A program made the translations under genes and the position numbers. The notes under the pieces are model-generated. The model was not told where the DNA came from. It saw nothing but the letters and a program-made list of their open reading frames with translations, and ran no database searches. From a virus: 50,652 nt of DNA. Shown here in pieces: positions 1-50,652 of the stretch (positions within the stretch are counted from its first letter, which is position 1; the number at the start of each line of letters is the position of its first letter). The stretch spans positions 1 through 50,652 of the IMG/VR virus record IMGVR_UViG_3300048838_000345. One strand, 5' to 3'.

Positions 1-1724
1 TTTTTAGTTTAAAGTTAACTAAAGAAGGACTGGACAACTTATTCTACAATGAAGAAATTATGCCTCTTTATAAAGAAGTCACAATCAATATGAAACGTAA
101 TGGTTTTCCTATTGATACCGCTTATTATGAGAACCTGAAATCTCAAATTTCAGGAGAAATTAAGCAAGTAGAAGACGATATTATGAAGTCTATTAAGACT
201 GAAATTAATGGATTTGAAACAGAATTACTTAACGATGAATTTCCAATTAAAAATGCTGGTAATTTTCCTAAAGCTTTAGCAGAAGTTTTAGGTATCCCTC
301 TTCCAGTAAATAAAGAGGGCAAAACTACGTTAGCTAAAAAAGCGGTAGATAAACAAAAAGAAGCCACTCCAGTCTTTGCAACCTTTTACGATTGGGTATC
401 TGGAGCTGAGAAAGACATAACAAAGGCAATCCCTTCGGCAGCAGCTAAAATACTTTTTACAAAAGCTGCTGGTAATTCCGCTAATAATCCTATTAGAGCA
501 GCACAAGAGAAACTCTTTTTTGAAAAATACGAAGATAAACGTCACATCTTTAATTTAAAAAGTAATGACCATTTAATTGAACTAATTTGTAAAACCTGGG
601 GTTATGTTACTCCTGAAAAAACGGAAACTGGAAAGCCTCAAATTGATGATGAATTTTTAGAATCATTAAAATCTAGATTAGTAATAGAAAAACTTCTAGA
701 CTTTAAAAAATTAAACAAACTGCTGTCTACTTATGTAGAAGGAATTTTAGAACGTCAGATTGACGGCGTAATTTACACTTCAATGTTGCAGTTTGGAACA
801 ACTTCTGGACGATTTAGTAGTAGAAATCCTAATCTTCAAAATCAACCAAGAATTAAAGATGAAGATTCAGGATTATCCCCCTTAGTCCTAAAGTACGTTA
901 ATGCAATCCGTAAAGGATTCGTCGCACCTAAAGGGTATAAGGTTGTCAATGCGGACTACGCTTCTCTGGAGCCAGTGTGTTTTGCTCATGTGAGCGGCGA
1001 CGAAAAGCTGAAAGACGTGTTCCGTAACGGAGAGGACTTATACTCTCGTGTAGCCATTGAAACGTTTAATTTGACTGGAGTTAGTGCAAAGAAATCTGAT
1101 GCTAATTATCTAAAAAATATTATGCCTGAAAAACGTCAAGTAGCAAAAGTTATTGCTCTGGCTATACCTTATGGAGCGGAAGCATCACGAATCTCGGATG
1201 AATTGGGCATATCGTTTAAAGAAGCCAATGATGTTATTGACAACTACCTTAATGGATTTCCCTATCTTCGTAAATATATGAACAGGTGCAACTACACTGC
1301 AAAAACTACTGGTCAAGTTAGTACAGAGTTTGGACGTATTAGACACTTAAGAGAGGCTAGAAGTATATACAGTCTTTACGGAGATAGCATTCTTGAATAT
1401 AAATGGGCAAAAAAACAAGGCGTAGAAGATATTAGACGTAAATTTAAAAATGTCCTTAACAACTCTAAAAACTTTCCTATTCAAGGTTTGGCGGCCCACA
1501 TAGTTAATAGAGCTATGATTGCTTTGTCTAGATTATTCAAACAACACAACATTGATGGCTGGATTGGACTTCAGGTACACGATGAAATTACTGCAATAGT
1601 TAAAGAAGAACATTCCGCTTTGGCCGCGAAGTTGATGAAAGAGTGTATGGAAAATACAACAAAAATAAGTATTCCTTTAGTGGCTGAACCTATTATTGCA
1701 GACAATTGGGGAGAAGCTAAATAA
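1..1724 (+). CDS. DNA polymerase, family A (Pol I-like), 5' end outside window
   Basis: Replicative or repair DNA polymerase of the Pol I family. The reading frame is open from base 3, with no stop before the first ATG at 60. The residues upstream of that ATG (EEIMPLYKE) fit the usual thumb/pre-palm segment of the family, so the true start lies left of the window and ATG 60 is internal. Counting from base 60: the TSGRFSSRNPNLQNQPR block is near residues 246-262; motif A (NADYASLE, catalytic Asp) near 299; motif B (KRQVAKVIALAIPYG) near 358-372; motif C (VHDE, second catalytic Asp) near 506. Any 3'-5' exonuclease domain would be upstream and cannot be judged. The stop overlaps the next start (TAATG). 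The family call is secure; the role as main replicase is inferred from the neighbouring recombinase, resolvase and dNTP genes. Confidence 0.95.
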   Translation, partial: FSLKLTKEGLDNLFYNEEIMPLYKEVTINMKRNGFPIDTAYYENLKSQISGEIKQVEDDIMKSIKTEINGFETELLNDEFPIKNAGNFPKALAEVLGIPLPVNKEGKTTLAKKAVDKQKEATPVFATFYDWVSGAEKDITKAIPSAAAKILFTKAAGNSANNPIRAAQEKLFFEKYEDKRHIFNLKSNDHLIELICKTWGYVTPEKTETGKPQIDDEFLESLKSRLVIEKLLDFKKLNKLLSTYVEGILERQIDGVIYTSMLQFGTTSGRFSSRNPNLQNQPRIKDEDSGLSPLVLKYVNAIRKGFVAPKGYKVVNADYASLEPVCFAHVSGDEKLKDVFRNGEDLYSRVAIETFNLTGVSAKKSDANYLKNIMPEKRQVAKVIALAIPYGAEASRISDELGISFKEANDVIDNYLNGFPYLRKYMNRCNYTAKTTGQVSTEFGRIRHLREARSIYSLYGDSILEYKWAKKQGVEDIRRKFKNVLNNSKNFPIQGLAAHIVNRAMIALSRLFKQHNIDGWIGLQVHDEITAIVKEEHSALAAKLMKECMENTTKISIPLVAEPIIADNWGEAK

Positions 1725-2257
1725 TGCGGAATCCTTTAGCGATTAGATTAATTATACAAATTTTTATAATTTTTTCTTCTATTACTCTTGGAACTGCTAA
1801 TTATGTAATTTCAAAAAAACCTACATTCTTTACGGATGGGTACATTTACAAAATTGACACGCCCAACTATGGAAACGACGTAACTATTGAATTTTTAAGA
1901 GAATTTAACAATATGTCAGCTACAGGTAGGGCCGTATCCTTTAGACCAACTTCTACTCATTCTATTGTCTTACCTCAAAAAGCTATAACGATTAAAGAAG
2001 TCTCTAAAATCGTAGGACAAGATAATGTTGCAGGATTAGCCTTGTCTTTGTGGAATACTTGTGATATATCTATAAGAAGTGGAGAAGATTACGAGACTTA
2101 CAGACAAATCTTGATACACGAATATTTACACTGTTTAGGCTTCAATCATGTAAATAATGTGCGAGACGTGATGAACCCTGAAGTGGGGTTTCCTACTGAA
2201 GAGAGTTTCCAAGCTTATGCAAAGGAAATAGAGGACCGGAGAAATGGACGATTTTAA
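1724..2257 (+). CDS. Metzincin-like zinc metalloprotease with N-terminal hydrophobic segment
   Basis: Predicted zinc-dependent protease of 177 residues. It carries HEYLHCLGFNH, an exact match to the metzincin zinc motif HExxHxxGxxH (three His ligands and the catalytic Glu). A few residues later DVMNP fits the family Met-turn. Residues about 8-28 are strongly hydrophobic and follow an Arg-containing start, so a signal peptide or membrane anchor is likely and the catalytic part would face the periplasm. The start overlaps the polymerase stop by one base, and the end overlaps the next gene by 14 bases, so it is translated as part of the operon. Matrixin-like proteases are unusual among phage replication genes. 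The fold call is fairly firm; substrate and role (envelope remodelling or entry/lysis support) are unknown. Confidence 0.75.
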   Translation: MRNPLAIRLIIQIFIIFSSITLGTANYVISKKPTFFTDGYIYKIDTPNYGNDVTIEFLREFNNMSATGRAVSFRPTSTHSIVLPQKAITIKEVSKIVGQDNVAGLALSLWNTCDISIRSGEDYETYRQILIHEYLHCLGFNHVNNVRDVMNPEVGFPTEESFQAYAKEIEDRRNGRF

Positions 2258-2816
2258 AGAGTTAGAATACAAGTATGATGCTAATGATATTAGCTTATCC
2301 AGTTTTTTAGATTGTATTTCTAAGATGTCTCCAGTAAAGCGTGTGGACGTGTCTAGTTGGGATTATTATTACACTCCTACAGATTTGACCATAAAAGACG
2401 AGTTTATCCGGTTTCGACAAGCCGACAGTCCAGAATTAACAATAAAAAGAAAAACGAAGAATTCTAACAATTGGGAACGTGTAGAAGTTGATTTACCTTT
2501 AGATTCACAGCGTTTAAGTAAAACTAGTGTAGACGCTTTTACGTCCCTTTTAAATTACCAAGAAAACACAAAAATCTACAAGACTTGTTTTATCTACTGG
2601 TTTGAAAACGTTAATGTGGTGTATTATATCGTTTACGACAAAGATATGAAAGAACGCTCTAGGTTTATAGAGATTGAAGTAAATAAAGAGAAAGTAAAAG
2701 ATTTAGCCGACCCGTTTGTCCAGCTTAAAGAGCTTGAAACAAAACTAGGAGAACTCGGTATCAAATCAAATAACCGACTAAAAAGGTCTTTATTTGAGAT
2801 TTTTGTAAAAGGTTAA
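2244..2816 (+). CDS. CYTH-domain (triphosphate tunnel) protein
   Basis: A 190-residue protein with the hallmarks of the CYTH/triphosphate tunnel metalloenzyme fold. These are an N-terminal ELEYKY strand (the ExExK position), then FIRFRQ (RxR), LTIKRK (KxK), RVEVDL and, late in the chain, RFIEIEV (ExE). The alternating charged residues would line a barrel that binds triphosphates and metal. Characterised relatives are class IV adenylate cyclases, thiamine triphosphatases and inorganic triphosphatases; which activity applies here cannot be told. The length is typical for a stand-alone CYTH domain. It overlaps the protease gene by 14 bases and is followed after one base by the next gene. A role in hydrolysing a nucleotide or signalling triphosphate during infection is inference. 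Confidence 0.7.
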   Translation: MDDFKELEYKYDANDISLSSFLDCISKMSPVKRVDVSSWDYYYTPTDLTIKDEFIRFRQADSPELTIKRKTKNSNNWERVEVDLPLDSQRLSKTSVDAFTSLLNYQENTKIYKTCFIYWFENVNVVYYIVYDKDMKERSRFIEIEVNKEKVKDLADPFVQLKELETKLGELGIKSNNRLKRSLFEIFVKG

Positions 2817-2817
2817 A

Positions 2818-3168
2818 ATGGATTGGCGAGTTAGAGATAAACTGATTGAAGCGATGTTCAAAAATGAACCTCTATACATAAGAGATACTGGCGTCAAAGT
2901 ATCTATAGACTATTTTGGAACAGACGAACACCCTTCATTTACTCGAGCATCAGATGAAAAAAGAATGCCTAGAGTAAAAATAGTGTTTGACTCAGCTCCG
3001 AATATGAAAGCATTAAAAATGTGCAAAAAATACCATATTAAAAAAAATAGCCATTCTAAAATAATGGAATTAGATGCGGAGATAGACTTAGACAAACTTA
3101 GTCTGTACCCTTTTGAGTCGGACGGAGCCAAAGTTTTATATGGCAAAGAAGCAAAAAAAATCAAGTAA
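2818..3168 (+). CDS. Hypothetical protein ending in a KVLYGK tail
   Basis: A 116-residue protein, not recognised. It is rich in Lys, Asp and Glu, has no membrane segment and looks like a mixed alpha/beta domain. Its C-terminus reads GAKVLYGKEAKKIK. The codons for Leu-Tyr-Gly (TTA TAT GGC) contain the ATG that starts the next gene at 3140, so the two reading frames overlap by 29 bases. The same arrangement recurs many times at 17905-21230, which suggests this gene belongs to the same class of small overlapping genes. The gene itself starts one base after the CYTH stop. Confidence 0.7.
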   Translation: MDWRVRDKLIEAMFKNEPLYIRDTGVKVSIDYFGTDEHPSFTRASDEKRMPRVKIVFDSAPNMKALKMCKKYHIKKNSHSKIMELDAEIDLDKLSLYPFESDGAKVLYGKEAKKIK

Positions 3169-3379
3169 AATAATGTATTGCTGCGGTATTGATTGGTCAG
3201 AGGAGATTGGTGAAGCACCGGACCTAGAAGGCAAAATACCACTTTATTCCTCTATTGAGGAGCTAAAAAGTCGTCGCACCTGCTGGGAAGAGTGTGGTAT
3301 TGTGGAAGTAGAATTAACTAAAATTAAATACGTTGTTCCACAAAATTTATTCAAAGTGAAAAAAGAAGATATAGTTTGA
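3140..3379 (+). CDS. Small hypothetical protein, start embedded in upstream LYG codons
   Basis: A 79-residue protein with a Lys-rich N-terminus (MAKKQKKSSK) and several Cys (YCCGIDW, TCWEECG). No family was recognised. A longer frame is open from 3113, but ATG 3140 is preferred: it lies in the TTATATGG context used by the overlapping array further on, and it starts in the +1 frame relative to the upstream gene. ATG 3173 (MYCCG) is a weaker alternative. The TGA stop at 3377-3379 lies inside the -35 box of the promoter that serves the next gene. Confidence 0.6.
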   Translation: MAKKQKKSSKIMYCCGIDWSEEIGEAPDLEGKIPLYSSIEELKSRRTCWEECGIVEVELTKIKYVVPQNLFKVKKEDIV

Positions 3380-3404
3380 CAATTGGCACGAAAGTTGCTA
3401 TATT
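3376..3404 (+). promoter_or_regulatory. Sigma70-type promoter (TTGACA-N17-TATATT)
   Basis: A consensus -35 box TTGACA at 3376-3381, a 17-base spacer, and a near-consensus -10 box TATATT at 3399-3404. A purine-rich ribosome-binding site (GGAGG, 3413-3417) and ATG follow at 3425. It overlaps the stop of the preceding gene. Transcription would start near 3411 and drive the 3425 gene, the recombinase and dUTPase. This is the best match to a host housekeeping promoter that I found in the window. Confidence 0.75.
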
Positions 3405-3424
3405 CAATTAATTGGAGGTTATTT

Positions 3425-3766
3425 ATGCGTAGATTTGAGAAGTTCTTTAAGCAGATTGCAGAATTACGTTCTGTCGCTAGAGGAAGTAAAACTAAACAAA
3501 TTAAGAAACTTATTGGGGATTCAACTAGTAATAACAGGACCCTAACGGTACGACAGGCCATTAGATATTTAGACATAGTAGGCTTGGATTCTTTAGCCAC
3601 TCAAATAGATTCAGTCAGACCTCTAATTGAACATGAAATTGTCATCGCTCGCTCCAATAGAACAGATGCAATAGATTTATCAGAATTTGTAAATACCTAT
3701 AGAAACGTAGTAATGAATGGAAAGAAGCTACGAACTAAGGTAGGCGCTGCCCTACGAAAGGGGTAA
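3425..3766 (+). CDS. Hypothetical basic helical protein, first gene after the promoter
   Basis: A 113-residue basic, largely helical protein (MRRFEKFFKQIAELRS start). No family was recognised. A frame opens earlier at 3383, but that start lies within the promoter; ATG 3425 has a strong GGAGG eight bases upstream and is chosen. It begins the promoter-proximal unit and is separated from the RecA-like gene by one base, so it may serve the same process, for example as a recombination mediator or DNA-binding accessory. That is inference from position and charge only. Confidence 0.65.
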   Translation: MRRFEKFFKQIAELRSVARGSKTKQIKKLIGDSTSNNRTLTVRQAIRYLDIVGLDSLATQIDSVRPLIEHEIVIARSNRTDAIDLSEFVNTYRNVVMNGKKLRTKVGAALRKG

Positions 3767-3767
3767 T

Positions 3768-4733
3768 ATGGCCAAAAAGAAATACGATTTAAAGTCTTAT
3801 AAAAAAACAATTCAAATGGCAGACACGCCTTTGAAGAATCAAGAATTTATTAAATTAGACGATTGCTTGCATTCTGTATTAGGTATGCAAGGAATTCCTC
3901 TTAGCCACATAACTCAAGTCTACGGACTATCAGATACAGGTAAAACTTCGTTATTGTTTCATGCTGCGGCGCAAGCTCAAAAGCAAGGTATTCTGCCAGT
4001 AATTATTATCACAGAGGGTAAAGTAGACTGGGCTCGAGCTAGACAAATGGGACTAGATTACACAGGCGACATGGCAGAAGAGGACCGTAAGGAAGATTTT
4101 GCTATTGTAAACGAAGGTTGTGACTTTCTTGAAGATGCTTTCGCATTTATTGATAAGATTACTTCAGACGTTGCTATGGGAGAGTTACCCGAAAATATTA
4201 TGATTTTTTGGGACTCTGTCGGTAACACTCTCAGTCGTGAAGAAGTTCAAATTGAGGAAGATGGCACTTGGACTAAAAAATCTACAATGATGAAAGCGGC
4301 CAAAGTAATTACAGAACGTATGAGAGTTTTATCTAAGAAAATTAATGATACTAGAAAAATATCTCATCCCAAATCTGTAGGTTTGATGATTCTCAATCAA
4401 GCATATAAAGAGCCACCAGCGTTCCCAGGCGGCCCATCAAAGCTAGTACCTTACGGCGGTAATGCAATTTGGTTTAGAAGCAGTTTAGTAATTAAGACTC
4501 AAAAGGTAAAAAAACTGACAGCTAAAAAAGATGGTGCTGAATTAGGATTTGGTATCGTGTCTAAAATTACAGTGGACAAGAACCACCTAACAAATACTGC
4601 CCACAGTGGAGAGTTTATTGTGACTGCCGACCAGATTATCCCTAATGATAAAACTGCAATAGAATATTATAAAGAAACTCATAAAGCATCTTGGGGCGCA
4701 GATTTAGAAATTCAAGAAGGTAAAGATGATTAA
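3768..4733 (+). CDS. RecA/UvsX-like recombinase ATPase
   Basis: A 321-residue protein of the RecA family, expected to form ATP-dependent filaments on single-stranded DNA and promote strand exchange in replication and repair. Walker A is GLSDTGKTS at residues 53-61. Walker B is in MIFWDSVGN with Asp near 149. The glutamate of IIITEGKVDW lies between them. Later, MILNQAYKEPP and YGGNAIWFRSSLVI match the loop and core segments after the DNA-binding loops. The length fits phage RecA-like proteins. It lies directly after the 3425 gene and overlaps the next by eight bases. The family is clear; whether it is closer to RecA or UvsX needs alignment. Confidence 0.9.
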   Translation: MAKKKYDLKSYKKTIQMADTPLKNQEFIKLDDCLHSVLGMQGIPLSHITQVYGLSDTGKTSLLFHAAAQAQKQGILPVIIITEGKVDWARARQMGLDYTGDMAEEDRKEDFAIVNEGCDFLEDAFAFIDKITSDVAMGELPENIMIFWDSVGNTLSREEVQIEEDGTWTKKSTMMKAAKVITERMRVLSKKINDTRKISHPKSVGLMILNQAYKEPPAFPGGPSKLVPYGGNAIWFRSSLVIKTQKVKKLTAKKDGAELGFGIVSKITVDKNHLTNTAHSGEFIVTADQIIPNDKTAIEYYKETHKASWGADLEIQEGKDD

Positions 4734-5013
4734 ATTTAAGAACCTTGTATGTAATATTCCTATTTATATGGGAGTTATTCTAAGACATATATCTAATGCT
4801 ACAATTGTGTTAGGGTTACGCTTACATATCACTCTCAAGACTGATGCCGGTAAAAACTTAAAAAAGTATCAAGACGAACTTAAACTAGTAGCAAATGAGT
4901 TACAAAAATCTACAGGAAATACTAAAACAGTATCACAAATCAAGACTGTGGACAGAAGTAGTAAGTTAGCGGATATTATCAAAGGTAGTAACAATGGTTC
5001 CAGTAACAATTGA
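4726..5013 (+). CDS. Hypothetical protein between recombinase and dUTPase
   Basis: A 95-residue protein overlapping the recombinase gene by eight bases and the dUTPase gene by 20. The N-terminal half has hydrophobic stretches (NLVCNIPIYMGVILRHI, ATIVLGLRLHITL); the C-terminal half is polar and Lys/Ser/Asn-rich. No known domain was seen. The overlap phasing (+1 at both ends) argues for a real, translationally coupled gene. Confidence 0.6.
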   Translation: MIKFKNLVCNIPIYMGVILRHISNATIVLGLRLHITLKTDAGKNLKKYQDELKLVANELQKSTGNTKTVSQIKTVDRSSKLADIIKGSNNGSSNN

Positions 5014-5431
5014 AGTTAAACGTTTGACGGCTCACGCAGAGCTGCCCGAGTACTCCAGAGAAGGGGACGCAGCACTAGATTTAGTTGCAACGGATGTTCG
5101 TCACGATAGAGAATTTGATTATGTGGAATACGGTACTGGCATTGCTGTAAAAATTCCAGAAGGTTATGTGGGTTTGTTGTTTCCTCGTTCTAGTATATCT
5201 AAAACTCCTCACACATTATGTAACTCTGTTGGGGTTATAGATTCAAACTATACTGGAGAAATTAAACTCAGATTCCGAACGGAAGAAAACAGAGAGTACT
5301 TAGAATATTCTGTAGGGGACCGAATTGGTCAATTGTTAATTATGCCCTATCCGACCATACAACTTAAAGAGGTCGAAGACTTACAAAAAACTAATAGAGG
5401 GTCACAAGGTTTTGGGAGTAGTGGAAATTAG
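4994..5431 (+). CDS. dut: dUTP pyrophosphatase (dUTPase)
   Basis: Hydrolyses dUTP to dUMP and pyrophosphate, keeping uracil out of DNA and feeding dTMP synthesis. All five motifs of the trimeric dUTPase family are present in order in 145 residues: GDAALDLVA (motif 1), PRSSIS (2), GVIDSNYTGEIKL (3, with catalytic Asp and sugar-discriminating Tyr), GDRIGQLLI (4) and the glycine-rich RGSQGFGSSG (5) that closes over the nucleotide. Length is normal. The start overlaps the preceding gene by 20 bases. It fits with the ribonucleotide reductase and dNMP kinase further on. Confidence 0.95.
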   Translation: MVPVTIEVKRLTAHAELPEYSREGDAALDLVATDVRHDREFDYVEYGTGIAVKIPEGYVGLLFPRSSISKTPHTLCNSVGVIDSNYTGEIKLRFRTEENREYLEYSVGDRIGQLLIMPYPTIQLKEVEDLQKTNRGSQGFGSSGN

Positions 5432-5470
5432 GACTACGTAAAATACAACTAATTATATCGGAGTACCTAC

Positions 5471-5794
5471 TTGAAACATAAAACTTCAAACAGAAAAGTG
5501 CCTGAAGAACGTTTTAAAGATAAGCAAGAAGATTTACGAGCAGACAATAGAAAGCTAAGAAAACAAGTATCCCAGCTTCAAAAAGAATTGGTGAGACTTA
5601 AGAATAGAGACGAAGGACTACAAGATTTGATTCAAGAATTTGGACAACTAGAAGAACAACTAGAGACTCAAGAATCTAAACCAAAGATTATTTGTCCTCA
5701 CTGCTCTAGTAGAAATGTTAAGCTTCTGGATTTAAGGTACGAACGTTCTCATTTTAATTGCGTTGAGTGCGGCAAAACGGGACCAGTAAAATGA
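5471..5794 (+). CDS. Coiled-coil protein with C-terminal zinc ribbon
   Basis: A 107-residue protein. Residues about 15-65 are a charged coiled coil (heptads rich in Lys, Glu, Leu and Gln). The last 35 residues hold a CPHC ... CVEC pair of CxxC knuckles about 19 residues apart, a classic zinc ribbon. The start is TTG at 5471 with GGAG seven bases upstream; no better ATG exists in the frame. It ends in an ATGA overlap with the next gene. A nucleic-acid or protein-binding adaptor is likely, but no specific family was recognised. Confidence 0.7.
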   Translation: MKHKTSNRKVPEERFKDKQEDLRADNRKLRKQVSQLQKELVRLKNRDEGLQDLIQEFGQLEEQLETQESKPKIICPHCSSRNVKLLDLRYERSHFNCVECGKTGPVK

Positions 5795-6312
5795 ATAAAC
5801 TATTAAATTGGTTTTATACAACTTGGCTTGGCAACGTATACTTTGATTTGTTGTTATGGTTAGACCGCAGAAAAGACCGCAAACAACTACAGTATATGAC
5901 TCCAAAAGAGATAGCTCAAGTAGTGCGCCAATATAGTATGCTCGGCGAAGGCGTAAAAGAAATTAAATCCAAAGTAAATGTCTTAGTCGGCAGTAAAACA
6001 AAAGAAGAGTATGATAAAACTTTAAAAGAGCTTGACAACTTAGTATGCCTAGCTCAACGAGAAGAGAGTAGTCCTCAAGCTCAATATACAAATATTTTAA
6101 AATCTGGTATGGATTTTTCAAATTCTGATATTAAGAATCAAACGGACAGGGCTAAGATGGTTGAAAAAAGAATTGGCGATATGTACGAGCTTCAAGCTGA
6201 TAAACAACGTCGCAGCGTTATAAGACAAATACGTCAAGCTCATAAACAAGGTAATACAGAGTTAGCTATAAAACTACAAAAAGAATGGGATAGTAAATAT
6301 GGTCGTAGATAA
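5791..6312 (+). CDS. Hypothetical helical protein
   Basis: A 173-residue, mostly helical, charged protein. The first about 27 residues contain a Trp/Tyr-rich amphipathic or weakly hydrophobic stretch (LLNWFYTTWLGNVYFDLLLW) that could touch a membrane. The rest is rich in Lys, Glu and Gln and probably coiled. ATG 5791 is chosen because it forms an ATGA overlap with the zinc-ribbon gene; a GTG at 5767 is possible but deeper inside that gene. No family was recognised. Confidence 0.65.
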   Translation: MNKLLNWFYTTWLGNVYFDLLLWLDRRKDRKQLQYMTPKEIAQVVRQYSMLGEGVKEIKSKVNVLVGSKTKEEYDKTLKELDNLVCLAQREESSPQAQYTNILKSGMDFSNSDIKNQTDRAKMVEKRIGDMYELQADKQRRSVIRQIRQAHKQGNTELAIKLQKEWDSKYGRR

Positions 6313-6961
6313 AGATTTAGAAGAATTACAAGAAGATATAGGTCAGAAAGTAGAGTCTTTTAATATTCTATTTTTAGACCTTAGTGCGTCTTGTACTGGG
6401 TACAGTTTAGTTACCGTAAACTTTGCTCAAAAGAAAGCGACATTCACTAATGCTGGGGTTATTTGGTTTAATGATGATTGGAGTAATCAAGAAAAGTATC
6501 ATTACTTGTTTGCTGCTATCACCAATTACTTTAATATTGTGGGCCAAGTTGACTATTGTGTAGCTGAAGCTTATATGATTAATCAAAACAAAATGATGGG
6601 AAGCCATGTCGGACCCGAATTACATGGTGTTTTGCAGGTGTCTCTTGCTGAGATTGGAGTAAAATATAAAACCATTTTGCCTCAAACTTGGCGGTCGTTA
6701 CTTGGGATTAAACCTACAGTAACTTTAGATAAGAATGGCAAAAAGAAGAGGGATTATAAACTCCCTACTAAAACGGAGGTCACTAAAGTATGTAACACAA
6801 TTCCTGCTCAAATCGTGTCTAATATAACGGGCAATACTAGAGCTACGCCCTCAGATTTGTATGACGCATTAGCAATATCAATGGGATTTCTTCAAAAGAT
6901 AGGGATTAAAAATAGAGATTTTTCTTCCTTAGAAATTCAAGGCCCCATTAATATCGTATAG
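6299..6961 (+). CDS. RuvC-like Holliday-junction resolvase (RNase H fold)
   Basis: A 220-residue predicted structure-specific endonuclease that would resolve recombination junctions or debranch DNA for packaging. The N-terminal strand LFLDLSASCTGYS carries the first catalytic Asp (about residue 27) in the RuvC-type context. VAEAYM gives the second acidic residue. YDALAIS near residue 190 matches the DAxA motif of RuvC and phage resolvases, and LPQTWR resembles the usual intermediate segment. It overlaps the previous gene by 14 bases. Placement with a polymerase and a recombinase supports the role. Fold confidence is good; the exact subfamily is unclear. Confidence 0.8.
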   Translation: MVVDKDLEELQEDIGQKVESFNILFLDLSASCTGYSLVTVNFAQKKATFTNAGVIWFNDDWSNQEKYHYLFAAITNYFNIVGQVDYCVAEAYMINQNKMMGSHVGPELHGVLQVSLAEIGVKYKTILPQTWRSLLGIKPTVTLDKNGKKKRDYKLPTKTEVTKVCNTIPAQIVSNITGNTRATPSDLYDALAISMGFLQKIGIKNRDFSSLEIQGPINIV

Positions 6962-6968
6962 GAGATGT

Positions 6969-7253
6969 ATGGATAAACTTAAAGAACTGTTAAATTCTTT
7001 GAAGGAAAAAGGTTTAGATATTACGCCCATCACTTTGAGGGATATAAAATCTAAAGAACCTTCAATCACATTTACTTTTTTAGTTGTATCTGGGATTGTA
7101 GCTTTACTAGCCTTATTTGATAAGAGCAATGTGAGCCTCAATTTAGGATTAAATTTTGATAATTCCAAAGAACTACTGACTGTATTTGCAGCTTTGTACT
7201 TTGGTAGAAAAGTGACGGCAGGTAAAACTACCGTAGAAAAACAAGGAGAATAG
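6969..7253 (+). CDS. Small membrane protein
   Basis: A 94-residue protein with a good ribosome-binding site (GGAG eight bases before ATG). Residues about 33-51 (TFTFLVVSGIVALLALF) form one clear membrane segment; a second weak hydrophobic stretch lies near 70-78. The N-terminus is charged and probably cytoplasmic. It abuts the secreted ClpP-like gene with no gap. A holin-like or anchor role is possible given the exported neighbours, but no family match was seen. Confidence 0.6.
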   Translation: MDKLKELLNSLKEKGLDITPITLRDIKSKEPSITFTFLVVSGIVALLALFDKSNVSLNLGLNFDNSKELLTVFAALYFGRKVTAGKTTVEKQGE

Positions 7254-8216
7254 ATGAAGAAGATTTTAGTATTGATGAGCACACTACTTCTAGGTTTAAG
7301 TAGCTTTGCAGCTACTCCACCGAAAACGACAGTAGGAGTAAAAAATGGAATTGTCCTAACTAAGGATAATACAATTGTTATGGATGATTACTTCTCAGGA
7401 GAGAAGGTCGCACAAGTAACTCAAAAAGCAAAAGATTTAGATGCCAAATTACAGTCTAATGAACCTTTATATCTGGTTCTTGATTCTGGCGGAGGGTCTA
7501 CTGAAGCTGGTATCGAGTTAATTGAAAACCTTAACAATCTCAATCGACCAGTAAAAACTGTAACGCTGTTCGCCGCATCTATGGGATTCCAAACTGTAGA
7601 AGGTTTACGAGGTGAACGTCTAATTACTGAAAACGGCACTTTAATGAGCCACAAAGCGCGAGGTGGATTTTATGGAGAGTTTCCAGGACAACTCGATTCT
7701 AGATATAATCACTATCTCCGCAGAGTTCAACGATTAGACGCCCAAGTCGTCAAACGTACAAACGGAAAACATACAGCAAAAAGCTACGCAGCATTGATTG
7801 AAAACGAACACTGGTGCGATGGTGCTGACTGTATTGCTCAAGGTTTTGCAGACCGAGTAGTTAAGCCTTCTTGTGACCAAAGCTTAAAAGGTACACATAA
7901 CGCACTATACGACCGTTTCATCTACATGGGCCACGTAGTAGAGATTGTTGACGTTATGTCAAACTGTCCACTAATTACAGAAGCTCTCAGTTGGAATGTA
8001 TATATTGATGGAGAACCCTTGTTTGCTTCTGACACAGACTCCTTAGTGAATTCAACAAAAGTAAGTACTGACATCAATCAATCCGGCTATTCTCGATTTA
8101 ATCGTACAGTCTTAGATTCTGTAGGTCTTGAAGCTGCGGAAAATATCAAAAAATTGGTGACTAAGAAACTTGATGCTCGTGAAGGTTCTGCTGACCGTAA
8201 CGTAAAGAAGTACTAA
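7254..8216 (+). CDS. Secreted ClpP-like serine protease
   Basis: A 320-residue protein with a classical signal peptide (MKKILVLMSTLLLGLSSFA, cleavage after about residue 19) followed by a ClpP/crotonase-fold domain. LDSGGGSTEAG matches the ClpP oxyanion region. FAASMG carries the nucleophile Ser109. LMSHKARGG carries His133. The WCDGADCIAQGFADRV segment matches the ClpP C-terminal signature, but the third catalytic position appears as Glu185 rather than Asp by hand alignment. Roughly 110 residues follow with no recognised domain. Export and the lack of a visible ATPase partner argue for an ATP-independent, SppA-like role in the periplasm. It sits between a small membrane protein and two more envelope-directed proteins. 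Confidence 0.75.
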   Translation: MKKILVLMSTLLLGLSSFAATPPKTTVGVKNGIVLTKDNTIVMDDYFSGEKVAQVTQKAKDLDAKLQSNEPLYLVLDSGGGSTEAGIELIENLNNLNRPVKTVTLFAASMGFQTVEGLRGERLITENGTLMSHKARGGFYGEFPGQLDSRYNHYLRRVQRLDAQVVKRTNGKHTAKSYAALIENEHWCDGADCIAQGFADRVVKPSCDQSLKGTHNALYDRFIYMGHVVEIVDVMSNCPLITEALSWNVYIDGEPLFASDTDSLVNSTKVSTDINQSGYSRFNRTVLDSVGLEAAENIKKLVTKKLDAREGSADRNVKKY

Positions 8217-8217
8217 T

Positions 8218-8634
8218 ATGAAAAAGCTATTGTGTTTAGTGTTAGCAATTATGATTCCTTTTCAGACTTTTGCTGAATGTCCTAAACCAGTAACTTTATT
8301 AGAACAGGGAGCTTCGGCTCCTTGTTCCGGTTTCTTATTCTCAAAAGAGAAAGAGAAAGAAATTAGGCTAATGAATGAGGACTATTCGTTTCTTAAACAA
8401 GAGTTACAAATTAAAAACAAAAAAATAGACATTCTATTATATGATAGAACTCTATCAGACAACATCATAGAAAAAGAACGCAGTAAATCAGAACTATGGC
8501 GCATTACTGCTGAAAAGTCTACACTAGAACTAGTTAAAGTTAATGAGGGTCAAGGCAATAGAGACCTATTAATGGCGTTGCTAGGAGTGGTAGTTACTGT
8601 GGGTGCTGGCTGGGCCGTAGGACAGGTTAAATGA
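8218..8634 (+). CDS. Exported coiled-coil protein with C-terminal membrane anchor (spanin-like?)
   Basis: A 138-residue protein with signal sequence MKKLLCLVLAIMIPFQTFA, then a short cysteine-bearing stretch (ECPKPVTLL ... APCSGFLFS), a charged coiled coil at about residues 40-105, and a C-terminal hydrophobic helix (LLMALLGVVVTVGAGWAVG). The PC-G-FLFS-KEKE pattern recurs in small phage membrane proteins of unknown function, as I recall. The layout (export signal, periplasmic coiled coil, terminal anchor) resembles a single-gene spanin, but FAEC is not a good lipobox because of the Glu before Cys. The spanin role is therefore only a suggestion. The stop overlaps the next start (ATGA). Confidence 0.55.
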   Translation: MKKLLCLVLAIMIPFQTFAECPKPVTLLEQGASAPCSGFLFSKEKEKEIRLMNEDYSFLKQELQIKNKKIDILLYDRTLSDNIIEKERSKSELWRITAEKSTLELVKVNEGQGNRDLLMALLGVVVTVGAGWAVGQVK

Positions 8635-9206
8635 TGGAATATTTTATTGGTCCGTTAGTATGTCTTTGTATAGTTCTAGCAATAGAGTTATATAGAACAA
8701 AGAAAGCTAGTAAAAATATACTGAGCACTTCCGTACAAAACGAGACCCTAAAACAAGAATTAAAAACTCAACAAACTCAACTGTTACAAGTCCAAGAAGA
8801 TTTGGGACAAGAACGAGAAAAGAATAGAACTCTTTTGTCTCAGAAGAAGAGTAGTGAAACTCGACTCGGACAAATCAGCGAACATCTCGTACCCTTTCTT
8901 GAGAATTGTACACATGAACCTAAAAATATGCACTTTATGGGAAACCCTATAGATTATTGTATTTTTGACTTTGACCAAGGAGCCATAACATTTCTTGAAG
9001 TTAAATCTGGAAATAGTAAACCTACAAAGCGTCAAAAGATTGTAAAAAATATAATTAAAGCAGGTAGAGTTTTTTATGAAGAAATCCGTATCAATGAAAA
9101 AGGCGTAAAGAACCGAGTAATCGGTCTAGATGGAAAGTTGTTGCAAACAGTTAAAGATTCAGGTATTATGTCTGGATTAAGTGGGGACGACGATGGAGAA
9201 GATTAA
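8631..9206 (+). CDS. Membrane-anchored endonuclease-like protein (COG4741-like)
   Basis: A 191-residue protein in three parts. There is an N-terminal membrane helix (about 3-20), a long coiled coil (about 25-85), and a C-terminal domain with NPIDYCIFD then ITFLEVKSGNSKPTKRQ. The Asp ... Glu-x-Lys pattern followed by SKPTKRQ is the signature of the predicted secreted endonucleases distantly related to archaeal Holliday-junction resolvases (PD-(D/E)xK fold). ATG 8631 and ATG 8634 are both usable starts. It lies in the run of envelope-directed genes. Whether the nuclease domain faces cytoplasm or periplasm is uncertain; host DNA degradation or entry exclusion are possibilities only. Confidence 0.7.
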   Translation: MMEYFIGPLVCLCIVLAIELYRTKKASKNILSTSVQNETLKQELKTQQTQLLQVQEDLGQEREKNRTLLSQKKSSETRLGQISEHLVPFLENCTHEPKNMHFMGNPIDYCIFDFDQGAITFLEVKSGNSKPTKRQKIVKNIIKAGRVFYEEIRINEKGVKNRVIGLDGKLLQTVKDSGIMSGLSGDDDGED

Positions 9207-9522
9207 ACAAGGACTTTCTAGTATTTGGGGTTATATTGTATTAGTAGTCGGCGCTAGCATTGCTATACTATTATATGTTTTGAACCTTAAAAATAAAGAA
9301 CTGGACGCAGCTAAAGCAAAAATTGCCTTAGTCAATACGCAGAAAGAAGCTGATGCTTTGGAAGCCAGTATTAAACAAGATATGGCTCAAAGAGACTTGA
9401 ATCAAAAGGATTTACAGAGTCTTCAAAAAGCCCTTGACATTTTAGAAGAAAAACGCCAGAGTATTTTAAAAGAAGGGAATCTTACAGATTCTCAAGTAGA
9501 AGACTACTGGAATAAAAAATGA
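9193..9522 (+). CDS. Membrane-anchored coiled-coil protein
   Basis: A 109-residue protein with an N-terminal membrane helix (IWGYIVLVVGASIAILLYVL, about residues 11-30) followed by an almost continuous coiled coil rich in Lys, Glu, Gln and Ala. ATG 9193 is chosen over GTG 9181. The layout matches Rz/i-spanin-like proteins (inner-membrane anchor plus periplasmic coiled coil), so with the 8218 gene it might form part of a lysis or envelope-spanning complex. That is inference; topology alone is visible. It overlaps the next gene by four bases (ATGA). Confidence 0.6.
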   Translation: MEKIKQGLSSIWGYIVLVVGASIAILLYVLNLKNKELDAAKAKIALVNTQKEADALEASIKQDMAQRDLNQKDLQSLQKALDILEEKRQSILKEGNLTDSQVEDYWNKK

Positions 9523-9836
9523 AATTAGAAGTTTACGCAGCTAGAATATTTGAAGAATACGTGAAACAACAAGGGATAGATGGTCACTGGGACTATCTAT
9601 CTTCTACTCGTAAACTTAATTGGATTAAAGAGGCAAACTTTTTGATGAGAAGTTCAATACAAGAGTTAAGCAAGTGTTTTAAACCTCTTCCTAAAAGTAA
9701 TCCACAAGCTTCTTACGAAGCTGGGTATCAACATGGTATGGCAACTGAGCGCAATTCTCTACTAAGTTATGTAGAATACCTTTCTCAAGATTTAGAACAG
9801 CAATATAGACAATTAGAAGATAAATACAAAAATTAA
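9519..9836 (+). CDS. Hypothetical helical protein
   Basis: A 105-residue soluble, helical protein with a Tyr- and Gln-rich C-terminus. No domain was recognised. The ATGA overlap with the preceding membrane coiled-coil gene and the 14-base gap before the reductase gene place it in the same transcript. Confidence 0.6.
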   Translation: MKLEVYAARIFEEYVKQQGIDGHWDYLSSTRKLNWIKEANFLMRSSIQELSKCFKPLPKSNPQASYEAGYQHGMATERNSLLSYVEYLSQDLEQQYRQLEDKYKN

Positions 9837-9850
9837 ACAATGAGGTTTTA

Positions 9851-11755
9851 ATGCAAAAAATAGAGACTCCTTGGGGTCCTGTTGGTTATATTACTTTTAA
9901 ACGTACTTATGCTCGTAGATTCAAAGACGATAGCTTAAATTCTGAAACAGAAGAATTTTCTGATACGGTGGATAGAGTAGTCAAAGCTTGCAAAAATCAA
10001 CTCAACGTTGGGTTTACTTCTTCTGAAGAAGCTCGTCTTAAAGAAATTATGCTAGGATTAAAAGGTATTGTTGCTGGCCGTTTTTTGTGGCAATTAGGAA
10101 CAAAGACTGTAGATAAGTTAGGCTTGTTGTCTTTACAAAATTGCGCCTTTACTTTAGTAAACGAGCCTATCCGACCTTTCACTTGGACAATGGACGCTCT
10201 CATGCTCGGCAGCGGTGTTGGCTTTAATATTCAACGTGAATATGTGTACGAGCTTCCAAAACCAAAAAAAGTTAAAATCATTCGACAAGAAACCAATGAT
10301 GCCGAGTTTATCGTTCCTGACAGCCGAGAAGGTTGGGTAGAATTACTACGTAAAGTATTAGAAGCTCATTTTATTACTGGCAAAAGTTTTACGTATTCTA
10401 CTGTTTGTATTCGTGGTAAAGGCGCTCCGATTAAAAGCTTTGGTGGTCTCGCTTCAGGACCAGAAGACTTGTGTTGGGGAATGACAGAAATCAGTAAAAT
10501 TTTAAATGATAGAGCAAACAAAAAATTAAGACCTATTGATTGCTTAGACATTATGAATATTATAGGTATGATTGTAGTAGCAGGAAATGTTCGACGTTCA
10601 GCACAAATTGCTATAGGAGATATGGATGACTTACAATACTTAAATGCCAAACGTTGGGATATTGGAAATATTCCAAATTGGAGAGCCATGTCTAACAATT
10701 CAGTTGTATGTAATGATATTACTCAATTACCAGAACAGTTTTGGCAAGGCTATTTGGGCAATGGCGAACCTTATGGTTTAATTAATCTTGGACTAGCTAG
10801 AAAAATAGGAAGAGTGGGCGAAACTCAATACCCAGATATGGAAGTTGGAGGATTTAATCCTTGCGCAGAACAGAGTTTAGCTGACAAAGAGACATGCTGT
10901 TTAGCTGAGATATACTTACCGAATATTGATTCTTTGGACGAATTTAAAGAAGTTGCCACTTATTTATACCGAATAAATAAACACTCTTTAGCTCTAAACT
11001 GTCACCTGCCTGAAACTGAGGCAATTGTTCATAAGAATATGAGGATGGGAATAGGAGTTACTGGTTATCTTCAAGCTACTGACGAGCAACGTTCTTGGTT
11101 AGATTCTACCTATGTCTATCTTAGAGAGTATGATAAAAAATATAGCGCGGAACATAATTTTAATACTAGCATTAAATTGACCACTGTAAAACCTAGTGGC
11201 ACTCTGTCCTTGTTAGCCGGAGTTACGCCAGGCTGTCATCCAGGCTACGCTACTCATCATATCAGACGTATAAGAATGGCTTCAAATATTCCTCTAGTAG
11301 AAGTGTGTAAAGCTCACGGATATCCAGTTGAATACCAAAAAAAATTTGACGGCTCACTGGATGCCAGTACAGTCATAGTTTCTTTTCCTTGTAAATTTCC
11401 AGACCACACAAAAGTGGCAAAAGATATGACAGCCGTTGACCAATTAGAAGTAATTAAAAGTTTGCAAACGAACTGGTCCGATAATGCTGTATCTTGTACA
11501 ATATATTACAAAAAAGAAGAACTACCTCTTATAAAACAATGGTTATTAGACAATTACAATACAAATGTCAAATCTGTATCCTTTTTGTTGCACAGCGACC
11601 ACGGGTTTATTCAAGCTCCCCTAGAAGAGATTACTAAAGAGGTTTATGAAGATTTACTCTCTAAAACCAAACCCATTACAGGAATAGAAACTATAGACGA
11701 GCAGTCCATATTAGATTCTTTTGAGTGTGAAGGCGGAGTCTGTCCAATAAAATAA
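9851..11755 (+). CDS. Class II (adenosylcobalamin-dependent) ribonucleoside-triphosphate reductase
   Basis: Reduces ribonucleoside triphosphates to deoxy forms for phage DNA synthesis, using coenzyme B12, so it works with or without oxygen. In 634 residues it has Cys98 (LQNCAF) and the NPCAEQ core with Cys338 and Glu340, then Cys349, giving the 11-residue spacing of the radical and substrate cysteines. KPSGTLSLLAG and the HHIRRIRM region follow, and the C-terminal shuttle pair Cys626/Cys631 (CEGGVCPIK). This pattern is that of the monomeric RTPR type of Lactobacillus leichmannii (739 residues), so this enzyme is about 100 residues shorter. TGAGG precedes the ATG. A terminator follows directly. 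Confidence 0.92.
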   Translation: MQKIETPWGPVGYITFKRTYARRFKDDSLNSETEEFSDTVDRVVKACKNQLNVGFTSSEEARLKEIMLGLKGIVAGRFLWQLGTKTVDKLGLLSLQNCAFTLVNEPIRPFTWTMDALMLGSGVGFNIQREYVYELPKPKKVKIIRQETNDAEFIVPDSREGWVELLRKVLEAHFITGKSFTYSTVCIRGKGAPIKSFGGLASGPEDLCWGMTEISKILNDRANKKLRPIDCLDIMNIIGMIVVAGNVRRSAQIAIGDMDDLQYLNAKRWDIGNIPNWRAMSNNSVVCNDITQLPEQFWQGYLGNGEPYGLINLGLARKIGRVGETQYPDMEVGGFNPCAEQSLADKETCCLAEIYLPNIDSLDEFKEVATYLYRINKHSLALNCHLPETEAIVHKNMRMGIGVTGYLQATDEQRSWLDSTYVYLREYDKKYSAEHNFNTSIKLTTVKPSGTLSLLAGVTPGCHPGYATHHIRRIRMASNIPLVEVCKAHGYPVEYQKKFDGSLDASTVIVSFPCKFPDHTKVAKDMTAVDQLEVIKSLQTNWSDNAVSCTIYYKKEELPLIKQWLLDNYNTNVKSVSFLLHSDHGFIQAPLEEITKEVYEDLLSKTKPITGIETIDEQSILDSFECEGGVCPIK

Positions 11756-11758
11756 TTA

Positions 11759-11787
11759 TTGACAAATAAAGCTAATTGAGGCACTAT
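11759..11787 (+). promoter_or_regulatory. Possible promoter overlapping the terminator
   Basis: A perfect TTGACA at 11759-11764 and, 17 bases on, a weak -10-like CACTAT (11782-11787). If it is used, transcription would begin near 11794, inside the right arm of the terminator hairpin. The new transcript would then lack the left arm and escape termination. The poor -10 box makes this tentative. Confidence 0.25.
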
Positions 11788-11808
11788 GTAGAACATGGTG
11801 CCTTTTTT
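11780..11808 (+). terminator. Rho-independent terminator after the reductase gene
   Basis: A 10-base-pair stem, GGCACTATGT (11780-11789) with ACATGGTGCC (11793-11802), one G-T wobble, a three-base loop, and TTTTTT at 11803-11808. It starts 25 bases after the reductase stop. The ATG of the next gene (11795) lies in the right arm, so hairpin formation would also hide that start. Confidence 0.85.
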
Positions 11809-12091
11809 ATTTGTACTAATGCTTCTGGCAGGATGTACGCCTAAACCTATACCAAGTAATCCTACGTTTCAAGACGTAAAGCCTATATTACAGATGAGAT
11901 GTATGTCTTGTCACAACGATAGCATACGTCCTCATGGACACAGCACCAACTGGCTTAATGAGACAGTTTTCAAAGAAAGACTTGACATTATTAAAGAGCG
12001 TGTTATTATTAAGCGAAACATGCCTGTAGGTAGCGTATTACCTAAGCAGGAATATGAAACTATTAAAAACTACTTAGAAGGAATGCAGTGA
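11795..12091 (+). CDS. Lipoprotein with c-type cytochrome heme motif
   Basis: A 98-residue predicted lipoprotein. The N-terminus is a short hydrophobic signal ending in a LAGC lipobox (Cys at residue 13), without the usual basic residues. The mature part reads VKPILQMRCMSCHND: CMSCH is an exact CxxCH heme-attachment motif. The late NMPVGSVLPKQEYETIKNYL segment fits the distal Met ligand and C-terminal helix of class I cytochrome c. An in-frame stop at 11789 rules out an earlier start; GTG 11798 and ATG 11819 are alternatives. The start codon lies in a terminator stem. It overlaps the next gene by four bases (GTGA). Electron transfer at the host envelope is inferred from the motif. Confidence 0.7.
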   Translation: MVPFLFVLMLLAGCTPKPIPSNPTFQDVKPILQMRCMSCHNDSIRPHGHSTNWLNETVFKERLDIIKERVIIKRNMPVGSVLPKQEYETIKNYLEGMQ

Positions 12092-12468
12092 AAAAAGCTA
12101 AATCTTCACAAATTAATTGGCCAAGATATTTTTTAGCAGTACTAATATCAGGCTGTTTGTGGTGGTCGGGGTTTTTAGTATTCAAGCATCTCAATACACC
12201 AAAAGAAGATGAATGCTACTCGCACAATATTAATGCGGTCTATGCCAGAGTTTCTATCGTAGATGATTATGATGTTATATATTATATAGCAGATTTAGAT
12301 GATATGAAAAACGAACTAAAACGTAGAAATGTCAAAAGTTTCAATGATTTATACACGCTGGACAAAAGTTGCAAAAGTTACTGGTTAGCAAGAACTTTAG
12401 TAGGGCATAGTGAATCTATTAAATCCTTATACGACAAAACTGACGAATTACAAAATAGAGGTAAATAA
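12088..12468 (+). CDS. Small membrane protein with exposed C-terminal domain
   Basis: A 126-residue protein starting with GTG in a GTGA overlap with the cytochrome-like gene. A basic N-terminus and one membrane helix (about residues 14-32, YFLAVLISGCLWWSGFLVF) are followed by a roughly 90-residue polar domain with two Cys (ECYS, SCKS) that could form a periplasmic disulfide. No family was recognised. Tight coupling to the lipoprotein gene suggests the two work together at the inner membrane or periplasm. Confidence 0.6.
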   Translation: MKKAKSSQINWPRYFLAVLISGCLWWSGFLVFKHLNTPKEDECYSHNINAVYARVSIVDDYDVIYYIADLDDMKNELKRRNVKSFNDLYTLDKSCKSYWLARTLVGHSESIKSLYDKTDELQNRGK

Positions 12469-13169
12469 TGAAAATTATAGCTATATCAGGTTGGAAACGT
12501 AGCGGCAAGGATACCGCAGCTAATCTGCTCATCTCTAATGGCTACGAAAGAGTTGCTTTTGCTGATGTACTTAAAGATATGGTAGCTCAAGAATACAACA
12601 TTCCTAGAGAACATTGTGATGACCCTAATTTTAAAGAAGCACCAATCTTACATCTTCCAGTCACTCCAAAAGATGACTTCAGTTTAATGCTTTGTAATTT
12701 CATGTATAGAGAGTTTAGAAGCTCAGATGGTCACATGGCCATGGAACCTTACGTTGATGATTCTGGAGCGTTTCTGGGCGTTATGGGACGTAATGTGGCG
12801 CAACTCTATTGGACCCCCAGGGCTCTGTGTATTCTTAAGGGTAGCGTCAATAGGGCGGTTACAAGTACCTTTTGGACAGAACGAGCTATTAGTCAAATTA
12901 GAACTAAAGCCGCTAAGAATTTTAACGAAGGTATTACTAACGGAGGCTTTGTTATTTCTGATTTGAGGTATCAATCTGAAATTGACCAACTTAAAGCCGC
13001 GTTTGGCAAGAACCTAGTTACTGTTAGAGTAGAACGATTTGAGACTAGTGCTTCCACAGACCCTAGCGAAAGAGACCTCGACAAAGCTAAGTTTGATGTG
13101 ATATTAGATAATAAAGGAACAATTCAAGACTTTGAATTAAAAGTTAAGGAGCTATTAAATGGAAATTAA
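12468..13169 (+). CDS. Deoxynucleoside monophosphate kinase
   Basis: Phosphorylates dNMPs from host DNA breakdown to dNDPs. The 233-residue protein begins with the strand and P-loop IIAISGWKRSGKDT, close to the pattern of T4 gp1-type dNMP kinases, followed by ANLLISNGYERVAFADVLK, a typical substrate-side segment. FVISDLRYQSEID near residue 163 carries the DLR motif of this family, and VRVER follows. Length matches the family. The start overlaps the preceding stop (TAATG). It works with the reductase and dUTPase in dNTP supply. Confidence 0.85.
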   Translation: MKIIAISGWKRSGKDTAANLLISNGYERVAFADVLKDMVAQEYNIPREHCDDPNFKEAPILHLPVTPKDDFSLMLCNFMYREFRSSDGHMAMEPYVDDSGAFLGVMGRNVAQLYWTPRALCILKGSVNRAVTSTFWTERAISQIRTKAAKNFNEGITNGGFVISDLRYQSEIDQLKAAFGKNLVTVRVERFETSASTDPSERDLDKAKFDVILDNKGTIQDFELKVKELLNGN

Positions 13170-13737
13170 TTTACGTAAAGCAAGAAAATTAGAAGGAAAA
13201 ATTCCTGCTGCGATTGTTAAAGAGTCTGGCACAGAATTACTAGAAGTACTTGCTAGTACTCCGCCTGAAATGGCGTTGAGTGACCTTGCCCAAGCTCGGC
13301 TCCGGCTACAAGAACAATTGTCCAACAATATCCAACTTGTAGAGGCTCGATTTTCTATTCGACGTAAAATTGAGCAGACCAATGAATCAGTAGGTATCAA
13401 TAATCTAGTAAACGCTAGAGAAGTGTTAAACACTAAAATTGCGTACTTAAACCTTTTGCAAGGCTTGCAGGTCTGTAGTGACAGAGAGCTACTGGACAAA
13501 CTTGAACATAAACGTAAAGTTTTAGATAAAGGTGAAAGTAGTTACCATTCTGACGGCGTAACTATCACTTCAGGTATTATCTCTAAAACTGAAAAAGAAG
13601 CTTTACTAAGTCAGATTGATGTGTTAAAAAAGCAATTAGAAGATATTGAAGAAGAGTTAGTACAAAAGAATGTTGGCGTAAAGATTACTCTTTCCGCTAA
13701 TGAGGTAACTTTATTGCAATCTAATGGATTGCTTTAG
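13159..13737 (+). CDS. Hypothetical coiled-coil protein
   Basis: A 192-residue helical protein. The N-terminus (INLRKARKLEGKI) and long central and C-terminal segments are coiled coil; TSGIISKTEKEALLSQI resembles segments of bacterial coiled-coil proteins of unknown function. AAGGAG lies seven bases before ATG 13159, and the start overlaps the kinase gene by 11 bases in the +1 frame. It is the last gene before a 200-base non-coding stretch. Confidence 0.6.
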   Translation: MEINLRKARKLEGKIPAAIVKESGTELLEVLASTPPEMALSDLAQARLRLQEQLSNNIQLVEARFSIRRKIEQTNESVGINNLVNAREVLNTKIAYLNLLQGLQVCSDRELLDKLEHKRKVLDKGESSYHSDGVTITSGIISKTEKEALLSQIDVLKKQLEDIEEELVQKNVGVKITLSANEVTLLQSNGLL

Positions 13738-13862
13738 GTTTCCCTAAGAAGTGGGCAGCTTATACTGGATGTTGACGGAGAAGCTCTTGCGTTGGTAGTC
13801 GATTTAAAGCCTTCGGGCCTTGTTAGCTTGTCACCAACTTAGCTGTTTTGTTCCTATTTATC
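13738..13862 (+). ncRNA. Candidate structured RNA or leader
   Basis: No gene fits 13738-13938. The first part folds by eye. GTTGGT (13791-13796) pairs with ACCAAC (13833-13838), flanked by AGCT on both sides. Inside is GCC-TTCG-GGC (13809-13818), a C(UUCG)G tetraloop hairpin. AGCTT at 13757-13761 can pair instead with AAGCT at 13781-13785, so two exclusive folds are possible. It does not look like a tRNA (no T-arm). It may be a phage small RNA or the leader of the 13939 gene; no known family was recognised. Confidence 0.4.
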
Positions 13863-13866
13863 TGTC

Positions 13867-13891
13867 ATATCAAAAGAGTGTTTTTTGATAT
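13867..13891 (+). terminator. AT-rich hairpin, terminator-like
   Basis: A perfect 9-base-pair inverted repeat, ATATCAAAA (13867-13875) with TTTTGATAT (13883-13891), loop GAGTGTT, followed by the T-rich TTGTATTTTGTTT. It is too weak in GC for a strong terminator, but it would mark the 3' end of the upstream candidate RNA or of the 13159 transcript. Confidence 0.35.
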
Positions 13892-13938
13892 TTGTATTTT
13901 GTTTGCCCAATCTTCTTTAAAATTAACCAGGAGTTACT

Positions 13939-14175
13939 ATGAAAAAGTTGACCGCAAAACGAGCTAGAAGATTGTCCTTACTTAAAGCTAACCCTAAAAC
14001 TATGACAGAAGTTATAGCTTTTTTAGTGTCTGAAGCTAAGAACGGACACAATAACACTTTTATTGACGGTAAAGAAGAAGTACTTGAGTTTATTGCAAAC
14101 GAATTAAATAGTCGAGGCTTTAAAGCAGGACTTGAACGTTACACCCAAACACCCTTCTTAAGTGTATATTGGTAG
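13939..14175 (+). CDS. Small basic hypothetical protein
   Basis: A 78-residue, very basic-at-the-N-terminus protein (KKLTAKRARRLSLLK) with CAGGAG eight bases before ATG. No family was recognised; nucleic-acid contact is possible. It is the first gene after the non-coding stretch and overlaps the following frame slightly. Confidence 0.65.
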   Translation: MKKLTAKRARRLSLLKANPKTMTEVIAFLVSEAKNGHNNTFIDGKEEVLEFIANELNSRGFKAGLERYTQTPFLSVYW

Positions 14176-14182
14176 GAGATAT

Positions 14183-14395
14183 ATGAAGTTTTCAGAATTG
14201 ACATTTACAACAAAGTTTAAATTGTTAGCAGGTAATATACTCCTTATTGGAGGTTTGGTAATGTTAGCTACTTCACCTGAAATTATTCAAGGTTTAACTA
14301 TGTTAGTTGCAGGAAATCTGTTTCACTTGGATGGACGTATTTCACGATTGGAAGAAATTGAAAGTAAATTTAATCGTCTCACACCAAAAAACTAA
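14183..14395 (+). CDS. Small membrane protein
   Basis: A 70-residue protein with two hydrophobic segments (about residues 13-32 and 35-47) and a charged C-terminus. ATG 14183 is chosen because TAGGAG lies five bases upstream; a GTG at 14162 would overlap the previous gene. It could be a holin-like or accessory membrane protein; no family was recognised. Confidence 0.6.
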   Translation: MKFSELTFTTKFKLLAGNILLIGGLVMLATSPEIIQGLTMLVAGNLFHLDGRISRLEEIESKFNRLTPKN

Positions 14396-14410
14396 TACAC
14401 AGGAGTTATT

Positions 14411-14647
14411 ATGTTTAGATATGCAGATACTAATAAATTGTCTCAACCAGGCGAAGGTCAGGTAAAAATTGTCACTAAAGTCAGAAAGGTAACTTATATC
14501 AATAAGCATCCTGAAGATGATAAGGTCCGAGTCACTACAGAGGGATTTGAAATTGTGGAAGAACTGGCTGTCAGTCCTAAAGGGGCAAAATTAGCTGGAC
14601 CACCTAGAGTCGTAGGCTCTAAAGTGGTAGATAGGACGGCCCGATGA
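14411..14647 (+). CDS. Small hypothetical beta-rich protein
   Basis: A 78-residue protein with AGGAG seven bases before ATG. The middle (QVKIVTKVRKVTYIN ... VRVTTEGFEIVEEL) alternates like beta strands. It was not recognised. It ends in an ATGA overlap with the SLOG gene, so the two are translated together. Confidence 0.6.
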   Translation: MFRYADTNKLSQPGEGQVKIVTKVRKVTYINKHPEDDKVRVTTEGFEIVEELAVSPKGAKLAGPPRVVGSKVVDRTAR

Positions 14648-15078
14648 AACTAATTATTGCAGGCGGAAGAGATATTAAAGTTACCGCAGGATTTATTGAA
14701 GAGTTGATTAGGCTTCAGGGATTGAGCCCTAAAGAGATTGTTAGCGGTGGGGCCAGAGGTATTGACCAGTGTGGTGAAATCTTTGTGGAGCAATGGAACC
14801 AACTTCACAAAACTCCAGGAACAATTCCTAGCAGTTATGTTGGTCGAGAACTCGGTCTTAAGATTTTTGAAGCTGATTGGGAAGAACATGGCAAAGCTGC
14901 CGGTCCTATTCGTAATCAACAAATGGCACAATACGCTGACGCTTTGCTTTTGATTTGGGATGGCGAGAGTCGAGGCTCTGCTAATATGAAGCAGCAGATG
15001 GAAGAAGCTGGGAAACCAGTTTTTGAGATGATACTAAAAAATAATGGTAAACTTACAAGTCTAATTAGTGTGACGTAA
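14644..15078 (+). CDS. SLOG-family (YspA/DUF2493-like) nucleotide-binding protein
   Basis: A 144-residue Rossmann-like protein. LIIAGGRDI at the N-terminus, IVSGGARGID near residues 37-46 and AGPIRNQQMAQYADALLLIWDG near 83-105 are the three blocks of the cpYpsA/YspA SLOG family, which is related to DprA and LOG proteins and predicted to bind nucleotide ligands or nucleic acid. Members occur in phages and beside defence systems. Ligand and role here are unknown. The start is in an ATGA overlap with the preceding gene. Confidence 0.8.
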   Translation: MKLIIAGGRDIKVTAGFIEELIRLQGLSPKEIVSGGARGIDQCGEIFVEQWNQLHKTPGTIPSSYVGRELGLKIFEADWEEHGKAAGPIRNQQMAQYADALLLIWDGESRGSANMKQQMEEAGKPVFEMILKNNGKLTSLISVT

Positions 15079-15092
15079 CTTAGAGGTTTAGT

Positions 15093-15347
15093 TTGGTAAA
15101 GATAGAACACTTCTATTTAAAACGTATAGAAGATGAGTCTGGAGTATCAGGTACAGGCATAGTGGCTAGAGGAGTTGTACTACCTTCTGGTCACTGTGTA
15201 TTAGAGTGGCTAACTTTCACTTCAAGTATTGCTATTTATAAAAGTATAAACGATGTCAGTGAAATTCATAGTCATGGTGGTAAGACGCTTATTGTAATGG
15301 GAGACCCGCCTAAACCAAAAGGTCGAAAGAAAAATGTCAAGACTTGA
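15093..15347 (+). CDS. Small conserved-type hypothetical protein
   Basis: An 84-residue protein starting at TTG 15093 with AGAGG seven bases upstream. It reads FYLKRIEDESGVSGTGIVA then LPSGHCVLEWL, IAIYKSINDV and EIHSHGGKTLIV. This order (SGTG, VLxW, Y-S, HxHxGxT) recurs in a widespread small family of unknown function in phages and actinobacteria, as I recall. The His-containing loop could bind metal. It overlaps the next gene by 14 bases in the +1 frame. Confidence 0.65.
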   Translation: MVKIEHFYLKRIEDESGVSGTGIVARGVVLPSGHCVLEWLTFTSSIAIYKSINDVSEIHSHGGKTLIVMGDPPKPKGRKKNVKT

Positions 15348-15585
15348 AGCTAATAAAAAACTAGTAAAACTTTTATCGGACTTAGTAGACAGCAACCCTG
15401 ACCAACGGTTTAGTCAAATACTTCGCAATTACGGTTTTATTAAAGAAGATAGACCAGCTAGACCTGAAATGTGTATATCTATTCAAAATGAATTTTACGT
15501 TGAGTCAGACAAGATTCTTGAAAGGGTAGAAGAACGTGTTAAAGATATTAAAGGACAATCATCCGATACTACGTCAAGTAGCTAG
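15334..15585 (+). CDS. Small hypothetical protein
   Basis: An 83-residue protein with NPDQRFSQILRNYGF and a later EFYVESDKILERV. This pairing is seen in a common phage/bacterial family of unknown function (pattern as I recall it). It overlaps the gene before by 14 bases and the deformylase gene after it by 50 bases, so the end of this protein and the start of the enzyme share sequence. Confidence 0.65.
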   Translation: MSRLEANKKLVKLLSDLVDSNPDQRFSQILRNYGFIKEDRPARPEMCISIQNEFYVESDKILERVEERVKDIKGQSSDTTSSS

Positions 15586-15991
15586 TCCTGTAGAAGAAAT
15601 TACAGATGAGCTTAAACAGCTAGCCGTAAAAATGCTAGCTACTATGCGTTTAGAAGGTGGAATAGGATTAGCCGCCCCTCAAGTAGGTGAATCAATTAGC
15701 CTTATAGTATTTGATTGCGTCAACCAAACGTACAGTGCTAACGACTCCGGCATAATGTTTAATCCAAAAATTTTAGGGTCAAGCAAAGAAGTGGCAACCG
15801 ATATAGAAGGTTGTTTAAGTTTTCCAGGCGAAACCTGCAAAGTTACTAGACCTTTAAGAATTAAAGTAGAATACCTTGACTTGGCTAACCGTACTGTGGT
15901 AAGGTCTTTTAGTGGTCTAGGCGCTAGAGTCATTCTCCATGAAATGGACCATCTTTTAGGCATTACTATGAATGACAGGGAGATTGAATAA
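15536..15991 (+). CDS. def: Peptide deformylase
   Basis: Removes the formyl group from the N-terminal Met of new proteins. All three catalytic motifs are present in 151 residues: GIGLAAPQVG (43-51), EGCLS (91-95, with metal ligand Cys93) and HEMDHLLG (135-142, His135 and His139 ligands, Glu136 base). The start is GTG 15536, giving the usual KILKDNHPILR N-terminus, and lies 50 bases inside the preceding gene. Compact phage deformylases are known; they may speed maturation of phage proteins or favour selected host proteins. It overlaps the following microprotein start (TAATG). Confidence 0.93.
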   Translation: MLKILKDNHPILRQVASPVEEITDELKQLAVKMLATMRLEGGIGLAAPQVGESISLIVFDCVNQTYSANDSGIMFNPKILGSSKEVATDIEGCLSFPGETCKVTRPLRIKVEYLDLANRTVVRSFSGLGARVILHEMDHLLGITMNDREIE

Positions 15992-16131
15992 TGGATACAG
16001 CGTTGAAAGTAATAATTTATGGTATGGCTTGGTTAATTGGATTAACGTTAGCTGCCTTGGCTGTCACGGCAGCAATTGGACCGGCAATAGCTTTTATGTA
16101 CTTTGTAATTAAATTAGCAGGGAGCTTTTAA
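15991..16131 (+). CDS. Micro-membrane protein 1 (46 aa)
   Basis: A 46-residue, almost wholly hydrophobic protein (MDTALKVIIYGMAWLIGL ... FMYFVIKLAGSF) with one long or two short membrane helices. It starts in a TAATG overlap with the deformylase stop, and the next gene starts one base after its own stop, so translation is coupled. No family was recognised. It could be a membrane effector or accessory subunit. Confidence 0.5.
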   Translation: MDTALKVIIYGMAWLIGLTLAALAVTAAIGPAIAFMYFVIKLAGSF

Positions 16132-16251
16132 ATGAAAAGAATTAAAACAGGTATTTTACTTGGAATGGGATTTGCTTTAGGTTCTACAATTGTTAGCATC
16201 TTATTGCAGGCTACAACTATGGCAATTGCTACCTTATTAGGCTTGCTATGA
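16132..16251 (+). CDS. Micro-membrane protein 2 (39 aa)
   Basis: A 39-residue protein with a basic start (MKRIKTG) followed by a single continuous hydrophobic helix with Gly, Ala and Leu. GGGAG lies about seven bases upstream, inside the previous gene. The end overlaps the next start by four bases (ATGA). This size and pattern resemble small regulatory membrane peptides or type I toxins, but no homology can be claimed. Confidence 0.5.
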   Translation: MKRIKTGILLGMGFALGSTIVSILLQATTMAIATLLGLL

Positions 16252-16343
16252 TGTTCTTCGTTTTGTCTATTCTATGCTTTGCTGCTGGGAATGTAGTCTT
16301 TGGAGTAATTATGTTAGGTATGGCGGTTTGCACTCGTGATTGA
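16248..16343 (+). CDS. Micro-membrane protein 3 (31 aa)
   Basis: A 31-residue hydrophobic peptide starting in an ATGA overlap at 16248 (a second ATG follows at 16251) and ending in CTRD. The last eight bases overlap the GTG start of the macro-domain gene. It is supported only by reading-frame packing and its membrane-helix composition. Confidence 0.45.
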   Translation: MMFFVLSILCFAAGNVVFGVIMLGMAVCTRD

Positions 16344-16800
16344 GATTACTGGTGATGCTTGGCAAACTTGGCAAAAACTCCAGGAACAGGAAGAGTGTTT
16401 TCTGTGCATCACAACTAACGGTACATTAAGAAAAGACGGCGCATGTGTAATGGGCGCAGGAATAGCCAAGGAAGCAGCTAGGCAGTTTGACTGGGTAGCT
16501 AAAGACTTAGGACGTAATATTCTTATGTACGGGAATGTTATGCACTATCTAGGTCATAACTTAGTTTCTTTTCCAGTTAAACATAATTGGTGGGAAACAG
16601 CGGATATTGAATTAATTAAACGTTCTTGTAATGAGCTTATCGCCTTTTTAGATTCTATGGCTATTGAACGTGATGTAGAAGAGTGTACTGCTATCTTAGT
16701 TAGGCCAGGTTGTGGGAATGGTAAACTAGATTGGGAAACAGAAGTAAAACCTGTTATATCCTCATTACTGGACGATAGAGTTTATATAATCACTTTTTAG
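16336..16800 (+). CDS. Macro-domain protein (ADP-ribose binding or hydrolysing)
   Basis: A 154-residue protein. CITTNGTLRKDGACVMGAGIAKEA (about 24-46, with the G-A-G-I-A loop) and LVRPGCGNGKLDWE (about 127-140, the second ligand loop) are typical of macro domains close to the TARG1/Appr-1''-P phosphatase types. Such domains bind or remove ADP-ribose. In a phage this could reverse ADP-ribosylation made by host defences or process NAD-derived products; that is inference. The start is GTG 16336, overlapping the third microprotein. Length is normal for a single macro domain. Confidence 0.8.
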   Translation: MIEITGDAWQTWQKLQEQEECFLCITTNGTLRKDGACVMGAGIAKEAARQFDWVAKDLGRNILMYGNVMHYLGHNLVSFPVKHNWWETADIELIKRSCNELIAFLDSMAIERDVEECTAILVRPGCGNGKLDWETEVKPVISSLLDDRVYIITF

Positions 16801-16808
16801 GAGTACTT

Positions 16809-17456
16809 ATGGGTAGAGCATTATTAAAAGCTATGAGAAGTATAAAAGATGATATTAATACCTTTAATCTACCTAGCTACAAAAAGAAACCTCTACTAAA
16901 GCGTATTTGGGATACTATCTATCTTTCAGACTTTGTAGACCCCATTCATAAAGCTCACACTCATTTCTATAGAGTTCCATTAGAACGAATTAAACGCATA
17001 TACGCATACTCTAAGGCTGTATGGGGAATAGGTGAATTTGACTACAATTGGCACCTTAGGCTTTGGGCCTTCAGTCTAAAGCGTTTAAGGGGCTGTATGG
17101 TCAATGGTAGCTCAGTACTACCCAAGTCTAGGCTACGTAAATTAAACACCGCCATAGCCCTATTAGAGCGTATGACGGACACTTGGGAGAACTACCACGA
17201 ACCTGCTTCTAAAGCATTTGACGCTAAATGGGGTAAAAGAGAAGGTAGGCTGTTTAAAGAGGTTACAGATGAAAAGACTGGCAGAACCTATACTACCCTG
17301 GCTGACGACCGTAGAGACGCCTTAACTCCTGAACTTCAAAAGCAATATGATAAAGATAAAAAAGTATTGTACAACGTAGAAGATAAAATGTTTAATCAAG
17401 ACATGGCTCTATTTACTAAAATTCTCAGTAAACAGGTAAGGTCGTGGTGGGACTAA
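16809..17456 (+). CDS. Hypothetical protein, 215 aa
   Basis: A basic, Trp- and Tyr-rich, mostly helical protein with AGGAG eight bases before ATG. Notable segments are VWGIGEFDYNWHLRLW and a central Leu-Arg-rich stretch; the C-terminus is charged. No family was recognised. It is followed with no gap by the HNH-AP2 gene, which may be an insertion. Confidence 0.65.
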   Translation: MGRALLKAMRSIKDDINTFNLPSYKKKPLLKRIWDTIYLSDFVDPIHKAHTHFYRVPLERIKRIYAYSKAVWGIGEFDYNWHLRLWAFSLKRLRGCMVNGSSVLPKSRLRKLNTAIALLERMTDTWENYHEPASKAFDAKWGKREGRLFKEVTDEKTGRTYTTLADDRRDALTPELQKQYDKDKKVLYNVEDKMFNQDMALFTKILSKQVRSWWD

Positions 17457-17918
17457 ATGACCGTAATCATTGATGAATTTCAAATTCTAATAGACTTAGA
17501 AAGTTTAAAAATAGTACAACAATATAAATGGAAGAGTAAAAAAAATCCTGTCGGACAAACGTATTTCTCATATTCTAATTTGTATTTGCATAGATTGATT
17601 ATGAATTGTCCTAAAGGAATGGTAGTTGACCATATTAACGGCGATACTTTAGATAATAGAAAATCTAATCTTAGAATATGCAGTAAACTAGAAAATCAAT
17701 ATAATCAAAAGAAACATAAAGGAAACAGGCACTCTAAGTATAAGGGTGTGACGTTTAGAAAAGAACTAAAAACTAAACCTTGGGAAGCTTTTATCTATAA
17801 TAATTACAAAAGCACAAGAATAGGTTACTTTAAAACAGAGCGAGAGGCGGCTGAAGCTTACAATAAAGCTGCACTAGAAGTGTACGGGAGCTTTGCTAAA
17901 CTGAATGAATTTGCCTGA
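17457..17918 (+). CDS. HNH homing endonuclease with AP2 DNA-binding domain
   Basis: A 153-residue mobile-type endonuclease. The HNH part reads LYLHRLIMNCPKG then VVDHINGDTLDNRKSNLR (His, Asn, His/Asn positions of the beta-beta-alpha metal fold). The second half, SKYKGVTFRKE ... WEAFI ... RIGYFKTEREAAEAYNKAA, is an AP2/ERF domain. This pairing is standard for phage free-standing homing endonucleases. It would cut a related phage lacking the gene and spread by repair. It starts immediately after the preceding stop and overlaps the next gene by 14 bases. Confidence 0.92.
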   Translation: MTVIIDEFQILIDLESLKIVQQYKWKSKKNPVGQTYFSYSNLYLHRLIMNCPKGMVVDHINGDTLDNRKSNLRICSKLENQYNQKKHKGNRHSKYKGVTFRKELKTKPWEAFIYNNYKSTRIGYFKTEREAAEAYNKAALEVYGSFAKLNEFA

Positions 17919-18228
17919 AAGTCACGTCGTATTATATTGGTACTGTGCTGGGGTATTTGCCTTAGTGGTCTATTACCTTTACCTTAATTTTTATAAAAAA
18001 GAAGAAATCATTATTAAAGTTGAAGACTTAACTATGCTATTTCTTATGGCTATAGCAGGTTTTATGTTATGGCTTATTCCAGTTGTCCACTTATGTATTG
18101 ACATTGTTAAGAACTATGGTAATATTAAGTCAGTAGTTCTTTGGAGTAATAAGAGAGCCAAGAACAAAGAAATCTTATTTGGAGACAATGATGACGATGA
18201 TAAAACCAAAACGTACCCCAAATTTTAG
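17905..18228 (+). CDS. Two-helix membrane protein ending in KEILFG
   Basis: A 107-residue protein with membrane helices at about residues 8-27 and 43-66 and an acidic tail. Near the C-terminus, NKEILFGDN is a variant of the recurring L-Y-G tail. Its TTA TTT GGA codons contain a TTG in the position where other array genes have ATG. It opens the chain of twelve overlapping genes that runs to 21230. Function unknown. Confidence 0.65.
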   Translation: MNLPESHVVLYWYCAGVFALVVYYLYLNFYKKEEIIIKVEDLTMLFLMAIAGFMLWLIPVVHLCIDIVKNYGNIKSVVLWSNKRAKNKEILFGDNDDDDKTKTYPKF

Positions 18229-18736
18229 TAAAGACCTAAAGATTGGAGCTAATGGTGAACTTCAGTTTCAAAAAAGATTTCAAGCAGCCCTAATTAAACA
18301 AGACGGCAAACTAGCTGACTTCATTGTGTCTAACAAGGTTGGTTCTGGTCTAGAACTAAAAACTGACACTTATGATTCTCCCAATTTCTTCTTTGAACGC
18401 TATTCTGATTTGTGGAAACAGACTGATGGTGGGGCTTGGCAAGCTGTCAAGCATTCTAAGTACTTTGCGTACTATTTCATTACTAAAGATGTGTATTATC
18501 TCTTCAACTTAGAAACACTTATTCCAGCTTTGGAGAAGTATATTGAAGAAAAGAAACCTAGAAAAGTAGAAGTAAAAAATCGTAGTTATTCTACTGGCGG
18601 CTACGTTATACCTATTAACGACGTTAAACATCTTGCAATTTCTCATACAGCATTAAATGCTTTAAGTAACATTGAACCTGAAGAAGGCTTTATTCCTAAT
18701 GGAGTTGAACTTGCAACGGTACCAAGTAAAACCTAA
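18179..18736 (+). CDS. Predicted PD-(D/E)xK nuclease-fold protein
   Basis: A 185-residue protein with GANGELQFQKRF (a helix with the first acidic residue), ADFIVSNK, then GLELKTDTY (the ExK element), FFFERYSD and GGAWQAVKHSKYFAYYF. This order fits phage restriction-endonuclease-like folds. The start is ambiguous: TTG 18179 sits exactly where the array's junction motif places starts and gives the +1 phase, while ATG 18188 or 18191 follow a GGAG. Substrate unknown; processing of host or invading DNA is plausible. It overlaps the previous gene by 50 bases and the next by 38. Confidence 0.6.
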   Translation: METMMTMIKPKRTPNFSKDLKIGANGELQFQKRFQAALIKQDGKLADFIVSNKVGSGLELKTDTYDSPNFFFERYSDLWKQTDGGAWQAVKHSKYFAYYFITKDVYYLFNLETLIPALEKYIEEKKPRKVEVKNRSYSTGGYVIPINDVKHLAISHTALNALSNIEPEEGFIPNGVELATVPSKT

Positions 18737-18992
18737 TCAAACATATATATTATATAAGTTACACGAAGACGGCACTAGAGAACTTAAAGGCTTTGGTGAT
18801 ATTTGGATGGACACTATTCAAGTTGGCTACGGAGTAATCTTTCAGAATTGGTATACTACTCCAGTAGATATGATTGAAAAGACTGGTAAAGGTATTATCT
18901 TTGAAACTAGAAATAGTACGTATCTATTAGAAGAATGTAATTCTTTGCCAGGATTCGTCAATGAACCTATTAAGAGACCCCTTAAAGATTAA
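18699..18992 (+). CDS. Array protein, hypothetical (97 aa)
   Basis: A 97-residue beta-rich protein (YQVKPNQTYILYKL, VGYGVIFQNWYTTP, KGIIFETRNSTYLL). ATG 18699 lies within Asn-Gly codons of the upstream nuclease gene, in the +1 frame, and is preferred over TTG 18672. It ends without an L-Y-G tail. The fold looks like a small beta barrel; function unknown. Confidence 0.6.
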   Translation: MELNLQRYQVKPNQTYILYKLHEDGTRELKGFGDIWMDTIQVGYGVIFQNWYTTPVDMIEKTGKGIIFETRNSTYLLEECNSLPGFVNEPIKRPLKD

Positions 18993-19236
18993 ACTAGGTT
19001 CTTTTATCGAAGAACGAAATAGGTTTAATAAATCTAATTTTACAATATATAAAGTAGTTTATTTAGACCGTACTACTGATTTTATGAGACTTGAAGTCGT
19101 AGTTAGCTCTCGTTCAGCTAAAAGTGGAACTTATAGCGCGATGATTTCTGCGCACTGTATGAGTGGTCCTAGTGCTTGGCTAAGCTATTTACTGGACTGT
19201 TCTGATACTTCTGTGATACTGTATTCTAATGATTAA
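18961..19236 (+). CDS. Array protein, hypothetical (91 aa, ends VILYSND)
   Basis: A 91-residue beta-rich protein (FTIYKVVYLDRTTDFMRLEVVV) that overlaps its upstream neighbour by 32 bases. Its C-terminus, SVILYSND, keeps Leu-Tyr but has Ser for Gly. The next gene begins with ATG at 19229 inside the last codons. Function unknown. Confidence 0.6.
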   Translation: MNLLRDPLKIKLGSFIEERNRFNKSNFTIYKVVYLDRTTDFMRLEVVVSSRSAKSGTYSAMISAHCMSGPSAWLSYLLDCSDTSVILYSND

Positions 19237-19462
19237 ATACCCCGTTAATACCGAACTAATTGACAAATACGGTGAAGTTGTGGTAGTACTTGATATTGAT
19301 ATGGATTATCATTCTAGAAAGAAAGATTATGCTATCGAAGTCATCTACAGCGTAAAACACGATATTGGGTCTAGATTTTGGATGGCTAGCTCTGTAGTAG
19401 AACGTTGGTATAGAGAATTGAATCCACAAGAAAAGGTGTTATATGGACGAAACAGAGACTGA
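19229..19462 (+). CDS. Array protein, hypothetical (77 aa, ends EKVLYGRNRD)
   Basis: A 77-residue protein with a beta-strand-like N-terminal half (GEVVVVLDIDMDY, YAIEVIYSVK), suggestive of an SH3-like barrel, and an aromatic helix (SSVVERWYREL). It ends QEKVLYGRNRD; the bases TTATATGG of L-Y-G contain the next start at 19443. GAAAAGG just upstream can act as its ribosome-binding site. Function unknown. Confidence 0.65.
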   Translation: MIKYPVNTELIDKYGEVVVVLDIDMDYHSRKKDYAIEVIYSVKHDIGSRFWMASSVVERWYRELNPQEKVLYGRNRD

Positions 19463-19724
19463 GTACGTGGCTGGTTGGGCAGAGGTGTTCTCTGAGATAG
19501 GGTACGCATACGAGCGACAGTATCCACCAAAACTCTACATAAACACTAAAGGCATAAAAGTGGCTAATTTTTATAAGTTGTCTATTAGTGAAGATGGTGA
19601 AATGGAATACAAAGGCAACGTTACTAGATTTGACACTTCTTGTTGGTGGAAAGTAGAGTTGTTGGTTAAACTATTTGAGGGCGGCGGCGCTCTAGAGACG
19701 TTGTATGGACAAGCAAGTTCGTAA
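19443..19724 (+). CDS. Array protein, hypothetical (93 aa, ends ETLYGQASS)
   Basis: A 93-residue protein with an acidic N-terminus (MDETETEYVAGW) and a core of alternating strands (FYKLSISEDGEMEYKG), then a Trp-rich helix (SCWWKVELLVKLF). It ends ALETLYGQASS, whose TTGTATGG bases hold the ATG of the next gene (19705). The overlap is 20 bases. Function unknown. Confidence 0.65.
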   Translation: MDETETEYVAGWAEVFSEIGYAYERQYPPKLYINTKGIKVANFYKLSISEDGEMEYKGNVTRFDTSCWWKVELLVKLFEGGGALETLYGQASS

Positions 19725-20058
19725 GTTTATCATTACTTATACTCACTATTACGACTGTCCGGTGTGTGATGGGCACGGGTCTCACGAAACAGAATCTATT
19801 CACCAAGAACAAGTCAATGAGTTAGAAGGTATAAAGGCTTACGTTAAAGCTGGCATTAATACGTCTAAATTCTTAATGTTGTATGAAGTGTTGCCTTATG
19901 GCGTTATTAGTCCTGTAAGTTGTTTTAACGAACATTATGGTTTTCATAGAATTGGTAGAGTGGATTTTGACTTTAACGGAGACGTTCAAGTGCTACGTTG
20001 CGTAGACAACTTTAATTACGAGTGGATGACTTCTACAGAAAAAGTATTATATGAATAA
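19705..20058 (+). CDS. Array protein with CxxC knuckle (117 aa, ends EKVLYE)
   Basis: The largest of the late array proteins (117 residues). Near the N-terminus CPVCDGHGSHE resembles half of a zinc knuckle. The C-terminal half alternates like beta strands (HRIGRVDFDFNGDVQVLRC). It ends STEKVLYE; TTATATGA gives both the tail and the next start (20051), so here the stop codon TAA follows Glu at once. Function unknown. Confidence 0.65.
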   Translation: MDKQVRKFIITYTHYYDCPVCDGHGSHETESIHQEQVNELEGIKAYVKAGINTSKFLMLYEVLPYGVISPVSCFNEHYGFHRIGRVDFDFNGDVQVLRCVDNFNYEWMTSTEKVLYE

Positions 20059-20311
20059 TTTTTACGACTTTATGTGTCTAAATGAATACGATAACAAATG
20101 GCTACACTATAAAATAGGTACAGTGGACGCTTATTTGAAGTTTGATTACGCCACTTTTTACCATGGTACAATGGATTTTTATGTCGCAATAAAAAATACG
20201 TCTACGTATAAGACTCGACTTCCTGTGGCAGGATTTGTAGAATATTTAAAAGAAGGTAAGATAACTATACTTTCTAATCAATCTGTAATTGAAACTTTAT
20301 ATGCAAAATAA
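20051..20311 (+). CDS. Array protein, hypothetical (86 aa, ends ETLYAK)
   Basis: An 86-residue aromatic-rich protein (NNFYDFMCLNEYDNKWLHYK) with probable beta strands (FDYATFYHGTMDFYVAI). The tail is VIETLYAK, with Ala for Gly because the next ATG (20301) is followed by C rather than G. It overlaps the next gene by 11 bases in the +1 frame. Function unknown. Confidence 0.65.
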   Translation: MNNFYDFMCLNEYDNKWLHYKIGTVDAYLKFDYATFYHGTMDFYVAIKNTSTYKTRLPVAGFVEYLKEGKITILSNQSVIETLYAK

Positions 20312-20531
20312 AACTAAATATTCAGTAGAAGATGTTTCCGTAGCTTGGCAAAAGTTTCAAGAACCCTGGTATTTAATAGAAAACCTTATAACTAAAGAAA
20401 AGATTATTCTTAAAGGGCTCAAAGGTTTAATAGAGTATAGATTATGGACTGAAAGGTACGGCGCAGCTAACTGTACGTGCCTTAGAGTTGATGCTAAAAT
20501 AGGGGACACTCTTTATGGTACGCCGACGTAG
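20301..20531 (+). CDS. Array protein, hypothetical (76 aa, ends DTLYGTPT)
   Basis: A 76-residue protein. ATG 20301, inside the upstream Leu-Tyr-Ala codons, is chosen over TTG 20289. It includes WYLIENLITKEKIILKG (strand-turn-strand) and a CTCLRV segment. It ends IGDTLYGTPT. AGGGGA lies eight bases before the next ATG (20515), a good ribosome-binding site placed within the coding tail. Function unknown. Confidence 0.65.
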   Translation: MQNKTKYSVEDVSVAWQKFQEPWYLIENLITKEKIILKGLKGLIEYRLWTERYGAANCTCLRVDAKIGDTLYGTPT

Positions 20532-20778
20532 AACTTTACATCAAGTGTTCTGTGATTCTGGGGTTATGCCTAAAGACCATCAATTTATATGGTATTCTGG
20601 AAACGTTTATAAAAAAGTAAATTCTAGGTATCACTCAAATGAGAATATTACTTACCATTCTATTGTTGATAAATACAATCTTGTTGAGTTAAAGCTAGAT
20701 TATGATATTCTATCAGAATGGGGTAGAGAAGTATTTCCAGAAGAACTTACAACTTTGGAAGTACTTTATGGAATTTAA
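20515..20778 (+). CDS. Array protein, hypothetical (87 aa, ends EVLYGI)
   Basis: An 87-residue protein with a very basic start (MVRRRRTLHQ) and an aromatic middle (FIWYSGNVYKKV). The tail TTLEVLYGI ends one residue after Gly. GGAAG upstream of the embedded ATG at 20768 can serve the next gene. The basic N-terminus could touch nucleic acid. Function unknown. Confidence 0.65.
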   Translation: MVRRRRTLHQVFCDSGVMPKDHQFIWYSGNVYKKVNSRYHSNENITYHSIVDKYNLVELKLDYDILSEWGREVFPEELTTLEVLYGI

Positions 20779-20989
20779 AGTCGGAGATATGGTGACTTAC
20801 TCTACGTTTAATACTACTCAAATGTATAGTAGAGATGCTATATTTACAGTATTCTACAGTAATGGTAGTATTTTGACTTTGAGGCACCACAAGACTTTGA
20901 AGCCTGTCAGGATGGCAGTAGTACCTAAACAAATTAGATTGGTAACAGATGCGGAAAAAATCTTATTTGGGGAAAGCTCCCAAACTTAA
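20768..20989 (+). CDS. Array protein, SH3/KOW-like (73 aa, ends EKILFGESSQT)
   Basis: A 73-residue protein starting FKVGDMVTYST, a typical opening of small SH3/KOW-like barrels, followed by strands AIFTVFYSNGSILTLRH and MAVVPKQIRLV. ATG 20768 lies in the LYG codons of the gene before; the frame is open upstream, but that part is overlap. It ends DAEKILFGESSQT, with TTATTTGG at the junction, so the next start there would be TTG. Function unknown. Confidence 0.65.
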   Translation: MEFKVGDMVTYSTFNTTQMYSRDAIFTVFYSNGSILTLRHHKTLKPVRMAVVPKQIRLVTDAEKILFGESSQT

Positions 20990-21230
20990 AGTTAAAGATA
21001 AAGTCTTTGATTTAGATTCCAAGAAAATTGGAGTTATATTACGAATTGACAATCTATGTTCAAAATATCATAGTAATGATTATGAAAATCCAGGCTATTT
21101 AGAATACTACGTAAAATGGCATGATAGCTGGACTAGGCATGACGTACACGAAATAGATGATATGACTCACCCTAGAGTAGTGCCATATACTAAGACTATT
21201 CAAATTCTATACGGTAAAAATAAAAAATAG
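20967..21230 (+). CDS. Last array protein, SH3-like (87 aa, ends IQILYGKNKK)
   Basis: An 87-residue protein, or 93 if ATG 20949 is used. TTG 20967 is preferred because it sits exactly at the array's junction position. The sequence LKVKDKVFDLDSKKIGVILRID ... LEYYVKWHDSWT ... VHEID reads like an SH3-like barrel. The tail IQILYGKNKK is kept although its Tyr codon is TAC, which removes the embedded ATG, and no gene follows. The AAA AAT AAA AAA codons of KNKK form the U-tract of the opposing terminator. Confidence 0.65.
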   Translation: MGKAPKLKVKDKVFDLDSKKIGVILRIDNLCSKYHSNDYENPGYLEYYVKWHDSWTRHDVHEIDDMTHPRVVPYTKTIQILYGKNKK

Positions 21231-21265
21231 CCCCCAATGCAGGGAGGAGACCTACACCAGGGGCT
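21216..21265 (-). terminator. Rho-independent terminator of the leftward tail operon
   Basis: Read on the minus strand: AGCCCC (21265-21260) pairs with GGGGCT (21234-21229), with a 25-base loop that can form an inner AGG/CCT stem, followed by ATTTTTTATTTTT (21228-21216). It lies about 50 bases after the last minus-strand gene. The U-tract is the complement of the Lys/Asn codons ending the convergent + strand gene. There is no U-tract on the + strand, so it works in one direction. Confidence 0.75.
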
Positions 21266-21316
21266 TACAAACCTACTAATCCTTAGTAAGTTTAAATATT
21301 CACTTGTACTGACTAA
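21231..21316. other. Convergent intergenic region
   Basis: 86 bases between the two converging operons. It holds the arms of the leftward terminator and a small palindrome TACTAA-TCC-TTAGTA (about 21273-21287). No gene or promoter was seen. No clear terminator for the rightward operon was found here. Confidence 0.6.
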
Positions 21317-21562
21317 TTATTTCTTCAAAGCTGCAACCAAAGCGTTCATTTTTGCTTCAAGTGCGTCTAAACGTGACTCTGTTTCGACTAGAGGAGCAGC
21401 ATTACTGCCAGTTCCGTCTACTCCAACAAGATTTGCACTAGCTGGCATAGCAGCTACTGAAGATGGTTTAGAAGCTCGTGAGTGATATACTTTACCTGGA
21501 CTTGAAACTTGATTCATGTGTTCAGGTTTGTTTTTCATTGGTTTTGGGGCTCTTTGGGCCAT
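21317..21562 (-). CDS. Small hypothetical protein, last gene of tail operon
   Basis: An 81-residue protein. The N-terminal 50 residues are disordered-looking (Pro, Ser, Ala, Asn-rich) and the end is a short coiled coil (ETESRLDALEAKMNALVAALKK in two pieces). AAGGAG lies seven bases before ATG. A frame on the + strand covers much of the same bases but lacks a good ribosome-binding site and is rejected. It is possibly a minor virion or assembly protein; function unknown. Confidence 0.6.
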   Translation of the reverse strand: MAQRAPKPMKNKPEHMNQVSSPGKVYHSRASKPSSVAAMPASANLVGVDGTGSNAAPLVETESRLDALEAKMNALVAALKK

Positions 21563-21611
21563 AAATACTCCTTAACGTAATTGTGTTTGAATCGAACGGC
21601 TAGGCCGCAGA

Positions 21612-22223
21612 TTAAGGGCTGAAAAATCGTTTACCACTTTTAGGTGGAAACGTTTGATAATGAACTCTACGTTGGTCGTCTTTGACTTCGCACCATAGGC
21701 CCACTTGTTCTAGTAATTTTGTATTTTGTTCTGTCCACTCGTATAATTTTCCATCAGGGTCGGATATATCCACAGCCGCACCTTTTAAGTGCTGGCTACC
21801 CCAAGGTATCTTGTTCTCGTCAAACTGAACGTTACGTTTAACTGCTAGTTCTTTGTATATTCTTGTGTGGTCTTCTTTACTTCTATAACCTGAAGTAACT
21901 ACCATAGGTTTACCATAAGCTTCTCTTATAAGGTTTATACGTTTATGTAATTCCTTAATATTAGCTTGATGTTCTACTGGTATACTTTCTAATTTAGAAC
22001 CTTTTAAAAGTTCATTTAATGTTACCAAGTTTAGCAACTCTTTTTCTTGTCGCTTTTCTTCATAAACTTTGGTGGCATCTTCTTGTCTGATTTCTTGTCC
22101 TGTTTTGAGGACTTCTTGGACAATTGTTTCTTCTTCATTTCTTGCTTCTGTTTCATCGCTATTTTTTCCTATCAATTTGTTGATTATTAAAAGAATGAGC
22201 GACAATAGGCTGTTCTTCTCCAC
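21612..22223 (-). CDS. M15 peptidase (endolysin-type D,D/L,D-peptidase) with N-terminal anchor
   Basis: A 203-residue peptidoglycan peptidase that would cut cell-wall peptide crosslinks at lysis or entry. The M15 zinc site is clear: VTSGYRSKEDH, then SQHLKGAAVDISDPDG (His-x6-Asp ligands) and RVHYQTFPP (third ligand). Residues about 4-17 (NSLLSLILLIINKLIG) form a signal-anchor-like helix, followed by a charged coiled linker. GTG 22223 is preferred over TTG 22247 because GAGGAG lies seven bases upstream. The following 49-base gap holds a small CGGC-CTA-GCCG hairpin. The anchor suggests secretion without a holin, or membrane tethering; this is inference. Confidence 0.85.
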   Translation of the reverse strand: MEKNSLLSLILLIINKLIGKNSDETEARNEEETIVQEVLKTGQEIRQEDATKVYEEKRQEKELLNLVTLNELLKGSKLESIPVEHQANIKELHKRINLIREAYGKPMVVTSGYRSKEDHTRIYKELAVKRNVQFDENKIPWGSQHLKGAAVDISDPDGKLYEWTEQNTKLLEQVGLWCEVKDDQRRVHYQTFPPKSGKRFFSP

Positions 22224-22377
22224 TGACTTTCTCCTCTTTTTTGTCAATTAAATTATAACCGTCCTTATCACAGCTCCAGCTACAACTAGGACATTTCTTC
22301 CAACCTGAGTGCCTAAGTTTGTCGTTAGGGTGACATAACAAGTGAGTTAAGCACCTTTTACACGACCTTATAGACAT
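22159..22377 (-). CDS. Small cysteine-rich (zinc-ribbon) protein
   Basis: A 72-residue protein with CKRC, a further LLCH, and CPSCSWSC, a likely zinc ribbon in the first 40 residues; the tail is polar. The pattern RSCKRC-LLxH-LRHSGW-CPSC recurs in small phage proteins next to lysis genes, as I recall. The start is in a TAATG overlap with the preceding gene. Its last 65 bases overlap the M15 gene and contain that gene's ribosome-binding site, so the two are coupled. Confidence 0.6.
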   Translation of the reverse strand: MSIRSCKRCLTHLLCHPNDKLRHSGWKKCPSCSWSCDKDGYNLIDKKEEKVSGEEQPIVAHSFNNQQIDRKK

Positions 22378-23012
22378 TACACACCTTCAAAGTGAGTGAC
22401 TAGTATTTCAGCTAATGCTGGTTCTTTTCTCCAACCGCTCCAGTAACCTCTAATAGCCTCTCTCCATTTAGGAGTCATTAACTTGTACGCCTTAGTCCAT
22501 TTAGGGCTAACTACGCTTAGTTGAGCTAATAGTTGATTAGGTTCTCTTGTAGGAGTGATTATAGCGTTATAGGCTAAATCCATAGCTAACCAAGCATAAC
22601 CTATAATATTACCTTTGTGTCCGGCGCAAATAGCCAGGACCATTCTATTACTGGGCGAAAGGTAGTCTCTCCCGTTAGGAAATTTTTTAACGGTTCCAGG
22701 GTGGTCAGCTTCAGAGTTCTGGGCAAACCAGCCTCTAGTCTTTGCAGCCTCGTATAACGCTCTACAAGCCTCTAGGTGCCCTTGTTTACGTAACCCTGCC
22801 ACCAAGCACATTAGCTGGTCTCTGGTGAAGTTTAAAGGATTATTGGAGGGTACTTCTTGAGGGTGCCTAACTGCTAAATTGCCTATAACATAAGACGTAA
22901 GGTCTGGAGTTAAAGGGTGATTAACTATGGCCATCATTCCGGCAAGTCTGGCGCTATCCATTTTATCAGTAGCGCCTTCGTCTTGAGGTAAGCCTAATGA
23001 GTCAATAAGCAT
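22377..23012 (-). CDS. Hypothetical phage protein, 211 aa
   Basis: A helical, Trp-containing soluble protein. Segments DQLMCLVAGLRKQGH, ALYEAAKTRGWFAQNSE, DYLSPSNRMVLAICAG and PNQLLAQL look like a family I have seen beside tail-fiber or lysis genes, without a known function. The conserved-looking Ser-Pro-Ser-Asn and Cys positions are not a recognisable active site. It lies between the fiber chaperone and the zinc-ribbon/M15 genes. Confidence 0.6.
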   Translation of the reverse strand: MLIDSLGLPQDEGATDKMDSARLAGMMAIVNHPLTPDLTSYVIGNLAVRHPQEVPSNNPLNFTRDQLMCLVAGLRKQGHLEACRALYEAAKTRGWFAQNSEADHPGTVKKFPNGRDYLSPSNRMVLAICAGHKGNIIGYAWLAMDLAYNAIITPTREPNQLLAQLSVVSPKWTKAYKLMTPKWREAIRGYWSGWRKEPALAEILVTHFEGV

Positions 23013-23022
23013 AAATTACTTA

Positions 23023-23445
23023 TTAAACGTTAGGTTTAGTTGGCCACTCTACTTCGTCTCTTGGGTCAGAAACTTGGGAGGGTAGGTCTCTAAGGGCTTC
23101 TCTATAAGCTTCAATTAAAGCTTTGTTACCTTCGCTAATTGGAAAATCTGGTAACATGAATTTATCAGTCTCAGTAAGTTTAGCATCACGTTTATCACGT
23201 AATACTGTCCACGCCATTTCTAATTGGGCGTCTACTTTTGCTTCTGATAGGCGAAGTTTCATTTGTTCGCCGTCCATATAAGCTTCGCAAGTATCTTTAT
23301 CAAGACCTTCAGTAAGTTCTAAGTGTGCCGCCATAGGCTCCGCTTGGAGCCAAGAACGATTAGCACTAGTATCGTCCTTTTGTTCTGCTTCGTAAGAACC
23401 CATAATTTCTAGGGTTTCTTTTTTAACGATAATAAATGTTTTCAT
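23023..23445 (-). CDS. Tail fiber assembly chaperone-like protein
   Basis: A 140-residue protein. The second half, MAWTVLRDKRDAKLTETD ... YREALRDLPSQVSDP ... VEWPTKP, matches the C-terminal domain of phage tail-fiber assembly proteins: RdxxLxxTD, then YRxALRDLP, then WPtkP. Such proteins help fold or trimerise the fiber tips. It directly follows the fiber cassette, which is the usual place. AGGAG precedes the ATG. Confidence 0.75.
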   Translation of the reverse strand: MKTFIIVKKETLEIMGSYEAEQKDDTSANRSWLQAEPMAAHLELTEGLDKDTCEAYMDGEQMKLRLSEAKVDAQLEMAWTVLRDKRDAKLTETDKFMLPDFPISEGNKALIEAYREALRDLPSQVSDPRDEVEWPTKPNV

Positions 23446-23457
23446 TTTTAACTCCTA

Positions 23458-24522
23458 TTATAATTCTGCGTCTGCTGTCCATTGATACCTGTAAGCCACT
23501 GTCGTATCTACACCTAAAGCCGTATCAACAGAAAATGCAGAAGTAGTACTTTCTACTGCACTGGCTGCAACAGGGCTATTAGCATCCAAATTTCTTATAC
23601 TGCCTGCGGCTCCGCTAGCAGTGTCCCTAAGTGTTATTATAGGCGCAGTTCTTTTTTCTACTTTAAAATAAGCTCCAGGAGTAACACTTGTTCCGTTATA
23701 TCTGGAATAATGTGCTGCGCCAGCAGTAGTAATAGCACCAGGCACAACGTCTAAGCTATAACTTTTCTCGTAATACCTTTGACAAAGAGCTAACTCTCCG
23801 CCAAATGTCTTACCTGCTGTTCTAAAAGGTAAAGCTTCTGCGCCCTCGTTTATCATGACTCCGGTTATTCTAAAATTTGTGGAGCCAGTGTTAGTGCCGT
23901 TAACTTGGTTAGCAGTAGCAATAAACTCTCCAGTTTGCCAGGCTCCAGCAGTTGTATGATAAGTAGAACCTGAAGCAATCGTCCACACAACTCGCAAACC
24001 TAGACTATTAGTATAATTCCAAGTTCCTGTAGAAGGTGAAGCTAGTACGGTAATTGTTTTCTTTTCCCAAACTTCAGAAGAAGTAATAGTGTATTCTGCA
24101 ACATAAGAACGGTCTACACCCGCATTCAAAAAAGCTACGCAGTAAATCCCAGGAGTTGTAGCTTTTACCCAAAAAGATAAAGTAAACTTTTTTTGCGCTA
24201 AATTAGCAAAGTTATACCCTTCAATTGATTGTCTAATAGTACAAATATCACCTGCTGCGAGTGAAGTGTCGGGAGTTGTTAGATTATATCTTAAACTATT
24301 TTGAAACAAGTATCCTGATTCAGCTAGGGTTGGAGCGTCGGTGTCTTGCGTAACTGTATGTACCATTGCACCAACTTTACTATACTGATATCTGTCTAAA
24401 TGGTAGGCTGCATTTGCTATTGCTGTAAAAGATGTTCCTCTTTGAGCCAATCTCATATCGCTGTTCAAAAGGTAATTACGACCGTAATCTTCTCTTAAAT
24501 CTAATTCTGGTGATTTAGCCAT
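23458..24522 (-). CDS. Tail fiber / receptor-binding paralog A
   Basis: A 354-residue protein. The N-terminal NYLLNSDMRLAQRGTSF and later YHLDRYQY fit a common fiber domain (N-x-L-x-N-x-D/F-M/x-x-x-x-QRG ... DRW). A beta-sandwich segment (FTLSFWVKATTPGIYCV) and CQRYYEKSY follow, and the end reads YQWTADAEL. It is paralogous to the genes at 24532 and 29040. Such proteins usually bind surface sugars. The stop and ribosome-binding region after DAEL are nearly repeated between copies. Confidence 0.75.
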   Translation of the reverse strand: MAKSPELDLREDYGRNYLLNSDMRLAQRGTSFTAIANAAYHLDRYQYSKVGAMVHTVTQDTDAPTLAESGYLFQNSLRYNLTTPDTSLAAGDICTIRQSIEGYNFANLAQKKFTLSFWVKATTPGIYCVAFLNAGVDRSYVAEYTITSSEVWEKKTITVLASPSTGTWNYTNSLGLRVVWTIASGSTYHTTAGAWQTGEFIATANQVNGTNTGSTNFRITGVMINEGAEALPFRTAGKTFGGELALCQRYYEKSYSLDVVPGAITTAGAAHYSRYNGTSVTPGAYFKVEKRTAPIITLRDTASGAAGSIRNLDANSPVAASAVESTTSAFSVDTALGVDTTVAYRYQWTADAEL

Positions 24523-24531
24523 AATGTCTCC

Positions 24532-25623
24532 TTATAGTTCTGCATCTACAGCCCAATTCGTATATAATGAACCGTTGTTGGCTGGTGTTCCGCTTGGAGT
24601 TAACCAATAATTTTTTGTAGAGACTCCGCCAGAGGCTATACCGTGATTAGTCGAATTTTGTGTGTCCCATATAGGATTGACAGTATTTCCATCATTTGGA
24701 TTATATAAAGTGATTGTCGGAATTACTCGTTTTTCTACTTTGAAATACAAAGTAGTAAAAGGTCTATTAGTTGCGCCAACGGCATGCCAAGTATGTGAGC
24801 CTGCATAAGTAGGAAAAGCTCCAGCAGAAGCTCCTAAATCATAACTCTTTTCGTAGTATCTTTGGCAAGCTATTAACTCTTCTTCAAACGTTTTACCAAA
24901 CGTCGTAAAAGCAGGTTGGTCGTGTGTACCTTCAACAATCATGACTCCGGTTATTCTGAAATCTGTAGCTCCAGTATTTACTCCGTTTACTTGATTTGAA
25001 GTAGAAAAAAATCCACCAGTTTGCCAAGTATTAGGGGTCGTTTGAAAATCAGTTCCAGAAGCCAATGTCCAGGCCACTCGCAAACCTATACCAGTACTAT
25101 AATTCCAAGTACCATCTAGTGGGGCTGCGTCTACATTAATAGTTTTGTGTTCCCAAGTATTCGTGGCATTTATTGTGTATTCTGATACATAAGAACGATT
25201 GAAACCTGAATTAGTGAGACTCACGCAATAAGTTCCAGCAGTTGTGGCCTTCACCCAAAAAGACAAAGTGAAAGGTTTTTGAGAAATTTTAGCCCAATTA
25301 TAACCTTCTATAAATTGTCTTATATTTACTACATCTCCTGCGGCAATTGAAGTGTCAGGGGTTGTCAGGTTCAGCCTCATACTATTTTGAAAAAGGTAAG
25401 CTTCTCCAGTAGCACTTTCTACTTGTGCAGGTGTTGGAACATCTGTATCTTGTGTGATAGTGTGTACTGCTGTAGATATTTTATTATAATTCCATCTGTC
25501 CAAAGTGTACGTGTTGTTAGCAACCGCAACAGCCGCAGCAGTAACGTACCTTTGAGAGATTCTCATGTCGCCGTTTATAATATAATTTTTTTCTAATTTA
25601 TCTAATCTTGGAGTTAAACTCAT
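24532..25623 (-). CDS. Tail fiber / receptor-binding paralog B
   Basis: A 363-residue paralog of the 23458 product: NYIINGDMRISQR start, YTLDRWNY, FTLSFWVKATTAGTYCV, CQRYYEKSY, and the end NWAVDAEL. The two copies agree closely through the middle (beta-sandwich) and differ mainly in the last 100 residues before the shared tail, as expected of swapped receptor-binding tips. AAGGAG precedes the ATG; the gap to paralog A is 9 bases. Confidence 0.75.
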   Translation of the reverse strand: MSLTPRLDKLEKNYIINGDMRISQRYVTAAAVAVANNTYTLDRWNYNKISTAVHTITQDTDVPTPAQVESATGEAYLFQNSMRLNLTTPDTSIAAGDVVNIRQFIEGYNWAKISQKPFTLSFWVKATTAGTYCVSLTNSGFNRSYVSEYTINATNTWEHKTINVDAAPLDGTWNYSTGIGLRVAWTLASGTDFQTTPNTWQTGGFFSTSNQVNGVNTGATDFRITGVMIVEGTHDQPAFTTFGKTFEEELIACQRYYEKSYDLGASAGAFPTYAGSHTWHAVGATNRPFTTLYFKVEKRVIPTITLYNPNDGNTVNPIWDTQNSTNHGIASGGVSTKNYWLTPSGTPANNGSLYTNWAVDAEL

Positions 25624-25633
25624 ATTACGCTCC

Positions 25634-26968
25634 TTATATGTCTTTTAGTTTAGCTGTTGCAGCCCAGCCGGTAATCGGCACTTTGGCTAAAAACATATAT
25701 GTAGTTTCTACTACGCTTAGTGGAAGATAAACAGAACCTATGGCGCTCTTAGTAGAATCCGCGTCACCTAAAGCAATTGCTAGATTTGTAGAATTATAAG
25801 CCCAAACTGTGCCGTCTTGAGGACCTCCAACAGAGGAATAACCTCCAGCAGGACCTACAACCGAAGCTGTATTATAATCGACGCCTATTCCAACCTTACT
25901 GGAGTTTATCGTGTGTCCAGAAGGGATTGGAAATAAATATGTGCCAGTTCCTGCTGTTCCAGCCGGAGTAGCAGAATAAAGTTGATATGAAATCTCCATA
26001 GAATCGCCAACTCGTCGATACTTAGCTGAATTAATTACTGGAGCGGCAACCGTTGGAGCAGTAGTAGTTGCGCCAATTATTAACGTGTAAGTTTGCCATT
26101 CAGTAACTATAGGAACTTCTTTATTTTCTAATTCTAATACTCTGTCTCCAAAAGCTTTTAAGTCTACGTTATTTGGAGCTGCTTGAAAGTTAGTTTCTGG
26201 TTGGCCTGCTAAGGCCGCTACAGTAGGAATAACTTGGTCTAACTGACCGGCTAAATTTTCAATAGTAGCCATCATAGAGCCGTCAGGTCGTTCTGCAATC
26301 AAACCGTTACTGATAACCATAATGCTATCGGCTTCGCCTGAAGGGGCGTTATTAAACCTAACTATTACTCCTAGGCCGTTGCCAGCAAGAACTTCGTAAT
26401 AGTTGCCCTCTCCGCTAACAGTATTTCCAACGTTTCTAAACTGTTGAACGCCGTTACGGAATACGATTACTTCTCCAATTTGAGTATTGGGGTTGTGGTT
26501 GACTCTAAAAGGTTGGCCGACGTTGAAATCAGTGACTCCAATACCTAGAGTACCAGTAACTCCAATTGGCCTAGCGTCTACTATGTTGTTACCTGTACGC
26601 GCAGAAGCGTCAATAACCCCTATAAAGATTTCTCCTTCTAGGGCAGTAAAACCTTGAAACTCGATTCGGCTGTTAGACTTGATTGTGTAACTCAAATCTT
26701 GCATTAGCAAGTTTCTAGAAGAACTAGTCAAAGTTAAGTTCTTTTTATAAAACATTAAATTAGCAGCTAGCATATCCGCTGTAGAAGCGTTTACGAAGCC
26801 TAGGCTTGACATTTCAGTGGGAGTAGTCAAACTCCCAAGGTCAATACCTGTGGCCCCTAAAGAGGCTTTATGAGCGAATACAAGCTTTTTAAAGCCTACT
26901 GCAATAGAACGTTGTTCATTAACGTCTTTTTTGCGCAGACTTAAAGTATTTTTACCTGTAAGTGACAT
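25634..26968 (-). CDS. Tail fiber protein (collar plus tip domain)
   Basis: A 444-residue protein. The N-terminal half (FVNASTADMLAANLMFYKK, GIGVTDFNVGQPFRVN) looks like a shaft or attachment part. It contains GLIAERPDGSMMATIENL, similar to ILLRRPDGTLREITLD at the end of the 1549-residue protein. The C-terminal domain EWQTYTLIIG ... YRRVGDSMEISYQL ... LPLSVVETTYM ends in AKLKDI and is related to that of the 27656 product (ends QLKDL). Probably a virion fiber; the exact partner is unknown. Confidence 0.65.
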   Translation of the reverse strand: MSLTGKNTLSLRKKDVNEQRSIAVGFKKLVFAHKASLGATGIDLGSLTTPTEMSSLGFVNASTADMLAANLMFYKKNLTLTSSSRNLLMQDLSYTIKSNSRIEFQGFTALEGEIFIGVIDASARTGNNIVDARPIGVTGTLGIGVTDFNVGQPFRVNHNPNTQIGEVIVFRNGVQQFRNVGNTVSGEGNYYEVLAGNGLGVIVRFNNAPSGEADSIMVISNGLIAERPDGSMMATIENLAGQLDQVIPTVAALAGQPETNFQAAPNNVDLKAFGDRVLELENKEVPIVTEWQTYTLIIGATTTAPTVAAPVINSAKYRRVGDSMEISYQLYSATPAGTAGTGTYLFPIPSGHTINSSKVGIGVDYNTASVVGPAGGYSSVGGPQDGTVWAYNSTNLAIALGDADSTKSAIGSVYLPLSVVETTYMFLAKVPITGWAATAKLKDI

Positions 26969-26979
26969 TTATTACCTCT

Positions 26980-27654
26980 TTATGAATAGTATTCTGTTAT
27001 TTCTATGTAACCTGAACCACCGGCACCGCCTGCTAGTCCAGAAGTTCCTGCGCTACCGCCCGTACCAGCGGCTCCTACAGTGTAAGGGTATGTGGAGTTT
27101 GGGTTATTGATAATCGCTTCAATATAAGCTCCAGCTCCACCACCAGACCCAAAATAATTATTTACAACTAGATTTCCTGCGGCAGCTCCACCGCCACCAC
27201 CGCCAGTATTTGTTTGTCCTGCTGTTCCAGCCGCAGTATTGGCACCGCCAGAACCAGCTCCACCAAAATATGAACTACCTCCTTGAGAACCCATAATTGA
27301 AGGTGTTGCAGCCGAAGGAGCAGAGCCTAAAATTCCAGCCCCTTGTCCTTTTCCGCCAATAAATACTGACCCAATTGGGCCGGTTCCAAGACTTCCTGTT
27401 CCGCCAGCACCGCCAGCCGCAGCTTGTCCGCCAGCCCCACCTCCTCCAGCACTTAACAAGGCAGTTCCGAAAGTAGTATTACCGCCAGCGCCAGCAGCTC
27501 CCCAACTTGCTGTTCCCGAAGAACCGCCACCACCACCGCCGCCTACCATGCGGACGCGGAGATACTTTGCTCCAATAGGAGTAGTATAAGTTCCAGAACC
27601 TGAAGTAAATTTTTGTACTGTAGGATTTTTTCCTAATCTAGGTACTAGTGCCAT
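26980..27654 (-). CDS. Glycine-rich tail adhesin
   Basis: A 224-residue protein. YTTPIGAKYLRVRMVGG is the usual entry strand of phage glycine-rich domains, followed by long Gly/Ala runs and ending YTVGAAGTGGSAG ... GSGYIEITEYYS. This composition is like the polyglycine-sandwich receptor-binding domains of T-even-type adhesins. It would sit at a fiber tip and contact the host surface. The gap to the next gene is one base. Confidence 0.75.
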   Translation of the reverse strand: MALVPRLGKNPTVQKFTSGSGTYTTPIGAKYLRVRMVGGGGGGGSSGTASWGAAGAGGNTTFGTALLSAGGGGAGGQAAAGGAGGTGSLGTGPIGSVFIGGKGQGAGILGSAPSAATPSIMGSQGGSSYFGGAGSGGANTAAGTAGQTNTGGGGGGAAAGNLVVNNYFGSGGGAGAYIEAIINNPNSTYPYTVGAAGTGGSAGTSGLAGGAGGSGYIEITEYYS

Positions 27655-27655
27655 A

Positions 27656-28429
27656 TTATAAATCCTTCAGTTGAATGTTAGAGAAATTGACGATGGGGAC
27701 TGTGAACCGTCCGCCAATCGCGTCCGATGCTCCAAAAGTAATTGGTGCTGTAGTAGTAATTTGACCGGAACCGCCAGACTCAGACTGAGTAAATTCTACT
27801 GTTGTTGTTGTTGCATAAGTGACATTTCCAAGGTAAACACGCGCACCTGAATCAAGGATTGTAGCAGAACCAAGCGTCTCTCTGGCGTTTGATGATGACG
27901 CCAATTTTGCCGAGTCAATAACAAGGTTCGTTGGCATATTAATTGTGAGGTTAGCTGGGCCTCCAGGTGCTCCGCTAAAATTTAAAACAACATCAATTTC
28001 CACGGAATCAGCGACTCTCCTCCAACGTCCAGTATAAGTAGTAAACGTAGTCCAAGCTCCTGTTGGAACGTAATTTTTCCAATTTGTAGTAGGAACGCCT
28101 TCTAAATTGACAAAACTTCCAAACGCTACGGAAGTTTCTCCATTAGCGTAAAAAGCTCCAACTAATTTCCAACTAGTAAATCCAGCAGGACCTATGCTAT
28201 TAACGTTAGACGATATTCTAAGAACTGGCACTCCGCCACTAAGTACGGCGTAAATCATGTACAATGAGTTAGCTGTCATAGTAACGTCTGTTGCAATAGT
28301 TCTATTTAAACTATCTGTATCTATCTGTAATCCGCCAATATTCACAGTACTAGGAGCTAAAGTAATAACTCCAGACGAGTGAGATAAGGCTCCAATTTTT
28401 TCTTCTTTAATTTTTTGACCTATTCTCAT
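27656..28429 (-). CDS. Tail fiber protein with variable tip domain
   Basis: A 257-residue protein. The N-terminus (MRIGQKIKEEKIGALSHSS) is helical. The C-terminal part NWKNYVPTGAWTTF ... WRRVADSVEIDVVL ... ends in FSNIQLKDL and matches the tip domain of the 25634 product. AGGAG before the ATG lies inside the last codons of the GIY-YIG gene, so translation depends on sequence that arrived with, or is shared by, the mobile gene. Overlap is 23 bases. Confidence 0.65.
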   Translation of the reverse strand: MRIGQKIKEEKIGALSHSSGVITLAPSTVNIGGLQIDTDSLNRTIATDVTMTANSLYMIYAVLSGGVPVLRISSNVNSIGPAGFTSWKLVGAFYANGETSVAFGSFVNLEGVPTTNWKNYVPTGAWTTFTTYTGRWRRVADSVEIDVVLNFSGAPGGPANLTINMPTNLVIDSAKLASSSNARETLGSATILDSGARVYLGNVTYATTTTVEFTQSESGGSGQITTTAPITFGASDAIGGRFTVPIVNFSNIQLKDL

Positions 28430-29030
28430 TTGGTTCTCCTAGTTTTCTTTTTGGTTTAGGTTGAGCTTTTTTGATAAGTTCTGGGACCAAACTCTCATTA
28501 CCTTTTCTAACCCAAACACTATTAGCTCTTGAATACCTACGTCCATTAAGACAGTCTGATATTTTTAATCCTAGCTCATTAGTTATTTGTCTAGTAGAGC
28601 GCCATTCTCTAACAAGATTACCTTGTAAGTCGTATTGCAATACTGTCGGATATTTACCTTCCATACGTTTAATTTGACTCTTAGTCATCTTTTTTATAGA
28701 AGATTTGTTCCAACGTCCTTTTACTCCGCCGAACCTAATATTATAGCCTTGTTTTATAGAATTATATTTTTCAATAAACTCTACTTCTTTTTTGTTCAAT
28801 TCTTCAAAAGAAAAACATTCACACAAAGTTTCAACTACAAAATTACGCTTTCCATATTTTTTTATTGCTCTAGCTAGCTTATGACAAGGATTACTTTTTG
28901 TTTTATGTTCTATAAACCTTCTAGATACTGACTTTACAGTTTGACCAATATAACACTTATTGTTTACAATATTTGTTATTTTATAGACAAATCCATAAGG
29001 AGTTTTATCTTCTAGTAAAATTTGTCCCAT
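28407..29030 (-). CDS. GIY-YIG homing endonuclease
   Basis: A 207-residue free-standing homing endonuclease. GFVYKITNIVNNKCYIGQT (about 13-31) is the GIY-YIG core; RRFIEHK and the later EFIEKYN give the catalytic Arg and Glu. The C-terminal VLQYDLQGNLVREW ... ITNELGLKISDCLNG is a NUMOD1-type DNA-binding helix-turn-helix. It lies between two fiber genes, a common target for such elements. The AAGGAGACATA leader is nearly the same as that of fiber paralog A. Confidence 0.92.
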   Translation of the reverse strand: MGQILLEDKTPYGFVYKITNIVNNKCYIGQTVKSVSRRFIEHKTKSNPCHKLARAIKKYGKRNFVVETLCECFSFEELNKKEVEFIEKYNSIKQGYNIRFGGVKGRWNKSSIKKMTKSQIKRMEGKYPTVLQYDLQGNLVREWRSTRQITNELGLKISDCLNGRRYSRANSVWVRKGNESLVPELIKKAQPKPKRKLGEPNENRSKN

Positions 29031-29039
29031 TATGTCTCC

Positions 29040-30044
29040 TTATATTTCTGCGTCTGCTGTAAATTGAAAATATAAAGCTCTATCCACTGTTCCAGCATTA
29101 CCGCCTTCAAATCCAGTTTCCGAGGACCTTGATGTGGACGCATTTTCACCATTAGCAGAAAATCGGGAAACTTTTCCCGAAGCTCCTAACTCATCGTACA
29201 TAACAATACTAGGAGTGGCTCTTTTTCTAACGTTGTAGACTAAACCAATAGATTGCAACAACATTCCTGCACCTAAAGAAAATCCTTTTGAACCTTGGTT
29301 ACTAGCGGTTCCTGGAGTTACGTCAATATTGTAACTTTTCTCGTAATATCTCTGGCAGAGCTGAAGTTCTTCTGCAAAAGTTTGACCTCTAGTTTCAAAA
29401 GTAGTTGCTACTGGGCCTTCTTCTAACATCACGTCTTCAAGAACGTATAAATCTGCTGCTCCGGCTGTTCCAACTGTATCAAATCTAAAATTCACAGCAA
29501 CTCCTACTATATTAGAAGTAGGCAAAGTTACCGTTGCCGAAAATCTTTGAGGTTGTGTTGTTAAAACGTTATTTTGTGAGATAGCAACTACTGGGGCTGA
29601 CCAACCTGTGAGGTAGTTAGTATCAGGATTTGATAAAGTGTACAATATTTGACAAGCTAAAATTGACCCAGCGGCGGAATAGTTTGCGCCTTTATAAGCA
29701 GTAAAACTTAACGTTACTTGTTTGCCAATCAATACTTGAGAATCTCTTCTTTCTAATGACTGTTGAAATTGGAATCCAGTTACAGCCGTATTTCCCACAT
29801 TTCTTTGCACGAGCAAAGCATTTCTGCCATGACCTAGTGCATATCCTGGGTTAGAATGTTGAGTTCTCGCTAAGGTGTAATTTGATACAGCTCCTGGAAA
29901 AAATCCCCATCTATCAGTCGTATAAGAAAAAGTGTTAGCTGTGTTTGTATAAGAAGTACCTCTTTGAAATAAACCAAAGGCACCATTATAAAGAAGATTT
30001 TTAGCTTTTTTATTTGCTGTTATTACATTTACGGGACTTCCCAT
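29040..30044 (-). CDS. Tail fiber / receptor-binding paralog C
   Basis: A 334-residue third copy of the fiber family: NLLYNGAFGLFQRGTSY start, YTTDRWGFF, QLCQRYYEKSYNID, and the end YFQFTADAEI. The middle differs more than between copies A and B. It follows directly after the 1549-residue protein gene and precedes the GIY-YIG gene. Separation from its paralogs by the adhesin and endonuclease genes suggests local duplication and shuffling. Confidence 0.75.
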   Translation of the reverse strand: MGSPVNVITANKKAKNLLYNGAFGLFQRGTSYTNTANTFSYTTDRWGFFPGAVSNYTLARTQHSNPGYALGHGRNALLVQRNVGNTAVTGFQFQQSLERRDSQVLIGKQVTLSFTAYKGANYSAAGSILACQILYTLSNPDTNYLTGWSAPVVAISQNNVLTTQPQRFSATVTLPTSNIVGVAVNFRFDTVGTAGAADLYVLEDVMLEEGPVATTFETRGQTFAEELQLCQRYYEKSYNIDVTPGTASNQGSKGFSLGAGMLLQSIGLVYNVRKRATPSIVMYDELGASGKVSRFSANGENASTSRSSETGFEGGNAGTVDRALYFQFTADAEI

Positions 30045-30054
30045 TATCTCTCCT

Positions 30055-33000
30055 TTATGGCGTACTTAAAATAACAATGTTATCAGAATTGTCTAAAGTA
30101 ATTTCTCTAAGAGTTCCGTCAGGACGTCTTAGTAAAATACCTCTGCCTGCAACAGACCTATCGTAGGTAGCGTCGTTACTTCCTAAATGATTTGAAGCTA
30201 ACAAGTTAGCGTTTGAATCACTATTATCAAATGCTCCGCCGGATAACTGGTCAAAAACTAATTTAACCGTTTCTCCAGGAGCTAGGAATTGCCCAGACTC
30301 AAACTTAACTGTTTGGCCGTCAACTGTAAAGCTTCCGTACCTATATACTTGACCGCTATTAACGTCGTATACTCTTAATAGTTCTGGGTTAACAGTAAAA
30401 TTGCTAACTAAGAAATTTACAGTGTTTAAGTCTCCGCTAAAAATAAAAGCTTCTATTTCTTTTATTCCAGTTACGTACTCGCCGACCATCTTGTCGTAAC
30501 GAATACCATAACCATCTAACTTAGCCGAAGCTACTGAGCTAGTAATCCTAACTCGTAAATCTAAAGCTATGCCCAGCAAATCCAGTGCAAATTCAGAACC
30601 TGTAGCAGTCCACGCAGCTCCGTCGTACTGATTACCTAAAGAGCCGGAGTCTGTTCTCCAACCCAAAGTAAGTGCGCCTGCTTTGTAAGCTGCGTCAGTT
30701 TTGAGTACTGTGTGGTACGTTCCAGCAGCAAGTGTAGACGTAAAGTCTGCATTTACTGTAATATCTCCTGCCCCCAGGCTAGCTATATCAATCATATTTG
30801 ATTCAGCTATTACAGTGCTGCTAGGAGTGCCAGCGGAATCAGTTCTAACTTGAACTGTCAACTTACCTACAGGAGAACCTGTTTTATTTAATTGTAAAGA
30901 TACTCGTCTAATCTGAGAAGCTTCAGTTAATACAAAACTCTGACCTAACTCTTGCGTAGTCGTAGCATTTAGGCTTATTGGAGCTGCCGTAGGAGATACA
31001 GTTACTAAAGTTTGATTAGAAGCTTCAGTTTCAAATCTATGAAAGCCTCTATAAACTTCAGTTGACCCTACTCGGTCCATTTCAATTGTCTGCCATTCGT
31101 TGCCGCCATTTCTGGAAACTTCGTAAGTAGCAGCAGTATCAATAGACGCTAAGCGCCAGAACACTTCTAGTTCAATCTCTCCAATATTATCTGGGTCTGC
31201 TAAAAACTCTAAAGCATCTAACATTTGAACAGACACTAAAGTTTGACCAATGCCAGTAAAGTTAAAACTTTTATCAACTAGGCTGTAAGCTCCAGTAGAA
31301 CTCAAATCAATTAAATCGTCAGTGTTTGTCTGAAAAATATTAGGAGTCATTAAGTCAAAAGTACTATCCATGAAACTGTTTTTAAGAGTTTCTAGGATTT
31401 CATTTCCGCCTCCGCTACCGGAGCCCGAAGCTCCTAAGCGAACGGTTTGACCTGGTTCCAACACCTGCTTATGTAAAGGTAGATGCAAATAACCTGCGCC
31501 CGTAGCATCTTGTCTTCTAGCAAAAATAATAACATCTTTAGTAGCTTGTGTTTGTGCCGGTACAGCTAGAGTACCTGACTTATTTAAAGTCAAATTCTCT
31601 GTTGCTAAAGTTCTATCAATCGTTACCCAAGCACTCTCACCATCAGTCAGACTCAACGGAGATTCTGCTGCTAAGATAGTATGTTGAGTCACAGTCCCTG
31701 ATTTAGTATTAACTATCTCAAGAACAATATCATCAGTAAAAATTAATTGAGTGCCGGTCCAAGTAATAGGTAAGTCGGACCTAAAGTACGCTGACCTATT
31801 TTCTTGTTCGTCGCCTAGTATGTCGGTTAGAACTCCTGCGCGAGCAGTTAAGTTCTCAGAAGAAGTTCCTCTAATATTAGAACTATAACTTGGAGTTGAA
31901 TCTGCCGTATCTGGCGCACCAATGTACGATAAAGTTTGGTTTGAAGTTTGAGCATAAAGTAGAGAACTTTGGCCTAGTTTTAGTAACGTTGAACTGGAAC
32001 CTACGATTACGTCAGTTCCGACTCTTCTAGCAATAATAGTAGCTTGAAGAGGAACATTTGCTAAAGTGTCTACATTTACGGTAAGATTCGGTCCTCCAGC
32101 GGTCAAATTAGGAACTACATACGCAACATCATAATCATTAGAAAATACTATAGGACTTTCTGTTGCCCAAGGAATAGTGTTATCTACGTAATCTAATCCT
32201 TTTATTTCTAAGTATGCGTCGTCCGTTCCACCAAATTCTAATACTACGCCTAACAAAGTTCCATATACTATCAGTCCTATGCCGTCTGTGGCGGACCAAG
32301 TAGCTCCAGCATCAAATGATTGAAAGCCTGTAGGAACGCTTCTAACTTGTGCGGCCAAACCTGGAACTTCAGTACTATTAAAACCTACGTGGTATGTTCC
32401 TGGAGTGAGTATTGGTGGAGAACCGAAAGTCCAAGTAACGAGACCGAACACACCAGAAACCGTAGTTGCTGATAAAGAAGCTGTTGCCAGTATGTTTGTT
32501 TCGTCTGGCTCTCCTGCTAAGTCCGCATAAATGTGAACATCCCAATTACCTGCGTAACCTAGAAAATTTCTAATTTCGGTCTCAACAGAATCAATCTGCA
32601 TATCTTGAGTGATAGTGAATGATGAAGTTTTGTAGTCGGGGATTGCTCCGCCGCCGTTGATAGCAAAACTTGTATTATCATACTGAATGGCTGAAGTTGG
32701 TACAGCATTTGACCAAGGGTCAACACTTATAATTTTAACTCCACCGCCAGTGCCATTTAAAGGTTTCCAAATACTATTTGCGTTATCCCAACTATAAGCT
32801 ACTCTAGAATCTAAGGTAATTCTTACGTCTCCGTCAGAATTTCCTATCAAAGGTAAAGTTGCGTAGTCTGCTACAGGAGCTTTCCAGTTAATAGCAGTCA
32901 CAACGCCTGATAAACTAAATAAAGCTAAATCTAAAGCACTGATACCATCTACAAGAGACATTCCATCAGAAACATAATTTTCATTACTATAATTAGGAGA

Positions 33001-34704
33001 TTGGTCTGTCTCACTCGTTGAGCCGATAAAGGCCAACAATTCAGCAGTGACACCGTCACCAATTTGACTAGTTTCTCCAGATTCAAGTTCTAAAGACCCG
33101 CCAACATAAAGTTTGGAGCCGCTTCGAGCAGCTAACACATAACTCTTCTCAGAAAGAGGAGCTTTGCCTGGACCGTAAGAATCTTTATAAATGAATGCCG
33201 CACCATTAGCTGTTAAAGCTGGGCTAGTGGTGATAGTAGCATTTACGTCGTCAATTTCAGTAATTTCTGCAACAACTTGGGCAGAGTCAACAACAATATT
33301 GCCAACTTCTATGTCCGCTAAAGAAACCGCAGATAGAGTACTTGTAGCGCCGAATGCTGTGACGTTAATTGCTAATGAACCTTTTTGCAAAGCTCCGCCA
33401 GCCATATTTAAAGCGTAGTGAAGCGTACCTCCGTCAACTAAGGGAACCGAAGAGGCTCCTATTGTTTGAAGGCTACCATAAGGGTTTATTAATTTTAGGT
33501 CAGCGTCCCAAGAAAACATACTAGTGGCGTTGTCATAGGTAAGGTCGCCGCCTTCTACTAGTTGTAAATCAAACTTTTGGTTTACGATATTTTGATAATA
33601 TTGTGCCTCATCCAGTTTGTTTCTTAAGTCAGTAATTTTAGATTGGTGTACAATCCCATTAGTAGTACTAAACGAAACGTCAGCTACTGGCCAATATAAT
33701 CGACCTTGAGGGCTACCATTTACATCGTCTGTTACAAATACATCTCTCTTAATTAGAGTGAACGCTTTTGTATTTACTATTTCTGGATTTGGTTGGTCCG
33801 GCTCTTTATCAACACGAATGACTAATTGAGTGCTTACAGTATCATTAAAGATAGCATTAACATGATATCTATTACCGTTGCTATCAATGAGTGTTCCATT
33901 TGAAAAGGCAGACTGACTTACAGGACTATTAGGAAATGGATTTCCACTACCGACACCTGGGTCATTTCTAATTACGATTTCTACGTCACGTCCATCAATT
34001 CCTTCAGACCCTGTTACCAAGGTTAAAGAAATCTGTTCACCATTCAATCCTACATCAGGAGTGACAGAAACTTGATTGACTAAATTAGGAGACGCAACTC
34101 CACCAACATTAGGGAAATTAGTGGGGGCTCCAGCAGTACTTGTTTCGTCTCTATACGGAGTTGGGCTTTCAGTTTGAAGGGAAACTGGTACTATGTTTAA
34201 TTGAAATATTAGACGGATTTTTTGCGCAGTTGATTCCGTTAAGTTTACGTTCTTTAAAAACGGGTCATCAACGTCAGTAAGTAGTTCTTCTCTAGCAGAG
34301 ATTATAATTTTGTAATCATTAGTGGGAGTGCTAGCGCCGTCGTTAAAAGTAAGAATCTTACCTTCACCATTAGCGTCATCAGATACACTAACCCCTACTG
34401 GCACAGTCCCTATGGACAGTATAGCTCCAGATACAAGTTGGTCTTTACCTGTGCGCATGGCAAAAGGTAAACCTTTAACCCAAGCTTCACCAGGTTTAAT
34501 CAATAATTCAGTTGCTGAAAGCTTTTCAACTTTCCACGCATCTTTTACAGCTACATCAGAGCCTAAAGCTGCCTCAACCGTTTTTCTTAATAAGTCTACA
34601 AGCTCAAGTTGTAAATCAGTTCCTTCCGAGGCGAGTAAGTATTTACCCTCTACAAATTTGGAACGTAAGTACCTTTGGCTTCGATAAGTGTTGAACCTTA
34701 GCAT
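30055..34704 (-). CDS. Giant baseplate-fiber structural protein (1549 aa)
   Basis: A 1549-residue structural protein. The N-terminus (LRFNTYRSQRYLRSKFVEGK) and first 200 residues resemble fiber-to-baseplate attachment regions (DUF4815-like by general form). At least two copies of a beta-sandwich domain follow, near residues 700-815 and 1250-1390, each with an LxxG-x-L/W-x-V-x-I/V pattern and a TPGTYH / AAGTYH strand. The C-terminus ends ILLRRPDGTLREITLD. Next to the gpI-like gene, it is probably a long side fiber or a tail-needle-like protein; alternatives cannot be excluded. AAAGAGGG precedes the ATG. Confidence 0.65.
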   Translation of the reverse strand: MLRFNTYRSQRYLRSKFVEGKYLLASEGTDLQLELVDLLRKTVEAALGSDVAVKDAWKVEKLSATELLIKPGEAWVKGLPFAMRTGKDQLVSGAILSIGTVPVGVSVSDDANGEGKILTFNDGASTPTNDYKIIISAREELLTDVDDPFLKNVNLTESTAQKIRLIFQLNIVPVSLQTESPTPYRDETSTAGAPTNFPNVGGVASPNLVNQVSVTPDVGLNGEQISLTLVTGSEGIDGRDVEIVIRNDPGVGSGNPFPNSPVSQSAFSNGTLIDSNGNRYHVNAIFNDTVSTQLVIRVDKEPDQPNPEIVNTKAFTLIKRDVFVTDDVNGSPQGRLYWPVADVSFSTTNGIVHQSKITDLRNKLDEAQYYQNIVNQKFDLQLVEGGDLTYDNATSMFSWDADLKLINPYGSLQTIGASSVPLVDGGTLHYALNMAGGALQKGSLAINVTAFGATSTLSAVSLADIEVGNIVVDSAQVVAEITEIDDVNATITTSPALTANGAAFIYKDSYGPGKAPLSEKSYVLAARSGSKLYVGGSLELESGETSQIGDGVTAELLAFIGSTSETDQSPNYSNENYVSDGMSLVDGISALDLALFSLSGVVTAINWKAPVADYATLPLIGNSDGDVRITLDSRVAYSWDNANSIWKPLNGTGGGVKIISVDPWSNAVPTSAIQYDNTSFAINGGGAIPDYKTSSFTITQDMQIDSVETEIRNFLGYAGNWDVHIYADLAGEPDETNILATASLSATTVSGVFGLVTWTFGSPPILTPGTYHVGFNSTEVPGLAAQVRSVPTGFQSFDAGATWSATDGIGLIVYGTLLGVVLEFGGTDDAYLEIKGLDYVDNTIPWATESPIVFSNDYDVAYVVPNLTAGGPNLTVNVDTLANVPLQATIIARRVGTDVIVGSSSTLLKLGQSSLLYAQTSNQTLSYIGAPDTADSTPSYSSNIRGTSSENLTARAGVLTDILGDEQENRSAYFRSDLPITWTGTQLIFTDDIVLEIVNTKSGTVTQHTILAAESPLSLTDGESAWVTIDRTLATENLTLNKSGTLAVPAQTQATKDVIIFARRQDATGAGYLHLPLHKQVLEPGQTVRLGASGSGSGGGNEILETLKNSFMDSTFDLMTPNIFQTNTDDLIDLSSTGAYSLVDKSFNFTGIGQTLVSVQMLDALEFLADPDNIGEIELEVFWRLASIDTAATYEVSRNGGNEWQTIEMDRVGSTEVYRGFHRFETEASNQTLVTVSPTAAPISLNATTTQELGQSFVLTEASQIRRVSLQLNKTGSPVGKLTVQVRTDSAGTPSSTVIAESNMIDIASLGAGDITVNADFTSTLAAGTYHTVLKTDAAYKAGALTLGWRTDSGSLGNQYDGAAWTATGSEFALDLLGIALDLRVRITSSVASAKLDGYGIRYDKMVGEYVTGIKEIEAFIFSGDLNTVNFLVSNFTVNPELLRVYDVNSGQVYRYGSFTVDGQTVKFESGQFLAPGETVKLVFDQLSGGAFDNSDSNANLLASNHLGSNDATYDRSVAGRGILLRRPDGTLREITLDNSDNIVILSTP

Positions 34705-34716
34705 TTTTCACCCTCT

Positions 34717-36471
34717 TTATGTAATTGTAAACAAGAAACCAGCTCTTGTTGAAAAAGGAATATACGAAGGTAATAATTTGTTCAAAATTATAAACCTGTT
34801 CGTGTTTAAGGGCGAAAGAACTGCGTAATCTCCGCCAGGAACTCTATTATTTATAATACCTCTAACAGTAATAGAGGTTGCCGTATTTCCTACAATTTGA
34901 AAAATATCATTAACTTCTTCTGAATTAGGTATTAAATAATTTCCAACTAGACTGTCTACTGCACCAAAATTTTGCGTTGTATCAGTCATTGTAGTTGTTC
35001 CGTTTAAGATACTAAATCCCGTACTAGTTCCTATATACAAAGCTACATTAGGAATAGTAATAACAAACTCTCTGAATGTGAAAAATCCTGGAATAACTAC
35101 TCCAGGTAAAGATTTTGCAAATCTTCCACCAGCTACAAAAGGGTCCGTTTTAGTTAATCTTACGTTTAAATTACCTAGATTAGGGTCAAAAAATCGTAAT
35201 GCTGATACGTTAGGTAAAAAGTCTTGTACAGCAGAAGAAAAGTCTGCCGTTCCATTAGTTATGTCCCAAGTAGTAATTACTCTAATAAAAACTGCAATAC
35301 CCTCTTTACTTCCTTTAAGTTTCCAACAGCCAATCATATCTCTAGCTACTCTACGAAGCGTGTCTGCTCCAATAGCGTAACCAATAGATGGTAGTCCGGT
35401 TTGTTCAGATAAAGGTAACAAAGCTGTTACTAGTACATTATCTGGGTCTTGTAGTTTATACGTATCAATGAGAGCGTGTAATTCATTAAAGAAGTTACCA
35501 AACACTCCCATTAAATCTTCTAAGTCACCAGTAGAATCTAATTCCCTGTCTAGTCCTGGCCACAAGTCATACAGAATGTTGCCAAATTGATTATCTTTTG
35601 CGCTAATAGAATAAGCTTGAGTAGAAATTCCACTATCTACGTTTGCAAATTCAGCCTGAGCAACATTTACGCTAATTGGGATAGTAAATACTGTATAATA
35701 GTAATATTTATTATCTAATAATTTAGTTCCCACTCTAGCTGTGGCCTCTGATTCTGTTCTAAAATTATCCACATAAGGCAAAGGTTGACTATTGAAAAAG
35801 TTAGTCAACATGCTCATCCCTAGTCCAAGACTCGGAATTGCCGTTTCAAAAAAGAATACGGTGTCGGAAGTATTGCTTTTAACAATAAACTTATTTCCTG
35901 CTCCGTCTTTGAATACCATGTTAGCTAGTTCGTCTTGATTGAACGTTTTTAGCTGAAGGGTTCCATTGTTTATAATTACCAAATTTTTTATAAAGCCTGC
36001 GCCTGATTCGGTTCTAATATCAAATTCGTAGTTTTCTTGAGGAATAACTTCCTCTTGAAAGTCTGGTAATATTACATATTTACCGTTAGCTGGGTTTGTT
36101 TCCAAGGTTACGGTAGTCGCAGTATTACTTACAATTCTATGAACTTGGCTAGAAGCATCTCTTAAAAATCTACCGTTGAGAGGTGGTGATGTTGAGAAGC
36201 TGGCTGCGCTGTCAGTCAACACATTTGTTGCTACGGATATTGTTCCCGTGTTTATGCCAACAATTGTTCGACCTCTAAAAATTTCTAGAGGTCTGCTATC
36301 CGTGGCTCTATTTGGAAAACTTGCATTAAACAATTCAACAGGATAATGAGTAATTGTTTTTGTAATTATCATCTCGTCTGTTTCATTATTAAAATCTAAT
36401 GGCATCTTCCAGTTCAATCCTACTTTATTAGGAGAGAACACAGAAGCTTTAAATTCTCTTGCAAGAGCCAT
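34717..36471 (-). CDS. Baseplate protein, tail protein I-like
   Basis: A 584-residue protein. The central GYAIGADTLRRVARDMIGCWKLKG-type stretch (split here for length; near residues 360-390) followed by SKEGIAVFIRVITTWD resembles the P2 gpI baseplate family. It lies right after the J-like gene, as in P2-like clusters. Short beta repeats (TNVLTDSAASF ... VSNTATTVTLE and TTTMTDTTQNF ... VGNTATSITVR) flank the core and also occur in the J-like protein. It would join the baseplate wedge to fibers. Confidence 0.65.
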   Translation of the reverse strand: MALAREFKASVFSPNKVGLNWKMPLDFNNETDEMIITKTITHYPVELFNASFPNRATDSRPLEIFRGRTIVGINTGTISVATNVLTDSAASFSTSPPLNGRFLRDASSQVHRIVSNTATTVTLETNPANGKYVILPDFQEEVIPQENYEFDIRTESGAGFIKNLVIINNGTLQLKTFNQDELANMVFKDGAGNKFIVKSNTSDTVFFFETAIPSLGLGMSMLTNFFNSQPLPYVDNFRTESEATARVGTKLLDNKYYYYTVFTIPISVNVAQAEFANVDSGISTQAYSISAKDNQFGNILYDLWPGLDRELDSTGDLEDLMGVFGNFFNELHALIDTYKLQDPDNVLVTALLPLSEQTGLPSIGYAIGADTLRRVARDMIGCWKLKGSKEGIAVFIRVITTWDITNGTADFSSAVQDFLPNVSALRFFDPNLGNLNVRLTKTDPFVAGGRFAKSLPGVVIPGFFTFREFVITIPNVALYIGTSTGFSILNGTTTMTDTTQNFGAVDSLVGNYLIPNSEEVNDIFQIVGNTATSITVRGIINNRVPGGDYAVLSPLNTNRFIILNKLLPSYIPFSTRAGFLFTIT

Positions 36472-36483
36472 ATATACCCCTTA

Positions 36484-39400
36484 TTAATCTACGCCGCCAT
36501 AGATTTTTATATCTATGTCTGATGCTTTGACTTGTGGAATCTCGTTTAGTCTCAAATTGACAATATCGTCAGCATACCTTGAACTTCTAAACACAAAAGT
36601 ATCAACTGGTCTATTAGGAACACTAGCAACAGTACCCTTACCTAACGCATTAACGTCAGTAGCCGAAGTTATACTTCCAGAAGAAATTCCAACAATTAAT
36701 GACATTTCATTTGAATCGTCATAGTATCTAGTGCTAAGTGTAGCACCCGTTCCTAAACTAGGAGTCAGATTACTGTCTAAAATAATACTTTTTGTACCTT
36801 CAACAGAAAATACTGCATCTCTAGTTGGTAAAGATGGTGACGGTCCTAATGTTGAATTGGACCATAAACTACCGTCAAATCTTGAGAACTCTCCGTCAGC
36901 ATAACTAGAAGAAGATTCATCAATACCGACCGTAACTCTATCATAAATAATACATGCGCCATCATCAGCTACCGTAGGAACTGAAAAGTCCACAGATAGT
37001 CCTGTATCTAACGTCACTTCATTATTTGCATCATCTGCTGCCAGTATCTTAAACAGTGCTCCAGAACTATCACTAAAATAGTGTCCAGGAAGTACTGCGC
37101 TCAGATTCACATTACTCGCGTAAGCTATTACTCCCGAAAGAGAGTTGTAAGTAAAGTTTACTAGTCCAGTATTATCAAATGATTTTACTCCATTAATTTC
37201 AGCAGCAGTGTATCCTGCGTCCGAACTCAAAACTACGTGGTATTGGGTAGCTGCCGTCAAAACCGGAGGCGTCGTAAAACTGAACACAATTTTTGTACTA
37301 ATTTCGTTCAAATTAGTTACAGATACTGGGTCAGAAACTGCTACAACAGAAGATAGGTCGGGAAGTCCGGCCAAGTCGTTGACTATTTTTGCAGTTAAAT
37401 TGCCTACAATATTACCTTGTTTTTTCAAGTAAAAGCTTACGACAGCGTATACATCTGTAGTATTTACTTTAAATCCTTGAGCTACTTGAGAACCTAATCC
37501 CATTCCTTCTAAATTAAATTCTGCATCTAAATTAACAGAGTCATAGAATACTGAAGGCTTGGCAATATTGTCTACTGCTACTACGTTAAAAACTTGTCCA
37601 GAAGCGTCAATCAACACGTAATCAGAACTTACTCCGACCAAGTTAGGTGAACTATTTAGTCGTGCAACTTTTGTAGTGCCGTTATACGACAATACATCTA
37701 CTGCTACGCCAATATTACCTTTGTTGGTTTGTACCAGACTTATAGAAAATGGGTCCGAAATAGTACCAATTTGACTAAATTGCGCTCCAGTAGAATACAT
37801 AGTATTTTCGCTGTTGTATTGAATATTAAAAATGTTACTTTGAAACAGTACTTGTTTTCCTGTCAAATTTTTAACAATTTTATACTCTCCAGCAGAGACT
37901 GTAACTACAGAAGCATCATTAATTGCACTAATAGAGGTCTTTAAGGTATTGCTATCATTTTCTTCGATGTCCCAAATATTTCCAGCAGAATCTACTAAAT
38001 AAAATTCTCCAGTAGAATATTGACCAGGAATATAGACATTAGAGTTGTCTAACAAGAGTCTAGCAGCAATAGCTGCTCCAGTGCCAGTTAAGACCGATAA
38101 ATCTAAGTTATTATCAGTAATACTGTCAATAGAAAGATTAGTAGCTTTAGCTAAAATCTTTTTATAAACTCTATAAGACTCAAAACTAGTCGTACCGTTT
38201 CTGATTGACCCGTGATTTGATGTACTCACCGTATTATTGATAGTTAGTCCGGTAGACAAAAATACTCTACTTGTTGTAGTATCTACAGCCAATATAGTAA
38301 AATCTGTACCAGTTCCATCTCTAAACAAGTCTCCAGGAGCTACTCCATCTAAATCAACAGGGAAGGAGTAGGCTATCTGGCCCGTTCCGCTCGTGTACGC
38401 GAAGCCAGTCAGAGCAGTGTTTGTAAAAATTAATGTGCCGGACACTTCATTCTGGAGTCCGCTTGCAGCTAGTAACCATTCTACTTCTTCGATGTTAGGG
38501 TACACTTGAACTTGACTAGTATTATAATCTGTAATTAATCCTACTACTTTTTCGTCGATTCTTGGTCTGTACGTAAGTTTCTTAATCTCAAACCGTTCCA
38601 CACCTACTACGGCTTCAATAATATTTGCCATATCTTTTATTAAGATATTTTCGGCAAATCCGATACCAGAATCATCCGTTCCCCCAGTATTTAAACTGAA
38701 GAAATCGGCCATTGCCGTTTTAATAGAATTGACTACAGTACTTTTACTTGCTGTGTCAGCAATGAATATTTCTAAAGATAATAGTACATCTACACCAAAA
38801 GCATCTAAAATTTGAAACTGTACTGTGACCATTTTTCTACGGTCAATGTAGTTTGATAACTTATTTCTAAGAAGTATGTTATCTGAAATCTTAGTTATGC
38901 CGTTCCCTTGAGGGACAACATAAATATTTAGGTCGATTCCTGGGTCTTCGGTATTAGCTTCTGTGGAAGCTGCAAAAACCTCACTAAAAGTCGTAGTCAG
39001 TAAGTCAGAGTAATCTTGTTCGGCCACTGCTCGGTCTAAAGTTCTTAAACTGGCAGGAATAAGTTCGCGTAGTTGTTCGATAGTTTGAGCATCAGCGCCG
39101 CCAGAGAAATCTGAGTTATTAGTCACAGATGATACTATAGAGCTATTACTTACTAACTTGTTAAGAGTTTGCTCTGGAATATTTCCAGCCGACCCACCAC
39201 CAGTACGATAGCTTATAGTGATTAATTCTCCTGGATTTAGTTTTCTGCCGAATATTCCATCTCCAAATTTAACATAGGGAGTACCATCCGGTCTTTCGTC
39301 CAATAAGAAAACTCTTCCGCCGCCACCGATTAGATTACCCAAAGTGTCAGTAATAGGCGCAGTATCCGTTCCATTGAACCTGATAAGACTGGAGACTAAT

Positions 39401-40002
39401 TTGTAAGAGTTTCCGCCAATAGTAATTTGAGGAGAAATGTCTAACGGATTTAAGTTATCAGAATCAATAACTACATTTGGACCTTGTAAATCAAATTCTT
39501 CGTTTTGTAAACCTTCTGCTGAAAACTGTTCAGAAATGATAGACCCTTGCAGTACAGTAGCATTAACTGTTCCTGCTCCAGGAGCTACAACGGGAGTTGT
39601 AACAAAGAAATCAGAGCCGTTACTCGCCTGAACAATGAATCCTCTAGGGATTGTTCCTGCTCCTGTTACTGTAAACGTAGCTACTCCAGACGCACTTGTA
39701 GCGGAATCTGGAGTAAATCCAAACTGCTTAGCTATATCTTTTACTGCGCTCAATACTGTAGCCGTTTGTAAATACGACTGAGTTGCTTGAGAATCAAAGT
39801 AAAAGAAAAATACATCCGATACGAATGCTACTATTTCTAACCAATTTCTAGAAAATGAATCTGCATTGAATGAGGTCCAAAGTCTGTTAGCGGAGGTGCC
39901 GGAACCATAATTTACCGTAGCGAAGCCGATAATTGCATCTACTGTTGAACTATAATCTTTTTGTATGTAATCAATGTCAGTATTTGTCGTAATATTTGCC
40001 AT
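36484..40002 (-). CDS. Baseplate wedge protein, J/gp6-like (1172 aa)
   Basis: Baseplate wedge component. The J-like core lies in the first 500 residues (QTIEQLRELIPASLRTLDRA, VAEQDYSDLL, LNIYVVPQG, LSNYIDRRKMVTVQ). Typical J proteins are 300-500 residues; this one carries about 650 more. The extension has two copies of a beta repeat (about 534-610 and 945-1020, pattern IAY-x5-L-x-V-xPG-x2-F-x-D-x-G) and one beta-sandwich (about 837-954) of the type found twice in the 1549-residue protein. These are likely surface-exposed decorations. Confidence 0.85.
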   Translation of the reverse strand: MANITTNTDIDYIQKDYSSTVDAIIGFATVNYGSGTSANRLWTSFNADSFSRNWLEIVAFVSDVFFFYFDSQATQSYLQTATVLSAVKDIAKQFGFTPDSATSASGVATFTVTGAGTIPRGFIVQASNGSDFFVTTPVVAPGAGTVNATVLQGSIISEQFSAEGLQNEEFDLQGPNVVIDSDNLNPLDISPQITIGGNSYKLVSSLIRFNGTDTAPITDTLGNLIGGGGRVFLLDERPDGTPYVKFGDGIFGRKLNPGELITISYRTGGGSAGNIPEQTLNKLVSNSSIVSSVTNNSDFSGGADAQTIEQLRELIPASLRTLDRAVAEQDYSDLLTTTFSEVFAASTEANTEDPGIDLNIYVVPQGNGITKISDNILLRNKLSNYIDRRKMVTVQFQILDAFGVDVLLSLEIFIADTASKSTVVNSIKTAMADFFSLNTGGTDDSGIGFAENILIKDMANIIEAVVGVERFEIKKLTYRPRIDEKVVGLITDYNTSQVQVYPNIEEVEWLLAASGLQNEVSGTLIFTNTALTGFAYTSGTGQIAYSFPVDLDGVAPGDLFRDGTGTDFTILAVDTTTSRVFLSTGLTINNTVSTSNHGSIRNGTTSFESYRVYKKILAKATNLSIDSITDNNLDLSVLTGTGAAIAARLLLDNSNVYIPGQYSTGEFYLVDSAGNIWDIEENDSNTLKTSISAINDASVVTVSAGEYKIVKNLTGKQVLFQSNIFNIQYNSENTMYSTGAQFSQIGTISDPFSISLVQTNKGNIGVAVDVLSYNGTTKVARLNSSPNLVGVSSDYVLIDASGQVFNVVAVDNIAKPSVFYDSVNLDAEFNLEGMGLGSQVAQGFKVNTTDVYAVVSFYLKKQGNIVGNLTAKIVNDLAGLPDLSSVVAVSDPVSVTNLNEISTKIVFSFTTPPVLTAATQYHVVLSSDAGYTAAEINGVKSFDNTGLVNFTYNSLSGVIAYASNVNLSAVLPGHYFSDSSGALFKILAADDANNEVTLDTGLSVDFSVPTVADDGACIIYDRVTVGIDESSSSYADGEFSRFDGSLWSNSTLGPSPSLPTRDAVFSVEGTKSIILDSNLTPSLGTGATLSTRYYDDSNEMSLIVGISSGSITSATDVNALGKGTVASVPNRPVDTFVFRSSRYADDIVNLRLNEIPQVKASDIDIKIYGGVD

Positions 40003-40010
40003 AAACTACC

Positions 40011-40424
40011 TTACTGGAAAGAGAGCTGAATGCCAGCTCTAAAAGGAAATACAAGATTTAAAAGTGAATCGTCGTTATTTATTTTGAATTGTATATTAAA
40101 AGTTATCAATCCAGTATTTCTATTAACTGAACTCGTCACTCCAAATAACGTTATTCTGGGCTCAAACCTATCAATAGCTTCTCTAATAGAGGCTTCGCCA
40201 CTGACGGCGGCTGTATCTATATTTTCCCAAATTTGATTTCTAAGATTACAGCCAAATTCAGGTCTATTAGGTCTTTCTCCAGGAACAGTAAGTAATAATC
40301 TTTGTATATCCTGAAGTAAAAGTTGTACCCCAGTAATAGCTTCAAAATTATTGTTTATTGGAAACTTTAAATCTGAACCCAACCGCTCTTTTAAGCTCTG
40401 TTCTTTAGATTTGATTTTAGCCAT
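40011..40424 (-). CDS. Baseplate wedge, gp25/gpW-like
   Basis: A 137-residue protein with all landmarks of the gp25-like family: LGSDLKFPI, a helix (VQLLLQDIQRLLLTVPGER), PEFGCNLRNQIWEN, then AIDRFEPRITLFGV. It forms the inner wedge that starts sheath assembly in contractile systems. It is placed just upstream of the J-like gene, as expected. Confidence 0.92.
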   Translation of the reverse strand: MAKIKSKEQSLKERLGSDLKFPINNNFEAITGVQLLLQDIQRLLLTVPGERPNRPEFGCNLRNQIWENIDTAAVSGEASIREAIDRFEPRITLFGVTSSVNRNTGLITFNIQFKINNDDSLLNLVFPFRAGIQLSFQ

Positions 40425-40432
40425 GCTCCACC

Positions 40433-41884
40433 TTATAACTGTTTATATATTCTAGCTCTCTCAGCTTTTAAATATAAGTTTGATACTGTAATACTTAACG
40501 TTATATTCAATCCAGAGATACCCGTTATAGTTCCGGTAATTTCAGACTGAGTGTCAGACACTATAAAAACAGTGTCACTTACTGAGAAACCTGTTACAGA
40601 AGCTACTAAAATAGTATTTGTTCCGTCTGCATTAGCGTCCAAAGGCTCACTTCGCAGTTCAGTCTCGTAAGTAGTTTGAGTATTTATGGCTGTTGTGACA
40701 ATTTGCGATAAGGCAGAATCTGCCATATTTTTTTCATAATACTCTGTTAAAGGTCCGCCAGCAGCGTTAATACGTAAATCTATTTGTTTAAATCTTTCAT
40801 GATATATTCCAGAGCCCGTAAATGTTCCATCAATAGCTTGATTGACTGTGCCGAGTGCGGTTGTTACTTGAGTGTTTCTTGTAGAACTAAAAGACGTTCT
40901 AGCTACCACTTCTGACTGCAAAGCTCCTAATTGTACATCTACAAACTTGCTGTCATTTCCTAAAGTTCCAGTATTAGGTAAGGCTTGCCAAACATCGATA
41001 ATACTTTTTGCGTTATTTATGTCAGCTATTGCTGCGGAGATTTCAGATGCTTGAGGACTTCTATTATCAACATTCAAGTTCAGTTGAGCTAGTTGATTAT
41101 TAATAGCTGTTTCCCACATAATAACTATTGGAGCTACTTTATTGGTTATACCAGTAAGAACATTTTGAAATAAGGTAGAAACTAGTGTATTTCTTTCAGT
41201 GTTAGTAAAAGCTGTAATATTTTCTTCAACGTTGCTTGATGTCATTGGTAGTGTTCCGTCTGGAGCTACTATTTCTGTGACTGTCAAGGTTGTTACTGTC
41301 GTTACGTCAGTTACTAGAAAGAGGCCGCTAAAGCCTCCACCTTCAACAATTATTAATTTTCCTATTGTTTGGCCGCCAGTTGTAACTTCCATGGTTCCAG
41401 AACCAGGAATATAATCTACAGCTAATGTGTCATCTGCTACGCCAGAAATCTGCCCATTTAAAATAAAATCTAATAAAACTGTCAACCCGTCATCTTCTAT
41501 AGGTTTAGAAAATATTTCCAACTCATAATCAGGAGACGTTGTTGTTGGATTACCTAATGCAGAATTATGCAATTTTGGTTGAAACTGTATCCAAGACCCG
41601 TCAGTAGGAAGAAACTTATTTCCTGGTTTTCTTTGAGCGGCGTCAGTAACATCAGACTCTACTACCGTAGAATAAGTTGTACCATCAATCCATCGTCTTT
41701 CGGTTTGGTAAGCGTCAACTATACCATTAAATTTATCAAAGAATATTTTAACACTACCATCTTTAGCCAACAGGTCAGCTTTAACTCCAGCTAGTTGAGC
41801 TTGAGTATCCAGTGCTGCCTGAACTTTTAGAGGAATATCTAATTGTTCTCCAGATATTTGAATACGTTGAGGCTGGGTTAACAT
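40433..41884 (-). CDS. Baseplate structural protein, hypothetical (483 aa)
   Basis: A Thr/Ala/Asn-rich structural protein between spike and gp25-like genes. Segments include an N-terminal helix, a beta-rich centre (YIPGSGTMEVTTGGQTIGKL) and a helical, Asn-Thr-rich second half (EISAAIADINNAKSIIDVW). There is a late short beta repeat (NTILVASVTGFSVSDTVFIV). No named family was recognised; position implies a wedge or hub component. Confidence 0.6.
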   Translation of the reverse strand: MLTQPQRIQISGEQLDIPLKVQAALDTQAQLAGVKADLLAKDGSVKIFFDKFNGIVDAYQTERRWIDGTTYSTVVESDVTDAAQRKPGNKFLPTDGSWIQFQPKLHNSALGNPTTTSPDYELEIFSKPIEDDGLTVLLDFILNGQISGVADDTLAVDYIPGSGTMEVTTGGQTIGKLIIVEGGGFSGLFLVTDVTTVTTLTVTEIVAPDGTLPMTSSNVEENITAFTNTERNTLVSTLFQNVLTGITNKVAPIVIMWETAINNQLAQLNLNVDNRSPQASEISAAIADINNAKSIIDVWQALPNTGTLGNDSKFVDVQLGALQSEVVARTSFSSTRNTQVTTALGTVNQAIDGTFTGSGIYHERFKQIDLRINAAGGPLTEYYEKNMADSALSQIVTTAINTQTTYETELRSEPLDANADGTNTILVASVTGFSVSDTVFIVSDTQSEITGTITGISGLNITLSITVSNLYLKAERARIYKQL

Positions 41885-41892
41885 AAAAATCC

Positions 41893-42300
41893 TTAGCTCT
41901 TAGTTATTGTCGTATAAATCTTAATTACGTGTGAATAAAAATCATTTACATTTCTATCCATCTTCATCTCATTACAATCTTTGCAACAAGGTACGCAGTT
42001 GTCAAATTCGTATCCAAAAGCATTATTTACTCTATCTATACCATAGGCCGATTGTTTGTTACAGTATTTACAATTCTCTGTAAACAGGCTGCTAAATTGT
42101 TCTAAGGTTAAATAAAAAGATAGCTGTCTACGTTTAGCGGAATATTTATATCTGGAATAAAGAGATTTTAGTGAAGGTTTGTTTTTCTTTCTATAATCTC
42201 TCTTTTTGTTTAAAAGTTCTAATTTTTCTTTGGTATTGTGTCTTTTGTGAAATTCTTTTATATGCTTTTCAATTTTACATTCTGAACAAACTTTTTGCAT
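41893..42300 (-). CDS. HNH endonuclease (mobile) with zinc knuckles
   Basis: A 135-residue protein. CSECK near the N-terminus and CKYCNKQSAYGIDRVNN ... NCVPCCKDCNEMKMD form a Cys-rich HNH domain (GIDRxxN ... NCxPCC-x2-CNxxK), common in phage homing endonucleases. It is wedged between the spike gene (two-base gap) and the 483-residue gene and interrupts the baseplate cluster, as mobile genes often do. The ribosome-binding site is weak (TGGG). Confidence 0.88.
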   Translation of the reverse strand: MQKVCSECKIEKHIKEFHKRHNTKEKLELLNKKRDYRKKNKPSLKSLYSRYKYSAKRRQLSFYLTLEQFSSLFTENCKYCNKQSAYGIDRVNNAFGYEFDNCVPCCKDCNEMKMDRNVNDFYSHVIKIYTTITKS

Positions 42301-42302
42301 AA

Positions 42303-43193
42303 TTACCCAGAGAAAACTTTACTTGAACCTTGAATTATTGTACTTGATACTGGGGCACCCATATTTCCTACGCCAAAAGCTCGGTCTCCGAGTCTAGCGA
42401 GGCCAGGGCCGCCTCCACCTAAAAGTACTTGCTGTCCGTTAACGTTAGTGGGACTTCCACTATCTCCGACAGTAGTTTGACTAGTACCTTTAAAAGTAGC
42501 TTGGCCGTCTGCGGACACCTCGACATTACCTCCGGCAGAAATTGTAGCATTTCCGTCAGTATTGACTGTGACGTTGCCTGTAACAGTGACTGTCCAGACT
42601 CCGCCTACTACGTCTGTTCTGTCTCCAGTAGTGTCAATTAATGTCGTATCTTTAGATACTATTGAAACTTTCTTATCTTTATAATCTAGCTTTATGTAGT
42701 CGCCTTCTTTATCTTCAATAAGAATGTACTGGTTTCCATTGGTCTCATCTTCCATTATATGGATTTTGTTACCGGCTTTAGTAGTTAATCGGACTCCACG
42801 CTCTTTGTCCGTAAAATCGTTATCCTTGGGTTCAGTTGTAAGGGTAGCCTCACCATCGTCCATCTCAAAAAGATGGCCTCCAGGGGTATATAAACCTCTA
42901 TTAGTGGGGATATCACGCTTAAAGGCTTCAGGCAATTCTGCACTCTCGTCTAAACCTTTAGTTGCATTACCCCATGCAACAGGGTACTCAGGTTGGCCGG
43001 TGTCGGCTTCCAAGTAAACTAAATCATTAATTGAGGGTACTGTAAAAGACCCAGGAACTCTAAGATAATTAATCCACGACGTTTTTCCGACTAGGGGGTG
43101 GTCAACTCGGACCCTGCCTCTTTTAAGAGGGTCTCTATTGTCAATAACTTTAGCTTTTGACCTAGTTATGTACTTTCCATTTGACCTAAACAT
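42303..43193 (-). CDS. Baseplate spike, gpV/gp5-like
   Basis: A 296-residue membrane-piercing spike. The N-terminal OB-fold reads VIDNRDPLKRGRVRVDHPLVG, SWINYLRVP, DLVYLEADTGQPEYPVAWG. A beta-helical stem follows (KIHIMEDETNGNQYILIEDK; repeats of VTVNTDGNATISAGGNVEV). The end (GLARLGDRAFG) may form or hold the tip. No lysozyme domain is inserted, unlike T4 gp5. It follows the hub gene with a one-base gap. Confidence 0.85.
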   Translation of the reverse strand: MFRSNGKYITRSKAKVIDNRDPLKRGRVRVDHPLVGKTSWINYLRVPGSFTVPSINDLVYLEADTGQPEYPVAWGNATKGLDESAELPEAFKRDIPTNRGLYTPGGHLFEMDDGEATLTTEPKDNDFTDKERGVRLTTKAGNKIHIMEDETNGNQYILIEDKEGDYIKLDYKDKKVSIVSKDTTLIDTTGDRTDVVGGVWTVTVTGNVTVNTDGNATISAGGNVEVSADGQATFKGTSQTTVGDSGSPTNVNGQQVLLGGGGPGLARLGDRAFGVGNMGAPVSSTIIQGSSKVFSG

Positions 43194-43194
43194 A

Positions 43195-44787
43195 TTATTT
43201 TACTCCCTGGTCAGCATCCAATTTATCTCTAACTTTTCCGTCAAATTGTTGAACTTCTACTGTACGTTCTTCATCTTGACCTGGAACAGCGTCTGGAATC
43301 TTAGTTCCTCCAGAAGTTAGTGAGTGGGTCGAGCCGCTCATTCTACAAGAGTACCCAGAACCGTCAATAGTGTGAACTACGTTTAAAATTCTATATTTAC
43401 CAGAATAACGTACTCCAATATTTCCTATATTGAATACTCCAGGAGTAAACCTGGTGTAACCTAAAGTCATTAAATCAATCTGCACTAATCTACTTGCGGT
43501 GTCAGCTTGAGTCTTAGCTTGTCCAGAATGGAACTCTGGATTCTGATTTGGCGTCAGTTTTACGCTACCAGTGTAGTTTCCACCTAATATTCCGTCTGCG
43601 ACTCCTGCTACTGCTGGGTCCTGCGTCGGGTCTACTATAACCTGTCCTTCTTTACTTTTATACTGTTGGATTGCGACTTGACGTTCGTCACCAACAACAT
43701 CACCTTCGTCGTCCGTAGCTCTAGAAGCAGAACCAGTTGGGCTAACAAAGTCGGCATTTACTGTAACCGACCTAATTAAGCATCCAGGTTGTTTGTATTC
43801 TAGCAAAAAGTATTTATCTTTAGCAATAGGAGGCTTTGCTTCAAAGTCATCTCGTTTGATAAAATAAATTGTAGGTTTTGCGGTTTTTGGATTGTTGATT
43901 ATTTTATAATAACAATTTTGAGTAACTGCAAGTTTAGTTAGAAACTCGTGAAAGCTCTCTCCAGCTATCCACATTTTTTGATGATTTTTGTCCAACGTAT
44001 CTGATAGAATGTTTTGACTTACGATTGTGGCCATGCCACTATCTTTAGCTATCTTTTGAATCAGAGCGTCTGTTTTAAGGTCTTTGAAATCAATAATTGC
44101 GTTACCTTTGTAACTTAATACTTCTCCAAAAGCCTTGGCAGATTTAGGAACGATTTGATTTAACAAAGCTCCCTTATCTGAACATAGGACATTAATAGTT
44201 GTTGGTCCAGAATCAGAGAACATAGTTTCAACATTTATAATGCTTAGTACTATTTTTCTGATGGTGGTAGGGTCTTCTCTATAGCCCCAAGTAATGTGAA
44301 CTAAATTGTACGCATCAAATAAGAATTTTGGTGCTTGCGTTTCTTTTTTATGCTTTCTAGTTGTTAATTTTTTATCAACGTTAGGTTGAAATTGGTCTTC
44401 AACTTTTCCAGTCTTTTTTTCTGTGTCAGTAATAAAAGTTATCCCACTAGAACCGGAAAAACGTAAATCAACAATACTTCCTACTCTATTGGTGATAGAG
44501 CCAGCAATGTCCATGTCCGTATTTTCACCATCCAGGCTCATTTGATACAAGCCGGAGGTTCCCATAGATGGGTCTTGAGAAGCAGGTTCACGAGAACCTT
44601 CAACAAAAGATATAGTAGCCGTAGTAGCTCCAAATTGATTTTCTGGAGATACGTAGGCTTCATTAATTTCAATCTTAGTGACTAGTCTTAATATATGGTG
44701 AGGCAACTTTACTTTCCTCTTATTAGAGGGGTCTGAAACTTCAATCTCATAATAAGGGGTTCTAAACTTGTCATAATCAAATGCCAT
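43195..44787 (-). CDS. Baseplate hub, gpD/gp27-like
   Basis: A 530-residue hub protein that would connect tube and spike. HITWGYREDPTTIRKIVL, TTINVLCSDKGALLNQ and ESFHEFLTKLAVTQNCYYK then IYFIKRDD are the usual gpD/late-control segments. The end returns to a beta domain (YSGKYRILNVVHTIDGSGYSCRM) typical of the family. Order hub then spike matches P2/T4-like modules. Confidence 0.82.
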   Translation of the reverse strand: MAFDYDKFRTPYYEIEVSDPSNKRKVKLPHHILRLVTKIEINEAYVSPENQFGATTATISFVEGSREPASQDPSMGTSGLYQMSLDGENTDMDIAGSITNRVGSIVDLRFSGSSGITFITDTEKKTGKVEDQFQPNVDKKLTTRKHKKETQAPKFLFDAYNLVHITWGYREDPTTIRKIVLSIINVETMFSDSGPTTINVLCSDKGALLNQIVPKSAKAFGEVLSYKGNAIIDFKDLKTDALIQKIAKDSGMATIVSQNILSDTLDKNHQKMWIAGESFHEFLTKLAVTQNCYYKIINNPKTAKPTIYFIKRDDFEAKPPIAKDKYFLLEYKQPGCLIRSVTVNADFVSPTGSASRATDDEGDVVGDERQVAIQQYKSKEGQVIVDPTQDPAVAGVADGILGGNYTGSVKLTPNQNPEFHSGQAKTQADTASRLVQIDLMTLGYTRFTPGVFNIGNIGVRYSGKYRILNVVHTIDGSGYSCRMSGSTHSLTSGGTKIPDAVPGQDEERTVEVQQFDGKVRDKLDADQGVK

Positions 44788-44788
44788 A

Positions 44789-45106
44789 TTAAGTTCCTAG
44801 CTTGTCAATTGCCTCAAGTACACGCTCAATAGCAGGTATTCTCAATATTTGTCCAGATTTTAAATCAAAGAATGGGTCTCTAATATTGTTAAATTCATAT
44901 ATTGCCCACCAAAGTTCTGAAACTCCGTAAGCTTTGTATGATACTAAATCTGGTCTTTTTTCTAACTGTTGGTCCACTTCAATAAAAGTGTCTGTAGAAT
45001 CTTCTTCAAGTTTAATAGGCTTACGTAATATAAGAAATGTTTTATTTAATCTATTCGTAGTAACTTTGCCGTTTGTGTATCTTGAATTAGCTCTAAAATT
45101 GGCCAT
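44789..45106 (-). CDS. LysM-like baseplate protein (gpX/gp53-like)
   Basis: A 105-residue protein. RPDLVSYKAYGVSELWWAIYEFN then DPFFDLKSGQILRIP (split for length) is the LysM-type domain of P2 gpX/T4 gp53-like proteins, which lies at the hub-tube interface. The gap to the hub gene is one base; the gene is of normal size. Confidence 0.8.
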   Translation of the reverse strand: MANFRANSRYTNGKVTTNRLNKTFLILRKPIKLEEDSTDTFIEVDQQLEKRPDLVSYKAYGVSELWWAIYEFNNIRDPFFDLKSGQILRIPAIERVLEAIDKLGT

Positions 45107-45108
45107 AC

Positions 45109-45861
45109 TTACCTCAAGAATCTGTTTCTATCAAAAGAACGAACATTATACTGCACTAATTTAAATTGCACAGTCGCTTCCATAGGAGCTAGATTAGGCA
45201 ACTGTTTAGTGACGCTTATTTGCAAATCTACTAAAACCCATAAATCGTGGTTGCTACTAATTCTAGTTCCTGGTCCACCGAGAGGTAATTTATTGATAGC
45301 TGTGCCATTAGCTAGTACTAATATAGGAGGACTATTTCGTAACTTTGTAGGACCGTCAGACTTGTCGTAAGTAGGGTACTGCAAAGACCTGTAATAATTT
45401 AAGTATGCTGATATGTCTAAGTTGTCCCCTCTATCAGAATCAACTTCAATTCTGGGAGCTGGTGCAGGAACTTTAAAAAACTGAGCTGCAATACTTCCTA
45501 CAAAATTTGTAGCTTGCTTTAAAGGGTCAGTTTCTTTTCCTGGTTGCTTTTTCTGACCAGATATAAAATCTGATGTGTCTGCGGTAACTAAAGCTTCAAA
45601 ACTAACTGCTCTTGCTCCTCCAGATATAAATTGTAGTACTGGGTCTGATTGGCCTGGTACGGTCTGTTCAGCCCAGTTAACTGATTTATTTTCTTGCCAA
45701 GAAGTGGGATTTAACATGAAAATTCCCACTTCAGAGATTTCAATTTCTCCCCTATTATTAATAGGAAATAATCCTGCTACTTGGAGAGTCTCTCCTTGAA
45801 TCTTTTTACCAATAGCTAGATTATCTACTGTACTAACTCTTTTAGGTTGGCGGATTGGCAT
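45109..45861 (-). CDS. Tube-initiator-like baseplate protein
   Basis: A 250-residue protein. FMLNPTSWQENKSVNWAEQ then DPVLQFISGGARAVSFEALV resembles the contractile-injection tube/tube-initiator fold (Afp7-like, DUF5907-like pattern). The C-terminal DLWVLVDLQISVTKQLPN and MEATVQFKLVQY fit strands of the same domain. It lies between tape measure and LysM-like genes, the usual place for a gp48/gp54-type protein. Overlaps the tape measure stop by one base. Confidence 0.6.
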   Translation of the reverse strand: MPIRQPKRVSTVDNLAIGKKIQGETLQVAGLFPINNRGEIEISEVGIFMLNPTSWQENKSVNWAEQTVPGQSDPVLQFISGGARAVSFEALVTADTSDFISGQKKQPGKETDPLKQATNFVGSIAAQFFKVPAPAPRIEVDSDRGDNLDISAYLNYYRSLQYPTYDKSDGPTKLRNSPPILVLANGTAINKLPLGGPGTRISSNHDLWVLVDLQISVTKQLPNLAPMEATVQFKLVQYNVRSFDRNRFLR

Positions 45862-48311
45862 TATCGCTCCCTTTTAGTCATAGGATTAGTTTGTAAGGAT
45901 TGGCTTTTGCCAGTATTTCCTGCAATAACTTCTAAGTAGTAATTAGTATCATCTAATTTACTTCCGAGTAATTGTGACGCAACTTCTTGAGGTTCTTTTC
46001 CGCTAGCTAACATTTTTTCTATGTTATTTTTCATAACCGTAGCGTCTGAACTTGGTGTGTTTTGCATATTCTCGCCAAGTTGATTTAATGACTCTAATTC
46101 TGATTGAACTGAATCAGGGATTATTGATGACGTCTGTTTCATAGGAGTCATCAGTTGGCTCGACGTTGGTACTGTTGGTCCAGATTTAGAAGATTCCCTA
46201 AGTTTTTGCTCTTGGTCCGCTGTCAGGGGTGGTTGACCGTTTTTCTTTCTAAACTCATTTACTATGTCTACGTCTGATTTCTTTTGGAAATCTGCCAGAG
46301 CCATCTCACGTTTAGACCATTCTCCACCAAACAATTTATTTACTTTGAACCCTGCTCGCTCAAACAAATCTCCCTTAAAACCTTCTTCAGTTTCGCCTTG
46401 AGTGTATTTAGCTATTAAAGTGTTAATTGCCGTTCCAATTGCGTAACCGATTCCAGCGGCAGCAGTAACTGCTATTGCTGGACCTAATAAAGGAGCTAAA
46501 GATGAAAACATTGTAACTAGGCTAGTAAGTATTGTACTTCCAAATGCCATAATAGAAGTTCCTACGACTCTTCCGAGACTTAGAAAACTCTTACCAAAAC
46601 TACCAAATACAGACATAAGTCCGCGAAGTTTACCGCCTGGATGAGTAAATATTTCACCAAGAATTTTACTTCTTAAAAGTAAATTTTGAAAAGCTAAAGA
46701 CAAAGGTCCTAGTATTTTGCCCAATCTACCAAATATCGCATCCTTGGCTTTACCTAGTCCTGGAATTCCTCCAGCTAGTCCACCGCCGATGGGTACAGTA
46801 AAAATTGGGTCAGTAGCATCTCCTGTAGGGCCGGTGCCTTTACCAGCTCCGCCGAACAGCTTACCAATAACAGGAATTTTACTTAAAACTCCAGCTATTC
46901 CTCCTAGCATTTTTTTGCCCATCCATAGGGCGGCAAATGTAGAAACAATTACTGTAGCGGCTCGCATACCTTTTTCAATAGGAGCTACACTATCATTTAC
47001 CCACCAATTAGACCAAGGGTCGTTGATTTTTTGAAAAAATTTAATGACAGTTTGGAACATTCCTCCGAACACGTCGTCTAATTTTTTTCCTAACCATTTA
47101 AAAGCGTCAAACATATTCAAAACTACTGTTTTAGCTACTGAACCAACTCTTCCAAGAAATTGTACAAATCCTAGAAGGCCGTTCTGTTTTAATAGTTTAT
47201 AAGTAGATTCTGATAGTTTTGCAATACCAGTTTCGCTGTCTAGAGTAGAGATTAGTTCCCATACACCTTTTACGACTGCCCCAATTAATTTTAGTTTGTC
47301 GGCAAAGCTACTAACAGGTTTAGTGATACCTAAGAAAGTAGTGCCTAAACCTAAGCCCAAAGCAATCAAACGAGGTAGTCCGAATCCCAAGGAACCTAAA
47401 GCCATTACAGCTAATCTTAATGTTCCTAATGCTCCAGCTAAACCTAATGTTGCTCCGGCTGCTACTGTGAAAAATTTAATAAGAAATCTAACTTGTTTGT
47501 TATCTTTAATAGAATCAATAAAATTAGAAGATTTTTCTAATAGCCTAGAAAAACTGTCTATTAGAGGCTGTAAAGCTTTTCCTAATAAGGTTCCTATATT
47601 ATTTTTCAGTAATAGTAAGTTTTGGCGGTAATCTGCTACTGTGTCTTTTAAATCTCTAAATCCTTTTAATTGTCCTTTTGTTGCTGCTGAGAGCAATGCT
47701 TGGCCCATAGCCAAACGCGCCTGAGTAGTGACTACTGTCCCCATTATTCCGCCAGCTTTGCCGAGAATGGCCATCTGTGCTTGTAATGCAGGATTTGTTC
47801 TAGCAATTAAATTGAAAAATTCTAGATGACTTACGTTACCGTCTTTTAGGAAGCTGGAGAATTGTTTAATTCCTTCTCCAGAATCTTTACCAGCAAGTTT
47901 TGAAGCGACTCCGGCCTTAGTGACCATAGCTGCTAATTCACTGGAGTTTTTTATAATACCAAGGCTACCTAAAGATAATCCTTCACGCATAGCCTCCATC
48001 TTATCGATGGAAGCGTCAGTCATAGAACTGATGGAATCAAAAAGTTGCCCTTTTGGTCCCATTACTCGTTCAAACTGAGTCACTAGTCTATCAAAATTTG
48101 CTCCTTCTTCGATAGAGTTAGTCAAAGTGCTAAAACCTTTTACAAAGGTCCCAACAAATGCCGAAGTAGTAAACAAAATTCTATTAAACTTTGTAAAATC
48201 TAGAGCTGCTGATTTTGCAGCAGCGCCAGTCTTGCGAACACGTTTTTCAACTTGTTCTAATGGTTTTTGAGTTTTGTCAACTACTGTGACTATAATCTTT
48301 AGGTTTCTCAT
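45861..48311 (-). CDS. Tape measure protein (816 aa)
   Basis: Sets tail length and passes into the host envelope. The 816-residue protein has a basic coiled-coil N-terminus (TVVDKTQKPLEQVEKRVRK), a TMP-like core (ANFDRLVTQFERVMG, EGLSLGSLG, NPALQAQMAILGKAGG) and several hydrophobic helices (about 275-330, 455-475, 600-625) that could insert into the membrane. It starts in a TAATG overlap with the frameshifted chaperone stop. For a tape measure at about 1.5 angstrom per residue, this is a tail of moderate length. Confidence 0.88.
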   Translation of the reverse strand: MRNLKIIVTVVDKTQKPLEQVEKRVRKTGAAAKSAALDFTKFNRILFTTSAFVGTFVKGFSTLTNSIEEGANFDRLVTQFERVMGPKGQLFDSISSMTDASIDKMEAMREGLSLGSLGIIKNSSELAAMVTKAGVASKLAGKDSGEGIKQFSSFLKDGNVSHLEFFNLIARTNPALQAQMAILGKAGGIMGTVVTTQARLAMGQALLSAATKGQLKGFRDLKDTVADYRQNLLLLKNNIGTLLGKALQPLIDSFSRLLEKSSNFIDSIKDNKQVRFLIKFFTVAAGATLGLAGALGTLRLAVMALGSLGFGLPRLIALGLGLGTTFLGITKPVSSFADKLKLIGAVVKGVWELISTLDSETGIAKLSESTYKLLKQNGLLGFVQFLGRVGSVAKTVVLNMFDAFKWLGKKLDDVFGGMFQTVIKFFQKINDPWSNWWVNDSVAPIEKGMRAATVIVSTFAALWMGKKMLGGIAGVLSKIPVIGKLFGGAGKGTGPTGDATDPIFTVPIGGGLAGGIPGLGKAKDAIFGRLGKILGPLSLAFQNLLLRSKILGEIFTHPGGKLRGLMSVFGSFGKSFLSLGRVVGTSIMAFGSTILTSLVTMFSSLAPLLGPAIAVTAAAGIGYAIGTAINTLIAKYTQGETEEGFKGDLFERAGFKVNKLFGGEWSKREMALADFQKKSDVDIVNEFRKKNGQPPLTADQEQKLRESSKSGPTVPTSSQLMTPMKQTSSIIPDSVQSELESLNQLGENMQNTPSSDATVMKNNIEKMLASGKEPQEVASQLLGSKLDDTNYYLEVIAGNTGKSQSLQTNPMTKRER

Positions 48312-49230
48312 TATTTCTTCCCTGGATTATTTATCATATAATCTTTGTAGGCTTGTTTAAGCTTTTTCCTGTGCGACCAACGAAGTGCGTCCACTTCTGA
48401 TGGAGGCCACTTCCAAACTTGAGCGAAAAAAGCGTAATCATCCAAGAGGTCTTGCTCGTGACTTACGTATTCGTACTCGGTGAGCCCTTGGAAGGGTCGA
48501 AAAAATCGGCCCCAAAAACGTCAAGTTTTGTGGTAAAATCTTTACCGCATTTGACGCAAGTGTTTTCTATTTCAGTATCCAAAGTTCCTTCAAGTTTAAC
48601 TTTTTCAAGTTTATCTTTGAGAATCATGATATCTTTCATAGATAACTGTTCAATGTCTTTTGGAGTGACTTTTGATAAAGTTCCTAGACGTTTTAGCGAC
48701 AAAGCTAAAACAGAAGTAATAAGTTCACTTTGCTTATTCTTACTAATCTTGATGACGTCAAAAAGGTCACGAAGATGGATTGGTTTAATTTCACATTCAA
48801 GCTGAGCGCCTGGTAACATGAAAATTCTGTCTTTCTTATCGAGCATTTGCTCTAAAGTAAAAACATCCAATTCTAAGGAAGATAAATCAATACGTAAATC
48901 TTTATTTTTCTGTTCGCAATGGGGGCATTCAGCTTCAAAGTAAAAACGTTCTCCGTAAGATTTCTCACGAATTTTTACTAAGATTGTTTCTAGGTCGCCA
49001 GATGGCAATTTGTAGATGGCTTCTTCCATATTGCCAGCCCATTTAAGACCTTCTGCTGTTTCCAGTGACAATACTAAGTCGCATAAAATTTTGGGGATGT
49101 GGCCGATATTTGAAACGACCAGCTCTCTATCCGCAAGGTAATTTTGTTGTTTACCGCGTAGTTCGTCTATTGTTGCGTAATTGAACAAATCAGAACCGTC
49201 TAGTAAACCATTTGGTAATTGAATTCTCAT
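48311..49230 (-). CDS. Tail assembly chaperone, -1 frameshift product (306 aa)
   Basis: Residues 1-244 are shared with the shorter form. At T TTT TTC (48505-48499) a -1 slip moves reading into a frame that stays open for 62 codons, from CGA at 48499 to TAA at 48311-48313. The extension includes RPFQGLTEYEYVSHEQ, DDYAFFAQVWKWPPSE and RWSHRKKLKQAYKDY, a compact aromatic helix pattern like the T-domains of lambda gpGT-type proteins. The stop overlaps the tape measure ATG (TAATG). Position just before the tape measure is the classic one. Segment joined: 49230-48499 then -1 to 48311. Confidence 0.85.
48463..49230 (-). CDS. Tail assembly chaperone, zero-frame product (255 aa)
   Basis: A 255-residue chaperone that would keep the tape measure soluble. 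It has LPNGLLDGSDLFNYATIDELRG-type start features (split for length), CPHCEQK and CVKCGKD zinc-knuckle pairs about 115 residues apart (mid and near the end), and SALKRLG-like helices. It resembles the T4 gp51/gp26 and general zinc-bearing tail-chaperone group. Most ribosomes stop at TAA 48463. A slippery site near the end leads to a longer form. Confidence 0.75.
   Translation of the reverse strand: MRIQLPNGLLDGSDLFNYATIDELRGKQQNYLADRELVVSNIGHIPKILCDLVLSLETAEGLKWAGNMEEAIYKLPSGDLETILVKIREKSYGERFYFEAECPHCEQKNKDLRIDLSSLELDVFTLEQMLDKKDRIFMLPGAQLECEIKPIHLRDLFDVIKISKNKQSELITSVLALSLKRLGTLSKVTPKDIEQLSMKDIMILKDKLEKVKLEGTLDTEIENTCVKCGKDFTTKLDVFGADFFDPSKGSPSTNT
48485..48505 (-). promoter_or_regulatory. 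Programmed -1 ribosomal frameshift site
   Basis: Slippery heptamer T TTT TTC at 48505-48499, in zero frame as GAT TTT TTC. Two bases after it a perfect palindrome CCCTTCCAAGGG (48496-48485) can form a small hairpin. Frameshifting extends the chaperone by 62 residues. Confidence 0.85.
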
Positions 49231-49255
49231 AACCCTCTCTCCTCTAAAGTTATAA

Positions 49256-49849
49256 TTATAATCTTTTTATAAGCCGTTTAACGATGTCCGTAGCATCAAA
49301 TGGATTAGTGTCTTTACTGTTAGTGACTACTTCAAAACTTTCATAGGTCAATACTAACTTCTCCATACTTAGCGTATCATCGCCGTCAGATGCGAAATCT
49401 GAAGCAGGCTTATACTCTATAGGAAAAGCATTGTGAAGAATGTAAGTTTTGATAATTCTACCTTGCCTGTCTAGGTGGTGGATTTTCACTTCTCTTCTAT
49501 ATTCTACGGGTGCAGGTCTTTCGTAACTAGGGGTGCCTAATAAAGGTGACTGTTGTTGTATAAGTTTTACTTCCTGTGCGCTCATACCTTTAATCAACTC
49601 AAATATTTTGCTAGCCCAATCGTGAAAGCTTTTATCTAATGTTACTCCTCTAGTCAACGTGACTGGAGAATATTCTACTGAATCTACTATTTTTCTTGGG
49701 TACAGGTGGGCTCCGCCCTCTGCATAAGATTTAGTTCCTATAGTAACTGAAGGAACCTCACAACCTGTGAAGCCTAATCTAGTGAAGCCTTCTACGCTTA
49801 CTGCCCATCTAAACTTGTCTAAGGGGTCTTTCTGCGCACTTCTAGCCAT
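49256..49849 (-). CDS. Tail tube-like protein 1
   Basis: A 197-residue protein of the gp19-like tube/structural family. It reads MARSAQKDPLDKFRWAVSV, GFTGCEVPSVTIGT, YSPVTLTRGVT, then REVKIHHLDRQGRIIKTYIL and ESFEVV. The start MARS-x-K-DP-x-x-KFR and later TLTRGVT ... W are shared with the 49859 product. Tube proteins form the inner pipe of the tail. It lies directly upstream of the chaperone gene, as in most contractile-tail operons. Confidence 0.8.
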   Translation of the reverse strand: MARSAQKDPLDKFRWAVSVEGFTRLGFTGCEVPSVTIGTKSYAEGGAHLYPRKIVDSVEYSPVTLTRGVTLDKSFHDWASKIFELIKGMSAQEVKLIQQQSPLLGTPSYERPAPVEYRREVKIHHLDRQGRIIKTYILHNAFPIEYKPASDFASDGDDTLSMEKLVLTYESFEVVTNSKDTNPFDATDIVKRLIKRL

Positions 49850-49858
49850 AGTTACTCC

Positions 49859-50557
49859 TTAGAAGCCTAAACCGCTTCCAGTTCCAAATTTTCCGTTTTT
49901 AAATCTCTCTAGTAATACGTTAGCGGCTACTGTAAGAGCGCCTTTTGCAATTTCTTTAGCAAAACCCTCTAAACCGCCTTCCATTTCAACAAAAAACTCA
50001 TAAGTAAGAGTTACCTCTTCTAAAAGTTTTTCGTCAGATGAAGCGTTTAAATCATTTCCAGGTATGTAAGTAGAAGGCCAGGCATTAAACAAATACCAAG
50101 CTTTTACAGATTTACCTTCTCTATCTAAAACTTCAATTACTACATCTTTTCTATAGCCGTCACTTTGAGATACTGAAAATTGTGCGTCTTTACTTAGCTC
50201 GTTAGCAACGTTCATTAAAGCTATCTCTTCATTTACTAATCTATACCAATCGTACAAATTTCTGTTACCTGTGACTCCTCTTTTAAGAGTTACGGGCTCA
50301 TATTTTGCTAAACCAGGAATTTTAATAAATCTTAAATTGTCTATATTTTCTCTATAAGGAATCTCATTAATAGTCGCTTTAGGGAGCGTTACTTCTGTAA
50401 ATCCTGCTCTTTTTATCAACTTTAATCCTGAATGGATACCTAAGTCTGCTCTATTTGCTAGAGTGTCTACTGCACCAGCTAAACTTAAATCAAAAGCGAT
50501 AACTGTCACTCTAAATCTAAATTTTTCTACTGGGTCTGATTTACTTGACCTTGCCAT
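49859..50557 (-). CDS. Tail tube-like protein 2 (paralog)
   Basis: A 232-residue paralog: MARSSKSDPVEKFRFRVTV, GFTEVTLPKATINE, YEPVTLKRGVTGNRNLYDW, KDVVIEVLDREGKSVKAW, YLFNAWPSTYIPG, VTLTYEFF. It has an extra loop after residue 25 and a longer tail than the 49256 product. One of the two may be the main tube and the other a tube initiator or terminator; which is which cannot be told. GGAG precedes ATG. Confidence 0.8.
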   Translation of the reverse strand: MARSSKSDPVEKFRFRVTVIAFDLSLAGAVDTLANRADLGIHSGLKLIKRAGFTEVTLPKATINEIPYRENIDNLRFIKIPGLAKYEPVTLKRGVTGNRNLYDWYRLVNEEIALMNVANELSKDAQFSVSQSDGYRKDVVIEVLDREGKSVKAWYLFNAWPSTYIPGNDLNASSDEKLLEEVTLTYEFFVEMEGGLEGFAKEIAKGALTVAANVLLERFKNGKFGTGSGLGF

Positions 50558-50577
50558 GTTATCTCCATTAAGGAAGA

Positions 50578-50600
50578 AGAGGAGCTTGCGCCCCTCCTCT
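50578..50600 (-). terminator. Hairpin between upstream gene and tube gene
   Basis: Read on the minus strand: AGAGGAG (50600-50594) pairs with CTCCTCT (50584-50578), 9-base loop, followed by TCTTCCTTA. The poor U-tract makes it a weak or partial terminator, which may adjust the ratio of sheath to tube transcripts. It could also be an RNA-processing or stabilising hairpin. Confidence 0.45.
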
Positions 50601-50607
50601 AAAATTA

Positions 50608-50652
50608 TTACGAAGGTAGACTTGAGTAAGTCGCTCGCGCTTGGACAGCTAC
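50608..50652 (-). CDS. C-terminal end of an upstream tail gene (partial, perhaps sheath)
   Basis: The first 45 bases on the minus strand are open in one frame: VAVQARATYSSLPS then TAA at 50610-50608. A following hairpin and the tube gene support this as the end of the upstream gene, often the tail sheath. The frame that runs on into the tube gene is an alternative but has no start of its own. Too short to identify. Confidence 0.4.
   Translation of the reverse strand, partial: VAVQARATYSSLPS

Follow-up and report, generated by a model that had tools for sequence, protein, structure and literature searches.

The twelve-gene chain

The window analysed here is a 50,652-nt stretch of viral DNA (IMG/VR record IMGVR_UViG_3300048838_000345, positions 1 to 50,652). 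Between positions 17905 and 21230 it contains twelve open reading frames (Table 1). Overlaps of 8–38 nt were found at all junctions and each downstream start lies in the +1 frame, so that the chain described in the first-pass annotation was borne out when its reading frames were checked. A homolog of gene 2 adjoins the DNA polymerase gene in locus L003; a Pfam search with the gene 2 product gave no match.

A Leu followed by Tyr or Phe (L-[YF]) is present close to the C-terminal end of 10 of the 12 products. The L-Y-G tail proposed earlier as common to the chain was therefore retained in this broader form for ten genes, but not for those at 18191–18736 and 18699–18992, which lack it. It had also been proposed that at most junctions the next start lies within the Tyr-Gly codons of the tail. 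This holds for the starts at 19443, 19705, 20051, 20301, 20515 and 20768, where ATG is formed within TAT-G of the Tyr codon, and for the TTG at 20967, within TTT-G of the Phe codon. It does not hold for four starts located away from the aromatic codon, three of them in the Asn codon of AAT-G (18699, 18961 and 19229) and one in GAT-G (18191). In gene 12 the tail IQILYGKNKK (aromatic and Gly codons TAC GGT) is present without any gene downstream.

Table 1. Genes of the overlapping chain and an isolated tail carrier in the window
Feature	Position	Strand	Product	C-terminal end	Start sites
Chain gene 1	17905..18228	+	two-TM protein (by eye)	tail ..NKEILFG-DNDDDDKTKTYPKF	next start downstream of tail
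Chain gene 2	18191..18736	+	nuclease-like (by eye), 181 aa	no tail, ..NGVELATVPSKT	
Chain gene 3	18699..18992	+		no tail, ..NEPIKRPLKD	own start in AAT-G
Chain gene 4	18961..19236	+		tail VILYSND	next ATG two codons past Tyr codon
Chain gene 5	19229..19462	+		tail EKVLYGRNRD	next ATG in TAT-G
Chain gene 6	19443..19724	+		tail LETLYGQASS	next ATG embedded
Chain gene 7	19705..20058	+		tail EKVLYE (stop)	
Chain gene 8	20051..20311	+		tail IETLYAK	
Chain gene 9	20301..20531	+		tail GDTLYGTPT	
Chain gene 10	20515..20778	+		tail LEVLYGI	
Chain gene 11	20768..20989	+	'FKVGDMV', SH3-like by eye	tail EKILFGESSQT	
Chain gene 12	20967..21230	+	'LKVKDKV', SH3-like by eye		own start TTG in Phe codon, or ATG 20949
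Isolated carrier (13th case)	2818..3168	+		tail ..AKVLYGKEAKKIK	next ATG 3137 in TAT-G

Recurrence of the tail in the full record and in related phages

The window matches the IMG/VR contig 3300048837_000378 (104,793 bp, hereafter G001). Identity is 100% along 20.6 kb and 98.6% in a 144-nt segment at one end, and the base-by-base comparison was limited to these two parts. A further 54 kb of this contig, located beyond the window, were included in the tail survey. The tail was found throughout the 104.8-kb record, including three more clusters, and many of the carriers show no overlap with a neighbour. About 40 curated carriers (73–204 aa) were counted among about 157 called genes, both figures being approximate, as obtained with a simple gene caller. 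Most carriers were selected by motif; for the ortholog comparisons, genes were located through the sequence of the body.

In 16 genes of this record the final 14 residues contain the motif [VIM]-L-[YF]-G, against 0.12 expected from internal segments of the same proteins, and this motif ranked first in an unbiased scan of C-terminal 4-mers in a reduced alphabet. The wider motif [ILVMT]L[YF]G was observed 20 times, whereas 2000 shuffles of the same C-termini gave a mean of 0.16 and a maximum of 3. The recurrence of the carriers is not due to chance. Between 0 and 11 residues follow the aromatic one and there is no fixed last residue. No such tail was present in the DNA polymerase, RNR, helicase, terminase, MCP and portal genes of the 104.8-kb record, and one structural-operon protein ends in ..MLYKGNKK. 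A structural-operon protein ending in REMLYKGKKK was considered as the ancestral form and rejected, because it is not universal.

A search with the major capsid protein (MCP) retrieved 53 related loci. The tail was present in the whole records G002, G003, G004, G009, G012, G014 and G019, with seven occurrences of [VIM]L[YF]G in G002 (0.18 expected) and four in G009 (0.03 expected). In G011, whose MCP is 70% identical, about 25 small genes carry the variant ELGxA[IL]YE (AvYe, 9 against 0.05; A[IL]Y, 23 against 1.06 in shuffled sequences). The tail was absent from the more distant G005–G008, G010 and G013 (MCP 58–65%), where the C-termini are at most lysine-rich. The presence of the tail in near relatives and its absence from distant ones indicate, therefore, that it marks one clade, with a spelling that is specific to each lineage. 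When IMG/VR was searched with the exact DNA patterns of the tail, recurrent tails were found only in the G011 contig; as a control, 40 other IMG/VR stretches matching KVLYGK plus stop showed no recurrence. DNA similarity to isolated phages was restricted to HNH endonuclease matches, the carriers and chain genes gave no match in INPHARED, and none was found in GTDB genomes with the MCP. The clade is represented by metagenomic contigs only.

Conservation at the peptide level

The first-pass annotation had suggested examining whether the tail persists when the overlap changes. L-Y/F is retained at the orthologous junctions of seven phages, with the next start embedded, shifted or absent. The EITDK gene ends in LFGR or LFG in G001 and L140, where the next gene begins beyond the stop codon, and in LYGK, LYG or LYE in G014, G009, L142, G002 and G019, with the ATG inside TAT-G. 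At the junction after the EITDK gene, G019 has LYE with TAC and the start is displaced 7 nt downstream. The orthologs of the cluster-last gene end in LFKDNK, LFKNS, LFGD and LYG (TAC) without an embedded start. The tail is not confined, then, to junctions with an embedded downstream start; among 121 carriers of eight records, an ATG is impossible at the aromatic codon in 57. Codon choice in the conserved stretch is also unconstrained except at Tyr: in the 40 curated G001 carriers the Leu, Val, Ile, Phe and Gly codons of the tail follow genome usage (p 0.09–0.87), and the Tyr codons are skewed to TAT (p 0.005). Since the tail is kept without an embedded start and its codons are at background, selection acts on the peptide. 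Of the two readings offered earlier, the shared C-terminal peptide, its partner being presumed, is thereby supported, and the evidence speaks against translation coupling as the origin of the tail.

The family of the gene at 19443–19724 includes four tailed members (G001, G002, G003 and G009) and one untailed member (G006). The tails of the G002 (EKVLFVR) and G009 (EKILFKEIKKG) homologs are present without overlap, and that of G003 (QKSLYHE) has the ATG one codon later. The G006 homolog, which comes from the tag-lacking clade, has a complete body and stops at ..FYEFLESIKDPV, where the tail would start, its untailed C-terminus being ..KFYEFLESIKDPV; this is a single case. Relatives that keep the overlap and lose the tail, which would have spoken against the first-pass annotation, were not found within the clade, and G006 is devoid of both. 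The structure predicted for the product of the window gene from three sequences (pLDDT 83) consists of a helix, five strands and a helix, with the tail modelled outside the folded domain at low confidence (pLDDT 44–58). A fold search with this model gave no match in the PDB or in the viral library.

Folds of the carriers

Searches of 40 carriers against Pfam and PHROGs gave weak matches only. One carrier (by eye, L007:3576-3998) weakly matched the C-terminal domain of ribosomal protein L7/L12 (E 0.0026, 40 proteins searched). A carrier family of G011 was modelled as an SH3-like barrel, with a Foldseek probability of 0.99 to L21e and the Mind-bomb repeats and E-values of only 0.04–0.1; its sequence matches to KOW and SH3_15 were weak. 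Many G001 carriers start with KxGDxV, as judged by eye. When the tail was removed and the bodies alone were compared, most carriers remained unlinked and only small groups were formed. These results, to which moderate weight is given, since the fold comparison relies on single-model predictions, indicate that the carriers differ in fold (two-TM by eye, weakly L7/L12-like, SH3-like and alpha/beta).

As a counterpoint to the interpretation as a tag, the tail of the SH3-like carriers could belong to the fold itself as a structural helix, as in the G011 model (pLDDT ~65).

Alternative explanations

Translation coupling at the nucleotide level would conserve an internal ribosome-binding stretch and an ATG, the likeness of the peptides being a by-product. 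The six ATG and the one TTG in aromatic codons of the chain agree with this, as do the preference for TAT and the G011 tails, which read GGAGAGGCTATTTATGAG and provide a good Shine-Dalgarno sequence plus ATG. The tail is kept, however, with TAC, TTT or TTC and with starts that have moved or disappeared, the other tail codons are at background, and the four chain starts in AAT-G or GAT-G ignore the aromatic codon. Coupling as the sole cause is refuted by the orthologs that retain L-[YF] without an embedded start, and as an account of the tail we consider it very improbable; a secondary use of TAT-G for coupling is plausible, and the embedded starts appear, from the comparison of junctions, to be an opportunistic by-product of TAT-G. 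A nascent-chain signal that acts at termination from within the ribosome exit tunnel, such as one promoting re-initiation, would fit a tail placed near the stop codon and often at an overlap, but it is hardly credible, the distance to the stop varying from 0 to 11 codons and the tail being retained where nothing follows.

It might also be argued that all carriers descend from one ancient small SH3-like barrel and form a single, hugely diverged family of paralogs, in which the tail is the best-conserved structural element. The SH3-like family of G011 and the KxGDxV beginnings point in this direction, whereas the two-TM, L7/L12-like and alpha/beta carriers, the complete body of the untailed G006 homolog and the lack of links between most tail-free bodies make it unlikely; with the moderate weight due to single-model predictions, the barrel is not common to all carriers. 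Another possibility is a C-terminal degron that would keep early proteins short-lived through host Lon or ClpXP or through a phage ClpP. The Lon C-degrons of SulA and Smg are likewise short hydrophobic or aromatic C-termini on unrelated proteins, and x-L/I-L/I/V-H and the ..GLYH of Smg look similar to the tail; nevertheless, the terminal His of the Lon degrons is invariant, and both Lon and ClpXP disfavour an acidic C-terminus (PMC11986505). The tail has neither the defined last residues nor the non-acidic end of such degrons: its ends are variable, with 0–11 residues after the aromatic one, and often acidic, acidic ends being dominant in G011. The phage does encode a cytosolic-type ClpP (PF00574, 3e-29), together with an exported-looking ClpP-like protein, but ClpP-like genes also occur in the tag-lacking G005 and G008, and a degron is judged decidedly unlikely.

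A putative C-terminal recognition tag

We think it likely that the tail is a protein-level C-terminal recognition tag with a putative common partner. Clade-wide recurrence, conservation at the amino-acid level, independence from overlap, a lineage consensus and an untailed homolog, all of them read from the sequences, argue for such a tag. Its consensus is [ST/G]-[EKP]-[AL]-x-[KE]-[VIA]-[LI]-[YF]-[GEK] followed by 0–11 residues, and positions -7 (S/T/G), -5 (A/L), -2 (V/I/A), -1 (L/I) and 0 (Y/F) may form a short capped amphipathic helix. According to this proposal, one phage lineage places the tag on many small accessory proteins, which differ in fold, and a single common partner would dock onto it. 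The most precedented mechanism would be the sorting of variable host-takeover or anti-defence proteins, for instance into the virion in the manner of the T4 internal proteins; a cellular hub as destination is about as open. Any particular partner is doubtful at present. Two candidates were examined by phyletic profile and rejected as not specific enough: the ClpP genes, and a coiled-coil gene (L006:1315-1560) that lies within a cluster of carriers. It is a more speculative and rather unlikely idea that some 40 small adaptors, which differ in their binding domains, are all linked by the tag to a single effector, such as the capsid, a protease or another hub, and that tag and effector co-evolve by lineage (VLYG in one, ELGxAIYE in the other).

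Because Tyr is mostly encoded by TAT, and the codon after it mostly starts with G, the tag yields an ATG in the +1 frame. Purine-rich E/K/G codons precede this ATG, and tightly packed genes may have taken such ATGs as start sites, which would have given rise to the overlapping chain.

No description of such a tail was found in the open-access full-text literature on tags, coupling and targeting. The nearest precedent is the capsid targeting sequence (CTS) of phage T4. The CTS is N-terminal, is cleaved by the prohead protease and is present on few proteins, whereas the peptide described here is C-terminal in all carriers and occurs on some 40 proteins, most of them encoded elsewhere than in the structural operon. 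Therefore, the tail is not a CTS, although it may work like one. Encapsulin cargo-loading peptides are often C-terminal, and they, too, are short peptides that bring cargo to an HK97-fold shell; encapsulin has, however, one or few cargoes in a cellular compartment. The start-associated sequence (SAS) of cluster K mycobacteriophages is a DNA-level, intergenic element. With the ESAS it resembles the present case in recurring where numerous small phage genes start, but here the conservation is at the amino-acid level and inside the upstream gene. Termination-reinitiation pairs (ATGA, TGATG; PMC6728339) also place the next start inside the end of the previous gene; the overlaps reported here are instead +1 and make use of TAT-G or AAT-G, and the peptide is kept where there is no overlap. 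The T-even internal proteins are highly diverse small defence proteins that have in common only a short terminal targeting peptide, which directs them to the prohead core (PMC3012670), and in the carriers, too, a short peptide was found on otherwise unrelated small proteins.

If this interpretation is correct, about one quarter of the genes of the phage end in one tag, which would be a direct handle for the common partner, and the last ten residues would be enough to sort phage proteins without assigned function into one pathway. A protein motif can, moreover, seed gene overlaps, since the TAT-G of the tag gives a free start codon.

Candidate partner of the tag and accompanying genes

The tail-less coiled-coil protein was conserved in the tag-containing phage records G001-G004 and in G011, which has its own variant of the tag, and was not found in the tag-lacking records. 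This protein is a possible candidate for the presumed common partner of the tag. Of the records compared, G001 alone had the SPFH/Band 7 protein. Two ClpP-family proteins are encoded in a single phage, at 883-1482 (-) of L005 (same phage as the window) and at window positions 7254-8216; one is of cytosolic type and its gene adjoins that of the DNA polymerase (PF00574, 3e-29), and the second has a signal-peptide-like N-terminus (2e-14).

Phage-encoded features (L006 and L007, DNA stretches)
Feature	Location	Strand	Pfam, E-value
Peptide deformylase	window 15536-15991		PF01327, 7e-46
Coiled-coil protein without tail, within carrier cluster	L006:1315-1560	-	
SPFH/Band 7 membrane protein	L006:4974-6170	-	PF01145, 2e-12
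Small REMLYKGKKK protein and orthologs	L007:17091-17390 region (piece B 16511-16783)		

Other C-termini and gene 2

In G001-like phages, the small protein encoded between terminase and portal ends in REMLYKGKKK, which resembles the tag and is not universal. Lysine-rich C-termini were in excess among distant tag-lacking relatives (G005, G006, G010 and G013), with 26 k.kk ends observed in G005 vs 4.1 expected. Virion-side proteins (window 23458-24522, 24532-25623 and 29040-30044) have the C-terminal ..[FW][TAV][AV]DAE[LI] in common, and the first two genes contain a DNA duplication (23725-24312 and 24808-25398, 69% identical).

In the distant relative L003, the homolog of gene 2 (18191) is located directly upstream of a DNA polymerase, which suggests a replication-linked role.
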